Positions 1-64,000 of a stretch of DNA of 64,000 nt are shown here, one piece after another. The stretch is from Actinopolymorpha cephalotaxi (GTDB lineage: Bacteria; Actinomycetota; Actinomycetes; Propionibacteriales; Actinopolymorphaceae). Made by a program: the position numbers and the translations under genes. The stretch lies in contig NZ_JACBZA010000001.1 in the NCBI RefSeq assembly GCF_013408535.1, positions 6,656,850-6,720,849 of the forward strand, in the 5' to 3' direction. Position 1 is the first letter of the stretch; each line of letters begins with the position of its first letter. The notes under the pieces are model-generated. The model was given only the letters and a program-made list of their open reading frames with translations. It was not told the DNA's origin and did not search any database.

Positions 1-576
1 GCCCACCCGGACAGTCCCGCGGCGACGGTGGCCGCGGCCCGGCTTCGCGGCGGCGGGCTCGACGTCCTCGACTACCTCGTACTCGCCGACTCGGCCGTCC
101 TGCTCGACCTCGGCGACGAGCGTCCCGGCGCCCTTCCCGTCGACGACGGCATCGTGGTGATCACCGACCACCGGGCCGGCGACGTGGGCCGGCGCCTGCG
201 CGCCCGGGGTGAGGCACCCTCCGCCCCCAGGGTGCGGTCCCACCGCAACCAGCCGGGCGGGTACTGGGTGGCGGCGGAGCGACCCGAGTCGGCGTACGAA
301 GCGCTCGCCGGGACCATCGACGTGACCGGCCTGCGCCGGCTGGCGGTGGCCACCGACGGCGCGACCCGGCTGGTGGACACGTTCGGAACCCATAACTGGC
401 GGGGGATGCTGGACGCCCTCGAAGCCGACGGCCCGGACGCCTGGATCGCCCGGACCCGGGAGGCCGAGCGCGCCGACGCCGCCGCGGAACCGGCGCGGCG
501 GCGAGGGCGCGGCAAGGTCCACGACGACGCCTCCGTGGCGTTGCTCGAACCTGCCGCCCACACGCCTGGCGGTTAG
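1..576 (+). CDS. PP2C-like phosphatase-domain protein, 5' end cut by window edge
   Basis: The reading frame is open from the first base, so the N-terminus lies outside the window and the internal Met at base 28 is not a reliable start. The visible C-terminal part carries features of PP2C-type (PPM) phosphatase-like proteins of actinomycetes: a hydrophobic strand with VLADSAVLLDL near the start, a LAVATDGATRLVD stretch around the middle, and a late KVHDDASVALLE stretch. In that family the aspartates of DGA and HDD sit at the metal site. The substrate is unknown. The closing residues are Arg-rich, then PAAHTPGG. It is followed by an oppositely oriented toxin gene. I infer the family from motifs only; a PPM-fold pseudo-enzyme is possible. 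Confidence 0.55.
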   Translation, partial: AHPDSPAATVAAARLRGGGLDVLDYLVLADSAVLLDLGDERPGALPVDDGIVVITDHRAGDVGRRLRARGEAPSAPRVRSHRNQPGGYWVAAERPESAYEALAGTIDVTGLRRLAVATDGATRLVDTFGTHNWRGMLDALEADGPDAWIARTREAERADAAAEPARRRGRGKVHDDASVALLEPAAHTPGG

Positions 577-605
577 CGGTCACCCCGGCCAACAGCGGTG
601 GTCGA

Positions 606-1472
606 TCATTCGCCGGAGGCCGCGATTCGCTGGATCAGGCTGTTGGCCCACTCGACTGCCTCCTCCACAGTGGGGGCGCAGGCGATCCCGTCAGAAGCGC
701 TGGTGTAGATCGTCGTCCAGGTCGGCCCGGGCGTGACAACGGGCGGCCACGCATGCGCACCACGAGACGCGAACAGTCTTTCGCACGCGGAGCGCACGCC
801 TGGCAAGTCCACCTTCTCGCTGATCATCAGGAGTTGGAGGTCGACAAGGTCGTGGGCTCGTTCACTGCCCGGCATGGTGCAGGCATGCAGCTTCTGCGCG
901 ATCTGGTGGTCCACCGACAACACCGGGATCGGAGCAGGTTCGGGCAGCCCGATCTCAGCGAAAACGTTGGCCAAGTCCGGTGCGAGGCGCAGGTCCGGGT
1001 TGTCCGTGTCCCCAATCTCGTCGTGCCCAACCTCAAGCCGAACCGTCATCCACGACCGACCCTGGTAGGCAACCTTCAGGTCGTACGGCTGCATGACGTA
1101 CTCCGGCGGCACCCCAAGTGGCTTCGCCGGCCTCATCGGCACGATCTTGCTGGTGAATCCGGACCAGCCCATGGCAAGGGCGGCCCCGTACTCGGCCAAG
1201 AACTGGTCCATGGTCGCTCGGCGCGCCACATCCAAGTCGGGGGTGAACCGCGATCCGGAGTGTCCGAGGCGAAGCTTCAGAGCAGTCCCTCCCTTCACCA
1301 CTCCAGCGGGCAGCATCTGCGCGAGCACGACGTTCGCGACGGCGCGCTCCAAACGGATCACCGCCAACTCGCCCAAGGCGAGGTTCCGGAACCTCGCCTT
1401 CAATGAGGTCAGGTTCCTGGGCGGCCCAGTCAGCCTCGTCTGCCCGGACGACGGTGGGGCGTAGTCACTCAT
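606..1472 (-). CDS. AbiEii-family nucleotidyltransferase toxin
   Basis: Toxin half of an AbiE-type (type IV) toxin-antitoxin module, 288 aa. The KGGTALKLRLG motif followed by RFTPDLD (about residues 59-81) matches the GG...DxD signature of the DNA polymerase beta-like nucleotidyltransferases of the AbiEii/AbiGii family. VRLEVGHDE supplies a third acidic site, and QIAQKLHACT with RAHDLVDLQLL (about 190-215) corresponds to the family's C-terminal motif. Such toxins modify RNA or nucleotides and cause growth arrest. The ATG overlaps the antitoxin stop by 4 bp (ATGA), so translation is coupled. Base composition here (63-65% in two lines counted) is below its neighbours, consistent with transfer. 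All key motifs look intact. Confidence 0.85.
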   Translation of the reverse strand: MSDYAPPSSGQTRLTGPPRNLTSLKARFRNLALGELAVIRLERAVANVVLAQMLPAGVVKGGTALKLRLGHSGSRFTPDLDVARRATMDQFLAEYGAALAMGWSGFTSKIVPMRPAKPLGVPPEYVMQPYDLKVAYQGRSWMTVRLEVGHDEIGDTDNPDLRLAPDLANVFAEIGLPEPAPIPVLSVDHQIAQKLHACTMPGSERAHDLVDLQLLMISEKVDLPGVRSACERLFASRGAHAWPPVVTPGPTWTTIYTSASDGIACAPTVEEAVEWANSLIQRIAASGE

Positions 1473-2047
1473 CCGTGCCTCCCGCCGTGCCGGCGAGCCA
1501 AGCGCGCGCGCAGCGCATCCTGCTCGAGCCGTGAAAGCAGTCCGAGCCTTCCAGCGGCGCTGATGGCATCTCGGAGCCGGTCACTCATGACCGTGTCCAT
1601 ACAGTCGATGACGGCTTGGGCGACGGTCGTCTGCGCAATGCCGTCCTCCACCGTGAGCAGCTCGTCCGGCAGGTTCCGGCGGACTGCGTGGACGACCGGC
1701 GGCAGGGCCTTGGACGTTCGATGAGGGGTCCCGACCGTGATACGAGATGGGTTTACGAGCGCGAGGTTGTGACGAGTCAGGACCGACTCGCCCATGAGGT
1801 AGGCGTCGTCTCCGACGAGTCGGACGGCGAGCGCATACTGATCGAGCTCGCTCGGCGGTACGGCCGGGTCTCGGTAAAGTCCGTAGGCAACCCGCTCAAG
1901 CCCTCCGCGGGCCGCGAGCTTTCGCAGCTCGACTACCGGGATCCCTTCATCTGCCGCATCGCGGGTGGAAACCAAGCCGTACTCACCGAGGGCGATCTCA
2001 TGGAGCACGGCACGGTAGCTACCTCTGGAGTGGGGATGTGGGCGCAT
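1469..2047 (-). CDS. AbiEi-family antitoxin / autorepressor
   Basis: Antitoxin partner of the downstream AbiEii gene, 192 aa. The first ~65 residues form a winged-helix region with the family-typical GLVSTRDAADEGIP and LERVAYGLYRDP stretches; the remainder is the AbiEi C-terminal domain. Known AbiEi proteins counter the toxin without stable binding and repress their own operon by binding inverted repeats. Here a perfect 10-bp inverted repeat lies just upstream, and a TACGGT -10 element sits 6 nt before the ATG, so the mRNA is probably leaderless. No Shine-Dalgarno sequence is evident, which fits. Start chosen at 2047 because of that promoter spacing. Confidence 0.85.
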   Translation of the reverse strand: MRPHPHSRGSYRAVLHEIALGEYGLVSTRDAADEGIPVVELRKLAARGGLERVAYGLYRDPAVPPSELDQYALAVRLVGDDAYLMGESVLTRHNLALVNPSRITVGTPHRTSKALPPVVHAVRRNLPDELLTVEDGIAQTTVAQAVIDCMDTVMSDRLRDAISAAGRLGLLSRLEQDALRARLARRHGGRHG

Positions 2048-2051
2048 GCGC

Positions 2052-2077
2052 GAACCGTACCCAAAGCGGTACGGTTC
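2052..2077. promoter_or_regulatory. Operator/promoter of the AbiE operon
   Basis: A perfect 10-bp inverted repeat, GAACCGTACC and GGTACGGTTC, with a 6-nt spacer (CAAAGC). It ends 4 nt before the antitoxin start codon. The arm nearest the gene contains TACGGT on the minus strand, placed exactly where the -10 hexamer of a leaderless transcript would be. Binding of AbiEi would therefore block the polymerase. Established: AbiEi autorepression through inverted repeats. Inferred: this palindrome is that site. Confidence 0.7.
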
Positions 2078-2121
2078 ACACCTCTTCCACGCGGAGGCCG
2101 TCGTTTCGGCGGCGACGCGGC

Positions 2122-3687
2122 TCAGCTGGGTGAGTCGGCCGGGATCGGCTCACCCTCCGGGCCCGCCGGACCGGCCGGACCCACCTGCCCGGGCCCGCCG
2201 CGCAGCGGCACCGCCTTGATCGCCCAGCCGATCACGAACGCCGCAAGGGCGAACGGCGCCGCCCACAAGAAGACGCTGTGCATCCCGTCGGCGATCGCGG
2301 TGAGCACGGTCTCGCGCGCGGCGGCCGGGAGCTGCGTCAGGGTGGCCGGGTCGATGTGCGCCCCGCCGCCGCCGGCCAGCTTGCCCGCACCCGGCATGCC
2401 GGCGAGAGAGTCGGTCAGCCGGCTGGCGAAGATCGCCCCGAACAGCGACACCCCGAAGGAGCCGCCGATCGAGCGGGCGAACGTCGAGGTGCTGCTGGCC
2501 ACGCCCATGTCCTTGGCCTCGACGCTGTTCTGCACGATGAGGAGGGTGACCTGCATCAGCAGGCCCATCCCGATGCCGAGGATCACCATGTAGACCGACA
2601 GGGTGAACTTGCTGGTGCCGGTGTCCATCAGCGACAGCGCGAAGACGCCCAGGGTGAGCATCGCGCCGCCGGCGATCGGGAACGCCCGGTAGTGGCCGGT
2701 CCGGGTGATCACGGTGCCGACGACGAGGGACACCACCAGCGACGCCGCCATCATCGGCAGCAGGAGCAGGCCGGAGTTCGTGGCCGAGGCGCCCTGCACC
2801 GTCTGCTGGAACAACGGCAGGAACGTCACCGCGCCGAACATCGCGAAGCCCACCAGGAAACCCATCAAGGTAGCCGCGGTGAAGTTGCGGTCCCTGAACA
2901 GCCGCAGCGGCAGGACGGGCTCGACCGCCCGGCGTTCGGCGATCACGAAGCCGACGACGGACGCGACGCCGAGCACGGCCAGGCCGAGGATCTGCACCGA
3001 TCCCCAGTCGTACTGCGTCCCGCCCCAGGTCGTCACCAGCACCAGGGACGTGGCCGCGACCGTCAACAGTGCGGCGCCCAGGTAGTCGATGCGGTGGCTG
3101 ATCCGGTGCCGCGGCAGCTGCAGGGTGGTGGCCACGAGGGCAAGCGCGAGGATGCCGACCGGGATGTTCACGTAGAACGCCCAACGCCAGGAGAAGTGGT
3201 CGGTGAGGAAGCCGCCGAGCAGCGGGCCGCAGATCGTGGCCGCCGCCATCGTCGCGGACATGTAACCCTGGTAGCGCCCGCGTTCCCGGGGCGGGATGAG
3301 GTCGCCGATGATCGCCATCACGCCGACGATCAGGCCGCCGGCGCCGAGGCCCTGCAGGGCGCGGAACCCGATCAGCTGGACCATGCTCTGCGCCATTCCG
3401 GACAGCGCGGAGCCGACCAGGAAGATCGCGATCGCGCCGAGGAAGAGGCGCTTGCGGCCGTACAGGTCGCCGAGCTTGCCGTAGAGCGGCGTGGACACGG
3501 TGGACATCAGGACGTAGGCGGTGACCACCCAGGACAGGTGGTCCAGGCCGCCGAGCTCGCCGACGATCCGTGGCATCGCGGTGCCGACGATCATCTGGTC
3601 GAGCATGGCGAGCAACATCGCGAGGAGCAGTCCCGGCAGGACGACGAGTACTTCCCGTCGGGCCGGTGGGGTCACGGTGGTGGTCAC
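2122..3687 (-). CDS. DHA2/EmrB-type MFS drug exporter, 14 TM
   Basis: Proton-driven multidrug efflux pump of the major facilitator superfamily, 521 aa, in the cytoplasmic membrane. Fourteen hydrophobic segments are visible. Family motifs include LDQMIVGTAMPRI in TM1 (motif D1), GKLGDLYGRKR in the TM2-3 loop (motif A), and GPLLGGFLTDHFSWRWAFY in TM5 (motif C of 12/14-TM drug:H+ antiporters). The start is GTG at 3687. The C-terminus ends in a Gly/Pro/Glu-rich tail. It is divergently transcribed from a TetR regulator, the usual arrangement for induced drug exporters, with three operator copies between them. The substrate cannot be predicted. Confidence 0.93.
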   Translation of the reverse strand: MTTTVTPPARREVLVVLPGLLLAMLLAMLDQMIVGTAMPRIVGELGGLDHLSWVVTAYVLMSTVSTPLYGKLGDLYGRKRLFLGAIAIFLVGSALSGMAQSMVQLIGFRALQGLGAGGLIVGVMAIIGDLIPPRERGRYQGYMSATMAAATICGPLLGGFLTDHFSWRWAFYVNIPVGILALALVATTLQLPRHRISHRIDYLGAALLTVAATSLVLVTTWGGTQYDWGSVQILGLAVLGVASVVGFVIAERRAVEPVLPLRLFRDRNFTAATLMGFLVGFAMFGAVTFLPLFQQTVQGASATNSGLLLLPMMAASLVVSLVVGTVITRTGHYRAFPIAGGAMLTLGVFALSLMDTGTSKFTLSVYMVILGIGMGLLMQVTLLIVQNSVEAKDMGVASSTSTFARSIGGSFGVSLFGAIFASRLTDSLAGMPGAGKLAGGGGAHIDPATLTQLPAAARETVLTAIADGMHSVFLWAAPFALAAFVIGWAIKAVPLRGGPGQVGPAGPAGPEGEPIPADSPS

Positions 3688-3749
3688 TGGATCTCCGCTG
3701 GGTGAGACTGGCCGGCTGCGCCGCGGGCGTGCGCGTCTCGCGGTGGTCT

Positions 3750-3814
3750 ACTTACCGGCCGGCTAGTAGGCTTACTTGCCGTACGGTAAGTTGCGAACTT
3801 ACCGGCCGTCAAGT
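3750..3814. promoter_or_regulatory. Three phased TetR operators in the divergent MFS/TetR promoter
   Basis: Three 18-bp imperfect palindromes of the form ACTTACCGnnCGGTAAGT occur in series. O1 3750-3767 is ACTTACCGGCCGGCTAGT, O2 3774-3791 is ACTTGCCGTACGGTAAGT (8 of 9 half-site positions match), and O3 3797-3814 is ACTTACCGGCCGTCAAGT. Their centres are 24 and 23 bp apart, just over two helical turns, so bound dimers would lie on nearly the same DNA face. A lone half-site, CCGTCAAGT, follows at 3822-3830. Assigned to the adjacent TetR protein by position. Confidence 0.75.
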
Positions 3815-3861
3815 AAATAGCCCGTCAAGTACAGGTATCCCCGCCCGGCCACGGAGGACAC

Positions 3862-4656
3862 ATGCCGCAACGCCCGAACGAGCCGTCCGATCAGCCCGGG
3901 CGCGGCCGGTCCACCGGCGGTGGACGGGCGGGTTCCCGGGCCGACCGCCGGCCGGAGTGCGAGCGCGCCGAGACCCGGACGGGCCGGCGGCAGGCGGGTG
4001 GGCCGGACACCCGGGCCCGGATCCAGGAGGTGGCGCTGGAACTGTTCGCGGAGCAGGGCTACGACTCCACCTCGCTGCGGGAGATCGCCGACCGGCTCGG
4101 GGTGACCAAGGCGGCGCTGTACTACCACTTCCGGTCCAAGGAGGAGATCGTCGTCGCCACGGTGGAGGAGTTCCTCGCCGACATCGACGCGCTGGTCGCC
4201 TGGGCGGAGGAACGGCCGCGGACGACCGACACCAGGCACGAGGTGCTGCGCCGCTACGCCGACATCGTGCGGGTCCGGTTCCCCTCGATGAGGTTCTTCC
4301 AGCAGAACCCGGCCGGCATGCACAGGTCGGGGCTGGGCGAGCGGTTCCAGCAACGCATGGGCGCGCTGCACGGGGTGCTCTATGACGGCGGGCCGCCGCA
4401 GAACCGGATCCGGGCGCTGCTCGCGATCGTCGGCATGCACATGGCCGCCGCGCTCAGCGAGGACTCCGGCATGCCGATCGGCGCGGGCCTGGGGCTGAGT
4501 TCCGAGGAGGCGAACCGGGCCGCCCTCGACGTCGCGTTCAGCCTGGTCGACGCCGAGGACACCGCCGGCGCCGAAGGCACCGCGAGCGCCCAAGGCACGG
4601 CGAGCGCCGAGAGCACCGCGAAGGCCGAGGACGGCGACGAGTCCGAACCCGCCTGA
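3862..4656 (+). CDS. TetR-family transcriptional repressor
   Basis: Probable repressor of the divergent MFS exporter, 264 aa. After about 50 low-complexity Arg/Gly residues, the TetR helix-turn-helix is clear (about residues 50-100): RARIQEVALELFAEQGYDST, then LREIADRLGVTKAALYYHF and RSKEEIV. The ligand-binding helices follow and are not recognisable in detail. The last ~40 residues are an Ala/Glu/Thr tail made by three in-frame 18-bp repeats (4576-4629: GTASAQ, GTASAE, STAKAE). The ATG at 3862 is preceded by GGAGG. An internal start closer to the HTH is possible because the N-terminal extension is unusual. Confidence 0.9.
   Translation: MPQRPNEPSDQPGRGRSTGGGRAGSRADRRPECERAETRTGRRQAGGPDTRARIQEVALELFAEQGYDSTSLREIADRLGVTKAALYYHFRSKEEIVVATVEEFLADIDALVAWAEERPRTTDTRHEVLRRYADIVRVRFPSMRFFQQNPAGMHRSGLGERFQQRMGALHGVLYDGGPPQNRIRALLAIVGMHMAAALSEDSGMPIGAGLGLSSEEANRAALDVAFSLVDAEDTAGAEGTASAQGTASAESTAKAEDGDESEPA
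4576..4629 (+). repeat. Three in-frame 18-bp repeats in the TetR C-terminal tail
   Basis: Units 4576-4593, 4594-4611 and 4612-4629 share the pattern GGCACCGCGAGCGCCNNN and encode GTASAQ, GTASAE and STAKAE. They look like slippage products and form a probably disordered tail. Confidence 0.75.
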
Positions 4657-4660
4657 CCGG

Positions 4661-4710
4661 CGTCGGGTCAGGCCGGATCAGGCCGGATCGGGTCGGGTCA
4701 GGTCGGGTCA
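4661..4710. repeat. Five tandem 10-bp repeats between converging genes
   Basis: Five contiguous decamers, CGTCGGGTCA, GGCCGGATCA, GGCCGGATCG, GGTCGGGTCA and GGTCGGGTCA, fill the gap between the TetR stop and the stop of the opposing ferritin-like gene and run 3 bases into the latter. Consensus GGYCGGRTCA. The period is close to one helical turn. No function is known; a slippage microrepeat is the simplest reading. Confidence 0.75.
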
Positions 4711-5523
4711 GGCGGCGTCCGGGAGGTCGCCCGGCCGGGGACCGAACCGTCCGACCGCGCGGGACACCAGGCCGAGTCCGCCCAGCCCGGGAAGCCGGTC
4801 GATCTTGTGGTCGAGGTCGCCGACGACGCCGCGTCCGTTCTCGTCGCCGAAGAGGTAGCCGAGCAGGAACGTCGTCTCCGACCTGGGCATCACGGTCGAG
4901 CCGACCGGGCGCCACCGCGTGCGCAGCGCCCACCTGGTGAACCGCCGGGCACGCGCGCTGCGGGCCAGCCGGGCGCGCGCCTCGGAGGTGTAGAACGCGA
5001 CGTGCCGGGTCTCCTGGCGCATGATCCGGCGCAGCACGGTGGTGAGTACGGGATGGTTCTCGCGTTCGATCAGCCGGGCGTACGCCGCATGGGTGGACCA
5101 CTCGTTGATCGCGCCCCAGCTCATGTGGGTGGCGATGAAGTCCTCGCCGATCGCCGCCGCCGTGAGGCACTGGGTGATCGGGCTGACGACGTTCGCGATG
5201 CCCTGCGTCCGGCGGACGGTCCGAGCACGGCCGGGACCGTGGTCCTCGCCGTGCACGCCGAGGATCCGGTCGATGACCTCCCCGTGCCAGTACTCCTCGT
5301 AGTTCCACATGGTGAGGAACGTCGTGATGCGCGGGTTCTGGTGCGACGGCGTGACCAGCAGGTCGCGCAGGTAGCAGACCGTGTGCGTCTCGACGTCGGC
5401 CATGTAGTGCAGCGAGCGCAGCGCCTGCGCGGACAGCGGCCGCTCCCGGAATCCGTCGAAGTCGATGTCGTCGATCTTCACGGGCTGCACCGCACGCTTG
5501 TAGGTCTCGAGTTCGAACGCCAT
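4708..5523 (-). CDS. Ferritin-like di-iron protein
   Basis: A 271-residue helical protein with the ligand pattern of carboxylate-bridged di-iron proteins: E45 (VETH), E77-Y-W-H80, a further acidic helix around E127/E141, and E171-T-R-H174. Two ExxH motifs about 95 residues apart resemble the acyl-ACP desaturase and AurF-like branches of the ferritin-like superfamily. The reaction is not known; an oxygen-dependent desaturase or oxygenase is plausible. The start is taken at ATG 5523 because GGAGG ends a few bases before it, whereas a GTG six bases upstream lies inside that Shine-Dalgarno sequence. It converges with the TetR gene and has no operon partner. Confidence 0.75.
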   Translation of the reverse strand: MAFELETYKRAVQPVKIDDIDFDGFRERPLSAQALRSLHYMADVETHTVCYLRDLLVTPSHQNPRITTFLTMWNYEEYWHGEVIDRILGVHGEDHGPGRARTVRRTQGIANVVSPITQCLTAAAIGEDFIATHMSWGAINEWSTHAAYARLIERENHPVLTTVLRRIMRQETRHVAFYTSEARARLARSARARRFTRWALRTRWRPVGSTVMPRSETTFLLGYLFGDENGRGVVGDLDHKIDRLPGLGGLGLVSRAVGRFGPRPGDLPDAA

Positions 5524-5604
5524 GCCCACCTCCGACCGGCCATTCGGAGCCGGATCGGGTACGGATGGGTGTGAGGTCAGACCGGACCGCGGGTGGGTGC
5601 CGGG

Positions 5605-6735
5605 TCAGGCGGGCAGCCGGCGCGGCATGGCGACGTAGGTCACGTCCGGTTCGGACTCGGCGTCGGGTGCCGCGCAGCCGGTGAGCAGCGCGGGGCGGAT
5701 GCCCTCCTGGAAGCCCAGCCGGACGTACTCGGTGTCGAAACCCTCCAGGCCGTCGAGCAGGTAGCCCGCGTTGAAGGCGACCGTGCCGGCGTCACCGTCG
5801 AGCCGTCCCGCGAGGCGCTCGCGGCCGCGGGTGTCGACGTCCCCGGCGGCGCCTACGACCACCTCGTCCGCGCCGATCGTGAGGACGACCGCGGCGTACC
5901 GGTCGGCGACGATGCACACCCGTCGCAGCGCCGCCCGCAGCTCCTCCACGGCCAGGACGACGGTGCCCACGAAGTCGGTGGGGACCTTCGTCCGCAGCGC
6001 GGGATAGGTGTCGTCGAGCAATCGCAGGGTGGTGAGGCGCTCGCCGACTCCCAGGCTGAGCACGGCCTCGCCCTCACCGCCGAGGCCCACGGTGAGCAGG
6101 TCGGTGCCGGCGCCGAGGCTCTTCGTCGCGTCGGCGAGCATCCGCGCGGGGACGACGGCCCGGGCGGGCAGGTCGGATCCGGTCGCCTTCCACGGCACCT
6201 GGTGAATCGCCACCCGGAACCGGTCGGAGGAGGTGAGCGTGACCGACTCGCCGTCGAACTCCAGCAGCGTGCCGGACAGCACGGGTACGGCGTCCCCGCG
6301 GATCGCGATGCGCGACATCTGGGCGACGGCCCGGGCGAACGGCGCGGCGTCGAGCGCACCCACCGGTGCGGGCGGCGTCGGCAGCTCGGGATAGTCGGCC
6401 AGCGGCAGCGTCGGCAGGGTGAACTCGCTCGCGCCCGCGCTGATCTCCACCACCCCCTCGCGGGTGTGCACCCGCACCCGGCCCTGGGGGAGCGCGTGCA
6501 CGATCTCGGCGAAGACCCGGCCGGGGAGCAGCAACTCACCCGGCTCGTCGACCTCGGCCGGGAACAGCACGGTGGAGCTGGCCTCGTAGTCGTAGCCGGT
6601 GAGGCGTACGGAGTCCTCGCCTGCGGACACCCGCAGACCGCTCAGCGCCGGGATCGGCGCGGCGGTGCCCGCCGAGTGCCGGGCGGCGAAGGTGGCGGCC
6701 CGGCCGAGCGGGGTGCTGTCGCTGACGAATCGCAT
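5605..6735 (-). CDS. DNA polymerase III beta clamp paralogue
   Basis: A 376-residue sliding-clamp protein with three repeated clamp domains. Recognisable beta-clamp stretches include ADYPELP before domain 2, PVLSGTLLEF with SSDRFRVA in domain 2, and FNAGYLLDGL with RPALLTG in domain 3. The end reads TYVAMPRRLPA where typical clamps end in a YLxMPVR-like sequence. Neighbours are an aldose epimerase and a ferritin-like protein, not dnaA/recF/gyrB, so this is probably a second copy rather than the replicative dnaN at oriC. Whether it loads on DNA, perhaps in repair or as a variant clamp, cannot be told. A TAGGGT -10-like hexamer lies on the minus strand near 6812. Confidence 0.85.
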   Translation of the reverse strand: MRFVSDSTPLGRAATFAARHSAGTAAPIPALSGLRVSAGEDSVRLTGYDYEASSTVLFPAEVDEPGELLLPGRVFAEIVHALPQGRVRVHTREGVVEISAGASEFTLPTLPLADYPELPTPPAPVGALDAAPFARAVAQMSRIAIRGDAVPVLSGTLLEFDGESVTLTSSDRFRVAIHQVPWKATGSDLPARAVVPARMLADATKSLGAGTDLLTVGLGGEGEAVLSLGVGERLTTLRLLDDTYPALRTKVPTDFVGTVVLAVEELRAALRRVCIVADRYAAVVLTIGADEVVVGAAGDVDTRGRERLAGRLDGDAGTVAFNAGYLLDGLEGFDTEYVRLGFQEGIRPALLTGCAAPDAESEPDVTYVAMPRRLPA

Positions 6736-6892
6736 CGCGTCCTCCGTGGTGTGCCGTGATGGCGCTGCCCGCCCGAGCCGGTCTGGATTGCCGTGGGTCC
6801 AGGGTGTTGTCAGACCCTAGAGCCACCCACCGACAGGCCGGGGCGGAACGACCGGAGTCACGCAGCGGTACGGACGGAGCGCCGGCGCCGGG

Positions 6893-7801
6893 TCAGATCG
6901 CGGCGATCGTCCAGCCGGCCTCGTGCCGCTGCCCGGGCGCGAGGACCACCAGGTCGGTGCCGGAGTTGAAGGCGTCCGGCGGGCAGGTCATCGGCTCCAC
7001 CGCGAGCCCGGACCGGTCGAGCTCGGGCTCGGGCCGGTCGGCGGTGTGCACCTGCACCCACGGGCAGGCGCCATCCCAGCGAAGCTCCACCCCGGATCCG
7101 TCGGCGGTGCGTACCCGCGCGCGGACCACGCCGTCGGCACCGGCGGCGAGCCCGGTGTAGGCGTGGTCGAGGAACGTCGTCCCGATGGTCCTGGGCGTAC
7201 GGAAGTCGTAGTCGGTGCCGTCCACCTCGGCCAGCCCCCGCGGGACCAGCCGGTCCTCGGTGACCTCGAGGTACTTCCCGGCGGGCAGCTCCAGCGACCA
7301 GTCGTCGACCCGGCCCGGCCCGGCCACGAGGTAGGGGTGCGGCGCGCAGCCGAACGGCGCGTCGGCGTCGCCGGCGTTGACCGCGGCGACCGTGCAGGCC
7401 AGCCCCGCCTCGGAGAGCTCGTACGCCGCCCGCAGGTCGAGCAGGAAGGGGTAGCCGGTCTGCGGGAACAACCGGAGTGCGAGCTCGACCCGCTGCGGGG
7501 AGTGGTGCACGACCTGCCAGCTCGACCAGGCGACCAGCCCGTGCAGCGCGTTGTGCCGGTCGGGCTCGGTCAGCGCGAGCTGGTGGCTCTGCCCGCCGAA
7601 GTCGTACGTGCCGTCGATGACGCGGTTGGGCCACGGCGCGAGGACGGCGCCGCGGAAGACCGGGCGTACCTCGTCGGCGGCGAACCCGGCCACCAGCTCG
7701 CGCCCGTCGTGCTTCAGCTCCCGCAGGGTCGCGCCGACCTCGGTGACGGTCGCGGTGTAGCCCGCCGCGCTGATGGAGTGTTGCTCGCCGCTCGCCTGCA
7801 C
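6893..7801 (-). CDS. Aldose 1-epimerase family protein
   Basis: Galactose mutarotase-like beta-sandwich enzyme, 302 aa, which interconverts alpha and beta anomers of hexoses. FRGAVLAPWPNRV corresponds to the family's substrate-binding arginine region. NALHGL carries the first histidine, GCAPHPYL carries the catalytic-type histidine, and the C-terminal LAVEPMTCPPDAFN carries the usual glutamate of actinobacterial aldose-epimerase family proteins. GTG start with AGGAAGGA about 9 nt upstream. It is divergent from the SDR gene and probably monocistronic. The sugar is not predictable. Confidence 0.9.
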   Translation of the reverse strand: MQASGEQHSISAAGYTATVTEVGATLRELKHDGRELVAGFAADEVRPVFRGAVLAPWPNRVIDGTYDFGGQSHQLALTEPDRHNALHGLVAWSSWQVVHHSPQRVELALRLFPQTGYPFLLDLRAAYELSEAGLACTVAAVNAGDADAPFGCAPHPYLVAGPGRVDDWSLELPAGKYLEVTEDRLVPRGLAEVDGTDYDFRTPRTIGTTFLDHAYTGLAAGADGVVRARVRTADGSGVELRWDGACPWVQVHTADRPEPELDRSGLAVEPMTCPPDAFNSGTDLVVLAPGQRHEAGWTIAAI

Positions 7802-7824
7802 GTGATGGTCCTTCCTCCGCGTCG

Positions 7825-7848
7825 TCCGTCCGTCGTCCGCCGGACGGA
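7825..7848. other. 7-bp inverted repeat between epimerase and SDR genes
   Basis: TCCGTCC (7825-7831) and GGACGGA (7842-7848) form a perfect hairpin in the divergent intergenic region, within the likely leader of the epimerase mRNA. It could be a regulator site or a leader stem; no known motif was recognised. Confidence 0.4.
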
Positions 7849-7924
7849 ACCATCCTGCCCCACCCCGATCTTCACCGGGTTCGGCCCCGGGTGGCGTGCG
7901 GGTGAGTTGGGTAGGTTGAAACGC

Positions 7925-8839
7925 ATGGCCAACCCGACAGGAACCGGGGCCGAGGAAGCAGGGCCCACAGGTGCGGAATTCACCGGTGCGGAATCAACGG
8001 GACCAGACCCCGCGGGTGCGGTGCCCATGGGAGCCGAGCCCACGGAGGTGGAGCCGGAAGACGCCGAGCTGATCGGCGCGGTGCTGGCCGGTGCCGAGCT
8101 GACCGGGAAGGGCGCGGTCGTCACCGGCGGCTCGCGCGGCATCGGCCGGGCGATCGTCGAGCGCCTGGCCCTCGACGGCGCCGAGGTGGTGTTCAGCTAC
8201 CGGAGCGACGAGGCGGCCGCCACCGAGGTGGTCGCCAAGGTGGCGGCGGCGGGCGGGGTGGCGCACGCGGTACGCATGGACCTCGTCGACCCGGACCAGG
8301 TCCGGGCGCTGTTCGCGGAGGCGGAGCGGCTGCTCACCCGGCTCGACATAGTGGTGCACAACGCGGTCGCGGTGCAGGTCAGCGAACGCGCGACGCTGGC
8401 GCGGACCCGCGACGACGACTTCGACGTGATGGTCACCGCGAACATCCGCGGCGCGTTCGTCGTACTCCAGGAGGCTTCCCGGCGGGTGCGTGACGGTGGC
8501 CGGATCATCACGATCTCCAGCCTCAACACCCAGGTTCCGGTCGCCGGCAACGGGCTCTACCAGGCCGCCAAGGGCGCCGTCGAGCTCCTCACGATCACCG
8601 CGTCCAAGGAGCTCGGCGGTCGCGGGATCACCGCCAACATCGTCTCGCCGGGTGCCACGGACACCGACCTGCTGCACGCGTCGAACCCGCCGGAGGCGCT
8701 CGCCGCGATCCCGAAGATGACGGCGCTCGGCCGCCTCGGCACCCCGGACGACATCGCGAACGTCGTCGGTTTCCTGGCGCGTTCGGAGTCCGGCTGGCTG
8801 ACCGGGCAGAACATCCGCGCCACCGGCGGCCTGCCCTGA
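7925..8839 (+). CDS. SDR-family oxidoreductase with pentapeptide-like N-terminal extension
   Basis: NAD(P)-dependent short-chain dehydrogenase/reductase, 304 aa, classical type. The Rossmann motif TGGSRGIG begins at residue 67; ITISSLNT supplies the catalytic serine, and LYQAAKGAV the YxxxK pair. FabG/FabL-like features near the C-terminus (NIVSPGATDTDLL, LGRLGTPDDIANVVGFLA) suggest a reductase of acyl or small carbonyl substrates. Before the fold, residues 17-61 run in exact five-residue periodicity (AEFTG, AESTG ... AELIG, AVLAG, AELTG), like a degenerate pentapeptide repeat. TAGGTT lies 7 nt before the ATG, so a leaderless transcript is likely. An internal ATG at 8027 would shorten the extension. 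Confidence 0.88.
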   Translation: MANPTGTGAEEAGPTGAEFTGAESTGPDPAGAVPMGAEPTEVEPEDAELIGAVLAGAELTGKGAVVTGGSRGIGRAIVERLALDGAEVVFSYRSDEAAATEVVAKVAAAGGVAHAVRMDLVDPDQVRALFAEAERLLTRLDIVVHNAVAVQVSERATLARTRDDDFDVMVTANIRGAFVVLQEASRRVRDGGRIITISSLNTQVPVAGNGLYQAAKGAVELLTITASKELGGRGITANIVSPGATDTDLLHASNPPEALAAIPKMTALGRLGTPDDIANVVGFLARSESGWLTGQNIRATGGLP

Positions 8840-8880
8840 GGTGGCCGCGCTGATGGGACGTACGCACGTGGGCACGCCGC

Positions 8881-8908
8881 CGGGTCCGCGCCCGGGGAGG
8901 CGGACCCG
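8881..8908. promoter_or_regulatory. Hairpin with the Shine-Dalgarno sequence in its loop
   Basis: CGGGTCCGC (8881-8889) and GCGGACCCG (8900-8908) are a perfect 9-bp stem. The 10-nt loop GCCCGGGGAG contains most of the GGGGAGG ribosome binding site of the next gene, whose GTG follows directly. It could end SDR transcription (there is no T-run) or modulate initiation of the downstream gene. Confidence 0.5.
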
Positions 8909-10210
8909 GTGACGGGGCGCAGCCTGCTGGGTCCGGGCGGGGAGGACGGCGGGCCCGCCGCGAGCGGTCCGGTGCGCCCCGACCCGCGCGGTGAGTATCG
9001 GCAGGAGCCCTACCCGCCCGACCCACCCGGTGACGATCCACCGGACCCGTCCGGCGACGATCCGCCCGATCCTCCCGACCCGCCCGGCAACGACGCACCT
9101 GGTGAAGACCCGCCCGGTGGCGACCTGCTCGACCCGCCTGGTGACGACCCGCCTGGTGACGATCCACCCGACCCACCCGGCCACCTCGACGCCCGACGCG
9201 GCGGGCACCCGAACGGCGTACCGGTCACGATGCGCGCGGCGTACGTCGACCGGCTCGGCCCGGCCGAGGACATCCGGGTGGGCGAACTCGTCGTACCCGC
9301 CCCGGCGCCGGACGAGGTGCTGGTCCGGGTGGAGGCGGTGGCGGTCAACCCGGTGGACACCTACATTCGTTCCGGTCGCTACCGGACCCCGCTGCCGGGG
9401 TTCCCGTTCGTGGTCGGCCGCGACCTGGTGGGCGTGGTCGAGGCGTGCGGCGTCGCGGCGGACGCGTTCGCCCCGGGGCAGCGGGTGTGGACGAACGGAC
9501 TGGGGTACGCCGGACGGCAGGGCGCGGCGGCCGAGTACGCCGTCGTCCCGGTCGACCGGCTCTACCCGCTGCCGGACGGGCTGGACCCGGTCCGGTCGGT
9601 GGCGGTGTTCCACCCGGCGGTCACCGCGTACCTCGGGCTGTTCCGGCACGTCGGCGGCGTCGGCCCCGGCGACACGGTGGTGGTCGGCGGAGCCGCCGGG
9701 AACGTCGGAAGCTGCGTCAGCCAACTCGCCGCGTTCGCCGGTGCCCGGGTGGTCGCCCTGGCCCGGACCGAGGACGCGACCTGGTGCCGCAACCACGGCG
9801 CGGCCGCCGTTGTCGACTACCGCGTGGAGGACCTGCACGACCGGCTGGCCGCGGAGGCGCCCGGTGGTGCGACGGTGTGGTTCGACACCTCCGGGCGAAT
9901 CGACCTGGAGCTCGCGGTGGAGGTGCTTGCCGACCGGGGCGCGGCGGTGCTGGTCGCCGGGCGGCCCGAGCCTTCGGCGCTGCCGGTCCAGCCGTTCTAC
10001 CTGAAGTCGCAGCGCCTGCTGGGATTCGTGATCACCACCGCGCCGGCCGCCGAGCTGGCCGACGCGGCCCGGGTGGTCGGCGCCCACCTCGCCGAGGGGC
10101 GCCTCGACGTACGGATCGGCGAGGTGCTCCCGCTGGACCAGGCCGCCCGGGCACACCAGCTCGTCGAGCACCGCGTGCGCGGCCGGGTGATCCTGGTGCC
10201 GCGGACCTGA
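8909..10210 (+). CDS. Quinone-oxidoreductase-type MDR protein with Pro/Asp-rich N-terminus
   Basis: Zinc-free medium-chain dehydrogenase/reductase of the NADPH:quinone oxidoreductase group. The enzyme domain begins near residue 108 (MRAAYVDRLGP), with the GroES-like half carrying VEAVAVNPVDTYIRSG and a cofactor motif VVVGGAAGNVGS in the middle. Two starts are possible. GTG 8909 has a strong GGGGAGG 8 nt upstream and gives 433 aa; ATG 9230 gives 326 aa, the family's normal length, but has no Shine-Dalgarno sequence. The 107 extra residues are low-complexity (PPDPPGDDPPD-like repeats) with more A/T third positions than usual here. I favour the long form on RBS evidence but am unsure it survives processing. 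It converges with secDF. Confidence 0.75.
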   Translation: MTGRSLLGPGGEDGGPAASGPVRPDPRGEYRQEPYPPDPPGDDPPDPSGDDPPDPPDPPGNDAPGEDPPGGDLLDPPGDDPPGDDPPDPPGHLDARRGGHPNGVPVTMRAAYVDRLGPAEDIRVGELVVPAPAPDEVLVRVEAVAVNPVDTYIRSGRYRTPLPGFPFVVGRDLVGVVEACGVAADAFAPGQRVWTNGLGYAGRQGAAAEYAVVPVDRLYPLPDGLDPVRSVAVFHPAVTAYLGLFRHVGGVGPGDTVVVGGAAGNVGSCVSQLAAFAGARVVALARTEDATWCRNHGAAAVVDYRVEDLHDRLAAEAPGGATVWFDTSGRIDLELAVEVLADRGAAVLVAGRPEPSALPVQPFYLKSQRLLGFVITTAPAAELADAARVVGAHLAEGRLDVRIGEVLPLDQAARAHQLVEHRVRGRVILVPRT

Positions 10211-10245
10211 CCAGCTGCTGCACGGTCAGGCCCGGCACCAGGATC
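10189..10245. terminator. Nested bidirectional terminator
   Basis: The outer stem GATCCTGGTGCC (10189-10200) pairs perfectly with GGCACCAGGATC (10234-10245). The inner stem CCTGACC (10206-10212) pairs with GGTCAGG (10224-10230) and contains the stop codon of the dehydrogenase. It sits between converging genes, so it can serve both. GC-rich with no T-tract, as common in actinomycetes. Confidence 0.7.
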
Positions 10246-10274
10246 CCCTCACCAGCAAAGGGAAGCCGGGCCGC

Positions 10275-12674
10275 CTACACGACGGCGCCCGTACCCGACC
10301 GCTGCGCACGCTTGCGCGCCGCCGTCTCCGGCGACTTCGTACGGGCCCGCGGCGGTCCGGTCCCGCTCCTCGCCTGCAGCTCCACCGCCAGCGGCGTCGC
10401 GGCGAAGGTGGAGGAGTACGTGCCGACGAACAGCCCCACCAGCAACGCGACCGCGAAGTCGGTGAGCGACTCCCCGCCCAGGATGGCCAGCGCGGCCAGG
10501 ATGAACATCGCACCCAGCCCGGTGTTCACCGTCCGCGGCACCGTCTGCAGCACCGCGAGGTTGGCGCTGCGAGCGAACGGCGTCTTCGGGTTGCCGGCCC
10601 ACAGCTCGCGGATACGGTCGAACACCACCACGGTGTCGTTCACCGACAGGCCGACGATGGTGAGCGCCGCGGCGAGGAACACCCCGTCGATCGGTTTGCC
10701 CAGCCAGGCGAACAACCCGGTCACGATCACGATGTCGTGGAACATCGCGAGCATCGCGGCGACGCCGAACGTCCAGCGGAACCGGATCGCGAGATAGGCC
10801 ATCTGCGCCAGCAGCGCCACCCCGAGCGCGATCAGCGCCTTCAGCCGCAGCTCGTTGCCGAGGCTCGGACCGATCAGCTCGTCGCGTTCCTTGCTGACCT
10901 TGCCGCCCAGCTCGCCGAGGGCCTGCTGGATCTCCAGTGCCTGGTCGGTGCTGAGTTTGGCGGTACGGACGGTGATGTTGTCCCCGCTGGACTCCTGCAC
11001 CACCGCGCGCGGGAAGCCCGCGTCGGTGACGGCCTGCCGGGCGGCGTCGACGTCGACCGGCTTGCTGGTGGAGTACTCCACCAGCCGTCCGCCGGTGAAC
11101 TCCACGCCGTAGTCCAGGCCGCGGACCACGATCCCGGCACCGGCCACGATGACCACCAGGGCGCTGAGCGCGAGCCACAGCCGGCCCCGCTTCATCAGGT
11201 CGGGGTTGCGCTCGATCAGCCAGGTGCGGACCCGCCCGATCGAGGCGAGCCCGGTGATGGCCGGGCGGTTGCGCACGAACGTGCGCTTGACCGCCCAGTC
11301 GGTGAACAGCCGCGCCACGATCAGCGCCGACACCATCGAGGCGAGGACACCGATCGACAACGTGACACCGAAGCCGCGTACCGGCCCGGAGGCCAGGAAG
11401 AACAGCAGGCCGGCCGCCAGCAACGTGGTGACGTTGGAGTCGATGATCGCCGACCACGCGCCCTTGTAGCCGCGGGACAGGGCGGTGGACAGGCCCTTCT
11501 GCTGGTTGGCGGCGTACTCCTCCCGGGCGCGTTCGAACACCAGCACGTTCGCGTCGATCGCCATGCCGATGGCGAGGACGAACCCGGCCAGGCCGGGCAG
11601 GGTCAGGGTGGCGCCGAGCGCGACCAGGATGGCGTACGAGATCAGCGCGTAGCAGGCCAGCGCGAACGTGGCCAGCGCGCCCATCAGCCGGTAGACGAGG
11701 ATGATGAACAGGCCGGTGAGGGCCAGGCCGATCGCCGCGGCCTTCGCGCTCGCCTCGATCGCCTCCGCGCCGAGCGTCGGGCCGACGGTGCGCTGCTCGA
11801 TGATCTCGACCGGCACCGGGAGGGCGCCGCCCTTGATCAGCACGGCGAGTTCCTGGGCCGAGGCCTGGTCGAAGTCGCCGGTGATCTGGGTGCTTCCCCC
11901 GCCGATGCCGACGTTGCAGCCGACGCTCGGGTCGACCTGCGGTGAGGAGATCACCTTGTTGTCCAGCACGATCGCGACCCGCCGGGTCGGGTCGCCCGGC
12001 TGGGCGCAGGCGGCCTTGCCGGTGACGTCCTTCCAGGCGCCGCCGCCCTTGCCGTTGAAGTCGATCGTGACGAACCAGCCCGTTCCCTGCTGCGGGTCGG
12101 TCGCGCCGGCGGCGTCCTTCACGCCCTCACCGGTCAGCGCCGACGGGCCGAGGCGCAGCCGCTGGCCGCTCTCGTCGCCGAGGATCCGTTCGCCGGTCTT
12201 GGGCTTCTCCCCCGGCTGTGCGACGCCGATCACCGGGTGGAACGTCAGTTGTGCCGTACGGCCGATGACCTGCTCGGCCTCGCGCGGGTCCTGGACGCCG
12301 GGCAGTTCGACGATGATCCGGCGCTCACCGGACCGGGTCAGGTTGGGCTCGGAGACGCCGAGCGCGTCCACCCGGCGGTTGAGGACCTGCAGGGCACGGT
12401 CGGTGGACTCGGCGTTGGCCTTGGCGGTGGGGCTGTCCCGGGTCTCCAGGACGATCTGGGTACCGCCGCGCAGGTCCAGGCCGAGCCGGGCCGGCGTGCT
12501 GATGGCGAAGTACAACGCGAGGGCGAGGACGCCGAACGTCAGCAGGGCGCGGACGAGTGGAGCGCGGGACCTCGACGGTTTGGACGCGGGTCTGTTCCTG
12601 GAGGTGGACGAGCGGGCGCGCGCCGACGAGCGTGCGGACGCGGATGGGCGTTCGGGCGTGGAATCTCCGGACAC
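10275..12674 (-). CDS. secDF: Fused protein translocase subunit SecDF
   Basis: Single-chain SecD-SecF, 799 aa, an RND-family accessory of the Sec translocon that uses the proton gradient to help export. The N-terminus is Ser/Arg-rich and cytosolic. TM1 (ALLTFGVLALALYFAIS) is followed by LGLDLRGGTQIVLE, the SecD signature; the P1 domain follows, then a five-TM bundle with GMAIDANVLVFERAREE. The SecF half starts near residue 490 with GLDYGVEFTGGRLVEY and contains GLSVNDTVVVFDRIREL. Many actinomycetes also carry separate secD and secF next to yajC; the fused gene's isolation here suggests a paralogue. GTG start. A small secreted-protein gene lies 84 nt upstream on the same strand. Confidence 0.92.
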   Translation of the reverse strand: MSGDSTPERPSASARSSARARSSTSRNRPASKPSRSRAPLVRALLTFGVLALALYFAISTPARLGLDLRGGTQIVLETRDSPTAKANAESTDRALQVLNRRVDALGVSEPNLTRSGERRIIVELPGVQDPREAEQVIGRTAQLTFHPVIGVAQPGEKPKTGERILGDESGQRLRLGPSALTGEGVKDAAGATDPQQGTGWFVTIDFNGKGGGAWKDVTGKAACAQPGDPTRRVAIVLDNKVISSPQVDPSVGCNVGIGGGSTQITGDFDQASAQELAVLIKGGALPVPVEIIEQRTVGPTLGAEAIEASAKAAAIGLALTGLFIILVYRLMGALATFALACYALISYAILVALGATLTLPGLAGFVLAIGMAIDANVLVFERAREEYAANQQKGLSTALSRGYKGAWSAIIDSNVTTLLAAGLLFFLASGPVRGFGVTLSIGVLASMVSALIVARLFTDWAVKRTFVRNRPAITGLASIGRVRTWLIERNPDLMKRGRLWLALSALVVIVAGAGIVVRGLDYGVEFTGGRLVEYSTSKPVDVDAARQAVTDAGFPRAVVQESSGDNITVRTAKLSTDQALEIQQALGELGGKVSKERDELIGPSLGNELRLKALIALGVALLAQMAYLAIRFRWTFGVAAMLAMFHDIVIVTGLFAWLGKPIDGVFLAAALTIVGLSVNDTVVVFDRIRELWAGNPKTPFARSANLAVLQTVPRTVNTGLGAMFILAALAILGGESLTDFAVALLVGLFVGTYSSTFAATPLAVELQARSGTGPPRARTKSPETAARKRAQRSGTGAVV

Positions 12675-12758
12675 GATGGCTCCGAGACGAGGTGACGGGA
12701 CAGGACGCGGACGCCTGCGCGCGAGGCCGCACCGGCTGGTCGGTGCGGTGGTCGCGGA

Positions 12759-13358
12759 TCAGGCTGCGTGCGGTCCCGGTGGAGCCCGGACGCCGGTGCC
12801 GCCGAGGGCGGCCGGCGCGTGACCGGTGCGGTCACCGTCGGTGGAGGTGTGGCCCGCCCGGACGTACGGGTCGGGGCGTTCGGCGGTGACGGCCCAGGTC
12901 GCCGGGTGAGCCGCACCCGGGGCGTGCGCGCTCCCGCGACCGGCGGTGGGCGGGGCCCGGTCGCCGCCGACCGACTTGGCGGTGATGCCGTGCGGGGTGC
13001 GGGTGACCTGAGCCACCGGCTGGGTGTGCCGCGCGGCGCGGGCTGGGGGGACCGCGCGGCGTGCCTGGGCGGTGCGGTCGGCTCGGGTGGCCGACTGCGA
13101 CTGCGACTGCTGTGTACGGCGGGAGGGGGTGCGCTGGCGCTGTTCGGTCGCCGGCGACCCGCTCGCCTGGCCGCTCGCGGTGCTGACCGCGCGGTGGAGG
13201 TTCGCCGCGGCGGGTGCGCCACCGGCGAGCAGGCCGGCACAGACGGCACCGGACAGGAGCAGCCCCACCAGGACGGCGCAGGTCCGCCGGAGCCCGGCGG
13301 GTGGCGTCCGGCCGGCGGGCGGCCCCGTACGCGACACGGCGGTCGACGTGCGCGCCAC
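12759..13358 (-). CDS. Small secreted Arg/Ala/Pro-rich protein upstream of secDF
   Basis: Unrecognised 199-residue protein. The start is GTG 13358, chosen because GGAGGG lies 8 nt upstream. Residues 1-25 are Arg/Pro-rich, then a hydrophobic core (CAVLVGLLLSGAVCAGLLAGG) ends in APAAAN, a plausible signal peptidase site near residue 52. The mature part is low-complexity, rich in Arg, Ala, Pro, Gln and Ser, with no recognisable domain and no cysteines. It precedes secDF by 84 nt in the same direction and may share its mRNA. A TAGACT hexamer on the minus strand at 13525-13530 could be its promoter. Coding status rests on RBS plus signal peptide; a non-coding GC-rich frame is possible. Confidence 0.5.
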   Translation of the reverse strand: MARTSTAVSRTGPPAGRTPPAGLRRTCAVLVGLLLSGAVCAGLLAGGAPAAANLHRAVSTASGQASGSPATEQRQRTPSRRTQQSQSQSATRADRTAQARRAVPPARAARHTQPVAQVTRTPHGITAKSVGGDRAPPTAGRGSAHAPGAAHPATWAVTAERPDPYVRAGHTSTDGDRTGHAPAALGGTGVRAPPGPHAA

Positions 13359-13655
13359 GGCAGGGTCCCTCCGGTCGGGGTCGGTCGGCGGTACGGGTGT
13401 CGGCGGTGCGGTCGGTCGGCGGTTCGGGTTGTGGTGAGGGTGGTGGTACGGGGTGATGCGTGGTGGTTCGGCCGGCCCGCGGCTTTCGGCACCGGCTGCG
13501 GACCAGCGTCCCCGGGAAGTGGCCAGTCTAGGCATGGGTGGGAAGGGCACGCTCTCCCGTGCGGCCCGGCGACGCTCGTCCGGCGGGCGACGTCCGTGCC
13601 GCGTCGGGGCGGTGGCACGATCGACGCAAGGGACGCGGAGCGAGAGGCGGTAGGC
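13359..13655. other. Divergent intergenic region before menB and the secreted protein
   Basis: About 300 bases without a supported gene. It contains GT/CGG-rich repeats (GTCGGCGGT variants, 13380-13430) and a minus-strand TAGACT at 13525-13530 in the context CCTAGACTGG, a candidate -10 for the small secreted protein. Readable frames continuing upstream of menB have no start or RBS and look non-coding. Confidence 0.4.
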
Positions 13656-14606
13656 ATGGCGGTGGGGTCTGCGGGATCGGTTGCCGGAGGTGACCGGGTG
13701 TCGGAGCTGTTCGACCCGGCGGCGTGGAAGCCGGTCGACGGGTTCGACGACCTCACCGACGTGACCTACCACCGGGCGCTGGACCAGGGGACGGTCCGGA
13801 TCGCGTTCCATCGGCCGGAGGTCCGCAACGCGTTCCGGCCGCACACCGTCGACGAGCTCTACCGCGCGCTCGACCATGCCCGCACCACCCCGGACGTGGG
13901 GTGCGTGCTGCTGACCGGCAACGGCCCCTCGCCCAAGGACGGCGGCTGGGCGTTCTGCTCCGGCGGTGACCAGCGGATCCGGGGCCGCTCGGGCTACCAG
14001 TACGCGGACGGGACCGGCGACGCCGCCGGGGGGACGGCCGACCGGGCGCGGCTGGGCCGGCTGCACATCCTCGAGGTGCAGCGGCTGATCAGGTTCATGC
14101 CCAAGATCGTGGTCTGCGTCGTACCCGGCTGGGCCGCGGGCGGCGGGCACAGCCTGCACGTCGTCGCCGACCTCACCCTGGCCAGCCGCGAGCACGCGAG
14201 GTTCAAGCAGACCGACGCCGACGTGGCCAGCTTCGACGGCGGGTTCGGCTCGGCCTACCTCGCCCGCCAGGTCGGGCAGAAGTTCGCCCGGGAGATCTTC
14301 TTCACCGGCCGGGCCTACGACGCGGAGGAGGCGCACCGGATGGGCATGGTGAACGCCGTCGTCCCGCACGCCGACCTCGAACGCGAGGCCCTCACCTGGG
14401 CGCGGGAGATCAACGGCAAGAGCCCCACCGCGCTGCGAATGCTGAAGTACGCCTTCAACGCCGTCGACGACGGACTGGTGGGCCAGCAGCTGTTCGCCGG
14501 TGAGGCGACCAGATTGGCCTACATGACCGAAGAGGCGCAGGAGGGCCGGGACGCGTTCCTGGAGAAGCGTTCGCCCGACTGGTCCGATTTTCCTTTCTAT
14601 TACTGA
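13656..14606 (+). CDS. menB: 1,4-dihydroxy-2-naphthoyl-CoA synthase
   Basis: Crotonase-fold enzyme of menaquinone synthesis, 316 aa. It closes the second aromatic ring, converting o-succinylbenzoyl-CoA to 1,4-dihydroxy-2-naphthoyl-CoA. MenB features are clear: FHRPEVRNAFRPHTVDEL near residue 60, WAFCSGGDQRIRG (oxyanion region), PGWAAGGGHSLHVVADLTLAS, DADVASFDGGFGSAYLARQVGQ with the active-site aspartate and serine, and the terminal SPDWSDFPFYY typical of MenB. ATG 13656 has a purine-rich AGAGGCGG stretch upstream. No other men genes are in the window. The end of the gene, including the stop codon, is duplicated as a 17-bp tandem repeat. Confidence 0.93.
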   Translation: MAVGSAGSVAGGDRVSELFDPAAWKPVDGFDDLTDVTYHRALDQGTVRIAFHRPEVRNAFRPHTVDELYRALDHARTTPDVGCVLLTGNGPSPKDGGWAFCSGGDQRIRGRSGYQYADGTGDAAGGTADRARLGRLHILEVQRLIRFMPKIVVCVVPGWAAGGGHSLHVVADLTLASREHARFKQTDADVASFDGGFGSAYLARQVGQKFAREIFFTGRAYDAEEAHRMGMVNAVVPHADLEREALTWAREINGKSPTALRMLKYAFNAVDDGLVGQQLFAGEATRLAYMTEEAQEGRDAFLEKRSPDWSDFPFYY

Positions 14607-14628
14607 GCCCCTTCTATTACTGAGTCCT
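14595..14628 (+). repeat. 17-bp tandem duplication spanning the menB stop
   Basis: Units 14595-14611 (TTCTATTACTGAGCCCC) and 14612-14628 (TTCTATTACTGAGTCCT) match at 15 of 17 positions and both contain codons for FYY-stop. The duplication adds no residues because the first TGA ends translation. It is unusually AT-rich for this DNA. Confidence 0.75.
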
Positions 14629-14831
14629 TTCCGGACGTCCGTCAGCTCCGCCGCGTTGTGTCGTTGGCCTCTGCGTTCGCAGGACCCGTGGCAGCGGTGT
14701 TTTTGGCGTGCCGATCCCCCGGTCGGCCTAGCGTGGTTCACAAGGATCCGGGGCGGACAACGTGGTCACCCTGGATCCGTTGCGGAGTGGTCGCTGCGTG
14801 GGCTCGAGCCGTCCGGGGGAGGCGCTGCCCT

Positions 14832-15824
14832 GTGCAGGAAGCCGCAGGCGTCTTCGAACGCGCGGGCTCTGCTCTTCGTTACCGGATGGCGGGCCCGGGG
14901 GACGGCCCTGTCGTCGTTCTGGGCGCGGGCCGGTGGCTGGACCACCGGATGTGGGATCCGCAGCTGCCGGAGCTGTGGGCCGCCGGATACCGCACGCTGA
15001 CGTGGGAGTTGCCGTCGCCGCGGCCGGGTGATCGCCATGCCCGCTGGCGGAAACTCCTTGCACGTAAGGAATCTGCGCCGTCGCCCGATGCCGTACCCGA
15101 CGTGTCCGTCCCGGTCGAGTCCGTGCCGATCGACCACGTGCGGACGTATCCCACCCCTGTCGTCAGGGAGAACCTGACGGTACGCGGACTGGCCGAAGCC
15201 CTGCTGGAGTTGGCGGATCGACTCCGCGCGCACCGTCAACTCGCTCTTGTCGGCCACTCCCTCGGCGGCCAGGTGGCCCAGGAGGCCGCGTTCCTGCGCC
15301 CGGAACGGGTGGCCGGGCTGGTCGTCGTCGCCGCCGGTTGCCTCACCCTGCCGCCGCGTTTGGGGGCGATGTTCCGGACCGTGCCGGCGCACCGGTGGGC
15401 GAAGCTCGCGTCGCTCGCCTTCGCGTCGCGGTCGGACGCCCGTATCCGGCACGAGGCCGCCCGCGCGGCCGGGGTCGACGCGGCGACGCAGACCCACGCC
15501 TACACGGCGATGGAGCACCTTGACAAGTCGCGGTTGACACAGGTGTGGCGGGCGGGAGTGACCTCTGCGCACCCCGAGCCCGACTACCGCATCGACCAGC
15601 CGCTGCTGCTCGTACGAGGTGAGTTCGACCGGACGAGCCGGCTCGGCCGGCAGGCGAAACGGTGGCTCGACCGGGACCCGCGGGCGGAGTACGAGGTGCT
15701 GGACAGGGCCGGCTACCTCGCCAACCTGGACAACCCGCGGGCGTTCAACCGGGTGCTGCTGGAGTTCCTGACCGCCCGGCATCCGGTGCCACGGACCCGG
15801 CGGCGAGGGCACCGGGCCGGCTGA
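14832..15824 (+). CDS. Alpha/beta hydrolase-fold protein lacking the usual catalytic histidine
   Basis: A 330-residue alpha/beta hydrolase. The nucleophile elbow GHSLGG has S143, and RGEFD supplies the acid D266. At the place where the histidine is expected, family members read AGHLANLDNP; here it is AGYLANLDNP, with Tyr295 encoded by TAC at 15714-15716. A single transition from CAC would explain it. The protein is otherwise complete, with an Arg/Val-rich insertion between residues 62 and 118. The GTG start is chosen because GGGGGAGG lies 9 nt upstream. It may be catalytically dead, use another base, or be a binding protein. It converges with the ACT-GNAT gene. Confidence 0.82.
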   Translation: MQEAAGVFERAGSALRYRMAGPGDGPVVVLGAGRWLDHRMWDPQLPELWAAGYRTLTWELPSPRPGDRHARWRKLLARKESAPSPDAVPDVSVPVESVPIDHVRTYPTPVVRENLTVRGLAEALLELADRLRAHRQLALVGHSLGGQVAQEAAFLRPERVAGLVVVAAGCLTLPPRLGAMFRTVPAHRWAKLASLAFASRSDARIRHEAARAAGVDAATQTHAYTAMEHLDKSRLTQVWRAGVTSAHPEPDYRIDQPLLLVRGEFDRTSRLGRQAKRWLDRDPRAEYEVLDRAGYLANLDNPRAFNRVLLEFLTARHPVPRTRRRGHRAG

Positions 15825-15870
15825 GCGCCGAGAGCGCGGCCCAGGACTTGCTGCCAGGACCTGCCAGGAC

Positions 15871-17058
15871 TCACCGGGCCGTCGACCGTGCCCACGCGCG
15901 CACCGCGGCCTCACCGCGCAGGACCGCGCTGTGCAGGTCGCCTGCGGAGACGGGTTCGTCCCGGTCGTTGCTCCGCAGCCGGGCGCGTGCCTCCCACACG
16001 CCGTCGGCGTACCGCGTCAGGACCGGCAGCCCGGCCCGCGCGAACAACCGCTCCGTGCCCGCCCGGCCCGTCTGCGCGGCCGTGCCGACGGCGACGAGTT
16101 CGGTCACGCCGTCGGCGAGCGCGCGGCGGGCCAGGCCGCGCACGAGCAGCGTCCCGATGCCACGTCGTTGCCAGCCGTCCTCGACCAGCAGTCCGACCTC
16201 GTGCACCCGGGCCCGGCCCAGTGTCTGGTCCTGCGGCAGGCACTGGGCCATGCCGACCAACTCACCGGACTCCGCGAACGCCAGCAGCGAGAAGCCCTCC
16301 GGGGGCGCCGCGAGGCGGTCCAGCCAGCGTGCGGGCAGCCGCTCACCGTCGTCGGCCACGAACCTCGCCTCGCGCGCCGACCGGCTGCACCGGGCCAGCA
16401 GGTCGGCGACGTGACCGGCGTCCTCGGGTCCACCGAGCCGGATCCGCAGCCGGGAGCCGTCCGGCAGCACCATCCGGTCGACGGCGTCCGCCTGCCGGCG
16501 GGCCATGGCGGCGGCGACGTCGACCAGCCGGTCGACGCGGGCGCGTTCGATCCAGGTGAAGGGCGCCCACTCCCGGTGGACGATCACGTGGCCGCGCCGG
16601 CCGGGCCGGCCGACCACCAGGTGGTGCGGGGAGTCCGGCAGCGGCTGCCCGCACAGTTCCGCGTCCTCGGCGCTGTCGGCACCGACGAGGCGGCACAGCA
16701 GTCCGGGCAGGGCGGCGGGATCCTCGACCAGCCGGGCCGCCAGGGTGAGCGCCTGGCTGGGGCCGTCGACGAGTTCCTGCGCCCGTGCGCGGCGAAGACG
16801 TACCGGCTCGGCACTGTCCGGGCCGCCTTGGCCGTCCATAACGTCCGTACCGTCGGCACCCGCGAGCACCTGGGCGAGGCGGTCCGCGCCGATCGTCTCG
16901 GGGACGTCCACGAACAGGTCGTCGTGCACGTGCTCGAGATCGCAGCCGTGGACGTCGATGCCGACGACGTTGCCGCGCACGGCACCCAGTGCCGTGGCGA
17001 GCTGGGCCAGCTTGCCGGGAATGTCGCGGACCCGGGTCCGCACCTGCCACAACGTCAC
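15871..17058 (-). CDS. ACT domain-GNAT acetyltransferase fusion
   Basis: A 395-residue protein. The first ~75 residues look like an ACT ligand-binding domain (TLWQVRTRVRDIPGKLAQLA, then VVGIDVHG). A middle region of unclear fold follows. The last ~170 residues are a GNAT acetyltransferase, with LVGMAQCLPQ, the motif A strand VHEVGLLVEDGWQRRGIGTLLV for acetyl-CoA binding, and LFARAGL. ACT domains commonly sense amino acids, so an amino-acid-regulated acetyltransferase is a reasonable inference; the substrate is unknown. GTG 17058 is chosen because GAGGGGG precedes it by about 6 nt and the ACT domain starts immediately. It is divergent from the zinc dehydrogenase gene. Confidence 0.8.
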   Translation of the reverse strand: MTLWQVRTRVRDIPGKLAQLATALGAVRGNVVGIDVHGCDLEHVHDDLFVDVPETIGADRLAQVLAGADGTDVMDGQGGPDSAEPVRLRRARAQELVDGPSQALTLAARLVEDPAALPGLLCRLVGADSAEDAELCGQPLPDSPHHLVVGRPGRRGHVIVHREWAPFTWIERARVDRLVDVAAAMARRQADAVDRMVLPDGSRLRIRLGGPEDAGHVADLLARCSRSAREARFVADDGERLPARWLDRLAAPPEGFSLLAFAESGELVGMAQCLPQDQTLGRARVHEVGLLVEDGWQRRGIGTLLVRGLARRALADGVTELVAVGTAAQTGRAGTERLFARAGLPVLTRYADGVWEARARLRSNDRDEPVSAGDLHSAVLRGEAAVRAWARSTAR

Positions 17059-17206
17059 GATCGTCCCCCTCGGTACGCCTGTACGCACTGCCACCGCTGC
17101 CAGAGTGCTGGTCGAATGTTTCGGGCCGGGGCCGGTCAGTGTTGCGACCACGAAAATTCCGCTGGATACGATGCGGGACGAGGATCACCACCCGCGAAGG
17201 AGACCG

Positions 17207-18259
17207 ATGCGCGCCGCGAGGATGTACGGCCGGCAGGACCTGCGGATCGAGGACGTTCCCGCGCTCGGCAGCCCTCCGCCCGGCTGGGTGCGGCTGAAGG
17301 TCGAGGCGGCCGGGATCTGCGGCACCGACCTCGAGGTCTACCTGAACGCCCGCCGGTCCGAGGAGCCGCCGCTGGCCGAGCGGGAGCCGCTGACCATGGG
17401 CCACGAGTCCGCCGGAGTGGTCGTCGAGGCCGGACCCGGCGTGGACCTGCCGGTGGGCCAGAGGGTGGCGGTCGAGGGCCACCTGTTCTGCGGTGAGTGC
17501 TTCTGGTGCCGGCGCGGCGACTACGCCCTGTGCGTGAGCCTGCGGTCGACCGGCCAGGGCGCCGACGGGGGACTGGCCGAGGAGATGCTGGCACCCGCGC
17601 GCATCTGCCTGCCGTACTCCGACGCGATCACCCCCGAGGAGGCCGCGGCCACCGAACCCACCTCGGTGGCCGTGCGCGCGGTGCGGCGTTCACGGCTCGA
17701 ACCCGGCTCGACGGTCGCCGTCGTCGGCGGCGGCACGATCGGGCTGCTGGTCGCCCAGGTTGCCCGGCTGCGCGGTGCCGAACGTGTCGTCGTGGTGGAG
17801 CCGGTGGCCGAACGCCGCGCGCTCGCCGAACGCCTCGGTGCGGACCGGGCGGTCGCCCCCGACGACGCCGAGGACGCGCTGAAGGAGCTGACCGACGGCG
17901 TCGGTCCGGACGTGGTGTACGAGGCGGGCGGCAAGCTCGCGGCCGTACGCAGTGCCGTGAAGTGGACCCGCAAGGGCGGCCGGACGGTCCTGGTCGGCGT
18001 CAGCGGCGACACCCTCGACCTGAACCTCATCTCGTTCCTGCTCGGCGAGAAGGAACTCATCGCCTCGCTGTCGCACACCTACGACGTCGACTTCCCCGAG
18101 GCGATCGGGCTGCTGGAGTCCCGCAAGGTCGACGTACGCCCGCTCATCACCGACCGGATAGGCCTGGACCAGGTGGTGACGCACGGGTTCGAGGCGCTGC
18201 ACCACGAGCCCGCCGCGCACCTGAAGGTCATCGTCCTCCCGAACGGCCAACCTGCCTGA
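17207..18259 (+). CDS. Zinc-dependent alcohol/polyol dehydrogenase
   Basis: Medium-chain, zinc-binding NAD(P)-dependent dehydrogenase, 350 aa, related to threonine, sorbitol and butanediol dehydrogenases. AAGICGTDLEVY holds the catalytic-zinc cysteine and MGHESAGVV the histidine. GHLFCGECFWCRRGDYALC supplies the structural-zinc cysteines. The Rossmann motif VAVVGGGTIGLL begins near residue 165. ATG 17207 is preceded by AAGGAG. The substrate is not predictable from sequence. The divergent neighbour is the ACT-GNAT gene, with 148 bp between them. Confidence 0.9.
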   Translation: MRAARMYGRQDLRIEDVPALGSPPPGWVRLKVEAAGICGTDLEVYLNARRSEEPPLAEREPLTMGHESAGVVVEAGPGVDLPVGQRVAVEGHLFCGECFWCRRGDYALCVSLRSTGQGADGGLAEEMLAPARICLPYSDAITPEEAAATEPTSVAVRAVRRSRLEPGSTVAVVGGGTIGLLVAQVARLRGAERVVVVEPVAERRALAERLGADRAVAPDDAEDALKELTDGVGPDVVYEAGGKLAAVRSAVKWTRKGGRTVLVGVSGDTLDLNLISFLLGEKELIASLSHTYDVDFPEAIGLLESRKVDVRPLITDRIGLDQVVTHGFEALHHEPAAHLKVIVLPNGQPA

Positions 18260-18278
18260 CCTACCCGGACAAAGGCCT

Positions 18279-18608
18279 TCAGGTCGAAGGCGCGGAGCGT
18301 TCGATCAGTGGTGCCCATGCCCCGGCGACGTCGGGTGGCAGTACCAGCTCGGGCCACAGGTCGAGGAGTAGTGCACCATCGACGTAGGCGAGGATGTCCT
18401 CCGCGGAGCCTTCGCGCAGCACGATCTCGTAGACCCGGGCACGTTGGCCCCTGTCCGCGAGGTCGTACGTCAGACCCGGCTCGGACCAGTTCAGGTGCAG
18501 CGGCAGCGTGATTCGGGCGAGCGTCTTCGCCGCCGGCAGCCGGGGTAGCCGCGACGGCACCGGAATCAGCCGCCCGGCCCGGCCACGGACCTCAACGAAC
18601 TCGATCAC
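18279..18608 (-). CDS. Conserved-looking small protein of unknown function
   Basis: A 109-residue protein I cannot place. It begins MIEFVEVRGRAGRLIPVP, has an ARITLPLHLNWSEPG core, then TYDLADRGQRARVYEIVLRE, and ends in LLLDLWPELVLPPDVAGAW. The balanced composition with Trp, Tyr and Asn, unlike shadow frames, argues that it is real. No signal peptide, membrane segment or cysteine was seen. It lies just downstream of the NarL-type response regulator on the same strand, with 19 nt between them, so it may be the last gene of that operon. Confidence 0.6.
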   Translation of the reverse strand: MIEFVEVRGRAGRLIPVPSRLPRLPAAKTLARITLPLHLNWSEPGLTYDLADRGQRARVYEIVLREGSAEDILAYVDGALLLDLWPELVLPPDVAGAWAPLIERSAPST

Positions 18609-18627
18609 GGATGGTCCAGCGGTGCGG

Positions 18628-19266
18628 TCAGGGGCGGAGGTAGGCGAGGACGGCCATCACCCGGCGGTGGTCGGACAGCGACGGCGCCAGGCCGAGCTTG
18701 GCGAAGATGTTGCCGATGTGCTTCTCCACCGCGCCTTCGCTGACAACGAGCCGTTGACAGATCGCGGTGTTCGTCCGGCCCTCGGCCATCAGCGCGAGCA
18801 CCTCGCGTTCGCGCGGTGTCAGCGAGGCCAGCGGGTCGCGCCGGGCGACCAGCAGCTGGGCCACCACGTCCGGGTCCAGGACGGTGCCGCCGGCCGCGAC
18901 CCGGGCCAGGCCGTCCAGGAACTCGTCCACGTCGACCACGCGGTCCTTGAGGAGGTAGCCCACCGCGCCCACCCGGTCGGCCACCAGGTCGGCGGCGTAG
19001 GACTCCTCGACGTACTGCGACAGCACCAGCACCGGCGCACCCGGCAGCCTCCGGCGCACCTCGATCGCCGCCCGCAGCCCCTCGTCGGTGTGCGTGGGCG
19101 GCATGCGGACGTCGACCACGGACACGTCCGGCTCGTGCGCGACCACGGCGTCCACCAGGGCAGGCCCGTCGCCCACGGCGGCGACCACCGTGTGGTCGGC
19201 CTCCTCGAGCAGCCGGACGAGTCCTTCCCGCAGGAGTACGGAGTCCTCCGCGATCACCACACGCAC
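18628..19266 (-). CDS. NarL/LuxR-type response regulator
   Basis: A 212-residue two-component response regulator. The receiver domain has the acidic pair after VVIAED, the phospho-acceptor aspartate in SVVDVRMPP (about residue 53), and a lysine in YLLKDR (about 104). The C-terminal LuxR-type helix-turn-helix shows LTPREREVLALMAEGRTN and VSEGAVEKHIGNIFAKLGL. GTG start, preceded by AAGGGA. The histidine kinase lies 16 nt upstream on the same strand, so the two form a pair. Targets are unknown; autoregulation is common in this family. Confidence 0.93.
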   Translation of the reverse strand: MRVVIAEDSVLLREGLVRLLEEADHTVVAAVGDGPALVDAVVAHEPDVSVVDVRMPPTHTDEGLRAAIEVRRRLPGAPVLVLSQYVEESYAADLVADRVGAVGYLLKDRVVDVDEFLDGLARVAAGGTVLDPDVVAQLLVARRDPLASLTPREREVLALMAEGRTNTAICQRLVVSEGAVEKHIGNIFAKLGLAPSLSDHRRVMAVLAYLRP

Positions 19267-19282
19267 GACAGGTCCCTTCGCC

Positions 19283-20605
19283 TCAGGCGTTCTGCGAGCT
19301 GTTCCACGGGAGTTCGGCGGTGAGAACGGTCGGCCCGCCGACCGGGCTGGTCACCGCGAGCAAGCCTCCCACGCCGCGCACACGTTCGGTGAGTCCGGCC
19401 AGGCCGTGCCCCTTGGCGGTGTGCGCGCCACCGACGCCGTTGTCGCCGACGATGACCTGGACGTTGGTGCCGGTACGCCGCACCTCGACCGTGCACCGGG
19501 TGGCGGCACTGTGCTTGGCCACGTTGGCGAGCGCCTCTGCGACCACGAAGTACGCGGTGTTCTCCACCATCAGCGGCAGGTGCTCGCCGTCGGGTACGTC
19601 GACGGCGAGGTCGACCGGCACCGTGGACCGCCCGGCGACCGCGGCCAGTGCGGCCCGCAGCCCGCGGTCGGCGAGGATCGGCGGGGCGATCCCGCGCGAC
19701 AGCGCGCGTAGCTCCTCCAGCGTCTCCCGGGTCGCGGTGATCGCCTCGGCCAGCATCGGCTGCACGGTCGAGGGGTCCTTGGCCAGCCGGCGTTGCGCGG
19801 AGGACAGGTCCATCGCCAGCCGGACCAGCCGCTGCTGCGGCCCGTCGTGGATGTCGCGTTCCAGCCGGCGCAGCGCCTGGGCCTCGGCGGAGACCGCGGC
19901 GTCTCGGCTCTGGGTCAGGTCGGACACCTGGCCGTGCAGGTCGGCCACCCGATCGCTGGTCAGCATGGCGCGGGCCAGTGCGGCCTCGAGTTCGGCACAT
20001 CCCCGGACCACCGCCGGGAGGGTGAACAGGAAGATCAACCCGGCCACGGTGATCAGCGTGGCGTCGAACTGCCACCTGTCGCTGATGCCGAGTTGGCTGC
20101 CGAGCCCCTGGTAGCCGGGGATCCGGGCCAGGATCCAGACGTAGCCGAACGCGGTGACGCCGGTCACCGTCGCCACCCACCAGGTCAGCGTGAACGCGAA
20201 CCCCAGAACGGCCGGGAAGAGGCCGAGGAGGCCGTGCCCCCAGTCCGCCCAGGACTGCGCCTGCCGCAGCGGCGCGAGCATCCGGCCGACCCGGGTGTGG
20301 GGATGCCCGCCGACGTACGCCGGACGCCGGGCCGGCCAGCCCTGCACCCGCGACAGCCGGGCCCGGTCGACGGACGCGAAGCCGCGGGCGACCTTCATCG
20401 TCCCGGCCAGTACCGGCAGCCCGAGGAAGGTGACGGCCGTTCCGACACCGAGCAGGAACAACACGATCAGCACCACGAACCGCACGATCGCCAGCGGAAA
20501 ACCCAACAGGACGTAGATCGAACGGCTGCCGAGCCGGTGCCAGTAGCCACGGCGGCCGGTCTCGGCCTGCCCGGTGCGGGCCAGGTCGGGGGTTGCGCTG
20601 GTCAT
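19283..20605 (-). CDS. Membrane sensor histidine kinase (HisKA_3 type)
   Basis: Partner kinase of the downstream response regulator, 440 aa. The N-terminal half has about four hydrophobic segments (YVLLGFPLAIVRFVVLIVLF, then GLLGLFPAVLGFAFTLTWWV and others), as in actinobacterial sensor-domain kinases. The dimerisation box RRLERDIHDGPQQRLV holds the phosphorylated histidine near residue 256. The ATPase domain shows ALANVAKHSAATRC (N box) and VGDNGVGGA with GLAGLTERV (G boxes). The start is set at ATG 20605; the frame stays open further upstream, but the residues there look non-coding. The signal sensed is unknown. Confidence 0.9.
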   Translation of the reverse strand: MTSATPDLARTGQAETGRRGYWHRLGSRSIYVLLGFPLAIVRFVVLIVLFLLGVGTAVTFLGLPVLAGTMKVARGFASVDRARLSRVQGWPARRPAYVGGHPHTRVGRMLAPLRQAQSWADWGHGLLGLFPAVLGFAFTLTWWVATVTGVTAFGYVWILARIPGYQGLGSQLGISDRWQFDATLITVAGLIFLFTLPAVVRGCAELEAALARAMLTSDRVADLHGQVSDLTQSRDAAVSAEAQALRRLERDIHDGPQQRLVRLAMDLSSAQRRLAKDPSTVQPMLAEAITATRETLEELRALSRGIAPPILADRGLRAALAAVAGRSTVPVDLAVDVPDGEHLPLMVENTAYFVVAEALANVAKHSAATRCTVEVRRTGTNVQVIVGDNGVGGAHTAKGHGLAGLTERVRGVGGLLAVTSPVGGPTVLTAELPWNSSQNA

Positions 20606-20777
20606 GTCAGGGACAGTACGGGCCGGTGCACGGGCTTCTCCATCCGGCGGACTCCTGGTTCGCTGGTGGGGATGTCCCCACCCTCTGGATCTTCGTGGAC
20701 CCCTGCGGCCCCTCCGCGGGCCTCCGCGGATCTTCGAGGATCCTTGTGGTTCCTGTACCCGTTGGAGGCGGTTCGGC

Positions 20778-21866
20778 GTGCGGCTGAGCGAGGACACCGT
20801 GGTGGCCTACCTGCGTGACCGGGGAGTGCTCGCCCCGAAGGTCCCGGCGACGGCCTCGGTGCTGTCCGGCGGGGTGAGCGGGGCGACGTTCCTGGTGATC
20901 GCGGACCCGGACCGGGCAGACGGCGCGGAGGGTGCGGACGGTGGGACCGGACCGACCGGCGTACGGACGTACGTCGTCAAGCAGCCGTTGCCCTTCCTGG
21001 CGGTGGCCGACGAGTGGCCCGCCCGGGTCGAACGCGCCGGGGTGGAGGCGGCGGCGCTGCGCTGGTACGGCGAGCTGACCCCGGCCCACCTGCCCCGGCT
21101 GGTCGACTACGACCCGGACGGCTTCGTCCTCACCATGACCGCTGCGCCGCCCGGGTGGACCGAGTGGCGGAAGGCGCTGCTGGCCGGGGTGGTCGACGTC
21201 GCCGCCGGGGCGACGCTCGGGCGGGTGCTGGGCGCCTGGCACGCCGCCACCGCCGAGCCGGTCGTGGGCGAACGGCTCGCGGCGTACGGCGACCTGACGA
21301 TGTTCGTGGAACTGCGCGGCAACCCCTACCACCGCACGGTCGCGGCCCGCCGACCCGACCTCGCCGCCGCCGTGCTCGGCTGCCTGGACGAGCTCCTCAC
21401 CCGGCCGCGCTGCCTGGTGCACGGCGACTTCTCCCCGAAGAACGTGCTGGTCGACCCGGCAGGTGCGGCCGGCGGCCTGTGGGTGCTCGACCACGAGGTG
21501 GCGCACGCCGGCAACCCGGTGTTCGACGTCGCGTTCATGCTGCACCACCTGGTGATGAAGGGCGTCCACCTTGCCGACCTGGCCGACGGCCTGGACATCA
21601 CGGCGCGGCTGGCGCGCTGCGCGGAGGCGTTCCGTACGGCCTACGCGGCGGCCGGCGGCCTGGCCGTGGACGAGGAGGCGGTGGTCCGGCACACCGGCGC
21701 GCTGCTGCTCGCCCGGGTGCACGGCAAGTCGCCCGCCGCGTACCTCACCGGCGAGGAGGCCGCCGCCGTGTCCGCCCTCGGCGCGCGGGCCGTGGTGGGC
21801 GGACTCGGCGGCGTCGCGGACCTGTTCCCGCGTACTCCCGTCGGTGAGGACGCGGGCAGGACGTGA
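20778..21866 (+). CDS. Aminoglycoside/choline-kinase-fold phosphotransferase
   Basis: A 362-residue protein of the APH-like kinase superfamily. Evidence: the N-lobe lysine in TYVVKQPLPFL, the catalytic-loop Brenner motif LVHGDFSPKNVLV, and the metal-binding aspartate in LWVLDHEVAHAGNPVFDVAF. The latter resembles methylthioribose-kinase-like sequences, so a small-molecule kinase is more likely than antibiotic resistance. A Glu/Gly/Ala-rich insertion (about residues 50-62) precedes the lysine strand. The GTG start is preceded by TTGGAGG. The gene stops 4 bp before the stop of the converging carboxylesterase. The substrate is unknown. Confidence 0.82.
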   Translation: MRLSEDTVVAYLRDRGVLAPKVPATASVLSGGVSGATFLVIADPDRADGAEGADGGTGPTGVRTYVVKQPLPFLAVADEWPARVERAGVEAAALRWYGELTPAHLPRLVDYDPDGFVLTMTAAPPGWTEWRKALLAGVVDVAAGATLGRVLGAWHAATAEPVVGERLAAYGDLTMFVELRGNPYHRTVAARRPDLAAAVLGCLDELLTRPRCLVHGDFSPKNVLVDPAGAAGGLWVLDHEVAHAGNPVFDVAFMLHHLVMKGVHLADLADGLDITARLARCAEAFRTAYAAAGGLAVDEEAVVRHTGALLLARVHGKSPAAYLTGEEAAAVSALGARAVVGGLGGVADLFPRTPVGEDAGRT

Positions 21867-21870
21867 TCGG

Positions 21871-23553
21871 TCAACCAGCGCTGGGATGTACGGCCAATCC
21901 CGACCAGAAGCCGCACTGGTGCCGGGCGGCGAGGTCGACCGGCCGCACACCGCCGTCGGACTGCGTGGCCAGCGCGGGCGCCACCGTGTCCTCCGGCCCG
22001 AACGCCCGCCAGGCCGGCAGCCCGGGCCCGTTCGGGTTCCCCGTGGTGGCGAAGTTCGTCCAGTAGCCGACCATCCGGTCCGACAGTCGCTGCTGCGCCG
22101 GGTCGAGCCGCAGGCCGTACCCGCTGAAGTCGAAGACGTACGGCAGGTCGAAGGCGTGCGCGGCGCCCAGCCGGAAGTTCGGCGGCGGCGGAGCACCCAG
22201 GTCCGGGGCGGTCCGGTCGGCGAACTCGTAGGCGTACGTCGTGGTCCTCCTCGCCAGCAGCTGGTTGCCCCGCAGCGTCGGGCAGGCCCACGGCCGGTCG
22301 GAGCTGACCGCCGCCCACGCCTGTGCCGGGGTGCCGAACGCCGCGACCGGATAGTGCGCGGCGACCTTCGGTCCGGCGTCCGCGCCGAACGTGCCGGTGA
22401 GCAGGTCGAGGTACGCCTTTTCGGTCAGCGGCTGGTTGGTCTGCAGCACGGCCGCGTTGCCGGCGCCCTCGTCGCGGTTGCCGCCGGAGATGACCGGCAG
22501 CCTGCGGAAGTGCCCGGTGCGCAGGGCCTCGGCGGGGTCGCGGGGGAGGAGCGGGGTGCCGTACGCCGGCATGTTGTAGGGCTGGTCGACCCCGAGCAGC
22601 CTCTCCGGCTCGACCCTGCGCAGACAGGCCAGCGCGAGCGCGGAGTGCGGGTCGGAGCAGTGCAGGTCGGCGGCGGTCTCGTGGCCGAACTCCTCGACCT
22701 CCGTCAGCGGTGCGTACGGCGCGAACGCGGGCATGCCGGGGTACCAGGTGTTCTCCGGCCACTCCAGCAGGCACGAGCCGCTCTGCATGATCCCCTTCTG
22801 GAACAGGCCCGCGGCCGCCGGAGCGGTCAGGAACGCACACGTGCTCATCCCGCCGGCGGACTCACCGGCCAGCGTGACGTTGTGCGGGTCCCCGCCGAAG
22901 GACGCGATGTTGCGGCGTACCCAGCGCAGCGCGGCGAGCTGGTCCTGCAGGCCGAAGTCGCCGCCGCCGCGCAGCCCGGGCAGGGCGAAGTATCCGAAGA
23001 CGCCCAGCCGGTAGTTGACGGTGACCACCACGACGTCGCCGCGGACCGCCATCCGGCGGGCGTCGTAGCTGCTGCCCGCGCCGGAGGTGAACCCGCCGCC
23101 GTGCACCCACACCACGACCGGACGCCTTCTGTTGGTCGCCGGGCGGGCGGAGGTGGGGCTGGTGACGTTGAGGTAGAGGCAGTCCTCGGTGGTGCTGCCG
23201 CCGGGCACCTCGCCGGCGGTCTGCGGGCACGGGCTGCCCGGCTCGGTGGCGGGCCGGACGCCCTTCCAGTGGGCGGCCGGGCGCGGGTTCGTCCACCGCA
23301 GCCTGCCGGTCGGCGGTGCGGCGTACGGGATGCCCTGGAAGCGGCGGTAGTCCGCGGTCGCGGTGCCCGCGACGAGGCCGCGGTCGGTCCGTACGACCGG
23401 GCCGGCGGGCGTGCTCGGTGGGCCGGTCGTGCCACCCGAATCAGCGGGTGGACCGGCGGCGAGGGCCGGACCTCCCAGCAGGCTCGCCAGGCTCACCGTG
23501 AGGGCGGCGACGGCGACCGCCGCCGACGCACCGATTCGCTTGCGCATGCTCAT
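21871..23553 (-). CDS. Secreted type-B carboxylesterase
   Basis: Extracellular carboxylesterase/lipase of the cholinesterase-like family, 560 aa. A signal peptide (KRIGASAAVAVAALTVSLAS ... ALAAG) spans residues 1-33. The oxyanion loop HGGGFTSGAG and the nucleophile GESAGG (S232) are clear. FQGIPYAAPPTGRLRW and EDCLYLNV are family signatures of the N-terminal half, with cysteines able to form the usual first disulfide. HAFDLPYVF contains the probable catalytic histidine near residue 480. ATG at 23553 or 23547 are equally possible starts. An elaborate inverted repeat lies immediately upstream. Confidence 0.92.
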   Translation of the reverse strand: MSMRKRIGASAAVAVAALTVSLASLLGGPALAAGPPADSGGTTGPPSTPAGPVVRTDRGLVAGTATADYRRFQGIPYAAPPTGRLRWTNPRPAAHWKGVRPATEPGSPCPQTAGEVPGGSTTEDCLYLNVTSPTSARPATNRRRPVVVWVHGGGFTSGAGSSYDARRMAVRGDVVVVTVNYRLGVFGYFALPGLRGGGDFGLQDQLAALRWVRRNIASFGGDPHNVTLAGESAGGMSTCAFLTAPAAAGLFQKGIMQSGSCLLEWPENTWYPGMPAFAPYAPLTEVEEFGHETAADLHCSDPHSALALACLRRVEPERLLGVDQPYNMPAYGTPLLPRDPAEALRTGHFRRLPVISGGNRDEGAGNAAVLQTNQPLTEKAYLDLLTGTFGADAGPKVAAHYPVAAFGTPAQAWAAVSSDRPWACPTLRGNQLLARRTTTYAYEFADRTAPDLGAPPPPNFRLGAAHAFDLPYVFDFSGYGLRLDPAQQRLSDRMVGYWTNFATTGNPNGPGLPAWRAFGPEDTVAPALATQSDGGVRPVDLAARHQCGFWSGLAVHPSAG

Positions 23554-23560
23554 CTCGCTT

Positions 23561-23625
23561 CGCTGTAAGGGATGTGGGCTCCGGCCCGTCCCCCGTCGGG
23601 GAACGGGCCCACAGTGATTACAGCG
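23561..23625. promoter_or_regulatory. Nested inverted repeat before the carboxylesterase gene
   Basis: CGCTGTAA (23561-23568) pairs with TTACAGCG (23618-23625). Inside it, GGCCCGT and ACGGGCC enclose a CCCC/GGGG pair, making a strong hairpin at 23583-23608. Both flanking genes run leftward, so it could end formaldehyde dehydrogenase transcription, be an operator for the esterase, or both. The outer arms lie 8-15 nt upstream of the esterase start. Confidence 0.5.
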
Positions 23626-23714
23626 AGCGAGCCGGCACCCTCACCAGCGGCGATGGGTGCGGGTGAGCCCTACGAAAGTGCGTCGCCGGTACGCCGGACG
23701 GCGGTCCGGGAGGC

Positions 23715-24977
23715 TCACGGCGTCTTGCCGGCGAGCATCCCGTGCGGGTCGAGGACGAACTTCTTCGCCTCCCCCCGGTCGAAGTCCTCGTAGCCGTTCG
23801 GCGCCTCCTCCAACGGGAGGACCGTCGCGTTCACCGCCTTCGCGATCTGGACCCGGTCGTGCAGGATCGCCTCCATCAGCCCTCGGTTGTAGCGCATCAC
23901 CGGGCACTGCCCGGTGCTGAACTGGTGCGCCTTCGCCCAGCCCTGGCCGATCCGGATGGACAGGCTGCCGTGCCTGGCGGCCTCCTCGCTCGCGCCGGGG
24001 TCGTCGGTGACGTAGAGACCGGGGATGCCGAGTTTGCCTGCCGCGCGGGTGACCTCCATGATCGAGTTCAGTACCGTCGCCGGTTGCTCGGTCGGGCCCT
24101 CCTCACCCGACCCCTTGGCCTCGAAGCCCACGCAGTCGACCGCGGCGTCCACCTCGGGCACACCGAGGATCTGCTCGATCTGGTCGGCGAGGGTGGCGTC
24201 CTCGGTGAGGTCGACCGTCTCGCAGCCGAAGCTGCGTGCCTGTTCCAGCCTGCGCGTGTTCATGTCGCCGACGATGACGACGGCCGCGCCGAGCAGGTAC
24301 GCCGAGGCCGCGGCGGCGAGCCCCACCGGCCCGGCACCGGCGATGTAGACCGTCGACCCCGACGTCACCCCGGCCGTGTGGCAGCCGTGGTAGCCGGTCG
24401 GGAAGATGTCGGCCAGCATCGCAAGGTCGAGGATCTTGTCCATCGCCTGGTCGCGGTCGGGGAACCTCAGCAGGTTCCAGTCGGCGTACGGCGACATGAC
24501 GTAGTCGGCCTGCCCGCCTACCCAGCCGCCCATGTCGACATAGCCGTACGCACCGCCAGGGCGTTCGGGGTTGACGTTCAGGCAGACGTGGGTGTTGCCC
24601 TCCTTGCACATGCGGCACCGGCCGCAGGCGATGTTGAACGGCACCGACACCAGGTCGCCGACGTCGACGTACTCCACGTCCCGGCCCTTCTCCACCACCT
24701 GCCCGGTGATCTCGTGGCCGAGGACCAGTCCGGCCGGTGCCGTGGTCCGCCCGCGCACCATGTGCTGGTCGGAGCCGCAGATGTTGGTCGCGACGACCTT
24801 GAGGATCACACCGTGCGGGCACAGCCGCCCGGCGTTTCGCGGTGGTACGCCCGGACCGGGGCGCAACTCCAGTGCCGGAAAGTCGATGGTGCGGACCTCG
24901 ACCTTGCCCGGTCCGATGTACTCGACTGCCTTGTTCTGCGCGGTTTCCGCGGTACCGACGTTGCCGTTGCCCGGCAT
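23715..24977 (-). CDS. fdhA: Glutathione-independent formaldehyde dehydrogenase
   Basis: Zinc-dependent MDR enzyme, 420 aa, of the formaldehyde dismutase/dehydrogenase type that needs no thiol cofactor. ATNICGSDQHMVRGRTT carries the catalytic-zinc cysteine and GHEITGQVV the histidine-glutamate pair. CGRCRMCKEGNTHVC gives four structural-zinc cysteines. YGYVDMGGWVGGQADYV and the long insertion PTGYHGCHTAGV are characteristic of FdhA. The Rossmann motif is VYIAGAGPVGLAA. ATG with GGGGAGG 5 nt upstream. It probably detoxifies formaldehyde or related aldehydes using tightly held NAD. Confidence 0.93.
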   Translation of the reverse strand: MPGNGNVGTAETAQNKAVEYIGPGKVEVRTIDFPALELRPGPGVPPRNAGRLCPHGVILKVVATNICGSDQHMVRGRTTAPAGLVLGHEITGQVVEKGRDVEYVDVGDLVSVPFNIACGRCRMCKEGNTHVCLNVNPERPGGAYGYVDMGGWVGGQADYVMSPYADWNLLRFPDRDQAMDKILDLAMLADIFPTGYHGCHTAGVTSGSTVYIAGAGPVGLAAAASAYLLGAAVVIVGDMNTRRLEQARSFGCETVDLTEDATLADQIEQILGVPEVDAAVDCVGFEAKGSGEEGPTEQPATVLNSIMEVTRAAGKLGIPGLYVTDDPGASEEAARHGSLSIRIGQGWAKAHQFSTGQCPVMRYNRGLMEAILHDRVQIAKAVNATVLPLEEAPNGYEDFDRGEAKKFVLDPHGMLAGKTP

Positions 24978-25080
24978 GGCTGCCTCCCCAGGTCAGGTGG
25001 CGGCACCCAGCAGACCACCGGCGGTGGGACGGCTCTCCGGACTTTCGACTGTAGTCCGGGTCGGGCCCCGGAGGCGCGGG

Positions 25081-25260
25081 TCAACCCCCGTGAGAGGAGA
25101 CCGCGGACCACGGTCGCTCCGGCGCGGGTCTTTCGGGGGACCCCGAAGGACCCTCCGGGCGCGCTGTGGCGGCCAGGGTCAGCCGGCGGTACTCCCGCGG
25201 CGGCAGGCCGTACGCCGCTCGGAGTCCGCTGGTCCCTTCCTCCCCGAATCGCCGCCACCG
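25081..25260 (-). pseudogene. Relic of an AraC-type HTH C-terminus
   Basis: On the minus strand a short frame reads RRFGEEGTSGLRAAYGLPPR followed by EYRRL and a Pro/Glu tail to a TGA at 25083-25081. RAAYGLPPREYRRL matches the end of the second helix-turn-helix of AraC/GlxA-type regulators (usually F-R-R-x-[FY]-G-x-x-P-x-x-Y-R-R). The frame is closed by a stop directly upstream, and the adjacent frame reads GLTVAAIR, which would fit the preceding helix after a frameshift. No start or N-terminal domain remains. Tentative, because only about 20 residues carry the signal. Confidence 0.4.
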
Positions 25261-25324
25261 TCAGTCCGGGCGTCACATCGGGTGCGTCGGCGGCGTCCTC
25301 AGTGTGCGCGCGGAATGCGAAGAA

Positions 25325-25354
25325 CCGTACATCCACAAGCCGTACATTCACGAG
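25325..25354 (+). repeat. Tandem 15-bp repeat upstream of the six-cysteine protein
   Basis: CCGTACATCCACAAG (25325-25339) is followed directly by CCGTACATTCACGAG (25340-25354), 13 of 15 identical. It sits 13 nt before the start codon, and its second copy runs into the GAGGGG ribosome binding site. It could be a regulator site or a slippage product. Confidence 0.6.
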
Positions 25355-25366
25355 GGGAACAGTCCG

Positions 25367-25897
25367 ATGAAGACCTTCACACTGGCGGTCGCCGCGGTCG
25401 CGGCGGTCGCGGCGTTCGGAGCCCTGGCCGCAGCGCCGGCGGCCCACGCCACCAGCCTTTCCACCGGCGCTCCCGGCGCCACCACCAGTCAGGCCACCAC
25501 CAGCCAGGCGAGTACGCCGGCGAGCCTCGTGCACCCGGCGGCGTACGAGCTCGACCAGGCGAAGGCCGGCACCCCTCCCTCGTTCGCGAGCGGCGAGTGC
25601 GTGACCGGACGTGGGTCCAAGGTGTGCTTCAAGCGGCACGGTGACGTGATCTGGGTGCAGAGCACCGCGGGGGACGCCCGCTGGGAGAACTGGCTCAGGA
25701 ACAGCACCGGCTGGCACAAGTGGCGTTCCGGGGAGTGCACGAACACCCACATCGGCTGGGGCTACTGCAACAAGGACTTCTACGAGGACAGCTCGAAGAA
25801 CATCCTCGGCGGGTACGGAAGCGGCCTTCGGCTGCAGTCCTGCCCCGTCAACACCGGCTACTGCAGCCCGCAGATCTGGATCCGGAACAACGCGTAG
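25367..25897 (+). CDS. Secreted six-cysteine protein of unknown function
   Basis: A 176-residue exported protein I do not recognise. A signal peptide (MKTFTLAVAAVAAVAAFGAL, cleavage likely after AHA at residue 28) is followed by a Thr/Ser/Ala/Gln linker and then a compact domain of about 100 residues. Its six cysteines are C78, C87, C114, C124, C149 and C156, spaced as three close pairs, which suggests three local disulfides. The domain is rich in Trp, Gly and Asn (WENWLRNSTGWHKW, CTNTHIGWGYC), as in carbohydrate-binding or inhibitor folds, but that is only an impression. ATG with GAGGGG 9 nt upstream. A perfect 14-bp hairpin terminator follows. Confidence 0.8.
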   Translation: MKTFTLAVAAVAAVAAFGALAAAPAAHATSLSTGAPGATTSQATTSQASTPASLVHPAAYELDQAKAGTPPSFASGECVTGRGSKVCFKRHGDVIWVQSTAGDARWENWLRNSTGWHKWRSGECTNTHIGWGYCNKDFYEDSSKNILGGYGSGLRLQSCPVNTGYCSPQIWIRNNA

Positions 25898-25922
25898 CCC
25901 TGCCGAGAGCATGGGACCTGGA

Positions 25923-25959
25923 CGAGGGTGGGGGAGGCCACCGATCTCCCCCACCCTCG
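25923..25959. terminator. Perfect 14-bp hairpin terminator
   Basis: CGAGGGTGGGGGAG (25923-25936) pairs without mismatch with CTCCCCCACCCTCG (25946-25959) across a 9-nt loop, 26 nt after the secreted protein's stop. It is closely related in sequence to the hairpin at 26809-26850 on the other side of the peptidase E gene. Confidence 0.85.
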
Positions 25960-26076
25960 CTCACGTCACGGTGGTGTCCTCCGTTCGGCAACGGTACGTT
26001 TCGGCCGTGGACCCGCGTCTCACGTCGGGACCACCTACGTCGGAACCGCACCGTCGCACTCGAATCGGGAGGCGTC

Positions 26077-26760
26077 TTGAAGCTTCTTCTCACCTCCGGT
26101 GGCGTCACGAACAGCACCATCCGTGAGGCGCTCGTCGATCTACTGGGCAAGCCGATCGCCGAGTCGACCGCCCTGTGCATCCCCACTGCGATGTACGGGC
26201 ACCCCTCGGTCGGCCCTGGGACCAGGGCGTGGCAGTTCATCAGCGGGAACTCCACGAACCCCATGGTCGACCTGGGCTGGAAGTCCGTCGGCGTGCTGGA
26301 GCTCACCGCGCTGCCCAGCCTCGACGAGGAGCGCTGGGTGCCGCTGGTCCGCGAGACCGACGTCCTGCTGGTGGCCGGCGGTGACGTCCTTTACCTGTGC
26401 CACTGGATGCGGCAGTCCGGGCTGGCGGACCTGCTCCCGTCGCTGACCGACACGGTCTGGGTCGGCCTGAGCGCCGGGAGCATGGTGATGACCCCCGAGG
26501 TCGGGGAGGACTTCATCCAGTGGCGGCCACCGAACGGTGACGAATCCACGTTGGGCCTCGTCGACTTCTCGATCTGCCCGCACCTGGCTCCCGACGGCAT
26601 GCCGGGCAACTCCATGGCCGAGGCGGAGGCATGGGCGGCCGGCATCTCTGGTCCGGCGTACGTCATGGACGACGAGACGGCCGTCACGGTGGTCGACGGC
26701 ACCGTCGAGGTCGTGTCGGAAGGGCAGTGGAAACACCTTCCCGCCCTGGCCGCACAGTAG
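26077..26760 (+). CDS. Peptidase E-like (family S51) protein
   Basis: A 227-residue class-I glutamine-amidotransferase-fold protein of the peptidase E/cyanophycinase type. VLLVAGGDVLYLCHWM gives the family GG[DN] motif, and VGLSAGSMVM carries the nucleophilic serine near residue 128; FSICPHLAPDGMPGNS contains the histidine region. These enzymes cleave Asp-X dipeptides or act on related substrates. The start is TTG 26077, chosen because GGGAGG precedes it and the fold begins at once (LKLLLTSGG). The gene is isolated between two related hairpins and ends convergently with the aminopeptidase gene. Confidence 0.83.
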   Translation: MKLLLTSGGVTNSTIREALVDLLGKPIAESTALCIPTAMYGHPSVGPGTRAWQFISGNSTNPMVDLGWKSVGVLELTALPSLDEERWVPLVRETDVLLVAGGDVLYLCHWMRQSGLADLLPSLTDTVWVGLSAGSMVMTPEVGEDFIQWRPPNGDESTLGLVDFSICPHLAPDGMPGNSMAEAEAWAAGISGPAYVMDDETAVTVVDGTVEVVSEGQWKHLPALAAQ

Positions 26761-26808
26761 GCCGGATCCAGGAGGCCCGATCCAGGAGGCCGCACCCAGG
26801 ACGCACAC

Positions 26809-26850
26809 AGAGGGTGGGGAGGAGACCGTCGATCTCCTTCCCCACCCTCT
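26809..26850. terminator. Bidirectional hairpin terminator, sequence relative of 25923-25959
   Basis: AGAGGGTGGGGAGGAGA (26809-26825) pairs with TCTCCTTCCCCACCCTCT (26833-26850) with one bulged base. It lies between the converging peptidase E and aminopeptidase C genes. Like the hairpin before peptidase E, it contains GAGGGTGGGG and GATCTCC and is followed by CACGTCAC. Confidence 0.85.
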
Positions 26851-26904
26851 CCCACGTCACCGGGACCGTCGTCCCGTGTCGCCGCCGCCGGCGCCTGCCG
26901 CCGC

Positions 26905-28245
26905 CTATCGCGCGCGGGCGAGCGCACCCATCGGGTCCCAGGCCGGCAGGACGATCGGCTCCTCCGACAGCGCCTCCCGTAGTTCCTCGGGCAGCGCGTC
27001 CCGGTGGACGGCGATCTCGAAGACGTACTCGTCGAACCACGAGTCGTTCATCGTGTAGAAGCCCTTGTCGGCGTCCTTGTCGCCCCAGCTGTTCTCCACC
27101 CGCCAGCGGCGGGTCTGCTCGCCGTCGACGTCGACGCCGGTGAACAGCATGGCGTGCGTCATCGCGGTCTCGTGGTAGAGCAGCCGCTCGGCCTTGTCCA
27201 GGTCGAACGTCGTGTCGTAGACCGAGCCGGTGTCGTACAGGTCGGCGTCCCAGATGCCGATGTCGCGCCGCATCATCTTCCCGACGTCGCAGCCGAACCA
27301 CACCGGCTGGCCGTTCACGATGGACTCCCGGGCGAGCCGCTTCATCACCGCCATGTCGACGTTGAGGTAGACGACCGCTCCGCCGCCGACGACGTTGCCC
27401 AGCTGGTCGACGGTGAACGTCCGGCCGCGCGGGCTGGTCTCCCGCGGGTCGTGCACGAGGCACACGTAGTCGTCGACCGGGATCCCGACGTAGCGCTGGG
27501 CGAACTCCAGCGGGGTGAGGTCGCCGTCGCGGTGGAACACCCGGTCCTTGTCCGTCCACTGCCAGGTGAACGTCTCCGGCGGCGTGCCGAGGTGCATGCA
27601 CAGCGCCCGGTGCACGACGTCCAGCAGCTGCCGCTTGTGGGACCGGGCCGCGTCGGCCCCGCCGTCGCCGGCTGCCAGCGCCCGCAGGTCGCGGGCGCCC
27701 TGGCGGAGCAGCTGGCGCAGGACGGAGTTCATCCGGCCGGTCGAGGACGAGCTCTGCGTCTCCGGCATCGCGGACTTGGGGACCAGCCCGTGCTTGCGGA
27801 CCAGCGCCGCGAACATGTTCCACTGGCCGCCGTCACCGGCGACGTCGGTGAGCAGGAACGCGACCGTCCGGTCGTCGAGGTCCCGGTCGGCGGTGTCGAT
27901 GATCGCCTCGAGGAAGTAGTTCGCGCGTTCGAGCTTGTCCCAGAACATCACGTGGTTCTGGGAGAACTCGAACGACTTGAGGTTCATCCGCCGCATGGCC
28001 CCGACCCGCAGCAGGTTCAGGCCGGCGAACATCCAGCAGCGGCCGCTGTTCTTCTGGTTGGTGGCGGACCAGTCGTCGAGCAGGTGGGAGACGGAATGGT
28101 CGGTGCGTACGACGATCTCGCGGTCCAGGGTGAGGTCGTCGAGGGTGGTCTGGGTCAGCGCGTTCTGGACGAGGCGGTAGGCCGGGTTGCGGGTGAAGCT
28201 CTTGCGCAGGAGCGCGACGTCATCGGCGGTGAGTGACGCATCCAT
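26905..28245 (-). CDS. Aminopeptidase C / bleomycin hydrolase-like cysteine peptidase
   Basis: Family C1B cysteine aminopeptidase, 446 aa, a cytosolic papain-fold enzyme that usually assembles as a hexamer. The catalytic cysteine is C70 in NQKNSGRCWMFAG, the histidine is in MTHAMLFTG, and the asparagine in VENSWGDK, in the order typical of the family. FSQNHVMFWDKLERANYFLE is another signature. The length is that of PepC and bleomycin hydrolases. ATG 28245, with GGAGGG about 10 nt upstream. No signal peptide. It probably trims peptides; bleomycin-like inactivation is possible but not shown. Confidence 0.92.
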   Translation of the reverse strand: MDASLTADDVALLRKSFTRNPAYRLVQNALTQTTLDDLTLDREIVVRTDHSVSHLLDDWSATNQKNSGRCWMFAGLNLLRVGAMRRMNLKSFEFSQNHVMFWDKLERANYFLEAIIDTADRDLDDRTVAFLLTDVAGDGGQWNMFAALVRKHGLVPKSAMPETQSSSSTGRMNSVLRQLLRQGARDLRALAAGDGGADAARSHKRQLLDVVHRALCMHLGTPPETFTWQWTDKDRVFHRDGDLTPLEFAQRYVGIPVDDYVCLVHDPRETSPRGRTFTVDQLGNVVGGGAVVYLNVDMAVMKRLARESIVNGQPVWFGCDVGKMMRRDIGIWDADLYDTGSVYDTTFDLDKAERLLYHETAMTHAMLFTGVDVDGEQTRRWRVENSWGDKDADKGFYTMNDSWFDEYVFEIAVHRDALPEELREALSEEPIVLPAWDPMGALARAR

Positions 28246-28290
28246 GACGGGGGAACCCTCCAGGCTGGTCGGTGGCGGTAGCACAGACCC

Positions 28291-28296
28291 TAGACT
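28291..28296 (+). promoter_or_regulatory. TAGACT -10 element of the DUF202 pair
   Basis: CCCTAGACTCG here is almost identical to the sequence placed 7 nt before the start codons at 53505 and 54277. If used, transcription would begin near 28304, giving a leader of about 44 nt with the RBS GGAG before the DUF202 gene. Confidence 0.5.
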
Positions 28297-28347
28297 CGTG
28301 CCGCCGCGTTGTCGGCAGCCCAACGGCAAGATCGACGGAGCGTGATC

Positions 28348-28686
28348 ATGGGCGGTACCGAACCCGACTACCGCTTCAGCCTGGCCAACGAGCGCACCTT
28401 CCTCGCCTATCTGCGGACCGGCCTCGCGCTGGGTGCGGCCGGAGTGGCGGCGGTCCAGTTCCTGACCTCGGTGGAGCCGGCCTGGCTGCGGCGGCTGTTC
28501 GGCCTCGTGCTCGCGGTCGGGGGCGTCGCCACCACCCTCGGCGCCTACGTCCGGTGGCGGCGCACGGGTGCCGCGATGCGCCGGGGCGCGCCGCTTCCGG
28601 CCACGCTGATGCCGCTCGGGCTGGCGTTCACGGTGTTCGTGGTGACCGGCCTGGCGATCTACCTGATCGCGTTCGGCCAGCGGTAG
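28348..28686 (+). CDS. DUF202/YidH-family membrane protein
   Basis: A 112-residue inner-membrane protein with three hydrophobic segments: LAYLRTGLALGAAGVAAVQF, LFGLVLAVGGVATTLGAYV and LGLAFTVFVVTGLAIYLIAF. The N-terminal YRFSLANERTFLAYLRTGLA is the DUF202 signature. Function is unknown. ATG 28348 is used, with GGAG 7 nt upstream; an in-frame GTG at 28342 is too close to that RBS. It is followed after 44 nt by a second DUF202-type gene in the same direction. Confidence 0.9.
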   Translation: MGGTEPDYRFSLANERTFLAYLRTGLALGAAGVAAVQFLTSVEPAWLRRLFGLVLAVGGVATTLGAYVRWRRTGAAMRRGAPLPATLMPLGLAFTVFVVTGLAIYLIAFGQR

Positions 28687-28730
28687 ACCACAGCGGTAGC
28701 CGACGGCGACCGACGGGACGGAGGTACGTG

Positions 28731-29057
28731 ATGAGCGGGCCCGCGCGGCTTCCCTCCCGGGAGGGCCAGCTCGAACGCACGGCGCTGGCCTGGAACCGCA
28801 CCGTCCTGGTCCTGGCGGTCAACGGCGCGCTGCTGGTGCGCAGTGCGCCCGCCTGTGGCACGTGGGCCGAAGTAGCCGGATTGTGCGTACTTTCTGTCAC
28901 TCTTGCCGCGTGGGCCGTCACGAATCGTGCATACCGGCGTCAGTGGGCCGGACCCACTGAGGCCCTGCTCACCCGCGGCATGTTCACTGTCGTAGCCGTC
29001 GTGGTGTTCGTGGGCGTGGGGATCCTCGACCTGCTGGCGGTGCTCACCCATCGCTGA
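28731..29057 (+). CDS. Second DUF202-type membrane protein
   Basis: A 108-residue membrane protein, with LERTALAWNRTVLVLAVNGALL matching the DUF202 N-terminal pattern in altered form, then two more hydrophobic segments (VAGLCVLSVTLAAWAVT and GMFTVVAVVVFVGVGILDLL). It likely pairs with the preceding DUF202 protein; such genes often occur in tandem. ATG 28731 has GGAGG 6 nt upstream. Function unknown. Confidence 0.85.
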   Translation: MSGPARLPSREGQLERTALAWNRTVLVLAVNGALLVRSAPACGTWAEVAGLCVLSVTLAAWAVTNRAYRRQWAGPTEALLTRGMFTVVAVVVFVGVGILDLLAVLTHR

Positions 29058-29212
29058 GCGACAGTTTGCCCCACCGTCCGACCGCTCCGTGCCAGGTCGC
29101 CGACCTGCCCGTTGACCCACTCCCGCCCCGCCGACGAGCCGAAACCAGACCACAAGCCCTAGCATGGCCCTGGCCTGCTCGCCGACGGGGACCGTTCGAC
29201 AGGAGTTTCGCC

Positions 29213-29830
29213 GTGCGCTTCCGATTCACTCCGGTGGACACGACGTTCTACGACCTCTTCGCCAAGTCCGCCAGCATCCTGGTCGACGGCGCCCGGCTGT
29301 TCGCCGAGCTGCTCGCCCACGACGCCGACCGACAGGCCAGTGCCCGGCTGATGAAGGACGCCGAGCACCGGGCCGACGAGGCGACCCACGAGATCATCCG
29401 CCGGGTCAACAGCACCTTCGTCACGCCGTTCGACCGCGAGGACATCTACCGCCTCGCCGCCGGCCTGGACGACGTCATGGACTACATGGAGGCGGCGGTC
29501 GACTCGATCGTCCTCTACGAGCTCGACCAGCTGCCGGAGGGACTCGAGCAGCAGGTCGAGGTGCTCCAGCGGGCCGCCGCGCTCACCGCCGAGGCGATGC
29601 CGCGGCTGCGGACGATGCGCGACCTGGAGGAGTACTGGATCGAGGTCAACCGGCTGGAGAACCTCGGTGACCAGATCCACCGGCAGATGCTCGCCAAGTT
29701 GTTCAGTGGCGCCTACGACGCGTTGACCGTGCTGAAGCTCAAGGACGTGATCGAGCTCGTCGAGCTCGCCGTCGACGCGTTCGAGAAGGTCGCCAACACG
29801 GTCGAGCAGATCGCGGTCAAGGAGTCGTGA
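29213..29830 (+). CDS. DUF47 (PhoU-like) Pit accessory protein
   Basis: A 205-residue all-helical PhoU-related protein. MRFRFTPVDTTFYDLFAKSA, AEHRADEATHEIIRRVNSTF and PFDREDIYRLAAGLDDVMDYME are signatures of DUF47 proteins, which typically sit beside and modulate Pit phosphate transporters. Acidic E/D-xxx-D positions on the helices resemble the metal-binding sites of PhoU. GTG 29213 with AGGAG 7 nt upstream; a TAGCAT -10-like hexamer lies at 29160-29165. The Pit gene begins 44 nt downstream, so the two form an operon. Confidence 0.92.
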   Translation: MRFRFTPVDTTFYDLFAKSASILVDGARLFAELLAHDADRQASARLMKDAEHRADEATHEIIRRVNSTFVTPFDREDIYRLAAGLDDVMDYMEAAVDSIVLYELDQLPEGLEQQVEVLQRAAALTAEAMPRLRTMRDLEEYWIEVNRLENLGDQIHRQMLAKLFSGAYDALTVLKLKDVIELVELAVDAFEKVANTVEQIAVKES

Positions 29831-29874
29831 GTACGCCGGTACGCGCGGGCTCCCGCCCGGGGTCTGGAGGATAG

Positions 29875-30870
29875 ATGGAGCTCGCCCTCGTCGCCGCGGT
29901 CGTCCTGATCGCCCTGGCGTTCGACTACACCAACGGTTTCCACGACGCGGCGAACGCGATCGCGTCGTCGGTGTCCACCCGCGCGCTCACCCCGCGCACC
30001 GCCCTCGCGCTGGCCGCGGTGATGAACCTCGCCGGCGCGCTGATCTCCGAAGGCGTGGCCGAGACGATCGGCAGCGGCATCATCACTCCGGAGACCGACG
30101 CGCACGGCATGACGGTCGTCCTGTCCGGCCTGATCGGCGCGATCAGCTGGAACCTCCTGACCTGGTGGCTCGGCCTGCCGTCGTCCTCCTCGCACGCCCT
30201 GATCGGCGGGCTGATCGGCGCCGGCCTGGCCGCGTCGGCCTCGGTGCACTGGGCGACGATCGGCAAGAAGGTCCTGCTCCCGATGGTGCTGTCGCCGCTG
30301 ATCGGGTTCGTTCTCGCGTACGTCGTGATGCTCAGCCTGCTGTGGATCTTCCGGAAGGCGAACCCGAGCCGGGCCTACCGCGGCTTCCGCGCCGGGCAGT
30401 CGGTGTCGGCGGCGGCGATGGCGTTCGGGCACGGACTGCAGGACGCCCAGAAGACGATGGGTGTCATCGTGCTCGCCCTGGTCACGGCCGGTCTGCACAC
30501 CGGGACCGACGTCCCGCTGTGGGTGAAGCTGGCCGCGGCCACCGCGATCGCCCTCGGTACGTACTCCGGCGGCTGGCGGATCATGCGCACCCTCGGGCGC
30601 CGGGTGATCAAGCTCGACCCGGCCCGCGGCATCGCGGCGGACAGCACGGCCTCCGTGGTGCTCTACGTGATGGCGATCGGCTTCCACGCCCCGGTCTCGA
30701 CCACCCACACGGTGAGCGCGGCGATCATGGGCGTCGGGTCGACGCAGCGGCTGTCGGCGGTGCGCTGGGGCGTGGCGGGCAACATCGTCACCGCCTGGGT
30801 GCTCACCATCCCGGCGGCGGCCGCGGTCGCCGCGGTCGTCTACTACGCCGCCCGGCTCGTCCTGCCCTGA
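29875..30870 (+). CDS. pit: Low-affinity inorganic phosphate transporter (PiT)
   Basis: Cation-coupled phosphate permease of the PiT family, 331 aa, cytoplasmic membrane. FDYTNGFHDAANAIA near residue 17 and ISWNLLTWWLGLPSSSSHAL near residue 85 form the first PiT repeat. FGHGLQDAQKTMGVI and APVSTTHTVSAAIMG form the inverted second repeat. About ten hydrophobic segments are seen. It probably imports metal-phosphate when phosphate is plentiful, complementing the high-affinity Pst system that faces it. Confidence 0.95.
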   Translation: MELALVAAVVLIALAFDYTNGFHDAANAIASSVSTRALTPRTALALAAVMNLAGALISEGVAETIGSGIITPETDAHGMTVVLSGLIGAISWNLLTWWLGLPSSSSHALIGGLIGAGLAASASVHWATIGKKVLLPMVLSPLIGFVLAYVVMLSLLWIFRKANPSRAYRGFRAGQSVSAAAMAFGHGLQDAQKTMGVIVLALVTAGLHTGTDVPLWVKLAAATAIALGTYSGGWRIMRTLGRRVIKLDPARGIAADSTASVVLYVMAIGFHAPVSTTHTVSAAIMGVGSTQRLSAVRWGVAGNIVTAWVLTIPAAAAVAAVVYYAARLVLP

Positions 30871-30881
30871 CCGGCTACCGG

Positions 30882-30944
30882 CTGACCGGCCGGCCGACCG
30901 ACTCTGCGTCGGCGGTCCGCCGGTCGGCCGAAGCGGCCGGTCAG
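30882..30944. terminator. Terminator between converging pit and pstB
   Basis: CTGACCGGCC then GGCCGACCG (30882-30900) pair with CGGTCGGCC (30921-30929) and GGCCGGTCAG (30935-30944); only five bases interrupt the right arm. The loop is 20 nt. It lies between convergent stops and can act in both directions. Confidence 0.75.
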
Positions 30945-30956
30945 CGGACCGGCCGG

Positions 30957-31733
30957 TCAGCCGAACCGGCCGGTGATGTAGGCCTCGGTGGCCTTCTCCG
31001 ACGGGTTGGAGAAGATCTTCTGCGTACTGTCCATCTCGATCAGGTGCCCCGGCTTGCCCTGACCGGACAGGTTGAAGAACGCCGTGGCGTCGGACACCCG
31101 GGCCGCCTGCTGCATGTTGTGCGTCACGATGACGATCGTGAAGCGTTCCTTCAGCTGGGAGATCAGGTCCTCGATCGCCAGCGTGGAGATCGGGTCCAGC
31201 GCCGAGCACGGTTCGTCCATGAGCAGCACCTGCGGCTCCACGGCGATCGCCCGGGCGATGCACAGCCGCTGCTGCTGACCACCCGACAGTGAGCCGCCGG
31301 GCCGGTTCAGCCGGTCGTGCACTTCCTTCCACAGGTTCGCGCCCTGCAGGGAGCGCTCCACCGCGTCGTCCAGCACGCTCTTCTGGCGTACGCCGTTCAG
31401 CTTCAGCCCGGCCGCCACGTTGTCGTAGATCGACATGGTCGGGAACGGGTTGGGCCGCTGGAAGACCATGCCGACCACGCGGCGCACGGCCACCGGGTCG
31501 ACGTCGGATCCGTAGAGGTCCTGGTCGTCCAGCATGACCTTGCCCTCGACCCGGGCGCCGGGCACCACCTCGTGCATCCGGTTGAGGGTGCGCAGCATCG
31601 TCGACTTGCCGCACCCGGACGGCCCGATGAACGCGGTGACGTTGCGCGGCTCGACCGTCATGTTGACGCCCTCGACCGCCTTGAACGCGCCGTAGTAGAT
31701 GTCGAGGCCGGAGACATCGATTCGTTTCGCCAT
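30957..31733 (-). CDS. pstB: Phosphate ABC transporter ATPase PstB
   Basis: ATP-binding subunit of the high-affinity phosphate importer, 258 aa. Walker A is GPSGCGKST, the Q-loop region is [13 protein letters not shown], the signature motif is [15 protein letters not shown], and Walker B is [13 protein letters not shown] with [14 protein letters not shown] for the switch histidine. This order and the NPFP sequence are diagnostic for PstB. It is last in the pstSCAB operon, 21 nt after pstA. Confidence 0.97.
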
Positions 31734-31754
31734 GGTGTCTTCTTCCTCTGCTTT

Positions 31755-32669
31755 CTAACGCTTGCGTACGGCGCTGAACCGGGCGACGGCTCGCGCGAGA
31801 AGGTTGAGGACCAGTACCAGCAGGACCAGCGTCAGGGCCGCGGCCCAGGTGCGGTCCACGGCCGGCTGGAGTGACTCCGTACGGTCCTGGTTGATCATCG
31901 TGGGCAGGGCGGCCATGTTCCCCGCGAACGGGTTGAAGTTGATCCCGCTGGTGTAGGGGCCGAGGATCAGCAGCGGCGCGGTCTCGCCCATGATCCGGGC
32001 CAGGCCGAGCATCACGCCGGTGACGATGCCGCTGAACGCGGTGGGTACGACGACCTTCAGGATCGTCTTCCACCGGGGTACGCCGAGCGCGGCGGAGGCC
32101 TCGCGCAGCTCGTTCGGCACCAGCCGCAGCACCTCCTCGGTGAGCCGCAGCACGGTCGGCACCATCAGCAGGACGAGCGACAGGCTGACCGCGAACCCGA
32201 CCCGGCCGAAGCCGAACAGCGTCACCCACAGCGCGTAGACGAACAGCGCCGCGACGATGGACGGGATGCCGGTGAGGATGTCCACCATGAAGCTCACGGC
32301 GCGGGCGAGCGGGCCGCCCCGGCCGTACTCCACCAGGTAGATCGCGCCGAAGACGCCGATCGGCACCGAGACCAGGGCGCACATGGCCGCGGTGATCAGC
32401 GAGCCCACGATGGCGTGGTAGGCGCCGCCGCCGGCCGTCCGCGAGGTGATCCCGCGCTGGGACTGGCCCCACCAGTTCGGGTCCAGCAGGAGGTGGAAAC
32501 CCTTGCTCGCGACGGTCCACAGGATCCACACCAGCGGCACCAGCGCCAGCGCGAAGCAGGCCGCGACCAGCACGGTCGCCACCACGTTGCGGGCGGCGCG
32601 GCCCCTGGACCGGTTGCCGGTCAGGTCGAGGTGGGACCCGGCCGGACGGGCCGAGCTGAGCACACTCAC
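31755..32669 (-). CDS. pstA: Phosphate ABC transporter permease PstA
   Basis: Inner-membrane permease subunit, 304 aa, about six hydrophobic segments. EEVLRLVPNELREASAALGV followed by PRWKTILKVVVPTAFSGI is the EAA motif that contacts PstB. GTG start, overlapping the pstC stop by 4 bp (GTGA), so the two permeases are translationally coupled. The C-terminus is basic (FSAVRKR). Confidence 0.95.
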   Translation of the reverse strand: MSVLSSARPAGSHLDLTGNRSRGRAARNVVATVLVAACFALALVPLVWILWTVASKGFHLLLDPNWWGQSQRGITSRTAGGGAYHAIVGSLITAAMCALVSVPIGVFGAIYLVEYGRGGPLARAVSFMVDILTGIPSIVAALFVYALWVTLFGFGRVGFAVSLSLVLLMVPTVLRLTEEVLRLVPNELREASAALGVPRWKTILKVVVPTAFSGIVTGVMLGLARIMGETAPLLILGPYTSGINFNPFAGNMAALPTMINQDRTESLQPAVDRTWAAALTLVLLVLVLNLLARAVARFSAVRKR

Positions 32670-33655
32670 GAGTGCTTCCTTCCGGTGTGGAGCAGGACGA
32701 GTCGGGCCAGCGCGTTGACCGCGAACGTGAGGACGAACAGCACCAGGCCGGCGGCGATGTAGGCGCCGGTCTTGCTGGGGGAGTCGAACTCCGCCGCGTT
32801 GTTGGCGATCTTGCTGGCGAACGTCTCACCGCCGGCGAACAGGCTCGCGCTGAACGGCGCGCCCGGGCTCGGCGTGGACAGGATGATCATGATCGCGATG
32901 GTCTCGCCGAGCGCCCGGCCCAGGCCGAGCATGGCGGCGCTGACCATCCCGGACCTGCCGTACGGCAGGACGGTCAGCCGGATCATCTCCCACTTCGTCG
33001 CGCCCAGGGCGAGCGCCGCCTCCCGGTTCTCCGCGGGGGTCTGGGCGAAGACCTCCCGGGTGAACGCGGCGATGATCGGCAGGATCATGATCGCCAGCAC
33101 GACACCGGCGACGAACACGGTCCCGGTGTCGGGGATGCCCGGCTTCAGGAACGGTATGCCGAGGTTGTGGCGGGACAGGAAGTTCCCGACCGGCGCGAGC
33201 TTGGGCGCCAGCTCGGTGATCCCCCACAGCCCGAAGATGATCGAGGGTACGGCGGCCAGCAGGTCGACCACGTAGGTGATCGGCCGGGCCAGCCGCGCCG
33301 GTGCGTAGTGGGTGAGGAACAACGCCACCCCGAGCGCGACGGGCACCGCCAGCAGCAGCGCGAACGCCGAGGCGAGCACCGTGGTCCACAGCAGGTCCAC
33401 GATGCCGAACTTCGGCGGGGTCAGGCCCGGCTGCCAGATCCGGGAGAACAGGAAGCTGGCCTGGTTGTCCTTCAGGGCGGGTACGGCGAGCCAGAGCAGG
33501 AACGCGGCGACGAAGACGACCAGCGCGATGACGGCGACGCCGGAACCCCGGGCCAGCCCGGAGAAGAGCCGGTCGCCACCACGGCCGGTCGGCCCCAGGT
33601 CCAAGCCCTGGGGCCGACTGTCGAGGAGTTCCTGGTGGGAACTGTTCGAGCTCAT
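32666..33655 (-). CDS. pstC: Phosphate ABC transporter permease PstC
   Basis: Permease partner of PstA, 329 aa. The EAA loop reads QTPAENREAALALGATKWEM with IRLTVLPYGRSG, typical of PstC. About six hydrophobic segments follow an N-terminal cytosolic region. The ATG lies only 8 nt after the pstS stop, consistent with one operon. Overlap with pstA is described there. Confidence 0.95.
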   Translation of the reverse strand: MSSNSSHQELLDSRPQGLDLGPTGRGGDRLFSGLARGSGVAVIALVVFVAAFLLWLAVPALKDNQASFLFSRIWQPGLTPPKFGIVDLLWTTVLASAFALLLAVPVALGVALFLTHYAPARLARPITYVVDLLAAVPSIIFGLWGITELAPKLAPVGNFLSRHNLGIPFLKPGIPDTGTVFVAGVVLAIMILPIIAAFTREVFAQTPAENREAALALGATKWEMIRLTVLPYGRSGMVSAAMLGLGRALGETIAIMIILSTPSPGAPFSASLFAGGETFASKIANNAAEFDSPSKTGAYIAAGLVLFVLTFAVNALARLVLLHTGRKHS

Positions 33656-33663
33656 CGAAGCCG

Positions 33664-34785
33664 TCAGCGGATCGCCTTGACGGCGGCCTCGACCTTGGTG
33701 CGCACCTGCGCGGGCAGCGGCGCGTAGCCGAGGTCGGCGAGCCCGGTCTGGGTCTGCTCGCTGGAGTAGTCGGTGAGGAAGCCCTTCACCAGGCCGGCCT
33801 TCGACGCGTCCAGGCCCTTGGAGCAGACGATCTCGTAGGTGACCAGGACGATCGGGTAGGCGCCCTTGGCCTTGGTGGCGTAGTCCAGCTTCAGCCGCAG
33901 GTCGTTGCCCTGGCCGTCCGGCTTCGCCGCGGCGACGGCCTTGCCCGCCGACTCACCGGTCAGCTTCACCGGGCCGGCGCCGGAGCCGGTGTCGATGCTC
34001 GCCATGGCGAGCTTGTTGTCCCGCGCGTAGGACCACTCGACGTAGGTGATCGAGTTGGGGGTGGCCTTCACACCCGAGGCCACGCCGGCGGACTTGTTCT
34101 TGCCCGAGCCGGTGCCCTCCCAGCTCTTGGCGGGCTCGGTCTTCCACGCCCCGCCGGAGCTGGCCTGGAGGTACTTCGTGAAGTTCTCCGTCGTACCCGA
34201 CTCGTCCGAACGGTAGAAGACCACGATCTTCGCGCTCGGCAGCTTGACGCCCTTGTTGAGCTTGGCGATCGCCGGGTCGTTCCAGGTCTTGATGGTGCCG
34301 TTGAAGATCTTCGCCGCCGTGGGCCCGTCGAGCACCAGGTTGCCGACACCCTGCAGGTTGTAGGAGATGGCGATCGGGCCGACCGCCATCGGGAGGTTCC
34401 AGGCGGGGTTGTTCGCGCAGCGCTTCTTGGCCGCGTCGGCCTCGACCACGCCGTCCTTCGGCTCCGTCTTCAGCGCGGAGTCCGAGCCCGCGAAGTCGAC
34501 CTGGCCGGCGTTGAACTGCTTGATGCCCGCGCCGGAGCCCGTCGGGTTGTAGTTGATCGTGACGTCGGCGCACTTCGTCTGGTAGTCGGCGATGGCCTGC
34601 TCGATCGCGTTCTTCTGCGCCGAGGAGCCCTCCGCGTTGAGAGTGCCGGAGGGGCACGACCCGCTCTTGGACGGCTCGGCGCCGTTGCTTCCTGCCGCCG
34701 GCGTCGGGTCGCTCCCGCAGCCGGCCAGCGCCACAGCGCCGCCGAGCGCCGCGAATGCGAGCGCGGCGAATCGGGTGTGCTTCAC
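33664..34785 (-). CDS. pstS: Phosphate-binding lipoprotein PstS
   Basis: Substrate-binding protein of the phosphate importer, 373 aa. Residues 1-23 are a lipoprotein signal ending in the lipobox ALAGC, so the mature protein is membrane-anchored outside the cell. NAEGSSAQKNAIEQAIADY, NYNPTGSGAGIKQF and FYRSDESGTTENFTKYL are the phosphate-contact stretches of PstS. GTG start. A PHO box lies about 80 nt upstream, so it should be induced by PhoP under phosphate limitation. Confidence 0.96.
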   Translation of the reverse strand: MKHTRFAALAFAALGGAVALAGCGSDPTPAAGSNGAEPSKSGSCPSGTLNAEGSSAQKNAIEQAIADYQTKCADVTINYNPTGSGAGIKQFNAGQVDFAGSDSALKTEPKDGVVEADAAKKRCANNPAWNLPMAVGPIAISYNLQGVGNLVLDGPTAAKIFNGTIKTWNDPAIAKLNKGVKLPSAKIVVFYRSDESGTTENFTKYLQASSGGAWKTEPAKSWEGTGSGKNKSAGVASGVKATPNSITYVEWSYARDNKLAMASIDTGSGAGPVKLTGESAGKAVAAAKPDGQGNDLRLKLDYATKAKGAYPIVLVTYEIVCSKGLDASKAGLVKGFLTDYSSEQTQTGLADLGYAPLPAQVRTKVEAAVKAIR

Positions 34786-35153
34786 GTCGTTTCCCAGCCC
34801 TTCGATCTCACGGAAATCCCTTGTCTCCCAGGACGGTAGGGAGGCCAGGTGACGCGCTGGACGGGCCTACATGAACGGGAAGTGAACGTCGCCGAGCCGT
34901 GACACGAAGACCGCTCGACGCTGTGGCGGACGTCACGTGAACACGCACGCTGTGTCACTTCTCGCCGGGTTGCGGACGGTTTGCCGTGGTCATGCCCGGG
35001 GGTCCGGTTCGCGGGCATTCCGTGGGCCGGGAGCCCGGATCGTGGGGCTCGTCTCGTGGGTCGGGGTTCCTCGCACCGATGAGTTCGGCCGGGCCGGGCG
35101 GTCCTGGTTCCGACATCACGAGTATCCGACAGCGTGGACGGCAGGAGGTCCAG
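34786..35153. other. pstS promoter region and divergent upstream of VOC gene
   Basis: A 368-bp gap. On the minus strand it holds the PHO box (34866-34887) and a further GTTCACGTGAC unit at 34932-34942 that also contains a CACGTG palindrome. The plus-strand part before the VOC gene has an AGGAGG ribosome binding site but no promoter I can name. Confidence 0.6.
34866..34887 (-). promoter_or_regulatory. PHO box of pstSCAB
   Basis: Read on the minus strand, two adjacent 11-bp units, GTTCACTTCCC and GTTCATGTAGG, match the direct-repeat PhoP-binding site of Streptomyces-type actinomycetes (GTTCAnnnnnn repeats). The position, about 80 nt before the pstS start, is normal for PhoP activation. A third, less regular unit lies 44 bp further upstream. 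Confidence 0.8.
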
Positions 35154-35570
35154 ATGACCGAACGGGTGAACGAACGAGCGGGGGAGCAGGGCGCCGGGAT
35201 CCGAGTGACCGGGGTGGCGACGGTGGCGGTGCCGGTGACCGACCACGACCGCGCGCTGGCGTTCTACGTGGGTACGTGTGGATTCGAGGTGACCATGGAC
35301 GGGTCGTTCGGCCCCGGGCAGCGCTGGGTCGAGGTGGCCCTTCCGTCAGGGGGCACGACGATCGCCCTGGTCAGCGCCGGCGAGGGGGCGCCCGCCGGGG
35401 TGGACACCGGCATCCGGCTGGCCACGGAGGATGCCGCCGCGGACCACGCGTACCTGCGTGAGCGTGGCGTGGACGTCGACCCCGAGGTGCTGCGCTGGCC
35501 CGGCGTGCCGCCGATGTTCGGCCTGCGCGACCCCGACGGCAACCACTTATACGTCGTCGAGCGCGCCTGA
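35154..35570 (+). CDS. VOC-superfamily (glyoxalase/bleomycin-resistance fold) protein
   Basis: A 138-residue vicinal-oxygen-chelate protein. VATVAVPVTDHDRALAFYVG opens the first beta-alpha-beta-beta-beta unit, and GLRDPDGNHLYVVER is the classic closing motif with a metal-ligand glutamate. Some metal positions are uncertain (TVAVPV has no histidine). The substrate is unknown. ATG 35154 has AGGAGG 7 nt upstream. It converges with the mutT1-like gene 12 bp away. Confidence 0.87.
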   Translation: MTERVNERAGEQGAGIRVTGVATVAVPVTDHDRALAFYVGTCGFEVTMDGSFGPGQRWVEVALPSGGTTIALVSAGEGAPAGVDTGIRLATEDAAADHAYLRERGVDVDPEVLRWPGVPPMFGLRDPDGNHLYVVERA

Positions 35571-35582
35571 CGATGCCCGGTG

Positions 35583-36479
35583 TCAGCGGCCGGAGAGGGG
35601 TTCGGCGGGCGGGTGGCGTTCGAAGGCCACGGGGGTGCGGCCGGCGAGGTGGAGGACGACCGCCTCCCCGGGCTGCAGAGGCATCGGGGTCACCCCCAGG
35701 CCCGTCCACAGGTCCGGCAGCGTCGGCCGGTGGGTGCACACGGCGGTCGGCTCCGGCGCGTCCAGCAGGCGCAGCGCCTGCTCGCCGACCAGCTCCGGGT
35801 CGGTCCCCTCGGCGAACGCGGGCTCGGTCTCGATCCGCACCCCGGCGGCGGTGGCGTACGGCAGCACGGTCTCCACGCAGCGGCGGGCGGGTGAGCTGAC
35901 CACCCGGGTGATGCCGTACGCCGCGAGCGCGCCGACGAGTTCGGCGGCCTGGGTGTGGCCCTCGTCGCCGAGGGGGCGCTCCAGGTCGCCGCCGGTCCAC
36001 CCGCGCCGGGACAGCGCCGAGCCGTGCCGGACGAGCACCAGCGGCCGGGTCGTCCGCGTCGTCAGGGTGGTGAGCAGCGAGCGGTCCCGGGGGTGGGTGA
36101 GCTGGCGGGCGGCCTCGCCGATCCGCAGCCAGGCCCGCCGGTCGACCTCGGGTCCGGGTGTGAAGTCGGCCCCGTCGTCGAGGGGCACCGCCTGCCAGTA
36201 GCGCACCACCTTGACCGCCCCGCCGGCCAGCGGGTAGCGCACGGGAGGCATCGGCGGTCCCAGGGCCACCCGGATCCTGGTCTCCTCGGCGACCTCGCGG
36301 ACCGCCGCGGCCGGCGCGCGTTCGCCCGGCTCGAGCTTGCCCTTGGGGAAGGACCAGTCGTCGTACTTCGGCCGGTGCACCAGCAGCACCTCGGCGCGTT
36401 CGTACGCCGACGGCCGCCACACCACCGCGCCGGCGGCCTCGACCACCCGGTCCGCGGATTCGGTCCTCCCTCTGACCAC
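35583..36479 (-). CDS. NUDIX hydrolase-histidine phosphatase fusion (MutT1-like)
   Basis: A 298-residue two-domain enzyme. The N-terminal NUDIX box is GKLEPGERAPAAAVREVAEE (about residues 47-66). The C-terminal histidine-phosphatase domain starts with LVRHGSALSR (about 149). This order is that of mycobacterial MutT1, which acts on 8-oxo-dGTP or diadenosine polyphosphates. RHG is intact and CTHRPTLPDL holds the second histidine. It lies 17 nt downstream of ppk1 on the same strand, a polyphosphate/nucleotide pairing. Confidence 0.9.
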   Translation of the reverse strand: MVRGRTESADRVVEAAGAVVWRPSAYERAEVLLVHRPKYDDWSFPKGKLEPGERAPAAAVREVAEETRIRVALGPPMPPVRYPLAGGAVKVVRYWQAVPLDDGADFTPGPEVDRRAWLRIGEAARQLTHPRDRSLLTTLTTRTTRPLVLVRHGSALSRRGWTGGDLERPLGDEGHTQAAELVGALAAYGITRVVSSPARRCVETVLPYATAAGVRIETEPAFAEGTDPELVGEQALRLLDAPEPTAVCTHRPTLPDLWTGLGVTPMPLQPGEAVVLHLAGRTPVAFERHPPAEPLSGR

Positions 36480-36496
36480 GGCTCAGCGCCCCCGGC

Positions 36497-38653
36497 TCAT
36501 GCCGCCCCCGGCGTGCCGGCCACCTTCAGCCGGTGCCGCAGCTTGACGGAGATGAGGTGCTGCTGCAGGTCGCGCAGCGGCGCGCCGTCGGCGTCGAGGT
36601 GGTGGCGGATCCAGTCCCCGTCGCCCTCGAGGTGCCACGCCGACGTGCGGTCGTCGAAGGACAGCTCGAGCAGCTTGGTCAGCTCGGTCACGTGGTCGTC
36701 CTGGGTGACCCGGGCGAGCGCCTCCACCCGGCGGTCGAGGTTGCGGTGCATCATGTCCGCCGACCCGATCCACACGTCGGTGTCACCACCGTTGGCGAAC
36801 CAGAAGATCCGCGAGTGCTCCAGGAACCGCCCGAGCACGCTGCGGACCCGGATCGTCTCGGACAGGCCGGGCATTCCGGGCCGCAACGCGCAGATCCCGC
36901 GGATCCACAGGTCGACCGGGACACCGGCCCGGGACGCCTCGTACAACGCGTCGATCACCGCCTCGTCGACCAGCGCGTTGACCTTCCACCGGATGTGGGC
37001 GGGCCGGCCGGCCCGGTGGTGGGCCACCTCCCGGTGGATGCGTTCGATCAGGGACGTACGCACCGAGCGCGGCGCGACCAGCAGCCGGTCGTACTCCGTC
37101 GTCCGGGCGTACCCCGACAGCGTGTTGAACAACGCGCTGAGGTCCGCGGCCAGCACGGGATCGCTGCTGAGCAGCCCGAGGTCCTCGTACAGCCGGGCGG
37201 TCTTGGGGTTGTAGTTGCCGGTGCCGATGTGGGCGTAGCGGCGCAGCCCGTCGGGCTCCTCGCGGACCACCAGCGCCAGCTTGCAGTGGGTCTTCAGCCC
37301 GATCAGGCCGTAGACGACGTGGCAGCCGGACTGTTCCAGCTGCCGGGCCCAGCGGATGTTGGCCTCCTCGTCGAACCTGGCCTTGATCTCCACCACCACC
37401 AGCACCTGCTTGCCGGCCTCGGCGGCGTCGATCAGCGCGTCGACGATCGGCGACTCGTCGTTCGTCCGGTAGAGGGTCTGCTTGATCGCCAGCACGTGCG
37501 GGTCGGCCGCGGCCTGCTCGATGAACCGCTGCACGCTGGTGGAGAACGAGTCGTACGGGTGGTGCAGCAGCACCTCCCGCTGGCGTACGGCGGAGAACAC
37601 GTCCGGCGGGTGCGAACTCTCCACCTCGGCGAGGTCGCGGTGGGTGACCGGCACGAACGCGGGGAACTTCAGCTCCGCCCGGTCCACGTCGGCGATCGCG
37701 GACAGGCCGGACAGGTCCAGCGGCCCCGTCAGCCGGCACACCTCCTCGTCGCTGACGCCGAGCTCGGACACCAGCAGCTCCAGCACGTGCGGGTCGATGG
37801 ATGCCTCCACCTCCAGCCGCACCGGCGGCCCGAACCGGCGGCGCAGCAGCTCCCGCTCCAGCGCCTGCAGGAGGTTCTCCGCGTCGTCCTCCTCCACCTC
37901 CAGGTCCTCGTTGCGGGTCACCCGGAACGAGTGGTGCTGGAGGATCTCCATGCCGGGGAACAGCTGGTCCAGGTGCGCGGCGATGACGTCCTCCAGCGGG
38001 ACGTAACGCTGCTTGTCCACGGGGACGAACCGCGGCAGGATCTGCGGCACCTTCACCCGGGCGAAGTGCTCGCCGCCGGTCTGCGGGTTGCGCACCACCA
38101 CCGCGAGGTTGAGGGACAGCCCGGAGATGTACGGGAACGGGTGCGCCGGGTCGACCGCGAGCGGGGTGAGCACCGGGAACACCCGGGCGCCGAACAGCTC
38201 GTGCATGCGCTTCCTGGCGTCCTCGTCGAGGTCGTCCCAGCGCTGCACCTCGATGCCCTGGGACACCAGCTCCGGCAGCACCTGGTCGTGGCACACGTTC
38301 GCGTGCCGCACCATCAGCTCCCGGGTGCGCGCCCAGATGCTCTCCAGCACCTCGCGCGGCAGCATCCCGGAGGCGGCCCGCACGGCGACGCCCGCGGCCA
38401 TCCGGCGCTTGAGGCCGGCGACCCGGACCATGAAGAACTCGTCCAGGTTGTTGGCGAAGATCGCGAGGAACCGGACGCGTTCCAGCAGCGGGATCTGCGG
38501 GTCCTCGGCGAGTTCGAGCACCCGGGTGTTGAAGTGCAGCCAGGACAGCTCCCGGTCGAGGAACCGGTCGTCGGGCAGGTCTCCCTCGGTCACGTCGTAC
38601 GGGGGTTCGACGTCGTACTCGGTGATCTCGGGTCGCGCGATCTGGGTGCTCAC
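36497..38653 (-). CDS. ppk1: Polyphosphate kinase 1
   Basis: Reversible polyphosphate synthase using ATP, 718 aa. [20 protein letters not shown] opens the N-domain, and [20 protein letters not shown] follows. The autophosphorylated histidine is in [20 protein letters not shown] (about residue 475). [20 protein letters not shown] and [19 protein letters not shown] are further PPK1 signatures. GTG start. It belongs to a leftward run mshD-ppk1-mutT1 with 45- and 17-nt gaps. A single PHO-like half unit lies just before the start (minus strand GTTCACGCCGC), but the second repeat is missing. Confidence 0.96.
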
Positions 38654-38698
38654 CCCGTCATCGTTTCACCGCGGCGTGAACAAGCGGTAGCGACGATC

Positions 38699-39688
38699 TC
38701 AACCGGCCGGTTCGTGGTGGTACATCACGTCTGTGGCGGCCCGGGTGAAACCGAGCCTCTCGTAGAGCCCGACCGCGGCGCGGTTGTCCGCCTCGACGTA
38801 CAACATCACGGTCGCCAGGCCACGGTCGCGGAGGTACGCCAGACCGGCCACGGCCAGCGCCTTGGCCAGCCCGCCGCCCTGGGCGTGCGGGGCCACCCCG
38901 AGCACGTAGATCTCGCCCGCCGGGCCGGGCTCGCCGCCGCGTATCCGCCCGGTGTGCACCTTCGTCCAGTGGAAGCCGACCAGCTCGCCGTCGCGCTCGG
39001 CGACGAAGAAGCCCGCGGGGTCGAACCACGCCGCGCCGGTCCGGGCGTCCAGGTCGGCGCGGGTCCAGCGGCCCTGCTCGGGGTGGGCGGCGAACGCGGC
39101 CGCGTTGACCGCCAGCCAGGCCTGCTCGTCGCGGCCGGGTTCGAAGGCGCGGATCGTGACCCCGGCGGGCGGCGCGATGTCCGGAAGCGGCCGGGCGCCC
39201 GGTCCGTGCAGCGGGCGGCGCATCCAGGCCAGCGCCCGGTCGGCCGTGAACCCGGTGGCCGCGGCCAGCCGGGCGGCACCCGGGTGCGGACCGTGCGCCC
39301 ACACCTGCACCGGCACCGGCCCCGCCTCGGCGACGAGCGCGTCGGCCAGTGCCCGGCCGACGCCGCGGCCGCGGTGGCCGGGGTGGACCACCAGGTCCGC
39401 GGTGGCCGCCTGCGCCGGAGCGCCGTCGGCGGTTTCGCCGGTGGGGTCCTCCGTCGTGACCGCCGGCAGGTCCAGGTGGGCGTAGCCAACGATGTCGCCG
39501 GCATCCCCGCCGGACCGGGCCAGCAGGTGGCGGGTGGCGTCGGGCACGCCGAGGAGCAGGGTCGCGCGTTCGTCGAGAGCGCGGACGCCGTCCTCGGCCG
39601 CGGCGGCCTCCACCAGAGCGTCGACAGTCGCGCGTTCGGCCGCCGAGAGGCGACCGGTGATCTTGATTTCACCCGGCGAGTTACCCAC
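38699..39688 (-). CDS. mshD: Mycothiol synthase
   Basis: Final step of mycothiol synthesis: acetylation of Cys-GlcN-inositol by acetyl-CoA. 329 aa, two tandem GNAT domains. The first carries LVVHPGHRGRGVGRALADAL; the second, active one carries EIYVLGVAPHAQGGGLAKAL, then LYVEADNRAAVGLYERLGFT, and ends in MYHHE. FHWTKVHTGRIRGG is typical of MshD. The start is GTG 39688 because TACGGT ends 6 nt upstream with no Shine-Dalgarno sequence, indicating a leaderless mRNA. Longer upstream reading is non-coding. Presence of mshD supports an actinomycete host. Confidence 0.94.
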   Translation of the reverse strand: MGNSPGEIKITGRLSAAERATVDALVEAAAAEDGVRALDERATLLLGVPDATRHLLARSGGDAGDIVGYAHLDLPAVTTEDPTGETADGAPAQAATADLVVHPGHRGRGVGRALADALVAEAGPVPVQVWAHGPHPGAARLAAATGFTADRALAWMRRPLHGPGARPLPDIAPPAGVTIRAFEPGRDEQAWLAVNAAAFAAHPEQGRWTRADLDARTGAAWFDPAGFFVAERDGELVGFHWTKVHTGRIRGGEPGPAGEIYVLGVAPHAQGGGLAKALAVAGLAYLRDRGLATVMLYVEADNRAAVGLYERLGFTRAATDVMYHHEPAG

Positions 39689-39730
39689 CCCGCTACCGTA
39701 CGGGTCACCCACCGAGAACAAGGAGTGCGC

Positions 39731-41620
39731 ATGACACAGGACATGCCATCGCGCGGGTCGGCGTTCCGTCGCACCATCGCGCTGGGCGCGGCCGGCGTGC
39801 TGGGACTCGGCGCCGTCGCCGCCGGGCTGGTGGGCACGGTCGGCGCGGGCCCCGCGGCGGCCGACAGCGGTCCGCGTACCGACCTCACCCTCACCGTCCT
39901 GCACACCAACGACGACGAGTCCCAGCTCGTCGGCGTCGACGGCGACACCGACGGCGACGGCACGATCGAGCCGGACGAGACCCGCGCCTACGGCGGCGCC
40001 GCCCGCTACACCACGCTGTGGCAGCAGCTGCGCCGGCAGGCCGAGACCGGGCGCCCGGCCCAGGGCGGCAAGCGCGCCGTGGTGTCGATCTCCGGCGGCG
40101 ACAACTACCTGGCAGGGCCGGAGTTCTCGGCCAGCATCGAGCACGGTGTGCCGTTCTACGACGCGCTCGCCCTGAGCCGGCTCGGCCTGGACGCGTCCGC
40201 CATCGGCAACCACGAGTTCGACTTCGGGCCGGACGTCTTCGCCGACTTCGTGGCCAGTGTGCGGAGCACCGGCGGCGGCTCGTTCCCGTTCGTCTCGGCC
40301 AACCTGGACGTGAGCGGCGAACCCGCGCTGGCGAAGTACGCCGACCAGGGCGTCATCCGCGCCACCACGGTGGTCCGCGAGCGCGGCGAACGCATCGGCG
40401 TGATCGGCCTGACCACGCCGGAGCTGCCCACCATCTCCAGCCCGCGCAACGTGCGGGTACGCACCGAGCTGGCCCGGATCGCCAACGACGAGGCGAGCGC
40501 CCTCACCCGCCAGGGTGTGGACAAGATCATCCTGGTCAGCCACCTGCAGGACATCGACAACGAGCTCGCGCTGGTGCCGCAGCTGCGCGGCGTCGACGTC
40601 GTGCTCGGCGCCGGCGGTGGCGAGATCCTGGCCGACTCCGGTGACCGGCTGATCCCCGGCGACAGGGCCGAACGCGGCTACCCGCTGTGGGCGACGGACG
40701 CCGACGGCCGGCGGGTGCCGGTGGCCACCACGACCGGCAACTACAAGTACGTCGGCCAGCTCGTCCTGCGCTTCGACCGCGCCGGCCGGCTGCTCGGCGC
40801 CGACGACGAACAGAGCCGCCCGGTCCGGGTGGCCGGAGCCGGGACGGACGCGGTGGTGAAGGACGCCTGGACCCGCACCCACGTGGAGGCTCCGGTGGAG
40901 AGCCACCTGGCCTCCCTGCGGGAGACGGTCGTCGCCGACAGCGAGGTGCCGCTGAACGGCGTACGGTCCGACGTCCGCAGCAAGGAGACCAACCTCGGTG
41001 ACCTGGTGGCCGACGCGCTGGTGTGGGCGGGCGCGCGGAAGGCCGCGGAGTACGGCGTGCCCGCGCCGGTGGTCGGCATCCAGAACGGCGGCGGCCTGCG
41101 CAACGACGCGGTGATCCCGGCCGGTCCGGTCACCGCGCTGGACACCTACGACGTCGCGCCGTTCGCCAACTTCGTCGCGGTCGTGCCCGAGGTGCCCCGG
41201 GACACGCTGCGCCGGCTCCTCGAGCGCGGGGTCGCCGCGGCGCCGTCGGCGGCGGGCGCGTTCATCCAGGTGTCCGGGCTGGCGTTCACCTACGACGTCA
41301 GCAGGAAGGCGCAGGTGGTGAACGAGTCGACCGGGGAGATCCTCACCCCGGGCGAGCGGGTCCGCGACGTCGTCCTCGACGACGGGACGGTGCTGGTCCG
41401 CGACGGTCAGGTGGTCGACGGCGCGCCGGTGCCGGTGGCGACGAACGACTTCTCCGCCCGTGGCGGGGACGCCTACCCGCTGAAGGGCCTGGACTTCACC
41501 CCGGTCGGCACGACCTACCAGGGCGCGCTGCGCGGCTACCTCGAGGAGGGGCTGTCGGGGAAGGTCCGGGCGGCCGACTACCCGGTCGGCGGCGAGGGCC
41601 GGATCACCGCCACCAACTGA
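39731..41620 (+). CDS. Secreted 5'-nucleotidase-family metallophosphoesterase with EF-hand loop
   Basis: A 629-residue exported protein of the bifunctional metallophosphatase/5'-nucleotidase family. The signal sequence contains twin arginines (AFRRTIALG), so Tat export is possible. The phosphoesterase domain shows LHTNDDESQL, SISGGDNYLAG, AIGNHEFDFGP and LVSHLQD. The first site lacks the usual DxH, and the late GGHTH-type motif reads GAGGGEIL, so the metal site deviates from the standard enzyme. Residues 72-83 (DTDGDGTIEPDE) are a perfect EF-hand calcium loop inserted before YGGAARY. The C-terminal domain has ETNLGDLVADAL and IQNGGGLRND for nucleoside binding. ATG 39731 with AGGAG upstream. 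It probably recovers phosphate outside the cell. Confidence 0.88.
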   Translation: MTQDMPSRGSAFRRTIALGAAGVLGLGAVAAGLVGTVGAGPAAADSGPRTDLTLTVLHTNDDESQLVGVDGDTDGDGTIEPDETRAYGGAARYTTLWQQLRRQAETGRPAQGGKRAVVSISGGDNYLAGPEFSASIEHGVPFYDALALSRLGLDASAIGNHEFDFGPDVFADFVASVRSTGGGSFPFVSANLDVSGEPALAKYADQGVIRATTVVRERGERIGVIGLTTPELPTISSPRNVRVRTELARIANDEASALTRQGVDKIILVSHLQDIDNELALVPQLRGVDVVLGAGGGEILADSGDRLIPGDRAERGYPLWATDADGRRVPVATTTGNYKYVGQLVLRFDRAGRLLGADDEQSRPVRVAGAGTDAVVKDAWTRTHVEAPVESHLASLRETVVADSEVPLNGVRSDVRSKETNLGDLVADALVWAGARKAAEYGVPAPVVGIQNGGGLRNDAVIPAGPVTALDTYDVAPFANFVAVVPEVPRDTLRRLLERGVAAAPSAAGAFIQVSGLAFTYDVSRKAQVVNESTGEILTPGERVRDVVLDDGTVLVRDGQVVDGAPVPVATNDFSARGGDAYPLKGLDFTPVGTTYQGALRGYLEEGLSGKVRAADYPVGGEGRITATN

Positions 41621-41638
41621 CGTACTGCTCGTGTCCGT

Positions 41639-41669
41639 GCGGGCCGGGCGGGACCACCGCCCGGCCCGC
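41639..41669. terminator. Perfect 13-bp hairpin terminator
   Basis: GCGGGCCGGGCGG (41639-41651) pairs without mismatch with CCGCCCGGCCCGC (41657-41669) around a 5-nt loop, 18 nt after the nucleotidase stop. No T-run. Confidence 0.85.
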
Positions 41670-41710
41670 CGGTCTCGTACGCCCTCCCGCGCCAATCCCT
41701 ACAATGACTA

Positions 41711-41732
41711 CTTAGTAGGTATGGTTTAGCGC
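41711..41732 (+). promoter_or_regulatory. Leaderless promoter of the LLM flavoenzyme
   Basis: TATGGT (41720-41725) lies 7 nt before the ATG at 41733. Just upstream, CTACTTAGTAG is a short palindrome overlapping the core promoter and could be an operator. The region is AT-rich compared with its surroundings. Confidence 0.55.
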
Positions 41733-42815
41733 ATGAGCCCCGAGTTCCTCTGGTACATCCCGAACCAGGTCCGGCCCGGTCACCGTGGTGACGCGGTGGC
41801 CGAGGATCACAACAGCCTGGACACGCTCACCGGCCACGCCCGTGCGCTCGAGGACCACGGCTGGCACGGCGCGCTCCTCGGCACCGGCTGGGGCCGGCCG
41901 GACACCTTCACGGTCGCCACCGCCCTGGCCGCGCGGACGACGACGTTCCAGCCGCTGATCGCGATCCGGCCCGGCTACTGGCGGCCGGCGAACTTCGCCT
42001 CCGCCGCGGCCACCCTGGACCACCTCAGCGACGGGCGGGTGCTGGTCAACGTCGTGTCCGGTCAGGACGACCTGGCGGCCTACGGCGACAGCGAGGGCGA
42101 CCAGGCCAACCGCTATGCGCGTACGAAGGAGTTCCTCCGGATCGTCCGCCGGCTGTGGACGGAGGAGAACGTCACCCACCACGGTGAACACTTCGACGTC
42201 ACCGACTCCACGCTGGCGTCCCGGCCGGTCGTCCGCGGCGACCGCCGGCACCCCCGGCTCTACTTCGGCGGCGCCTCCGAGGCCGCCGAGAAGGTCGCCG
42301 CCACCGAGGCCGACGTCCAGCTCTTCTGGGGCGAGCCGTTGGACGGCGTGCGGGAACGCATCGAGCGGCTGAAGGGCCTCGCCGGAAAGCTGGGGCGCGA
42401 GCACGCGCCGCTGGAGTTCGGGCTGCGGATCACCACCCTCGTCCGGGACACCACCGCGCAGGCCTGGGCCGACGCCGAGGCCAAGGTCGCGGAGATGGCG
42501 AAGGTCGCGGAGATGGCGAAGGGCAGCGTGCCTGGCTCGCGGCACCCCAACTGGCGCGGCGCCGTCGGTCAGCAGCGGCTGCTCGACCTGCACGCGCGAG
42601 GCGAGGTGCTGGACGACAACCTCTACACCACACCCGGCCGGTACGGCGGCGGTGGCGCCGGCACCACCTGGCTGGTCGGCTCGGCCGAGGACGTGGCGAA
42701 GTCACTGCGGAAGTACGAGAGCCTGGGCATCTCCCACTTCGTCCTCTCCGACACGCCCTACCTGCCGGAGATCAGGCGGCAGGGAGACCAGCTGCTGCCC
42801 CTGCTGCGCGACTAG
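41733..42815 (+). CDS. LLM-class flavin-dependent monooxygenase, SsuD-like
   Basis: A 360-residue TIM-barrel flavoprotein of the bacterial luciferase superfamily, closest by motif to alkanesulfonate monooxygenases. MSPEFLWYIPNQVRPGHRGD at the N-terminus, RPGYWRPANFASAAATLDHL, GRVLVNVVSGQDD and YFGGASEAAEKVAA match SsuD and relatives. Such enzymes use FMNH2 and oxygen to release sulfite from alkanesulfonates. An 18-bp tandem duplication repeats KVAEMA at about residues 251-262, in the flexible insertion region. No reductase or transporter is adjacent. The leaderless promoter is described separately. Confidence 0.88.
   Translation: MSPEFLWYIPNQVRPGHRGDAVAEDHNSLDTLTGHARALEDHGWHGALLGTGWGRPDTFTVATALAARTTTFQPLIAIRPGYWRPANFASAAATLDHLSDGRVLVNVVSGQDDLAAYGDSEGDQANRYARTKEFLRIVRRLWTEENVTHHGEHFDVTDSTLASRPVVRGDRRHPRLYFGGASEAAEKVAATEADVQLFWGEPLDGVRERIERLKGLAGKLGREHAPLEFGLRITTLVRDTTAQAWADAEAKVAEMAKVAEMAKGSVPGSRHPNWRGAVGQQRLLDLHARGEVLDDNLYTTPGRYGGGGAGTTWLVGSAEDVAKSLRKYESLGISHFVLSDTPYLPEIRRQGDQLLPLLRD
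42483..42518 (+). repeat. Perfect 18-bp tandem duplication in the flavoenzyme gene
   Basis: AAGGTCGCGGAGATGGCG occurs twice in direct succession (42483-42500 and 42501-42518), encoding KVAEMA twice. The lack of any mismatch suggests a recent event. It preserves the frame and lengthens a helical insertion. Confidence 0.9.
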
Positions 42816-42894
42816 AGGTGCGAACGACGGCGGCCCGGGCGAGAGGATCCGCCCGGGCCGCCGGTTCGTTCGTCGAGGTCTACTTCGTCGAAGC

Positions 42895-43659
42895 CTACGA
42901 AGCCTCGCCGGTGAGGGACCGTGCGTCGTCGGGCACCCGCGGCGAGCCGGACGAGTCGTCGTCGTCCTCGGGCACGGGGGTGACCGGCGGCGCGACGAAG
43001 CGGTAGCCGACGTTGCGGACGGTGCCGATCAGGGCTTCGTACTCCGAGCCGAGCTTGGCCCGCAGCCGGCGTACGTGCACGTCGACGGTGCGGGTGCCGC
43101 CGAAGTAGTCGTACCCCCACACCTCCTGCAGCAGCTGCTGGCGGGTGAACACCCGGCCGGGGTGCTGGGCGAGGAACTTCACCAGCTCGAACTCCTTGAA
43201 CGTGAGGTCGAGGGTGCGCCCGGCGAGCCGGGAGGTATAGGTGTCCTCGTCGATGACGAGCTCACCGCGCCGGATGACGTTGGGGTGCTCGTCCTCGACG
43301 GTGTGCAGGGCGAGCTTGCCGATCGCGACCCGCAGCCGGGCGTCCACCTCGGCCGGGCCGGCGTTGTGGACCAGGACGTCGTCCAGGCCCCAGTCTGCGT
43401 TGACGGCGGCCAGGCCGCCTTCGGTGACGACCACCAGCAGCGGAACGCTGACACCGGTGGTCCGGATGACCCTGGTCAGGCTGCGGGCCTGCACCAGGTC
43501 GCTTCGTGCGTCCACGAGTACCGCGTCAGCCGGGCCCACGTCCAGGAGGGCGCTGGCCTCGGCGGGTGCCACACGCACGTGGTGCGCGAGCAGACCGAGT
43601 GCCGGAACGATCTCCGCCGACGGCTGAAGGGCGTTCGTGAGCAGGATGATTGTGCTCAC
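42895..43659 (-). CDS. glnR: Global nitrogen regulator GlnR
   Basis: Orphan OmpR-type regulator of nitrogen assimilation, 254 aa. The receiver-like domain begins [21 protein letters not shown], a diagnostic GlnR sequence, and includes the conserved aspartate in VLVDARSDL. GlnR has no partner kinase and does not use a normal phosphorylation switch. The winged-helix DNA-binding domain shows [20 protein letters not shown], then [16 protein letters not shown] and [11 protein letters not shown]. The C-tail is acidic. GTG start with GGGGAGA upstream. It should control glutamine synthetase, ammonium and nitrate genes elsewhere in the genome. Confidence 0.93.
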
Positions 43660-43756
43660 CGGACGTCTCCCCTGATCAGTGGGGACCTGGCACTCGGGAC
43701 GGCGCTGTCGCCCAGGTCCGCCGGTTGGAGGCAGGATATCCCACGTGTCTTCCCCG

Positions 43757-44014
43757 ATGACGGTGACGGTTCGCTACTGGGCGGCCGCGAAGGAGGCCGC
43801 CGGGCTGGCCGAGGAGCAGGTGGAGGCGGGCACGCTCGCCGACGCCCTCGCGGCAGCCCGGTCACGGCACGGCGACCGGCCGCGGTTCGCGCAGGTGCTC
43901 GGCCTGTGCTCGGTGCTGATCGACGGCGACCCCGTGGGCGGCCGCGATCCGGCGACCGTACGCCTGGCCGAGGGTGCCCGGATCGAGCTGCTTCCGCCGT
44001 TCGCGGGCGGCTGA
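43757..44014 (+). CDS. MoaD/ThiS-family sulfur-carrier protein
   Basis: An 85-residue ubiquitin-like sulfur carrier. [20 protein letters not shown] opens the beta-grasp fold, and the protein ends in PPFAGG, with the C-terminal diglycine that is adenylated and thiocarboxylated. MoaD feeds molybdopterin synthase; ThiS-like roles cannot be excluded. No moaE, thiG or E1-like gene is nearby. It is divergent from glnR, as seen in related actinomycetes. ATG 43757 chosen; an in-frame GTG at 43745 is possible. Confidence 0.85.
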
Positions 44015-44052
44015 GGACGGTTTGCCGCGATGCCCGACGACTGGTCCGCTCG

Positions 44053-44640
44053 ATGAATGAACCACCTCGCCCCGCGCGCCGTGTCGAGGGCATGGGTGCG
44101 GCGGCGCCGAAGGGCGCGACCGCTGACGAGGAGCTGGTCCGCCGGCTGTACGCCGAGCACGGGCGAGCTCTGTTCGGCTACGTCCTGCGGCTGGTCCGCG
44201 GCGACCGGCAGCGGGCCGAGGACGTCGTACAGGAGACATTGGTGCGAGCCTGGCGGCATCCGGAGGCGCTCGACCCGGCCCGCGGCCCGGCGCGGGCGTG
44301 GCTGGTGACGGTGGCCCGCAACCTGGTCTTCGACGGGGACCGGGCCCGCCGGGCGCGACCGCCCGAGGTGGGCGAGGAGGCGCTGGACGTCGTACCCACC
44401 GGCGAGGAGGACCTCGACCGGGCGATGGTGGCATGGGAGGTCATGGAGGTGCTGGCCGAGCTCCCGCCGCACCACCGGCAGGTTCTGGTGGAGGTCTACT
44501 ACCGCGGCCACTCCGTCGCCGAGGCGGCCCGCCGGCTCGGCGTACCGCCGGGGACGGTGAAGAGCCGCACCTACTACGCCCTGCGCCAGCTGAAGCTGCT
44601 CCTGGAGGAGCGCGGCCTGACCTCGGAGGTGGCGCTGTGA
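44053..44640 (+). CDS. ECF-type RNA polymerase sigma factor
   Basis: A 195-residue group-IV sigma factor. Region 2 shows YAEHGRALFGYVLRLVRGDR and QRAEDVVQETLVRAWRHPEA (about residues 34-75), with WLVTVARNLVFDGDRARRAR following. Region 4 shows LAELPPHHRQVLVEVYYRG, HSVAEAARRLGVPPGTVKS and RTYYALRQLK. The ATG is at 44053. Its stop overlaps the GTG of the anti-sigma gene (GTGA), so the two are coupled. The regulon is unknown; autoregulation would be usual. Confidence 0.93.
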   Translation: MNEPPRPARRVEGMGAAAPKGATADEELVRRLYAEHGRALFGYVLRLVRGDRQRAEDVVQETLVRAWRHPEALDPARGPARAWLVTVARNLVFDGDRARRARPPEVGEEALDVVPTGEEDLDRAMVAWEVMEVLAELPPHHRQVLVEVYYRGHSVAEAARRLGVPPGTVKSRTYYALRQLKLLLEERGLTSEVAL

Positions 44641-45446
44641 GCGAAAGCGCCCGCACCTGCGCCGAGGTACGCGCCGCGATCGGTGCGCACGTGCTCGGGG
44701 CACTGGACGCCGAGGAGGCCGCCGCCGTCGACGCCCACCTGGCCGACTGCGCGCGGTGCCGTGCGGCGTACGACGAACTGGCCGGGCTGCCCGCGCTGCT
44801 CGGACTGGTCCGTGCGGAGGAGGCGGCGGCCGTCGGTGTGCACGAGGAGTCCGGTGGCGCCGGTGACCCGGCGGATCCCGTGGGCTCTGTGGACGACAGG
44901 GACGCCGTGGATCCCGTCGGCGACCTGGGCATGCGGCGCCTGCTGGCGCGGGTCCGGGCGGAACGCGCTCGCGAACGCCGCCGCCGGCTGGCCGGGGCGC
45001 TCGCGGCCGCCGCGGTGACCGTGGCGGTCGCCGGTGGCGGCGGGTGGGCCGTCGGGCAGGCCCTCGCGCCGTCCCGTACGCCGGTCGCCGGGCCCACCTC
45101 GACTCCCACCCCCACGCCCGCTCCCACCCCCACGGCGCACGTGACCGCGCCGCCGGTGCGCTGGTCGGCGTCGAACGCCACGCTCGCCGTCGACGGAACC
45201 GCCACCATGAACGGCGTTCCGTGGGGCACGAGGGTCGACATCGTGCTGCACGGCGTGCGGCAGGGGCAGGTGTGCTCGCTGACGGTGTACGACCGGTCCG
45301 GGCGGCGCTGGGACGGCGGAAGCTGGCGGGTGGCCTACCGCGACGGCGTGCGGTGGAGCGGCGGCATCGCCGTACCCGCGAACGAGGTGGTCAGGATCGA
45401 GATCAGGGCCACCGGCGAGCGGCCGCTGCTCACCATCGACGGCTGA
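44637..45446 (+). CDS. Zinc-type transmembrane anti-sigma factor
   Basis: Antagonist of the preceding ECF sigma factor, 269 aa. The cytosolic anti-sigma domain has C8 and H34-x3-C38-x2-C41 (HLADCARC), the zinc-binding ZAS motif. A membrane helix (LAGALAAAAVTVAVAGGGGW, about residues 120-140) is followed by a Pro/Thr linker (PTSTPTPTPAPTPTAH) and an extracellular beta-rich domain of about 95 residues with one cysteine. Release of sigma may follow thiol oxidation at the zinc site or proteolysis from outside. A thioredoxin-like gene starts 2 nt downstream. Confidence 0.9.
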   Translation: MSESARTCAEVRAAIGAHVLGALDAEEAAAVDAHLADCARCRAAYDELAGLPALLGLVRAEEAAAVGVHEESGGAGDPADPVGSVDDRDAVDPVGDLGMRRLLARVRAERARERRRRLAGALAAAAVTVAVAGGGGWAVGQALAPSRTPVAGPTSTPTPTPAPTPTAHVTAPPVRWSASNATLAVDGTATMNGVPWGTRVDIVLHGVRQGQVCSLTVYDRSGRRWDGGSWRVAYRDGVRWSGGIAVPANEVVRIEIRATGERPLLTIDG

Positions 45447-45448
45447 GC

Positions 45449-45802
45449 GTGCGGACCTCGTACCCTGCACTGGTGGACGACGACCGGCTGGACGCGGGCG
45501 TCCTGGGCGTGCCGCTCGGCGCCCGGGCGACGCTCGTGCAGTTCTCGACGGCGTTCTGCGCTCCCTGCCGGGCGACCCGGCAGGTGCTGCGGGCCGTCGC
45601 GGATACCGAGCTGGGCGTGGCGCACGTCGAGCTGGACGCGGAGTCCCACCTGGAGCTGGTCCGCCGGCTGGACGTCCGGAGCACGCCCACCGTGCTGGTG
45701 CTGGCCGCCGACGGCCGGGAGGTCACCAGGGCGAGCGGGGTGCCGCGCCGGTCCCAGGTGGTGGCCGCCGTGGACCGGGCGGCCTGCGCGCGATCGGCCT
45801 GA
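45449..45802 (+). CDS. Thioredoxin-like protein in the sigma/anti-sigma operon
   Basis: A 117-residue thioredoxin-fold protein. LVQFSTAFCAPCRATRQVLR gives the redox pair C37-A-P-C40, with Phe in place of the common Trp before it and APC instead of GPC. VRRLDVRSTPTVLVL supplies the cis-proline loop. It has no signal peptide and so is cytosolic. The GTG start lies 2 nt after the anti-sigma stop. The arrangement suggests that it reduces or reports on the anti-sigma zinc cysteines. Confidence 0.88.
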   Translation: MRTSYPALVDDDRLDAGVLGVPLGARATLVQFSTAFCAPCRATRQVLRAVADTELGVAHVELDAESHLELVRRLDVRSTPTVLVLAADGREVTRASGVPRRSQVVAAVDRAACARSA

Positions 45803-45971
45803 TTCGGGCCGAAAGGCCACGCCTACGGGCGTTCCATCCGGGTAGGAACGCGCGTGTGGAACAGCGGGTGCCGGACGGATCCGGGCGATCCCGGATGGGA
45901 ACACGCGTGGGGTCTGGGTCATGATGTCCCGAATCGTCCGGGTCACTCAGGCCGACACAAGGAGCCGGTCC
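45803..45971. other. Intergenic region with imperfect direct repeats
   Basis: Two related stretches, GGAACGCGCGTGTGG (from 45846) and GGAACACGCGTGGGG (from 45898), precede the glycosyltransferase gene. Each centres on a CGCG/GCGT core. They could be a regulator's repeated sites; nothing known was matched. Confidence 0.35.
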
Positions 45972-47378
45972 ATGGACCTCCGCCCACTGATCGGGGCGCG
46001 GCGCATCCGCCGCGGCCATCCGTCGACGCGGGGCGACCTCGCCTCGGTGATCGCGCTCGACCCGGCGGCCGCGGCCCGTACGGCCAGGCCGACGCTGCGG
46101 GTCGCGCACTTCACCGACACCTACCTCCCGCGCCGGGACGGCGTGGTGACCTCGCTGCAGTCCCTCACCGCCGCGATGTCCGAGCTCGGCCACTCGAGCC
46201 TGCTGGTGGTGCCGCGGCACCCCGACCAGCCCGCCGACGAGGAACTGCTGCGGCTGCGGTCGCTGCCGTGCGGTGTGGCGCAGTTCCGGCTGGCCGCCTG
46301 GCCGCGCAGCCGGCACGTGGAGCGGGTCGCGCACTGGCTCCCGCACGTGGTGCACGTGCACACGCCCGGACCGGTCGGCCTGCTGGGCATCTTCGCCGCG
46401 CGCCGGCTCGGGTTGCCGCTGGTGCAGACGTACCACACCGATCTTCGGGCGTACGCCGACGCGTACCGCCTGCCGACCTCGGTGATCGAGGGGGTGCTGC
46501 GCTGCTACGCCCGCCGGCTGGGCTCCCCCAAGCTGGCGCTGCCGCACGGCGGCAACCGCACCGCGCGCCGGGACGCCCTGGTCGACGCGGGCACCGGCCT
46601 GCTGCTGGCCGACGCCGACGCCGTTCTCGTACCGACCTCCGCGATCCTCACCCGCTGCAAGCTGCCGATCGACGACGACCGGATCTACGTCGCACCCACG
46701 GGTGTCTCCCTGCAGGACGTCCCGGCCGGCGCGGGCCCTGACTTTCGCCGGCGGTACGGCATCGGGCCGGACGACCCGGTCGTGCTGTTCGTCGGGCGGG
46801 TCAACCGCGAGAAGGGCATCGACCTGCTGACCGAGGCGTTCGGCCGGCTGCGCGGCCTGGTCCCCGCGGCCCGGCTGGTGCTGGTCGGCGCGGTCTACGA
46901 CTCCCGCTGGGTGCAGCGGCTGCTGGAGCAGGCCGGCATCGCCGACCGTGTGGTGCTCACCGGCCAGCTGCCGCCACCGGAGGTGGCCGCCGCGTATGCC
47001 GCGAGCGACGTGTTCGCGTTCCCCTCCCTGACCGACACGCAGGGGCTGGTGATCCAGGAGGCCGCGCTGGCCGGGCTGCCGGCGGTGCTCGCCGACGAGG
47101 CGCTTTACTCCAGCGGCCCGCTGGCGGGCGCCGGTGTGCTCGCCGGCCCGGACCCGATGCGGTACGCCGAGGCGCTGGAGGACCTCCTGACCAGTCCGGT
47201 GCGCCGGGCGCACGTGGGCGAGGAGGCGCGCCGCCGGGCCAGGCGGAACCCGCCGTCGGAGTACGCCCAGCGGATGGCGGCGATCTACGGCCAGGCGGTT
47301 CGCCGGGCGGGCTCGGCGACCCGGCTGTCGCGGGGCGAGCGGCGCGGCCCGTTCCGGTCGCGCCGGCTGATCGCCTGA
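45972..47378 (+). CDS. GT4-family mannosyltransferase-like glycosyltransferase
   Basis: A 468-residue glycosyltransferase with GT-B fold. The N-domain reads LRVAHFTDTYLPRRDGVVTS near residue 37, then VVHVHTPGPVGLLGIFAARR and VQTYHTDLRAYADAYRLP. The C-domain has VLFVGRVNREKGIDLL, LTGQLPPPEVAAAYAASDVF and FPSLTDTQGLVIQEAAL, the E-x7-E nucleotide-sugar motif. These resemble GDP-mannose-dependent alpha-mannosyltransferases acting on lipids such as phosphatidylinositol. ATG 45972 is chosen for AAGGAG 7 nt upstream; an in-frame ATG at 45921 has no RBS. The acceptor is unknown. Confidence 0.88.
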   Translation: MDLRPLIGARRIRRGHPSTRGDLASVIALDPAAAARTARPTLRVAHFTDTYLPRRDGVVTSLQSLTAAMSELGHSSLLVVPRHPDQPADEELLRLRSLPCGVAQFRLAAWPRSRHVERVAHWLPHVVHVHTPGPVGLLGIFAARRLGLPLVQTYHTDLRAYADAYRLPTSVIEGVLRCYARRLGSPKLALPHGGNRTARRDALVDAGTGLLLADADAVLVPTSAILTRCKLPIDDDRIYVAPTGVSLQDVPAGAGPDFRRRYGIGPDDPVVLFVGRVNREKGIDLLTEAFGRLRGLVPAARLVLVGAVYDSRWVQRLLEQAGIADRVVLTGQLPPPEVAAAYAASDVFAFPSLTDTQGLVIQEAALAGLPAVLADEALYSSGPLAGAGVLAGPDPMRYAEALEDLLTSPVRRAHVGEEARRRARRNPPSEYAQRMAAIYGQAVRRAGSATRLSRGERRGPFRSRRLIA

Positions 47379-47495
47379 CGCCGCCGGGCCCGTCCCGCGA
47401 CGGGTCCGCGCCACGCCGAGGGACGTCTCACTAATTGACCGGCATTCCCATCATGTGAGACGACCGTGACAGGGTCGGGCCGGGTCCGTACGCTG

Positions 47496-47582
47496 ATGCT
47501 CGTGCTGCGGAGGACCCTGCTGACCAAGCGCCGTGCGGTGGACAACTGCCGCACCTCGACCTGTTTGTGTCCGGCCTCCTGA
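47496..47582 (+). CDS. Cysteine-rich leader peptide upstream of the sulfurtransferase operon
   Basis: A 26-28-residue open frame ending LTKRRAVDNCRTSTCLCPAS, with three cysteines in its last 11 residues. Short peptides with this LTKRRAVD...C pattern precede sulfurtransferase genes in actinomycetes, and Cys-rich leader ORFs are known to attenuate sulfur genes in response to cysteine. Starts are possible at ATG 47496 or GTG 47502; TACGCT (47489-47494) lies 7 nt before the GTG, which favours a leaderless leader from 47502. The stop at 47580-47582 is 175 nt before the sulfurtransferase start. Ribosome stalling at Cys codons could control downstream expression. Confidence 0.75.
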   Translation: MLVLRRTLLTKRRAVDNCRTSTCLCPAS

Positions 47583-47757
47583 ACGACGGCCGTCCGCTCC
47601 TCCGTCGCCCGCGCTCCGCGCCGACCACGCACCAGAGGGTTTGGACCTCACGCCGTCCGTAGCGCCCCTGAACGATCCGGGGCCGCCACGCCCCCGAATG
47701 CTCGCCCGCCGCGCTCTGCGGCAAATGCCCCACAACCGCTCCCATGGAGGTTTCCGC

Positions 47758-48609
47758 ATGAGCCGTGACTCCGTCCTCGTCTCCGCCGAATGGGTGGACG
47801 AGCATCTGGACGACCCCAACATCGTTCTGGTCGAGGTCGACGAGGACACCAGCGCCTACGACAAGGGCCACATCAAGGGGGCCATCAAGCTGGACTGGCG
47901 TGAGGACCTGCAGGACAAGGTCCGGCGCGACTTCGTGGACAAGCAGCAGTTCGAGAAGCTGCTGTCGTCCCGCGGCGTCGGCAACGACCAGACCGTGATC
48001 CTCTACGGCGGCAACAACAACTGGTTCGCGGCCTACGCCTACTGGTACTTCCGCCTCTACGGCCACCAGGACGTCAAGCTGCTCGACGGTGGCCGCAAGA
48101 AGTGGGAGCTGGACAGCCGCGGGCTGGTGGAGGACGTGCCCTCGTACGCCCCCACGAAGTACGTCGCCTCCGACCCCGACCTGTCCATCCGCGCGTTCCG
48201 CGACGAGGTCGTGGACGCCATCGGCCAGCTCAACCTGGTCGACGTCCGCTCGCCCGACGAGTACTCCGGCAAGCTCCTCGCCCCGGCGCACCTTCCGCAG
48301 GAGGTCGCCCAGCGGGCCGGCCACGTGCCCACCGCGGTCAACGTGCCGTGGAGCAAGGCGGCCAACGAGGACGGCACCTTCAAGTCCGACGACGACCTGC
48401 GCGAGATCTACGGCAAGGCCGGCGTCGACTTCGGCAAGGACACCATCGCCTACTGCCGGATCGGCGAGCGCAGCTCGCACACGTGGTTCGTGCTGCACGA
48501 GCTTCTGGAGCAGCCGAACGTCAAGAACTACGACGGGAGCTGGACCGAGTACGGCTCCCTCGTGGGTGTTCCCGTTTCCCTCGGTGACCAGCCTGGAGAT
48601 GCCTCATGA
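47758..48609 (+). CDS. Thiosulfate/3-mercaptopyruvate sulfurtransferase (rhodanese)
   Basis: A two-domain rhodanese, 283 aa, cytosolic, transferring sulfur from thiosulfate or a similar donor to an acceptor thiol. The N-terminal inactive domain shows LVEVDEDTSAYDKGHIKGAI. The catalytic domain shows LVDVRSPDEYSGK and the persulfide loop YCRIGERSSHTWF, with the active cysteine near residue 232. CRIGERS is the loop of actinobacterial CysA/SseA-type sulfurtransferases. ATG with GGAGG 7 nt upstream. The DUF1416 gene overlaps its stop by 4 bp. A Cys leader peptide lies upstream. Confidence 0.93.
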   Translation: MSRDSVLVSAEWVDEHLDDPNIVLVEVDEDTSAYDKGHIKGAIKLDWREDLQDKVRRDFVDKQQFEKLLSSRGVGNDQTVILYGGNNNWFAAYAYWYFRLYGHQDVKLLDGGRKKWELDSRGLVEDVPSYAPTKYVASDPDLSIRAFRDEVVDAIGQLNLVDVRSPDEYSGKLLAPAHLPQEVAQRAGHVPTAVNVPWSKAANEDGTFKSDDDLREIYGKAGVDFGKDTIAYCRIGERSSHTWFVLHELLEQPNVKNYDGSWTEYGSLVGVPVSLGDQPGDAS

Positions 48610-48926
48610 GTGCCAACGACAGCTGCGGCGCGCCCACCGGCGGCGCCGCTCTGGCCGGGGTCAACCTGGCCAAGGAAGCAGTGATCCAGGGCGTCGTCCG
48701 CGCGGACGCCACCCCGGTGTCGGGCGCCTACGTGCGCCTGCTGGACGGGTCCGGTGAGTTCACCGCCGAGGTCCCGACCGACGCGGACGGCGTGTTCCGC
48801 TTCTTCGCCGGCCCGGGCACCTGGACGGTGCGGGCGCTCGCGCCCCGCGGTGCCACGGCGGAGGGTTCGGTGCAGGCCGAGCTCGGCAAGATCGCCGAGG
48901 TAGAGCTGGCGCTCACCCCGGCCTGA
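48606..48926 (+). CDS. DUF1416 protein partnered with the sulfurtransferase
   Basis: A 106-residue protein of the DUF1416 family, which almost always follows this type of sulfurtransferase. CGAPTGGAALAGVNLAKEAV at the N-terminus has a single conserved cysteine (C6); the rest is a transthyretin-like beta-sandwich (IQGVVRADATPVSGAYVRLL and VFRFFAGPGTWTVRALAP). Coupled by an ATGA overlap. It may accept or deliver sulfur with its partner; the role is not established. Confidence 0.9.
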   Translation: MSANDSCGAPTGGAALAGVNLAKEAVIQGVVRADATPVSGAYVRLLDGSGEFTAEVPTDADGVFRFFAGPGTWTVRALAPRGATAEGSVQAELGKIAEVELALTPA

Positions 48927-48979
48927 GCCGTACGGCGGCACCGCCGAACAGAACGAAAGCAGTACAGAACGCAGTACGC

Positions 48980-49052
48980 CACACGCCTCGCGGGGCGTCC
49001 CTTCCCGGTGGGTTCGCCCACCCGGGTTCCGGGACGCCCCGCGTCGCGTGTG
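48980..49052. terminator. Multi-tier bidirectional terminator
   Basis: CACACGC (48980-48986) pairs with GCGTGTG (49046-49052). Inside, CGCGGGGCGTCCC (48989-49001) pairs perfectly with GGGACGCCCCGCG (49031-49043). Inside that, a CCCGGTGGG/CCCACCCGGG stem closes on TTCG. It lies between the converging DUF1416 and epimerase genes and is among the strongest structures in the window. Confidence 0.9.
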
Positions 49053-49058
49053 AAGAGA

Positions 49059-50018
49059 TCAGACCAGCTCGGGGTGGGCCCGGAACCACTCGATGGTCCT
49101 GCGCAGGCCGTCCTCGACCGCGATCTTCGGCTCCCAGCCGAGGATGTCGCGGGCGCGGGAGATGTCCGGCTGGCGTACGCGGGGATCGTCCTGCGGCCGG
49201 GGGACGAACGCGAGCTCGGAGGCCGACCCGGTGAGGTCGCGGATCCACCGGGCGAGGTCGAGCACGGACAGTTCGTGCGGGTTGCCCAGGTTGACCGGAC
49301 CCGGGTGATCGGCGTGGGCCATCGCGAGGATGCCCTCCACCGTGTCGTCGACGTAGCAGATCGAGCGGGTCTGGGAGCCGTCCCCGGCGATGGTGAGCGG
49401 CTGCCCCTTCAGCGCCTGGCGGACGAACGTCGGGATGGCCCGGCCGTCGCCGGGCCGCAGCCGGGGCCCGAAGGTGTTGAACAGGCGTACGACCGCGGCG
49501 TCCAGCCCGTGGGTGGAGCGGTAGGCCATGGTGAGCGCCTCGGCGAACCGCTTCGCCTCGTCGTAGACCCCGCGCGGCCCGACGGGGTTGACGTTCCCCC
49601 AGTACTCCTCGTCCTGCGGGTGGACCAGCGGGTCGCCGTACACCTCGGAGGTGGAGGCGAGGACGAAACGCGCGCCCTTGTCCCTGGCCAGCCCGAGCGC
49701 GTGCAGCGTGCCGATCGAGCCGACCTTCAGCGTCTGGATCGGGAGCTGGAGGTAGTCGATCGGTGAGGCGGGGGAGGCGAAGTGCAGCACCAGGTCGACC
49801 GGGCCGCCGACGTGGATGTAGTCGGTGACGTCGCACCGCAGGAGCCGGAACGCCTGGTGGGGAAGGAGATGTGCGACGTTCTCCGGCCGTCCGGTGAGGA
49901 AGTTGTCCAGGCAGACGACGTCGTAGCCGTCGGCCAGCAGCCGTTCGCACAGGTGGCTGCCGAGGAATCCGGCACCGCCGGTGACCACGGCCCTGCGCTT
50001 CGTACCGGGATGTCCCAC
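49059..50018 (-). CDS. UDP-glucuronate decarboxylase-like NAD-dependent epimerase
   Basis: Extended SDR, 319 aa. [18 protein letters not shown] binds [23 protein letters not shown] followed by [20 protein letters not shown] holds the YxxxK pair. The EVYGDP...EYWGNVNP sequence is characteristic of UXS enzymes, which make UDP-xylose from UDP-glucuronate. [20 protein letters not shown] closes the sugar pocket. The start is GTG 50018, because GAGGGGG lies 6 nt upstream; a GTG at 50033 lies inside or before that RBS. It supplies sugar nucleotide for the adjacent polysaccharide genes. Confidence 0.88.
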
Positions 50019-50207
50019 TACGTTCCCCCTCACCCGATCTGATGTCGAATGGTATTGCCTGAGGGGCTAGGTTGAGTCCCGGCGTCCGGGTCGGACGATA
50101 TGAGTGGCCTGTAACGAGGTGCTGGCCGTTGCACCGATCCCGCCGCAACCTATGAGCCCCGTGGTACGTAATACGCAGAAGACGTTCGGGGGACGGACAA
50201 CACACAC

Positions 50208-51734
50208 ATGGTGACGCTGAAGCAACTCGACGACGAAACGATCACCGGGCGGGCCGTGCCCGGCACAACGGCGCCACTGCCGGACCGCCGGGCCACGGCC
50301 CGCGGCATGGCGTGGTTCGCCACGGTGGTGATGGTGCTGGACACGGTGCTGATCCTGGTTGCCGGGCTGCTCGCCGCCGTGTCACGGTTCGGCGAGCCGA
50401 CCACCTACATCGCCGGGGGATGGCGCGGCTCCAACCTCAGCGGAGTGCCCTACTCCGCCGTCGTGGTGATGGTCGCCGTCGTGTGGATCGCCGTTCTCGC
50501 GGTCCGCGGAGGCTACTCCGGTCGCACGTTCGGGTCCGGTGCGGACGAGTACAAGCTCGTGCTGAGCGCCAGCGTCCTGACCGCCGGGCTGATCGCGATC
50601 CTCTGCTACCTCGCCAAGATCGAGCTGTCCCGCGGCTTCCTGGGGTTCGCGTTCCCGATCGGCGCCGTGCTCCTGGTGGCCGGACGCTTCAGTGCCCGCA
50701 AGGTCCTGCACCGGATGCGCGCCGGTGACCGGCTCGTCCACCGTGTCCTGCTGGTCGGCATGCCGGCCGGGGTGGCCGAACTGCTCGAGGTGATGCGCCG
50801 CGAGCCCAAGATGGGGTTCTCCGTCGTCGGCGCCTGCCTGCCGCGGTTGTCCAAGGACCCGGGCGACGAGGTGGCCGACGAGGAGCTGCCGATCTACGGC
50901 TACCTCGACGACGTCCGCTCCGCCGTCGAACGCTCCGGCGCCGACACGGTGGTGGTCAGTGCCCTGCCCGGCCGCTCCTCGCGCCTGCTGCGCCGGCTGT
51001 CGTGGTCGCTGGAGGGCCTCGGCGTCGACCTGGTGGTCGTGCCCAGCCTCACCGACGTCGCCGGCCCGCGCATCCACCACCGGCCGGTGGCCGGCCTGCC
51101 GCTGCTGCACGTGGAGGAGCCGGAGTTCACCGGCGCGCGCCGCATCGTGAAGAACATCTTCGACCGGGTGGGCGCCGGCGTCGTCACCATCCTGGCCACG
51201 CCGGTGATGCTGGCGATCGCGCTGGCGATCAAGTGCGACGACGGCGGCCCGGTGATCCTTCGCCAGACCCGGGTCGGCGTCCACGGCAACGAGTTCACCT
51301 GCTTCAAGTTCCGGTCGATGGTGGTCGACGCCGAGAAGCGGCTGGCGGAGCTGCAGGCGGCCAACGAACACGACGGGGTGCTGTTCAAGATCCGCGACGA
51401 CCCGCGGATCACCCGGGTGGGCCGGGTGATCCGGAAGCTGTCCCTGGACGAGGTTCCGCAGCTGTTCAACGTGCTGCGCGGCGAGATGAGTCTGGTCGGC
51501 CCGCGGCCGCCGCTGCCGGCGGAGGTCGAGGCCTACGCCGAGGACGTACGCCGTCGGCTGCTCGTCCGGCCCGGCATCACCGGCCTGTGGCAGGTCTCCG
51601 GCCGGTCCAACCTGTCCTGGGACGACTCGGTGCGGCTCGACCTCTACTACGTCGAGAACTGGTCGCTGTCGGCGGACCTGGTGATCCTCGCGAAGACGGT
51701 CGGCGCGGTGCTCAGCCGCAACGGCGCGTACTGA
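50208..51734 (+). CDS. Polyprenyl-phosphate sugar-1-phosphate transferase
   Basis: Initiating glycosyltransferase of surface-polysaccharide assembly, 508 aa. The N-terminal half has about five membrane segments (FATVVMVLDTVLILVAGLLA and others) and a Rossmann-like central region (VLLVGMPAGVAELLEVM). The catalytic C-terminal domain has VGVHGNEFTCFKFRSMV, KIRDDPRITRVGRVIRKLSL, then DEVPQLFNVLRGEMSLVGPR and RPGITGLWQVSGRSNLSWDD, the WbaP/WcaJ/ExoY signature. It transfers sugar-1-phosphate from UDP- or GDP-sugar to undecaprenyl phosphate at the inner face of the membrane. It precedes a convergent LCP gene. Confidence 0.94.
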   Translation: MVTLKQLDDETITGRAVPGTTAPLPDRRATARGMAWFATVVMVLDTVLILVAGLLAAVSRFGEPTTYIAGGWRGSNLSGVPYSAVVVMVAVVWIAVLAVRGGYSGRTFGSGADEYKLVLSASVLTAGLIAILCYLAKIELSRGFLGFAFPIGAVLLVAGRFSARKVLHRMRAGDRLVHRVLLVGMPAGVAELLEVMRREPKMGFSVVGACLPRLSKDPGDEVADEELPIYGYLDDVRSAVERSGADTVVVSALPGRSSRLLRRLSWSLEGLGVDLVVVPSLTDVAGPRIHHRPVAGLPLLHVEEPEFTGARRIVKNIFDRVGAGVVTILATPVMLAIALAIKCDDGGPVILRQTRVGVHGNEFTCFKFRSMVVDAEKRLAELQAANEHDGVLFKIRDDPRITRVGRVIRKLSLDEVPQLFNVLRGEMSLVGPRPPLPAEVEAYAEDVRRRLLVRPGITGLWQVSGRSNLSWDDSVRLDLYYVENWSLSADLVILAKTVGAVLSRNGAY

Positions 51735-51802
51735 CCGAACGGCATCATCTCGGCCGGCCGCCCTTCTGTGCGGCCGCTTCTGCGCGGCTGCTTTCCGTGC
51801 AG

Positions 51803-51878
51803 CCGGGCGCCGCGCCCGGCGGGCATGCAGCAAGCGAGGGCTTCCCCGCGCGGCTCGCGCACCGGGAAAGCCCTCGCT
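51803..51878. terminator. Convergent terminators after the sugar transferase
   Basis: AGCGAGGGCTTCCCCG (51833-51848) pairs at 15 of 16 positions with CGGGAAAGCCCTCGCT (51863-51878). A smaller hairpin, CCGGGCG-CCG-CGCCCGG, precedes it near 51803-51819. Both lie between the converging sugar transferase and LCP genes. Confidence 0.85.
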
Positions 51879-51918
51879 CCGACTTCCGTACGACCGGCTT
51901 CCGTACGACCGACCCGCG

Positions 51919-53055
51919 TCAGCGGACCTTCTCGCCGAGCACGTCGTCACGGCCGGCGGTCTTCAGCCACTCGCCGACCTTGTCGTCGCGGATCGCCTTC
52001 CACAGGGCGGCGTCCTTGGCCTTGTCGAGGTAGACCACCGACTGGCTGCCCTCCATGCCGGTGCCCTTGTTCGGCGCGGTCATGAACGTCACGTTGTGCT
52101 GCCGCAGGTCCTTCATCTCCAGGGCCAGCGACCGCATCTCCCCGGTGCTGAACTCCTCGTCGACGGAGAGGTTGTTGGTGATCGCGTCCATCGCCCGGCC
52201 GAGCTTCAGCGGGTTGGTCAGCGTGCCGTTGGAGAGGGTCTGCCGCATCAGCGCGCGCAGGAAGTTCTGCTGGCGCTGCATCCGGCCGAAGTCGCCGTTG
52301 GCCAGGTGGTGGCGCTCGCGCACGTAGTCGAGCGCCTCCTCACCGGACAGCGTGTGCGTGCCGGGGGTGTACATCTTCCCGCTGGTGAAGCGGGTCTCCT
52401 GCTGGAACGTCATCTGCACGCCGCCGAGCGCGTCCGTCAGTGCCTTGAAGCCGGTCCAGTCGATCACCGCGAGGTGGTCGATCCGCAGGCCGGTGAGCTT
52501 CTCGATGGTCTGGATGTAGAGCGGCGGGCCGCCGAAGGAGTAGGCGGCGTTGATCTTGTTGGGTCGGTGGCCGGGGATCTCCACCCACGAGTCGCGGGGG
52601 ATCGAGACGAGGTAGGCGGACTTACGGTCGCCGGTGATGTGAAGGATCATGATGGTGTCGCTGCGCTGACCGCGGCGCTCCCAGGCGTTGCCCTTGCCGG
52701 CGCCGGTGGTGCCACCGCTGGCGTCGTCGGTGCGGGCGTCGCTCCCGGCGAGCAGGATGTTCATCGCGTCCGCGCCCGGCGCGCCCTTCGCGGGCTTCTT
52801 CGGCCGGAGGGCCTCCGGCAGTTGGGAGAACGCCGGCACCCGTGAGACCTGGTTACCGAACTTCTCCGACAGCAGGTAGCCGGTCAGCGCGACGCCGCCG
52901 CCCAGGATCAGGACCAGGGACAGCAGGATCAGCAGCGTGGTCTTGGTGCGGCTCGACTTCCGGCGGTGCCCGGCGGAGCGGCGATCACGGGGACCGTCCT
53001 CCTCCTCGTGCAGGCGGATCGAACGCAACCCCTCGTCGGTGCGGTAGTCACTCAT
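51919..53055 (-). CDS. LytR-CpsA-Psr (LCP) family glycopolymer ligase
   Basis: A 378-residue membrane-anchored enzyme that attaches glycopolymers from lipid carriers to peptidoglycan or another acceptor. A basic cytosolic N-terminus is followed by one membrane helix (LLILLSLVLILGGGVALTGY, about residues 42-61). The LCP domain shows ILLAGSDART, QRSDTIMILHI, YLVSIPRDSWVEIPGH with the catalytic arginine-aspartate pair, INAAYSFGG and EALDYVRERH with GDFGRMQRQQNFL. ATG 53055 with AGGGA upstream. Its place in the polysaccharide locus suggests it anchors the product made there. Confidence 0.92.
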   Translation of the reverse strand: MSDYRTDEGLRSIRLHEEEDGPRDRRSAGHRRKSSRTKTTLLILLSLVLILGGGVALTGYLLSEKFGNQVSRVPAFSQLPEALRPKKPAKGAPGADAMNILLAGSDARTDDASGGTTGAGKGNAWERRGQRSDTIMILHITGDRKSAYLVSIPRDSWVEIPGHRPNKINAAYSFGGPPLYIQTIEKLTGLRIDHLAVIDWTGFKALTDALGGVQMTFQQETRFTSGKMYTPGTHTLSGEEALDYVRERHHLANGDFGRMQRQQNFLRALMRQTLSNGTLTNPLKLGRAMDAITNNLSVDEEFSTGEMRSLALEMKDLRQHNVTFMTAPNKGTGMEGSQSVVYLDKAKDAALWKAIRDDKVGEWLKTAGRDDVLGEKVR

Positions 53056-53504
53056 TAGCGTCCCTGATGTCCTCGTACCCCGTGAGTGGCGGACTTCCGC
53101 CCCGGCTGAACTCGACGCGCGCAGCGTCTGCGAACGGTGTTCCGAAAACCGGAAACCCCCGACAGCACTGACGCGCGAACGGCCGCCCCGGTTGTCTTGG
53201 AACGGATACCCGCTTCGCGGGCGAAGTCGCACCTGCCGGCCGAGCAATCGTACGGGGCGGGTGTGGTCGGCCCACTTCGTACGACCGGCAGGCGTAGGTT
53301 GCCCCGGTTTCGTACGGAGTCCATTTTGTCCGGCCTGTCCGGGGTCTGTCGACCCCCGGGTCATGTTGCGGTGCATCTCCGGCGCTTCTCCGGCTCGGCC
53401 CTGGCTCGGCCCCGACTCGTCCCGGTCCCCGCTCACCGGCTCGGTCGGACCGCGGACCAGGTGCTTCGGCGGGACAGAACCCGGGGCACCCTAGACTCGG
53501 GCGA
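53056..53504. other. Intergenic region between LCP gene and membrane-peptide operon
   Basis: A 449-bp divergent region. It holds three copies of CGTACG (53249, 53278 and 53311), a CCCGCTTCGCGGG hairpin near 53210, and the TAGACT leaderless promoter at 53492-53497 for the next gene. The LCP promoter must also lie here but is not identifiable by eye. No credible ORF was seen. Confidence 0.45.
53492..53497 (+). promoter_or_regulatory. TAGACT leaderless promoter of the membrane-peptide operon
   Basis: The -10 element lies 7 nt before the ATG at 53505, in the context CCTAGACTCG, also found before the Fur gene and the DUF202 gene. It probably drives the membrane peptide and nitrobindin. Confidence 0.65.
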
Positions 53505-53642
53505 ATGTGGGAGGCGGCGTTCGTGGCGGTGCTGCTCGTGCTCGTGGCCGCCGTCGGCGTGCTCGGGGCGTACGTCCTCCGCAACCTGCTCCGCCGTCCC
53601 CGGCGTGGCACCCAGAACACTCACCAGCGAAACGGGAGTTGA
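53505..53642 (+). CDS. 45-residue single-pass membrane peptide
   Basis: A small protein beginning MWEAAFVAVLLVLVAAVGVL, with one membrane helix (about residues 5-25), followed by a strongly basic segment (RNLLRRPRRG) and a polar end. A positive-inside orientation would place the C-terminus in the cytosol. The ATG lies 7 nt after TAGACT, fitting a leaderless start, and the stop is 6 nt before the TTG of nitrobindin. No family recognised. It may regulate or anchor the adjacent proteins, or be a translated leader. Confidence 0.6.
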   Translation: MWEAAFVAVLLVLVAAVGVLGAYVLRNLLRRPRRGTQNTHQRNGS

Positions 53643-53648
53643 TCCGTC

Positions 53649-54215
53649 TTGTCGACGCCGGCGCCGTTCCAGATCCCCGGCGATCTGCACCCCGACTGCG
53701 TCCAGTTGGCCTTCCTGCTGGGCCGCTGGGAGGGCAAGGGGCACGGTGACTACCCCACGATCGAGCCGTTCACGTTCGGTCAGGAGGTCGTCTTCAGCCA
53801 CAACGGCAAGGCGTTCCTCTACTACACGAGCCGCACCTGGCTGCTGGACGAGGAGGGCACCGCGGTCCGGCCGCTGGCGATGGAGACCGGCTTCTGGCGG
53901 CCGCAGCCCGACCACGGCCTGGAGGTGGTGCTCGCGCACCCGACCGGGTACGCCGAGGTGTGGTACGGCCGGATCGACGGCGCCAAGATCGAGCTCGCCA
54001 CCGACCTGGTGGCGCGTACGACCACCGCGAAGGACTACTCCGGCGGCCAGCGGTTGTACGGCCTGGTGAAGGGCGCGCTGATGTGGACCTTCGACATGGC
54101 GGCGGGCGGGGAGAGCCTGCAGCCGCACCTGTGGGGCAAGCTCGAACGCGCCGGGGCTCCGGGATCCGAGGCCGCCGCGCCCGAGGTGGCGCCCCCGGCT
54201 CCGGAAGGTGACTGA
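53649..54215 (+). CDS. Nitrobindin-like heme-binding protein
   Basis: A 188-residue FABP-like beta-barrel of the nitrobindin (DUF1794/THAP4-like) family, which binds ferric heme and isomerises peroxynitrite or handles NO. LGRWEGKGHGDYPTIEPFTF is the GxWxGxG signature near residue 25. FGQEVVFSHNGKAFLYYTSR follows, and LQPHLWGKLER holds the proximal heme-ligand histidine near residue 162. TTG start with GGGAG about 10 nt upstream, just after the membrane-peptide gene. A C-terminal Ala/Pro/Glu tail is probably disordered. The Fur gene starts immediately downstream. Confidence 0.9.
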   Translation: MSTPAPFQIPGDLHPDCVQLAFLLGRWEGKGHGDYPTIEPFTFGQEVVFSHNGKAFLYYTSRTWLLDEEGTAVRPLAMETGFWRPQPDHGLEVVLAHPTGYAEVWYGRIDGAKIELATDLVARTTTAKDYSGGQRLYGLVKGALMWTFDMAAGGESLQPHLWGKLERAGAPGSEAAAPEVAPPAPEGD

Positions 54216-54263
54216 CCCCGGACGGGTCGCGCCGCGAGGGCTGCTGCCCGATCCCGCCGAGCC

Positions 54264-54269
54264 TAGACT
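54264..54269 (+). promoter_or_regulatory. TAGACT leaderless promoter of the Fur-family gene
   Basis: The context CCTAGACTCG is identical to that at 53490-53499. It is 7 nt upstream of the ATG at 54277, giving the Fur gene its own leaderless transcript in addition to possible read-through from nitrobindin. Confidence 0.65.
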
Positions 54270-54276
54270 CGACCCG

Positions 54277-54747
54277 ATGGGCGACGAGCACGACCACGAC
54301 ACCGTTGCCGCCGGTGCGCTGCACGAGGAACTGCGCGCTCGCGGGTACCGCCTGACCCCGCAACGTCAGCTGGTGCTGGAGGCGGTCGAGGATCTCGGGC
54401 ACGCCACGCCCGAGGAGATCCTCAACACCGTCCGGCGCAAGGCGCGCGGGGTCAACATGTCGACGATCTACCGCACCCTCGAGCTGCTCGAGGAGCTGGA
54501 CCTGGTCTCGCACGCCCACCTCGGCCACGGTGCCCCGACCTACCACGCCGCCACCTCCGCCGACCACGCCCACCTGGTGTGCCGCGGCTGCGGCCGGGTG
54601 ATCGAGGTGCCACCGGACGCGGTCGGGCCGCTGGCCGAACGCCTGCGCGAGCAGTACGCCTTCGATACCGACGTACGCCACCTGACGGTCTTCGGGCAGT
54701 GTGCCGAATGTCGCGAAGGCTCCGACTGCCCGTCACCGCGCGGGTAG
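54277..54747 (+). CDS. Fur-family metalloregulator
   Basis: A 156-residue metal- or peroxide-responsive repressor. The winged helix is LRARGYRLTPQRQLVLEAVE, then VNMSTIYRTLELLEELDLV. The dimerisation domain has HAHLVCRGCGRVIEV with C102-x2-C105 and QCAECREGSDC with C142-x2-C145, the structural zinc site. HDHD near the N-terminus and YHAATSADHAH contribute possible regulatory ligands. It cannot be assigned to Fur, Zur, Nur or PerR by eye. The start at 54277 is preferred for the leaderless promoter; GTG 54208, overlapping the nitrobindin stop, would add 23 residues. Confidence 0.9.
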   Translation: MGDEHDHDTVAAGALHEELRARGYRLTPQRQLVLEAVEDLGHATPEEILNTVRRKARGVNMSTIYRTLELLEELDLVSHAHLGHGAPTYHAATSADHAHLVCRGCGRVIEVPPDAVGPLAERLREQYAFDTDVRHLTVFGQCAECREGSDCPSPRG

Positions 54748-54810
54748 GTGGGAGCCGGGAACACCCCGACCGTTCGGCCGGGTTGGCAGCCGGGTCGTAA
54801 CCTCGAACGC

Positions 54811-55884
54811 GTGACCAGCTCTTTCAGCACCCCCGACCAGCCCGCGCCGCCCTCCGGCCGGAGCGACCAGCCGCCGGCAGCCGCCGCGGACCAGCAGCCG
54901 CCGAGCCCGTTGCTCGGGTTGCCCGGCGCGGTGGCCGGCGAGCCGCCGGACGCGGGCGTCGCCGCGCACTACGGCGAGCCGCTGATCGAGCAGCGCCGCC
55001 TGGAACGCGACCGGGCCGGCTTCGTCGACCTGTCCCACCGCGGGGTCGTGCGGGTCAGCGGACCGGACCGGCTGAGCTGGCTGCACTCGCTGAGCACCCA
55101 GGCGCTGGATCGGCTCGGACCCGGTGAGGGCACCACCACGCTGATCCTGTCGCCGCACGGCCACGTCGAGCACGCGCTGTACGGCGTCGACGACGGCACC
55201 GCGTTCTGGATGCACGTCGAGCCCGGCACGGCTGCCGCGGCGGCGGGTTTCCTGGACTCGATGCGGTTCATGCTCCGGGTCGAGGTCGCCGACGTGACCG
55301 CGGAGTACGCCGTGGTGTGGGAGCCGGGCACGGACGGTGACGCCGGCGGGCACCTCGTCCGGCGGGGCGGGGACCCGTTGGGTGGGCGCGAACTGTTCGT
55401 GCCGCGGGGCGAGCTGGCCGCGTACGCCGAGACCGCCGGGCCGCCCGCCGGGCTGTGGGCGTACGAAGCACTGCGGATCGCCGCCCACCAGCCCCGGCTC
55501 GGCTTCGAGACCGACCACCGGACCATCCCGAACGAGGTGGGCTGGCTGGACTCGGCGGTCCACCTGGACAAGGGCTGCTACCGCGGCCAGGAGACGGTGG
55601 CCCGGGTGCACAACCTCGGCCGCCCGCCGCGCCGGCTGGTCTTCCTGCACCTGGACGGCTCGGTCGACCGGCTGCCCGGGCACGGTGCGCCGGTCGCCCT
55701 CGACGACCGCGAGGTCGGCTTCGTCACCAGCAGCGCCCGCCACCACGACCTGGGGCCGGTGGCGCTGGCCCTGGTCCGCCGCAACGTCCCGGTCGGGGCC
55801 GGGCTGCTGGCCGACGGCGTGGCCGCGGCGCAGGAGGTCGTGGTCGACCCCGAGGCCGGGCTGCACGTACGCGCACGCCGCTGA
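54811..55884 (+). CDS. ygfZ: YgfZ/GcvT-family folate-binding protein
   Basis: A 357-residue tetrahydrofolate-binding protein that supports Fe-S cluster enzymes. The diagnostic motif DKGCYRGQETVARVHNLG lies near residue 253, with its conserved cysteine. LSHRGVVRVSGPDRLSWLHS is the GcvT-like N-domain. The N-terminal 40 residues are Pro/Ser/Gln-rich. GTG 54811 lies 7 nt after TAACCT, another leaderless configuration. The gene runs with the Fur gene, an association that points to iron or Fe-S homeostasis. Confidence 0.93.
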   Translation: MTSSFSTPDQPAPPSGRSDQPPAAAADQQPPSPLLGLPGAVAGEPPDAGVAAHYGEPLIEQRRLERDRAGFVDLSHRGVVRVSGPDRLSWLHSLSTQALDRLGPGEGTTTLILSPHGHVEHALYGVDDGTAFWMHVEPGTAAAAAGFLDSMRFMLRVEVADVTAEYAVVWEPGTDGDAGGHLVRRGGDPLGGRELFVPRGELAAYAETAGPPAGLWAYEALRIAAHQPRLGFETDHRTIPNEVGWLDSAVHLDKGCYRGQETVARVHNLGRPPRRLVFLHLDGSVDRLPGHGAPVALDDREVGFVTSSARHHDLGPVALALVRRNVPVGAGLLADGVAAAQEVVVDPEAGLHVRARR

Positions 55885-56007
55885 CCAGGGCTGACCACGA
55901 CGCACCCCGGAGACCTCCACCGCCGCGACCCGGCCTGGGGATAGGCTCGCCGCCGATCCAGTGGGCTGTCCGTGGGCTGCCCAGCCTGTCGAACCGGGGG
56001 CCGTGGC

Positions 56008-57276
56008 GTGACGCGAGCAGTGGGGAAGGTGGCCGTCGTCGGCCTCGGCTACATCGGTCTGCCGACCGCGGCCGCGCTGGCCACCCAGGGTGTGGAGGTC
56101 CGCGGCGTCGACGTCAACACCGACACCGTCCGGGCGGTCAACCGCGGTGAGGTGCCGTTCGCCGAGCCGGACCTCGCGGTGGCGGTCAGTGGCGCGGTGT
56201 CGATGGACCGGCTGCGCGCGTCGACCCGGATGCCGGAGGCCGCGGCGTACATCATCGCGGTGCCCACGCCGTTCAAGCAGGACCGGCAGCCGGACCTGTC
56301 CCACGTCCGCGCGGCGGCCGAGGAGATCGCTCCGCGGCTGCGCCCCGGAGCGCTGGTCATCCTGGAGTCGACCTCCCCGCCGGGCACCACCCTGCGGGTG
56401 AGCGAGTGGCTCGCGGAGCTGCGCCCGGACCTGGTGCTGGCGCACCAGGGAGCCGCCGGGCCGGTCGACGTGCACGTGGCGTACTGCCCCGAGCGGGTGC
56501 TCCCGGGGCGGATCATGATCGAGATCGTCACCAACGACCGGGTGATCGGCGGCATCACCCCGGCCTGCGCGCAGCGGGCCGCGGAGATCTACCGCACCTT
56601 CGCCCAGGGCGAGCTGCACCTCACCGACGCCGGGACCGCCGAGCTCACCAAGCTCGCCGAGAACGCCTACCGCGACGTCAACATCGCCTTCGCCAACGAG
56701 CTGGCGCTGGTGGCCGAGCGGCTGGGCGTGGAGGTCTGGGACGTCATCGAGCTGGCCAACCGGCATCCCCGGGTGCAGATCCTGCGGCCCGGTCCGGGGG
56801 TGGGTGGGCACTGCGTGGCGGTCGACCCGTGGTTCCTGGTGTCGGCCGCACCCGGCGACACCCGGTTGATGCGGACCGCGCGGGAGGTCAACGACGCCCG
56901 GCCCGGCCAGGTGGTACGCTGGATCGTCGAGGCGGCGCGGGCCCGGCCGGGTGAGCCGGTGGCCTGCTTCGGGCTGGCGTTCAAGGCCGACGTCGACGAC
57001 CTGCGGGAGAGCCCGGCCGTGGAGGTGGTGACCGGGCTGGCCGCCGCCCTGCCGGACGTGCCGGTGCTGGTGGTGGAGCCACACGTACGCAAGCTGCCCG
57101 CCGGGCTGGCGGCGTACGACCAGGTACGGCTGGTCGGCGCGGCGGCCGCGCTCGAGCGGGCCGGGGTGATCGCCCTGCTGGTCGACCACGACGAGTTCGC
57201 CGGGATCGGGCCCGACCACCTCGCCGGTGCCGAGGTGGTGGACACCCGTGGTGTCTGGCGGGGCCCCGGCCGGTGA
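56008..57276 (+). CDS. wecC: UDP-N-acetyl-D-mannosamine dehydrogenase
   Basis: Nucleotide-sugar 6-dehydrogenase, 422 aa, oxidising UDP-ManNAc to UDP-ManNAcA with NAD. VAVVGLGYIGLPTAAALATQ opens the cofactor domain. IIAVPTPF, LESTSPPGTT and AYCPERVLPG follow. ELTKLAENAYRDVNIAFANE is the central domain, and PGVGGHCVAVDPWFL holds the catalytic cysteine (about residue 270). FGLAFKADVDDLRESPAVEV closes the C-domain. The YCPERVLPG form is that of WecC rather than UDP-glucose dehydrogenase. GTG start. It converges with wecB, which provides its substrate. Confidence 0.93.
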   Translation: MTRAVGKVAVVGLGYIGLPTAAALATQGVEVRGVDVNTDTVRAVNRGEVPFAEPDLAVAVSGAVSMDRLRASTRMPEAAAYIIAVPTPFKQDRQPDLSHVRAAAEEIAPRLRPGALVILESTSPPGTTLRVSEWLAELRPDLVLAHQGAAGPVDVHVAYCPERVLPGRIMIEIVTNDRVIGGITPACAQRAAEIYRTFAQGELHLTDAGTAELTKLAENAYRDVNIAFANELALVAERLGVEVWDVIELANRHPRVQILRPGPGVGGHCVAVDPWFLVSAAPGDTRLMRTAREVNDARPGQVVRWIVEAARARPGEPVACFGLAFKADVDDLRESPAVEVVTGLAAALPDVPVLVVEPHVRKLPAGLAAYDQVRLVGAAAALERAGVIALLVDHDEFAGIGPDHLAGAEVVDTRGVWRGPGR

Positions 57277-57279
57277 CGC

Positions 57280-58434
57280 TCAGCCGGTGAAGTCGGGCAG
57301 CCGTACGCCCAGCCCGAGCAGCTCCTCGATCGCCGCGACACTGCGGACGGCCGCCTTGCCGTCGCCGTACGGGTTGACCGCGCCCGCCATCGCGGCGTAC
57401 GCCTTGTCGTCGTCGAGGAGTTCGGTGAGCGCGTCGCGAACGGTCGCCCGGTCGGTGCCGACCAGCCGCACGGTGCCCGCGGTCACGGCCTCGGGGCGTT
57501 CGGTGGTGTCCCGCAGGACCAGCACCGGCTTGCCCAGGCTGGGTGCCTCCTCCTGGACGCCACCGGAGTCGGTGACCACCAGGTGGGCGCTGCCGAGCAG
57601 GTGCGCGAACTCCGCGTACGACAGTGGTTCGGTGCGCAGCACGTTGGGCTCGGCGGACAGCTCGGCCGCCGCCACCTCCCGGACCACCGGGTTGCGATGC
57701 ACCGGGAACACGAAGTCGGTGTCCGGGTGCGCCCGGGCCACCTCGGCGACGGCGCGGAAGGATCCCCGCATCGGCTCGCCCCACGACTCCCGGCGGTGGG
57801 CGGTGACCACGACCAGCCGCCGGCCGCCGGCCGCCGCCGCGTCAACCGTACGGGCGAGGTCGGGGTCGGTGTAGGCGGGCCGGCGCCCGGCGACCTCGAA
57901 CAACGCGTCGATGACGGTGTTGCCGGTGACGGTGATCGCCTCCGGTGCCACCCCGCCCGCCTCCAGGTGGGCACGGTTGACCGGCGTGGGCGCCAGATGG
58001 AGGGTCGCGAGCTCGGTGGTGAGCCGGCGGTTGATCTCCTCCGGGAACGGCGAGTAGCGGTTGTCGGTGCGCAGGCCCGCCTCGAGGTGGACCACGGGGA
58101 CCTGCGCGTAGAACGCGGCGAGCGCGCCCGCGAAGGTCGTCGTGGTGTCGCCCTGGACCACCACCGCGTCCGGTGCGACCTCGGCGACGAGGGGTTCGAG
58201 CCCGGTCAGGGCACGGGTGGTCACCTGCCCCAGGGTCTGCCGCGCGGCGAGGATCGCCAGGTCGTGGTCGGGACGGATGCCGAAGAGCTCGTGCACCTGG
58301 TCCAGCATCTCGCGGTGCTGGCCGGTCACGGCGACGACCGGTTCGATGTCGGCGGACTCACCGAGTGCCCGGACGACGGGAGCCATCTTGATGGCCTCCG
58401 GCCGGGTGCCGTAGACGAGCATGACGCGGGCCAC
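57280..58434 (-). CDS. wecB: UDP-N-acetylglucosamine 2-epimerase
   Basis: Non-hydrolysing epimerase converting UDP-GlcNAc to UDP-ManNAc, 384 aa, GT-B-like fold. VMLVYGTRPEAIKMAPVVRA opens the protein. TGQHREMLDQV, VVQGDTTTTFAGALAAFY, VHLEAGLRTDNRYSPFPEE and the C-terminal DSGGVQEEAPSLGKPVLVLR are all standard, with the catalytic Asp/Glu and UDP-binding residues present. GTG 58434 with GGGGAG about 10 nt upstream; ATG 58422 is an alternative. It pairs functionally with wecC, 3 bp away in opposite orientation. Confidence 0.94.
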   Translation of the reverse strand: MARVMLVYGTRPEAIKMAPVVRALGESADIEPVVAVTGQHREMLDQVHELFGIRPDHDLAILAARQTLGQVTTRALTGLEPLVAEVAPDAVVVQGDTTTTFAGALAAFYAQVPVVHLEAGLRTDNRYSPFPEEINRRLTTELATLHLAPTPVNRAHLEAGGVAPEAITVTGNTVIDALFEVAGRRPAYTDPDLARTVDAAAAGGRRLVVVTAHRRESWGEPMRGSFRAVAEVARAHPDTDFVFPVHRNPVVREVAAAELSAEPNVLRTEPLSYAEFAHLLGSAHLVVTDSGGVQEEAPSLGKPVLVLRDTTERPEAVTAGTVRLVGTDRATVRDALTELLDDDKAYAAMAGAVNPYGDGKAAVRSVAAIEELLGLGVRLPDFTG

Positions 58435-58594
58435 GGTCGCGGAACTCCCCTTCGTCGAGGTGGGGTCGCGGACACCCGGTCGTACGGGATGGACGGCGTA
58501 CGCCGACGCGGACGAGGGTGACCGCCGGACGGCGGTCAGGGTAGCGGGTGAGCCGGTCGTTCCGGCCCAGGTGTCGGGTTTTCGTAATGCGGGC

Positions 58595-59569
58595 ATGCAC
58601 CAGCACATGGGATTGAAGGGTGTGGTGGCGGTGGCCGGGTTGGCCGGCCTCGTGGTGGCGGACGCGCTGCTCGTCGTGATGGCGGTCCGGCACTCGGCCG
58701 GTGAGACGGCCTTCGGGACGGCAACGGGCAACCTCTCGTCGTCCAGGGGAGGTTCCTCGCCGAGAACCTCACCGACCCGCGAGCCCGACGGATCCCGCTC
58801 GCTGGTCGACATCGGCGCGGGCGGCGCCGTCGCCCGCGCGACCACCGGTATCTGCGGGCGGGGTGGCGCGACCCTGCAGCTGTCCACCGACCGGGGCCGG
58901 ACCTTCGACGTCGCCGAGGTGCGTTCGGCCGAGGTCATCGTCCGGGTGATCACGAAGGACGACCGGACCACGTCCCTGATCGGGGCGGACGCCGACTGCC
59001 GCAAGCTCGCGACGTACGTCAGCGAGGACGCCGGCGGGACCTGGACCAGGCTGGCCGGCACCCGCGGCAACTGGTACCTCGACCCCAGGCCCGCGCCCCG
59101 GCTGCACGTACCCACCGGCAAAGTCGTCGTTCCCTGTGGGAAGGGCGTCGACGTGGCCGGGTTCAGCACACTGTCGGCGCGGCGCGCGTTCGTCCTCTGC
59201 GGCGGCGGCGAGGTGCGGACGACCGTCGACGGCGGCGCGCACTGGAGCTCGCGAGGAAACGTGAAGGCGGCCGCCGACCTGGACTTCGTGAACGAACGAA
59301 CCGGCCTGGCCGCCCGAACCGGCGTCCCCGGCTGCGACGGAATCGAGGTCGTCCGCACCACCGACAGCGGGTGGCACTGGAAGCGGACCGCCTGCGTGTC
59401 CGGTGACGCGGCGCGAAGCGGGGCCCGACCGGACCTCTCCGCCGACGGCGACCGCGCCTACCTCGCCCGGGGAGAGGCCGTCTGGGTCACCGCCGACGCC
59501 GGCCGGCACTGGACCCGGACATCCTGGGGCCGGCAGTCGCCACAGGGCCAGTCGCAGGACGCGCCCTAA
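58595..59569 (+). CDS. Membrane-anchored beta-propeller-like (Asp-box) protein
   Basis: A 324-residue protein of unknown function. A signal anchor (LKGVVAVAGLAGLVVADALLV, about residues 6-26) is followed by a Ser/Thr/Pro linker and an extracellular domain with several Asp-box-like turns: STDRGRTFD, SEDAGGTWTRL, TVDGGAHWSS, TTDSGWHWKR and TADAGRHWTR. Such S-x-D-x-G-x-x-W turns occur in BNR/sialidase-type and YCF48-like propellers. Cysteines are present in possible pairs. ATG 58595 is used; GTG/ATG alternatives upstream give non-hydrophobic extensions. Its stop overlaps that of the converging kinase gene (CTAA). Confidence 0.75.
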   Translation: MHQHMGLKGVVAVAGLAGLVVADALLVVMAVRHSAGETAFGTATGNLSSSRGGSSPRTSPTREPDGSRSLVDIGAGGAVARATTGICGRGGATLQLSTDRGRTFDVAEVRSAEVIVRVITKDDRTTSLIGADADCRKLATYVSEDAGGTWTRLAGTRGNWYLDPRPAPRLHVPTGKVVVPCGKGVDVAGFSTLSARRAFVLCGGGEVRTTVDGGAHWSSRGNVKAAADLDFVNERTGLAARTGVPGCDGIEVVRTTDSGWHWKRTACVSGDAARSGARPDLSADGDRAYLARGEAVWVTADAGRHWTRTSWGRQSPQGQSQDAP

Positions 59570-60999
59570 CCGGTGGTCCGCGAACGTACGCCCACCACGC
59601 CGTCCTCGACGACCCCCTCGACCACCGCGTCGCGTCCGCCATCGCGGCCGTAGTCGTAGCCGTAGCCGTACGTGCGCGCGTCCGGCCCCCTGGCGGGCGC
59701 CATGTTGAGCACGGTGCCGAGCAGCCGTGCGTCGACCTTGGCGAGGTTGCCGACCGCCGCGTCCACCTGGTCGGCGGTGGTGCTGCCGTGCCGGACGACC
59801 AGGACGGTACCGTCGGCCATCCGGGCCAGGATCGAGGCGTCGGTCACCGGAAGCAGCGGCGGCGCGTCGACGAGGACCACGTCCGCGCGGCGGTCGAGGT
59901 CGCCGAGCAACAGCTCCATGGCCCGGGACTGCAGCAGCTCGCTCGGGTTCGGCGGCAGCGGGCCGCTGGCCAGCACCTCCAGCGGGATGTCGCCCCAGGG
60001 CTGCAGCGCGTCCTCGGCCGCGATCCGCCCGATCAGCACGCTGGTCAGCCCGACCGCACCCTCGATGCCGAGGTACTCCGCCAGCCGGGGGCGGCGGATG
60101 TCACCCTCGACCAGCACCACCCGCCGGCCGGCCTGGGCGAGGGTGATGGCGAGGTTGCAGGTCGTCGTGGTCTTGCCCTCCGCGGGCACCGAACTCGTGA
60201 CGACGATGCGTTTGGGCCGCCGGTCGACGTCGACGAACTGCAGGTTGGTACGCAGTTGCCGGAACGACTCCGACCGGGGAGAACGCGGCTCCAGATGGAC
60301 CACCAGCGGCTTCGCCTGGGCCTGCGGGTCGTGGGCGATGACACCGAGGTTCGGCGCACCGGTCCAGGCGTTGAGCGCCTCGGTGTTCTTGATGGTGCGG
60401 TCCAGCAGTTCCCGCAGGAGGGCGAGGCCGGTGCCGAGCACCAGACCCGCGATCAGGCCGAGCGCGAGAGTGCGCACCGGCCGCGGCGCCACCGGCGAGT
60501 CGGGCCGGCTGGGTGAGTCGACGACGGTCGCCCGCAGCGGAGACGGCGAGCGGGCGTCCGGGCGTTCGAGGTCCTTGGCGAACGCCACGAACTGGCGGGA
60601 CACGGCCTGGTTGATCCGCTGGGCGCGGGCGGGAGCGGTGTCGGTGGTGGTGATCTCGAGCAGGGTGGTGTCCGGGAGGATCCGGGCGGAGACGCGGGCG
60701 CTCAGTTCGGCGGGCGTCATGGGCAGCCGCAGCTGCTTCACCACCGCGGTGGTGACCGCCTCGCCGCGGACGAGATCGGCGTAGGAACGCGCCCGCTGCT
60801 GCGACAACAGGCTGCCCTGGTAGGCGCTGGTCGTGGAGTCGTCCGCCGGCGTGACACCGACGAACAGGGTCGCGGTGGACTGGTACGTCGGCGTCGTCCG
60901 CAGCACCACGACCGCGGCGACGGCCACCGCGACCACCACGCACAACAGCAACAGCTTCCACTGCGTGCGGATCAGTCGGAAGTACTCCCGCAGCTCCAC
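59566..60999 (-). CDS. Wzz-tyrosine kinase fusion for polysaccharide chain control
   Basis: A 477-residue BY-kinase fused to its Wzz-type membrane adaptor. TM1 is LLLLCVVVAVAVAAVVVL (about 16-33), the extracellular loop carries YQSTATLFVGV, and TM2 is LALGLIAGLVLGTGLALL (about 178-195). The kinase half has RSESFRQLRTNLQF, Walker A SSVPAEGKTTTTCNLA (about 269-284), Walker A' VVLVEGDIRRPRLAEYLG, and Walker B DVVLVDAPPLLPVTDA. The tail has four clustered tyrosines (Y444, Y446, Y448, Y450: TYGYGYDYG), as expected for autophosphorylation. The start is GTG 60999, with AGGAAGG 8 nt upstream. It should cycle with chain polymerisation and export. Confidence 0.92.
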   Translation of the reverse strand: MELREYFRLIRTQWKLLLLCVVVAVAVAAVVVLRTTPTYQSTATLFVGVTPADDSTTSAYQGSLLSQQRARSYADLVRGEAVTTAVVKQLRLPMTPAELSARVSARILPDTTLLEITTTDTAPARAQRINQAVSRQFVAFAKDLERPDARSPSPLRATVVDSPSRPDSPVAPRPVRTLALGLIAGLVLGTGLALLRELLDRTIKNTEALNAWTGAPNLGVIAHDPQAQAKPLVVHLEPRSPRSESFRQLRTNLQFVDVDRRPKRIVVTSSVPAEGKTTTTCNLAITLAQAGRRVVLVEGDIRRPRLAEYLGIEGAVGLTSVLIGRIAAEDALQPWGDIPLEVLASGPLPPNPSELLQSRAMELLLGDLDRRADVVLVDAPPLLPVTDASILARMADGTVLVVRHGSTTADQVDAAVGNLAKVDARLLGTVLNMAPARGPDARTYGYGYDYGRDGGRDAVVEGVVEDGVVGVRSRTTG

Positions 61000-61358
61000 C
61001 GGCGCAACCTTCCTGAGCTGTCCTCGTCGGTATCCGGCGGTGAAGCCGGAGCGAGATGGGACCGACCTCGGGCGAGGAGCATGAGACTCCTGTCCCGTGG
61101 CCTGGGGTCCGAAACGGGCCGGGCCGCCGGAAGTTTCTCCGCACACCGGAAGCTCGTGCCGCCCGTGGTGGCGGGCTCGCCCGAAGCGGCCGGTGTATGA
61201 CGCGGCGTACCGGAGTAGACACGTACTGTACGCGGAGTGGGTGTCGTTTACGCGTACGCCCGGCCGGGGGAGAAGTGCAGGGGGTGCGGACCTCCCCGGG
61301 GCCGACCCGGGACCAGCGGACGGAGCGGACCGTTGACCACCACCACCTGGACGAGGCG
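61000..61358. other. Divergent promoter region of the kinase and glycosyltransferase genes
   Basis: About 360 bp without a supported gene. An 11-bp palindrome, CGTAC-T-GTACG, lies at 61222-61232, with TACTGT/TACAGT readable as a -10 element on either strand. GTAC-containing hexamers are dense from 61206 to 61258. This is the natural place for a regulator of both arms of the locus. Confidence 0.45.
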
Positions 61359-62636
61359 ATGACCGCGAACTCCGCGTCCGAGGCGCGTGCCGCCGGCGCG
61401 CACACCCCCGCGGTCCGGCGGCCCCGAGCCGTGCACGTGTCCACGGTCCATGCCGCCACCGACATCCGGATCTTCCACAAGCAGTGCCGTACGCTCGCCG
61501 CGGCCGGCTACGACGTCGTGCTGCACGCGCGCACCGACCATCTCCAGGGCCCCGGCAGGCCCTACGAGCAGGACGGCGTCCGTGTGGTGCCGGTGCCGCC
61601 GTCGCCCGGCCGGGCCGCCCGGATGACGGTCGGGGTGTGGAGGCTCTTCCGCCCGCTGCTGGCCCACGACGCGGACGTCTACCACTTCCACGACCCCGAA
61701 CTCCTCCCGCTGGCGGTGGCGCTGCGGCTGTGTGGGCGCACCGTCGTCTTCGACGCGCACGAGCCGCTGCCCGCGCAGATCCTGGCGAAGCCCTGGATCC
61801 CGCCGCGGTTACGGCCCGCGGTGGCGATGGCCACCAGGCTGCTGGTTCGCCTCGCCGGCCGGGGGGTGACCGCGGTGGTGGCCGCGTCGCCGCTGGTCGA
61901 GAGCGTCTACGCCGGCGCGCGCCGGATGGTGGTGGTGAACAACTTCCCGATCCTGCCCGGCGACGACCCGACCGCCCGGCCGGAGGTCGGCCGGGTCGGC
62001 CAGGCCGGCCGGGAGGAGGACGCCGAACGCCCGCCGGAGATCCCGTACGACCGGCGGCCGCGCGGGATCGTCTACGTCGGCGGGCTGTCGGACCTGCGGG
62101 GGCTGTCGGCGATGCTCGACGTGGCCCGGATCGCCGGCACCCGGCACGGCGAGCGGCTGACGCTGATCGGGACGTTCATGCCGGCGGAGCTGGAGGCGCG
62201 GCTGGCCGAGCCGGAACTCGCCGGGCTGATCGAGTACGTCGGCGCGCAGCCGCCGAAGCGGGTCCGCGAGCTGCTGGGTGAGTCCCGCGTCGGCCTGATC
62301 CTGCAGGTCGGGCCGGAGGCGTACAAGCGGAACCTCCCGACCAAGATGTTCGAGTACATGGCCGAGGGGATGCCGGTGGTGGCGTCCCACTTCCCGCTGT
62401 GGAAGCAGATCCTCGACGAGGCCGAGGCCGGTGTCACCGTCGACCCCGAGGACGGCCGGGCGGCCGCGGAGGCGGTGTCGCGGCTGCTGTCGGACCCGGT
62501 GGAGGCGGCGGCGATGGGCCGGCGCGGACGCAAGGCGGTGTACGAGAGGTACTCGTTCGGGCCGGAGGCGGCGAAGCTGCTCGCGTTGTACGACAGCCTG
62601 CTGCCCGGCGACCTGCGCGCCGCCAGAGCCCGATGA
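61359..62636 (+). CDS. GT4-type glycosyltransferase of the polysaccharide locus
   Basis: A 425-residue GT-B glycosyltransferase. AVHVSTVHAATDIRIFHKQC and DVYHFHDPELLPLAVALRLC belong to the acceptor domain; IVYVGGLSDLRGLSAMLDVA and LPTKMFEYMAEGMPVVAS belong to the donor domain with the family glutamate. The HFHDPEL sequence is typical of capsular and exopolysaccharide transferases. ATG 61359 is weakly supported (GAGG 2 nt upstream). It ends in an ATGA overlap with the flippase. Sugar and acceptor are unknown. Confidence 0.87.
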   Translation: MTANSASEARAAGAHTPAVRRPRAVHVSTVHAATDIRIFHKQCRTLAAAGYDVVLHARTDHLQGPGRPYEQDGVRVVPVPPSPGRAARMTVGVWRLFRPLLAHDADVYHFHDPELLPLAVALRLCGRTVVFDAHEPLPAQILAKPWIPPRLRPAVAMATRLLVRLAGRGVTAVVAASPLVESVYAGARRMVVVNNFPILPGDDPTARPEVGRVGQAGREEDAERPPEIPYDRRPRGIVYVGGLSDLRGLSAMLDVARIAGTRHGERLTLIGTFMPAELEARLAEPELAGLIEYVGAQPPKRVRELLGESRVGLILQVGPEAYKRNLPTKMFEYMAEGMPVVASHFPLWKQILDEAEAGVTVDPEDGRAAAEAVSRLLSDPVEAAAMGRRGRKAVYERYSFGPEAAKLLALYDSLLPGDLRAARAR

Positions 62637-63952
62637 GCGGCGCCGACCCCGCGACGACGACCGACGTGCTTCCGGCCGCGCCGCGCACGGCACCCCGGCG
62701 GCCCGGCGCCCGGCGCGGGGTGGCGGAGATCGTGCTGGGCACGGTCCTCGGCCAGGGGCTGCTGATCGCGGCCGCTCCCGTCCTCGCCCGCCTCTACAGC
62801 CCCGCCGACTTCGCCCTGCTGCAGATCTTCACCGGTGTCGTCTCCGTCGGCGCCGTGCTGGCCGGCCTGCGGATGGACCTCGCCGTTCCGTTGGCGCGCG
62901 ACGTCACCGAGGCCCGCGCGGTGGTGCGGGCCGGGCTGGCCGGCACGGTCGTGGTGGCGGTCGCGATCTGGCTGCTGGGCCTGGCCGGCGCCGGGCTGTG
63001 GGCGGTCAACGCCACCCTGGCCGACCTTCGGGCGGCGTGGTGGCTGGTGCCGCCGACGGTGGCGGTGATCGCGGTGTTCCAGCTGCTGAGCGCGGTGCTC
63101 GTCCGCGCCGAGCGGTACCGCGACCTCGCCGGGCGCAACGCCCTGCAGGGTGTGGGCACGGCCGGCGCTCAGCTCGGCCTCGGGTTCGCCGGACTGGCCC
63201 CGCTGGGGTTGCTGCTCGGCATGGGCGTCGGCCGCGCCGCCGGACTCGCGTCGATCGCCCGCGGCGGGTTGTTCCCGCCGCCGGCCGCCGGCCGGCGGGA
63301 GCCGGTGACGGCCGGGCAGGTGTACGCCGCGGTCCGCCGATTCCGCAGGTTCCCCCTGGTGACCACGTGGACGGCGCTGCTGAACAACACCGGACAGTAC
63401 GCGCCGTACCTCCTGTTCTCGTTGACGTACGGCCAGAACCCCACCGGCTGGCTGGCGTTCACCAGCCGGCTGCTCGCGCTGCCGGCCACGGTGGTCGGCC
63501 AGGCGGTGGCCCAGGTGTTCCTCGGCCGGGGCGCGAGCGCGCGGCGGGACGCGACCGGCGACCTCCCGCGGCTGACCTGGCTGGCCGTGCGCCGGCTCGC
63601 GCTGGTCGGCGCCGGACCGGCGATCGCCTTGTCGCTGGCCGGTCCGTGGGTGTTCGGCTGGGTGTTCGGCGCACAGTGGGAACGCGCCGGGTCGTACGCC
63701 CAACTGCTGGCGGTGGCGTTCCTCGCGCAGTTCGTGGCCAGCCCGGTCTCCAACGTCCTGAACCTGGTGGAACGCCAGGGACTCGCTCTGGGCTGGGAGG
63801 CCGTCCGGTTGGTGCTGGTGGTCGGGGTGCCCTGGCTGGTGTGGGCGCTCGGGGGTTCGGACCTGGCCGGCGTCGCCGCCTACGCGGGGGTCCTGGTGCT
63901 CTCCTACGGCGGGGTTCTCGTGCTGGTCCGGTGGGTGCTGCGCCATGGCTAG
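62633..63952 (+). CDS. Wzx-like polysaccharide flippase
   Basis: A 439-residue membrane protein with about 12 hydrophobic segments, of the polysaccharide-transport (MOP/Wzx) superfamily. APVLARLYSPADFALLQIFT near residue 50 is the family's first-loop signature, and FPLVTTWTALLNNTGQYAPY with LLFSLTYGQNPTGWLAFTSR lies mid-protein. It should move lipid-linked repeat units across the membrane. Coupled to the preceding glycosyltransferase by ATGA overlap. Confidence 0.9.
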   Translation: MSGADPATTTDVLPAAPRTAPRRPGARRGVAEIVLGTVLGQGLLIAAAPVLARLYSPADFALLQIFTGVVSVGAVLAGLRMDLAVPLARDVTEARAVVRAGLAGTVVVAVAIWLLGLAGAGLWAVNATLADLRAAWWLVPPTVAVIAVFQLLSAVLVRAERYRDLAGRNALQGVGTAGAQLGLGFAGLAPLGLLLGMGVGRAAGLASIARGGLFPPPAAGRREPVTAGQVYAAVRRFRRFPLVTTWTALLNNTGQYAPYLLFSLTYGQNPTGWLAFTSRLLALPATVVGQAVAQVFLGRGASARRDATGDLPRLTWLAVRRLALVGAGPAIALSLAGPWVFGWVFGAQWERAGSYAQLLAVAFLAQFVASPVSNVLNLVERQGLALGWEAVRLVLVVGVPWLVWALGGSDLAGVAAYAGVLVLSYGGVLVLVRWVLRHG

Positions 63953-64000
63953 CCGAGCGGTGACCGGGCCGCGGACGCCGGAGCGGAACACCCCCGGCCC
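63945..64000 (+). CDS. Probable next gene of the polysaccharide operon, cut at the window edge
   Basis: An ATG at 63945 overlaps the flippase stop by 8 nt and opens a frame MASRAVTGPRTPERNTPG that runs off the window; GTG 63960 is an alternative start. Tight overlap is usual in this operon, but only 18 codons are visible and no function can be inferred. Confidence 0.35.
   Translation, partial: MASRAVTGPRTPERNTPG

Follow-up and report, generated by a model that had tools for sequence, protein, structure and literature searches.

We have located a sigma factor and its anti-sigma factor, a pair of the SigL/RslA family, in a mshD-glnR-moaD-thiX-cysA-sseC locus of Actinopolymorpha cephalotaxi, and we consider it reasonably probable that the pair governs an autoregulated envelope/redox regulon with the thioredoxin-like protein ThiX as an output. 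Judging by the arrangement of the genes, the switch may control genes for sulfur and redox proteins. The switch is of a known kind, that of Mycobacterium tuberculosis, laid out here with a thioredoxin-like gene that most relatives keep without it. In the window, meaning the whole 64,000-nt stretch of DNA analyzed, the genes for sigma, anti-sigma and ThiX are all present in this order on the + strand, and their arrangement fits a single transcription unit, as the first-pass annotation had proposed. Its view of a thiol-redox setting likewise agrees with the presence nearby of mshD, glnR, a sulfurtransferase gene and thiX itself. Coordinates are collected in Table 1.

Table 1. Features of the sigma/anti-sigma/thiX region, numbered from the first nucleotide of the window.
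Feature	Position	Strand	Remarks
Acetyltransferase, presumably MshD-like	38699..39691	-	conserved neighbor; no family scan behind name
GlnR regulator	42895..43659	-	conserved neighbor
MoaD/ThiS-family protein	43679..44014, probable start near 43757	+	upstream conserved neighbor
Predicted SigL-type autoregulatory promoter	44058..44084	+	TGAACC (-35), 16-nt spacer, CGTGT (-10)
ECF sigma factor, SigL type, 182 aa	44092..44640	+	longer call from ATG 44053
RslA-type membrane-bound zinc anti-sigma factor, 269 aa	44637..45446	+	GTG start
Predicted zinc site of anti-sigma, C8/H34/C38/C41	44658..44759	+	conservation in 35 anti-sigmas
Single transmembrane helix of anti-sigma	44988..45044	+	hydropathy peak from residue 118
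Extracytoplasmic domain of anti-sigma, residues 171-269	45147..45443	+	predicted 8-strand Greek-key barrel
ThiX, non-canonical thioredoxin-like, soluble here (QFSTAFCAPC)	45473..45802	+	alternative start 45449
Two-domain rhodanese/sulfurtransferase, SseA/CysA type	47761..48609	+	conserved neighbor
DUF1416 (SseC) protein	48606..48926	+	conserved neighbor

The sigma protein matches Pfam Sigma70_r2 and Sigma70_r4 and scores 241.4 bits against NCBIfam NF007227/PRK09645, which we take to be the model named SigL, above its curated cut-off of 202. Its best PDB sequence match is M. tuberculosis SigL (6dv9, E 6.5e-39). The anti-sigma protein matches Pfam zf-HC2, with the HxxxCxxC residues H34, C38 and C41 plus C8, and has one hydrophobic helix and a C-terminal domain confidently predicted as an 8-strand barrel. 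RslA (3hug, E 2.8e-8) was its only PDB match at E 1 or better, and a superposition of its predicted zinc-associated domain with 3hug gives 1.0-1.3 A, at 44-46% identity over 50-57 columns. Both features of the RslA type were therefore found, a HxxxCxxC zinc-associated domain folding like 3hug and a single membrane helix together with a homologous extracytoplasmic domain. The Pfam, NF007227 and PDB matches bear out the original description of an ECF sigma factor with a zinc membrane anti-sigma, and zf-HC2, hydropathy and the predicted barrel do the same for its ZAS motif, one helix and outer domain.

Among 35 aligned anti-sigmas, M1, H34, C38, C41 and W230 of the outer barrel are invariant, and C8 occurs in 28. 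We regard C8/H34/C38/C41 as a predicted Cys3His zinc-binding site with a putative role in release by oxidation. C8, the first ligand of this site, appears in 16/17 ThiX-linked or same-locus rows versus 12/18 unlinked ones, but the rows are selected and related, so that C8 would at most hint at ThiX linkage. The unlinked proteins that lack C8 include a mycobacterial-type group.

The outer barrel is predicted to have a fold nearest to that of Cu,Zn superoxide dismutase (SOD) (4bd4_A; Z 11.4, rmsd 2.0 A, 94 residues), and the 50 structural matches listed consist of SODs, SOD chaperones and SOD-like proteins. Foldseek E-values are weak (best 8.8e-3), and the outer domain of a mycobacterial-type relative scores Z 9.5 to the SOD fold, nearly tied with unrelated Ig-like domains. 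Within this domain, no column of the 35 aligned rows holds His at 40% or more, and SOD metal ligands were not found there. Among the matches listed from the open-access literature, none described a superoxide-dismutase-like anti-sigma domain, a silence of little weight.

An outside domain on a zinc anti-sigma had initially been singled out as a difference from soluble RsrA-type systems. Homology to SigL/RslA, outer domain included, makes a membrane-bound zinc anti-sigma the family norm rather than a novelty. As described in passages of PMC2877774, RslA is a membrane ZAS anti-sigma with an outer domain whose oxidation releases zinc, and parts of PMC7406223 put the share of membrane-bound class I anti-sigmas with a zinc motif at about 48%. 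The distinction from the soluble RsrA type does hold, given the membrane helix and outer domain; with 20.2 bits against the TIGR03988 RsrA model (cut-off 62.5), membership in the RsrA/SigR group was rejected.

Ahead of the sigma gene, positions 44058-44082 match TGAACC-N16-NCGT, presumably the published SigL consensus. The called sigma start, ATG 44053, puts the -35 element inside the gene, and a conserved in-frame ATG lies at 44092, 9 nt past the CGT. Because the promoter overlaps the called start, translation probably begins at 44092. Upstream of SigL-type genes, the spacer between TGAAC and CGT is 17 in 51/52 bipartite matches. TGAAC-N15..18-CGT precedes the sigma gene in 9/15 ThiX-linked, 5/5 same-locus and 26/57 other loci, against dinucleotide-shuffle means of 0.30, 0.12 and 1.30, respectively; these counts omit the window's own promoter, owing to a misplaced start of its sigma gene. 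With a constant spacer of 17 and re-aligned starts, the numbers became 10/15, 5/5 and 35/57 (without shuffle control), and four more linked loci showed near matches by eye. In all 15 motif-bearing linked or same-locus loci, a start codon lies in frame 9 or 10 nt past the CGT. The conservation of this promoter predicts, at the level of sequence, that the sigma pair is autoregulated. TGAAC-N17-CGT occurs three times in the window, which is within chance (shuffle mean 1.4), and the other two sites were discarded as promoters.

Genes in relatives were called from open frames rather than from annotations. The sigma stop and the anti-sigma start overlap by 4 nt in all 15 ThiX-linked loci listed, so this part of the initial account of overlapping or 2-nt junctions stands. 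The 2-nt junction between anti-sigma and ThiX probably does not. GTG 45449, 2 nt past the anti-sigma stop, has no counterpart in L004, L178 or L179, the three related loci that were compared, whereas all three have GTG 45473, L004 and L178 being identical in sequence around this region. ThiX would thus start at 45473, with a probable gap of 26 nt.

The third protein contains a thioredoxin domain with C37-A-P-C40 if numbered from 45449, in keeping with the thioredoxin-like CAPC protein first noticed. It was identified as ThiX by its orthologous position beside the sulfurtransferase, DUF1416, GlnR and MshD genes. Canonical thioredoxins have a buried Asp (D26 in E. coli) and a Trp before CxxC. 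In the window protein, Gln occupies the Asp26 position and Phe precedes CxPC, and its 41.8 bits against the canonical thioredoxin model TIGR01068 fall short of the cut-off of 96.8; on both counts we rejected it as an ordinary thioredoxin. The departure is general: across 83 ThiX proteins, window included, the residue before CxPC is Phe in every case and the Asp26 position is Gln in 80 and Gln or His in all. The same genome encodes three other thioredoxins, canonical and above the curated cut-off.

Unlike many of its relatives, ThiX of the window has no membrane anchor. In 69 anchored ThiX proteins, the 12 residues that follow the anchor helix contain 4.0 K/R on average, compared with 1.1 before the helix; the count is higher after the helix in 60 proteins and lower in 4. 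A passage of PMC7643837 calls ThiX periplasmic from a predicted signal peptide. We did not adopt this placement, since the charge bias of the anchored proteins predicts a cytoplasmic domain and the window copy is unanchored. The anchor and DUF4395 co-occur almost exactly, by a Fisher test that ignores shared ancestry, and so tight a pairing hints at a thiol relay in the membrane that is as yet uncharacterized. DUF4395 is absent from the whole window genome and receives single mentions only among the matches listed from the open-access literature.

ThiX was found in 107/148 genomes of the class, and loci were compared for the best 80 of 106 ThiX-positive relatives by score, the weakest 26 being left out. 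A SigL-type gene lies just upstream of ThiX in only 9/75 testable loci; both figures were counted in favor of ThiX as an output. Conversely, among 66 of the 67 SigL-type sites above the cut-off (the exception, G119:C433, is a contig-end fragment), most pairs have no adjoining ThiX. The position of the pair is the same in the window, in three named Actinopolymorpha species and in further families, although in A. alba the contig ends before ThiX; linkage of pair and ThiX was seen in six families. The pair has also kept its place in L116 and L118, where no ThiX was detected ahead of the sulfurtransferase gene. On the sigma tree, the label "in the sulfur locus" requires 6 changes versus 17.5 in shuffles, of which starred branches force only 1, a result that would fit one origin of the linkage as well as several; ThiX-linked versus same-locus loci alone are not clustered (4 changes versus 4.6). 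Weak sigma matches beside ThiX in L073 and L089 fall outside the SigL family (branch 2.88); they were counted as "other" in the promoter tallies and omitted from a second sigma tree. As the linkage is facultative, co-transcription of sigma and thiX may be partly historical. The portions of PMC13002591 and PMC8103513 available contain nothing on a thioredoxin beside SigL.

A SigL-type promoter also stands ahead of a Rieske lipoprotein gene in 6/6 Actinopolymorpha genomes, the Rieske identity coming from a Pfam match to the copy in the window genome. Rieske and SigL-type genes adjoin or lie no more than 0.6 kb apart in at least four genomes from three other families (G064, G079, G005 and G015). 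Outside the genus, among the matches listed, the promoter precedes only 5/29 further Rieske loci, one of the five reading TGAACA; one of the 29 is without upstream sequence, and four loci were added to this set as neighbors of a SigL-type gene. We propose the Rieske gene as a conserved target of the sigma factor, with both promoter and regulon being predictions. A connection between SigL and Rieske proteins was not found in the open-access literature, which is weak as an absence, and the matches listed there for TGAACC with sigL were unrelated. Of 39 strict-motif sites in the genus 36 were inspected, all except two from G149 and one from G152; six of the motif loci found across the genus carry the same repeated sequence and appear to be due to chance. 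Three further candidates were dropped as not genus-wide: a gene presumably squalene-synthase-like (following a site only in G000), a CDP-alcohol phosphatidyltransferase gene (only in G000 and G152, the near-identical site of G150 standing before a GTP cyclohydrolase II gene) and a secreted 169-aa protein (G000 and G149 only).

How such a switch might work can be outlined from RslA. At rest, the N-terminal zinc helix bundle of the anti-sigma would grip region 4 of the sigma factor. Release could follow loss of zinc from C8/H34/C38/C41 by oxidation or zinc shortage or, alternatively, proteolysis of the anti-sigma upon a signal at the outer beta-barrel. Free sigma would then read promoters of the TGAACC-N16-CGTG type, amplifying its own operon, in which the layout suggests that thiX is transcribed together with the pair, and through predicted promoters activating the gene for the exported Rieske iron-sulfur lipoprotein and possibly other envelope genes. 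Anti-sigma made alongside sigma would close the loop. ThiX, raised upon firing, may act as a cytoplasmic thiol or sulfur-relay protein with the products of the adjacent sulfur genes.

What releases the sigma factor, and what ThiX does, admit other answers. In parts of PMC2877774, oxidation lowers the affinity of the RslA complex only about 8-fold, and passages of PMC7406223 allow that the zinc motif of an anti-sigma can be structural; zinc-redox sensing thus need not be the trigger. An appreciable though smaller chance goes to a trigger in which an envelope signal perceived by the outer barrel would lead to destruction of the anti-sigma through a putative site-1 cut and an M50 site-2 protease, with a structural role for the zinc site. 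Rip1 of M. tuberculosis controls SigL through RslA (PMC10449499, in part), the outer barrel is conserved with its invariant Trp, and the strongest candidate among the predicted targets is exported. The window genome has M50 proteases as well, but these are near universal (14/14 control genomes), so their presence says little; invariance of H34, C38 and C41 in all 35 proteins speaks against a proteolytic trigger. Such a trigger is compatible with an autoregulated regulon.

The first-pass annotation envisaged a redox loop in which the thioredoxin-like protein resets the anti-sigma zinc thiols. ThiX would then be a reductant dedicated to this task, in a feedback like that of thioredoxin and RsrA. 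With thiX just downstream of the anti-sigma gene behind one promoter, a predicted cytoplasmic location on the side of the zinc domain (from anchored relatives, the window copy being unanchored), three Cys in the predicted zinc site, C8 more frequent in linked or same-locus rows (selected, uncorrected for ancestry) and linkage in six families, a reset of the anti-sigma thiols is conceivable, though unsupported. In most cases ThiX has no sigma linked to it, most SigL-type pairs lack an adjoining ThiX, L116 and L118 keep the pair without it, the ThiX active site is non-canonical in all 83 proteins, three other thioredoxins are available, and RslA binding is governed by zinc loss rather than by a disulfide (PMC2877774, in part). 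We rate a resetting device as quite improbable and, as the less likely role, rank it below that of an output of the switch, which is most likely. It is also unlikely, if slightly less so, that the pair merely hitch-hikes in the locus by ancestry with no functional tie to ThiX: linkage is missing from most lineages and the tree changes are those an inherited old position would give, but linkage is retained across well separated families and SigL-type promoters, exact or near, precede nearly all linked pairs. More elaborate, and improbable as a joint proposal, is an ancestral SigL/RslA acting as a membrane-side switch for sulfur/thiol stress tied to the thiX-cysA-mshD locus. Here ThiX, as an anchored non-canonical thioredoxin, would team up with DUF4395, a membrane protein with CxxC, in a relay of thiols or sulfane sulfur and would also act on the anti-sigma zinc thiols, sigma would induce ThiX, and the exported Rieske protein would be the outer redox output; mycobacteria would have kept sigma and lost the linkage, and Actinopolymorpha would have lost DUF4395 and the anchor, leaving a soluble ThiX.

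Returning to the reading we favor, its closest counterpart is SigL-RslA of M. tuberculosis (6dv9, 3hug; presumably Rv0735-Rv0736), which shares the sigma/anti-sigma families, the HxxxCxxC domain, the single helix and a homologous outer domain. L107 and L114, taken for mycobacteria or near kin, share the 4-nt overlap and the TGAACC-N16-NCGT promoter, and L105, L106, L107 and L114 have no ThiX within about 5 kb of the pair. In contrast, the window pair sits in a thiX-cysA-mshD locus with thiX as third gene, and its predicted Cys3His site has C8 where RslA has His25. Even for M. tuberculosis, accounts of the SigL/RslA signal vary: sections of PMC2877774 report release of zinc by oxidation, and sections of PMC10449499 report proteolysis by Rip1 as well as a requirement when iron is low. 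The same pair in one operon with a sulfur/thiol protein, within a mycothiol and sulfurtransferase locus, supplies a concrete set of regulon genes and inducers for this question, including the exported Rieske protein as predicted conserved target.

The neighbors are shared with the mycobacterial lmeA-thiX-glnR-mshD locus, where ThiX (Rv0816c/MSMEG_5786) lies beside LmeA, GlnR and MshD according to the relevant passage of PMC7643837; that passage names no sigma pair, and SigL is absent from the text of the paper. Unlike that locus, the window has no LmeA gene between GlnR and ThiX. Streptomyces SigR-RsrA also pairs a zinc anti-sigma with an ECF sigma, and the predicted Cys/His/Cys/Cys spacing is similar, with H37 and C41 of RsrA presumably completing a C11-H37-C41-C44 set. 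C11 and C44 are zinc-site residues of RsrA in PMC2877774, as far as its available part goes. RsrA is soluble, whereas the window anti-sigma, with its membrane helix and outer domain, is nearest to RslA in sequence and fold.

By homology, the sigma/anti-sigma pair is of a known kind, and the third gene, thiX, is a widespread gene belonging to a locus of its own. New are a predicted autoregulatory promoter, a Rieske gene that it is predicted to serve as well, the repeated occurrence of SigL-type pairs within the thiX/sulfur locus, and a pairing of ThiX with DUF4395.

The genome of A. cephalotaxi is a single contig of 6.86 Mb; a close relative, Actinopolymorpha rutila, shares 94% identity in the sigma factor and 92% in ThiX. 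GlnR/MoaD genes are followed by the ECF sigma gene, a zf-HC2 anti-sigma gene encoding a single membrane helix, the gene for the CAPC thioredoxin-fold protein, which is ThiX, and a glycosyltransferase gene. The first-pass annotation of three coupled genes was right about the genes, their order and an overlap of the sigma and anti-sigma genes, which measures 4 nt; its sigma start and its 2-nt junction before the third gene need correcting. An in-frame ATG at 44092 lies 9 nt past the CGT of the promoter-like element, a position conserved in those linked loci where the motif occurs, and on sequence grounds the sigma start should be moved there from ATG 44053. For the third gene, GTG 45473 was found in L004, L178 and L179, and GTG 45449 was absent from all three of these compared loci. 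Thus, the anti-sigma and thiX genes are probably separated by 26 nt, not by 2.

The sigma factor passed model NF007227 (241 bits, cut-off 202), and its top solved relative by sequence was M. tuberculosis SigL. Likewise, RslA was the sole solved relative of the anti-sigma found by sequence, and the predicted helix bundle superposed on RslA at 1.0-1.3 A (Foldseek). In a 35-row anti-sigma alignment including mycobacterial-type relatives, M1, H34, C38, C41 and W230 were invariant and homology extended through the outer domain. Cys8 occupied the first zinc-ligand position in 28 of the 35 rows, the window protein counted, whereas RslA has His25 there; the RslA ligands are given as His25, His50, Cys54 and Cys57 in the available text of PMC2877774. 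The solved relatives, the fold and the alignment together indicate that the membrane-bound zinc anti-sigma is of the RslA type. The contrast earlier drawn with soluble RsrA is correct as to a membrane-bound zinc anti-sigma, but this arrangement is not new. At f20-family loci L121, L125, L127, L129 and L138, a SigL-type sigma gene stood without a zinc-motif anti-sigma gene directly downstream, and no anti-sigma match was found within these five loci; at the related loci L130, L133 and L145, a match lay about 1.4-1.5 kb downstream of the sigma gene.

The element TGAAC-N15..18-CGT was found 5' of the sigma gene in 9 of 15 loci with the pair directly upstream of thiX (the window's own match omitted), in 5 of 5 same-locus cases (pair in the thiX/sulfur locus, thiX not seen) and in 26 of 57 other loci, against dinucleotide-shuffle means of 0.30, 0.12 and 1.30, respectively. 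After re-alignment of starts these counts became 10/15, 5/5 and 35/57, and the spacer was 17 in 51 of 52 matches. Among the five linked loci lacking the exact motif, four had near matches by eye and L052 had no upstream sequence. A strict form of the motif occurred 8 times in the window's genome (reversed pattern, 0) and 39 times over six Actinopolymorpha genomes (reversed, 4). Some of these sites look like chance occurrences, among them six loci that have one repeated sequence in common.

In all six Actinopolymorpha genomes the strict motif precedes a Rieske (PF00355) lipoprotein gene, with a diverged spacer. Read by eye, the encoded signal sequence appears to be of the Tat and lipoprotein type. 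Outside the genus, the motif preceded 5 of 29 Rieske relatives among the matches listed, the window's own aside; with four hand-added loci the overall count was 7 of 34, versus 0.16 in block shuffles. Rieske relatives also adjoin SigL-type genes, or lie at most 0.6 kb away, in at least four genomes from three other families (G064, G079, G005 and G015). M. tuberculosis needs SigL in low iron, according to the available text of PMC10449499; this is of note given the predicted iron-sulfur target, though a connection between the two would be speculative.

Coordinates of the promoter-like element and of the predicted Rieske target
Feature	Position	Remark
Promoter-like TGAACC-N16-CGTGT	44058-44084 (window)	inside sigma gene if start = ATG 44053
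Exported Rieske 2Fe-2S lipoprotein gene	G000:C1:2093117-2093737 (L166, L204; window's genome)	predicted SigL-type promoter upstream

Of 148 genomes sampled across the class, 107 gave a single-copy match to ThiX, the window's own counted. A GlnR or sulfurtransferase gene lay near it in 67 of 80 loci, the best of 106 relatives; the 13 with neither came in many cases from f20. The common block comprises MshD, GlnR and MoaD, a gene of LmeA or other type, ThiX, DUF4395, the sulfurtransferase and DUF1416. The active site is near-universally QFS[ST]AFCxPC, with Gln in 80 of 83 proteins and Phe in 83 of 83 at the Asp26 and Trp31 positions of E. coli thioredoxin. The window's genome has three thioredoxins above the curated cut-off, with WCGPC sites read in their loci. 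In mycobacteria, part of the block is reported as a potential redox-stress regulon (available text of PMC7643837).

Upstream sequence of 1.7 kb or more was available for 75 loci, and nine of these had a SigL-type gene within 2.2 kb of ThiX on the same strand; L052 is a tenth linked locus whose contig is too short for this count. Linked genomes span six families, the window's included, and a Streptosporangiales bin (L006) has the same gene order. Of 67 SigL-type sites above cut-off, 11 lay directly upstream of ThiX and five more in the thiX locus with ThiX not seen. The 148-genome survey gave no ThiX match in the five same-locus genomes, whose assemblies are incomplete; at L117 and L151 too little contig is left for a judgement.

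Sequence shows the family membership, the layout of the operon, and a conserved promoter that is also kept in front of the Rieske gene. The three genes would be co-transcribed, the anti-sigma would bind the sigma factor, the latter would read this promoter, and ThiX levels would rise with it. That ThiX in turn restores the anti-sigma's zinc thiols, as initially proposed, is possible, with more against it than for it. Two triggers are live. By analogy with RslA, zinc-thiol oxidation or zinc loss may release the sigma factor: oxidation strips RslA of zinc, and sigma affinity falls 8-fold (PMC2877774, available text). Roughly half of the class I anti-sigmas that are membrane-bound contain the zinc motif, which may be structural there (PMC7406223, available text). 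Anti-sigma proteolysis is the other, as M. tuberculosis Rip1 works via RslA (PMC10449499, available text); M50 proteases are present in the window's genome and in 14 of 14 control genomes.

The AlphaFold2 model of the anti-sigma comprises a helix bundle, a long helix for the membrane and a barrel of 8 strands whose block-mean pLDDT is at least 92. VIA-align 2 matched the barrel best to Cu,Zn superoxide dismutase (Z 11.4; 94 residues at 2.0 A), for which the Foldseek E-values were weak (best 8.8e-3); the barrel of a mycobacterial-type relative scored Z 9.5 against this dismutase, nearly level with unrelated Ig-like domains. No conserved His column was found in the outer barrel across the 35-row alignment. 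In these models, the likeness is one of shared fold, not of an enzyme. Predicted Greek-key barrels near Cu,Zn SOD without conserved metal ligands span residues 171-269 of the window anti-sigma and 126-234 of that at L107.

Across the same 80 ThiX loci, an N-terminal membrane anchor on ThiX and DUF4395 in the genome occurred together in 69, the anchor alone in none, DUF4395 alone in one and neither in 10 (Fisher p 6.7e-12, ancestry uncorrected); the sole exception was just below the hydropathy limit used. The charge distribution would place the thioredoxin domain of anchored ThiX in the cytoplasm. DUF4395 is a membrane protein; all 56 members of its cluster have a CxxC, which reads CLGC in 53 of them. 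The near-perfect co-occurrence suggests an uncharacterised membrane thiol relay. The window's genome has neither anchor nor DUF4395. In Actinopolymorpha, a family 4 glycosyltransferase gene (45921-47378) occupies the place that DUF4395 has in many relatives, between thiX and the sulfurtransferase gene.

Follow-up and report, generated by a model that had tools for sequence, protein, structure and literature searches.

A probable cysteine-sensing leader peptide upstream of the sulfurtransferase–DUF1416 operon of Actinopolymorpha cephalotaxi

In the genome of Actinopolymorpha cephalotaxi, a short leader open reading frame (ORF) at positions 47502–47582 lies upstream of an operon encoding a rhodanese-type sulfurtransferase and a DUF1416 protein, and it is very probably a cysteine-sensing attenuator of that operon, belonging to the Ms5788A/cis_reg_atten family. 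It adds one more member to the cysteine-responsive leaderless attenuators known from mycobacteria and does not represent a new kind of element. Positions refer to the window, that is, the whole 64,000-nucleotide stretch that was analysed (positions 6,656,850–6,720,849 of the 6.86-Mb single-contig genome), except where genome coordinates are stated; all features of the window described below are on the forward strand. Two computed properties are likely to be of general interest, namely a rule that the last core cysteine codon is UGU and a C-rich spacer behind the leader.

The leader ORF and the operon behind it

The leader comprises 26 codons plus a stop, running from GTG (47502) to TGA (47580–47582), and its translation is VLRRTLLTKRRAVDNCRTSTCLCPAS. 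A −10 promoter element, TACGCT (47489–47494), is separated from the GTG by a 7-nt spacer, which constitutes a leaderless architecture, and the same layout, TANNNT followed 6–8 nt on by an in-frame ATG or GTG, was observed for 85 of the 86 leaders of relatives. From this conserved promoter-to-start spacing we infer a leaderless start at GTG 47502. An earlier interpretation made from the letters of this DNA (the sequence-only reading) had allowed either 26 or 28 codons. The longer frame, beginning at ATG 47496, was rejected, because this ATG is only 1 nt past the −10 element, as against exactly 7 nt for the GTG, and because its equivalent is absent in the more distant relatives L013, L014 and L016, which retain the GTG. 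The shorter frame stands, and the reading frame, the three Cys codons, the stop, the TACGCT element and the Shine-Dalgarno (SD) sequence and start of the sulfurtransferase gene were all found where that reading had placed them. The Cys codons are a TGC at 47547–47549 (the first core Cys; TGC in 83/86 relatives), a TGT at 47562–47564 (Cys in 37/86 relatives, at a position that varies among them) and a TGT at 47568–47570, which is the last core Cys and the proposed control codon.

The sulfurtransferase (CysA2/SseA-like, 283 aa, 47758–48609; PF00581, E = 3e-34) begins at ATG 47758, 175 nt downstream of the leader and behind an SD sequence, GGAGG, read from the sequence at 47746–47750. Its gene shares an ATGA overlap with that of a DUF1416 (SseC-like) protein of 106 aa (48606–48926; PF07210, E = 6.3e-37), and a DUF1416 gene directly followed the sulfurtransferase gene in 79 of 79 loci. 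Identity of the sulfurtransferase was 74–91% across 80 named actinomycete loci, the closest named match being that of Actinopolymorpha pittospori (91%), and 83–99% in a further seven genomes belonging to the organism's own family. This arrangement of leader and sulfurtransferase is that of the cysA2 case in M. smegmatis and M. tuberculosis, and in M. smegmatis a conserved leaderless ORF before cysA2 showed occupancy in ribosome profiling (Shell 2015; PMC4633059). In many actinomycetes a DUF4395 gene (PF14340) is inserted between the leader and the sulfurtransferase gene (L062, L082, L086, L108, L129, L130, L133 and others); none was found at this place in the lineage of the window. The sulfurtransferase frame is open upstream through the leader as far as GTG 47533, so that automatic gene finding may set the start of the protein 75 codons too far upstream; homology begins at ATG 47758.

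Family membership and the last cysteine codon

The leader matched the NCBIfam model NF042933 (Ms5788A family Cys-rich leader peptide) with an E-value of 6.5e-9 and 35.3 bits, short of the strict cut-off of 45 bits, which was passed by only 28 of 198 genomes of the class, with some match in 155. The match to NF042934 (cis_reg_atten, the general model for putative leader peptides of actinomycetes) scored 29.4 bits, above the curated cut-off of 27, and 28.1 bits in a genome-wide search, still over it. As with NF042933 members, the leader is sited upstream of a cysA2-type sulfurtransferase operon. In M. smegmatis, the Ms5788A leader before cysA2 (Msmeg_5788) is a leaderless short ORF and shares with the present, presumably leaderless, ORF an LTKRRAVDxCR core, Cys codons at its end and a sulfurtransferase operon downstream; the inspected mycobacterial versions end in long Cys runs, whereas the present leader has CRTSTCLCPAS, with three spaced Cys. 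The RRHVD-type leaders of NF042934 share with it the distance between Asp and the last Cys, the UGU codon and the C-rich region after the leader, but here Ala replaces His in the core and there is a second conserved Cys. The mycobacterial cysteine-sensing attenuator is thereby extended to a family spread across actinomycetes. Of 246 phylum genomes sampled, those with the exact RRAVD pattern all belonged to the class, and no Rfam family was found in 47000–49100.

Conservation was assessed at 88 sulfurtransferase loci (8 from the same taxonomic family, this one included, and 80 named), comprising 86 aligned leaders and two degenerate ones; the loci were chosen by protein sequence, so that no codon bias was introduced. 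A leader was present upstream of the sulfurtransferase gene at all 88, counting the two degenerate cases. The residues LTKRRAVD were nearly invariant while their synonymous codons varied, a pattern that points to a translated frame under selection. Conservation of the Cys codons, which the sequence-only reading had named as a check on itself, was borne out: the last core Cys is retained at 88/88 loci and the first at 86/88. In the degenerate leaders (L088 and L092) the first core Cys is replaced by Gly (DFG and DYG), and the last Cys is still TGT. That reading had also described the leader as Cys-rich; the three Cys are there, but the weight it gave to their number tells only part of the story, as many members have one or two. 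The constraint falls on a single UGU codon together with the non-Cys core.

The last core Cys, nine codons past the invariant Asp, is encoded by TGT in 88 of 88 loci (86 aligned and two degenerate), which, like the other sequences counted here, are related and so not independent, and which span many families. A DNA pattern ending in TGT was found in 124 of 297 genomes of the class, and the identical pattern ending in TGC in none of the 297. Among RRHVD-type leaders, searched with either codon permitted, TGT occupied this position in 73 of 74 distinct sequences. The sole exception found was an RRHVD-type match ending in TGC (G394, C169:11108–11149), a candidate leader. In mycobacterial poly-Cys leaders neighbouring Cys codons mix TGC and TGT, but all those inspected have TGT at the last core Cys, as do all four leaders of the present genome. 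The remaining Cys codons of RRAVD leaders were 172 TGC against 15 TGT (>85% UGC), those of the window's genes 115 against 17, and those of the sulfurtransferases adjoining leaders 82 against 2. Pairing of the third base was rejected as the cause of the invariance, since no consistent partner was found in 38 folded leaders, in which a U to C change at the codon gave a mean change in folding energy of −0.5 kcal/mol. By eye the Asp codon, GAY, could pair with GUC; this too was set aside, as the adjacent pair lacks clear covariation and the pairing is weak in mycobacterial leaders.

Our preferred reading is that UGU is the control codon and that its wobble reading raises sensitivity to scarce Cys-tRNA. 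We advance tentatively, at rather less than an even chance, the broader proposal that Ms5788A and RRHVD leaders are all read at one fixed UGU, with the core and hairpin positioning the ribosome or RNA polymerase and the output passing through Rho by way of the C-rich spacer. Under this proposal UGU would always be used because tRNA-Cys (GCA) reads it by wobble, the slower codon setting sensitivity, and the sensor would be codon-specific, not a count of Cys residues. A vague model of stalling at poly-Cys would then give way to a precise prediction: were sensing a property of the codon, changing the last UGU to UGC alone should shift regulation. No discussion of the UGU invariance was found in the literature searched, outside which Canestrari 2020 lay, and an essentially invariant last UGU across actinomycetes is apparently new, as we have not seen it reported.

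RNA features and the proposed mode of regulation

Modelled on the experimentally studied mycobacterial relatives, from which both the stalling and the direction of regulation are carried over, the leader would act as follows. When Cys-tRNA is scarce, the ribosome would stall close to the leader's end, UGU 47568–47570 most likely occupying its A site, and the genes behind the leader would be expressed; when cysteine is ample, the ribosome would finish the leader and leave, and expression would fall. The final step could be Rho-dependent termination in the C-rich spacer, prevented by the stalled ribosome, or alternatively sequestration of the SD sequence. Cysteine-responsive attenuation had been proposed in the sequence-only reading, and it draws support from the conservation of the Cys codons, the spacing seen in 85 of 86 relatives and the precedent of the cysA2 leader, the function being argued by analogy. 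Passages of PMC13236596 and PMC9094748 credit the experimental evidence for cysteine-responsive attenuation by such leaders to Canestrari et al. 2020 (doi 10.1111/mmi.14498).

The untranslated spacer behind the leader (47583–47743) is a candidate Rho-loading region, being C-rich and G-poor (77 C, 43 G). Its C>G skew of 0.283 ranks in the top 0.4% of equal-length segments of the window, both strands considered. Among relatives, C exceeded G in the first ~140 nt past the leader in 86 of 86 loci, and the skew averaged 0.16 there and 0.02 ahead of the promoter (paired Wilcoxon test, p about 1e-13, the loci not being independent); the skew after RRHVD leaders was positive in 28/28 (mean 0.19), and in controls taken upstream of other genes it was 0.01 (87 regions) and, within the window, 0.06 (26 regions). 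No intrinsic terminator, that is, a hairpin with a U-run, was found between leader and gene in the window, nor any T-run of 5 within 200 nt after the leader in the 86 loci, and these absences do not fit a classical transcription attenuator with an intrinsic terminator. A C-rich, G-poor composition is that of Rho-loading sites, and such a spacer without intrinsic terminators suggests Rho-dependent attenuation. The E. coli tna operon, in which TnaC governs Rho-dependent attenuation, possibly shares this layout, and C-rich, G-poor untranslated RNA does follow the leader stop here; TnaC senses free tryptophan, and the likeness is one of layout. Judged by general footprint size, a ribosome stalled with its A site on UGU would extend no further than about the stop codon, which counts against protection of a downstream Rho site by the stalled ribosome.

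Leaders with runs of Cys were predicted in 2005 as candidates upstream of cys operons, and Rho was suggested for them because terminators were missing (PMC1262725). Those leaders resemble the present one in having Cys codons near the stop and no intrinsic terminator; their authors reported no conserved Rho motif (PMC1262725), whereas a consistent C>G skew was observed here in 86 loci. The C-rich spacer bears on how terminator-less leaders act, a question that dates from that year.

Within the leader, a 9-bp hairpin is predicted at 47533–47554, where 47533–47541 pairs with 47546–47554 at a probability of 0.95–1.0. In 135 distinct RRAVD cores, codons 3–11 folded with a mean of −11.8 kcal/mol, compared with −7.8 to −8.3 for pooled synonymous codons. 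None of 100 nulls was as stable in the L-type, N/H, F, Actinopolymorphaceae and mycobacterial groups; in Streptomyces 6/100 were, and the effect is not clear there, so that five of six clade groups favour the hairpin. Column-preserving shuffles also folded more weakly (0/200 as stable), in a test that clade structure inflates. With the possible exception of Streptomyces, synonymous codon choice conserves a hairpin in the RNA of the RRAVDxCR core. RRHVD-type leaders gave little hairpin signal, and they differ from the present leader in being largely without this structure.

It is conceivable, if on balance doubtful, that the output is translational only, the tail of the leader pairing with the SD of the sulfurtransferase gene until a stalled ribosome releases it. 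GGCCTCC at the leader end is complementary to the GGAGG of the SD, and for M. smegmatis Ms5788A Canestrari 2020 reportedly found that stalled ribosomes block structures hiding the downstream RBS. At 22 representative loci, native pairs of tail and first-gene SD bound slightly better than permuted pairs in the best of six windows, but with p = 0.06 before correction for those six. Folding predictions for the window gave no sign that stalling frees the ribosome site of the sulfurtransferase gene: predicted SD accessibility was 0.16–0.21 with the leader blocked at any Cys codon, against 0.20 when free, and the 289-nt leader RNA folded no better than shuffles (z = 0.48). Translation attenuation is the term applied to this leader class in a passage of PMC13236596.

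We regard it as unlikely that RRAVDxCR is a nascent-chain arrest motif, with the peptide in the tunnel sensitising the ribosome at UGU, so that one Cys codon suffices and the number of Cys is secondary. Such a motif would agree with the near-invariance of the non-Cys residues of LTKRRAVD over variable codons, and with the RRHVD-type leaders, most of which have one core Cys, nine codons past Asp. The encoded hairpin can explain part of the core conservation, an objection that is weakened by the RRHVD leaders, which keep most core residues despite little hairpin signal. Scarcely any credence is due to a chance short ORF whose conservation is merely that of promoter or untranslated sequence. High-GC DNA is rich in short frames, and nine ORFs of at least 20 aa overlap 47400–47800, but residues that are conserved over varying synonymous codons in many genera, the HMM match and the presence at 88/88 loci stand against it, and the conservation already refutes it.

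Further leaders in the genome

Beside the leader of the sulfurtransferase operon, the genome holds three further leaders, and the four together look like one cysteine-sensing set. On the reverse strand, the leader L201 (MWAALLLTQRREIDLMHVASATCR, genome positions 300003–300059) lies before the gene for an SsuA-like binding protein, and its call rests on motif and context, its score being below the family cut-off. The operon encodes this binding protein, a permease, an NtaA/DmoA-type monooxygenase and a flavin-reductase-like protein, and by their sequences these genes would form an organosulfur (sulfonate) uptake operon. L202 (VSRVLLLTIRRAVDLMRVASGLCR, genome positions 2783737–2783793) precedes a 672-aa FAD/NAD(P)-binding-like protein, so named from its sequence, for which no NCBIfam match was found. 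L200 (MTGRYFWRRLHVDLRRQASCACRYCPAL, genome positions 4325845–4325895, reverse strand) lies before a symporter of the DctA/GltP family, which, given its Cys leader, may be a transporter of cystine or another sulfur compound.
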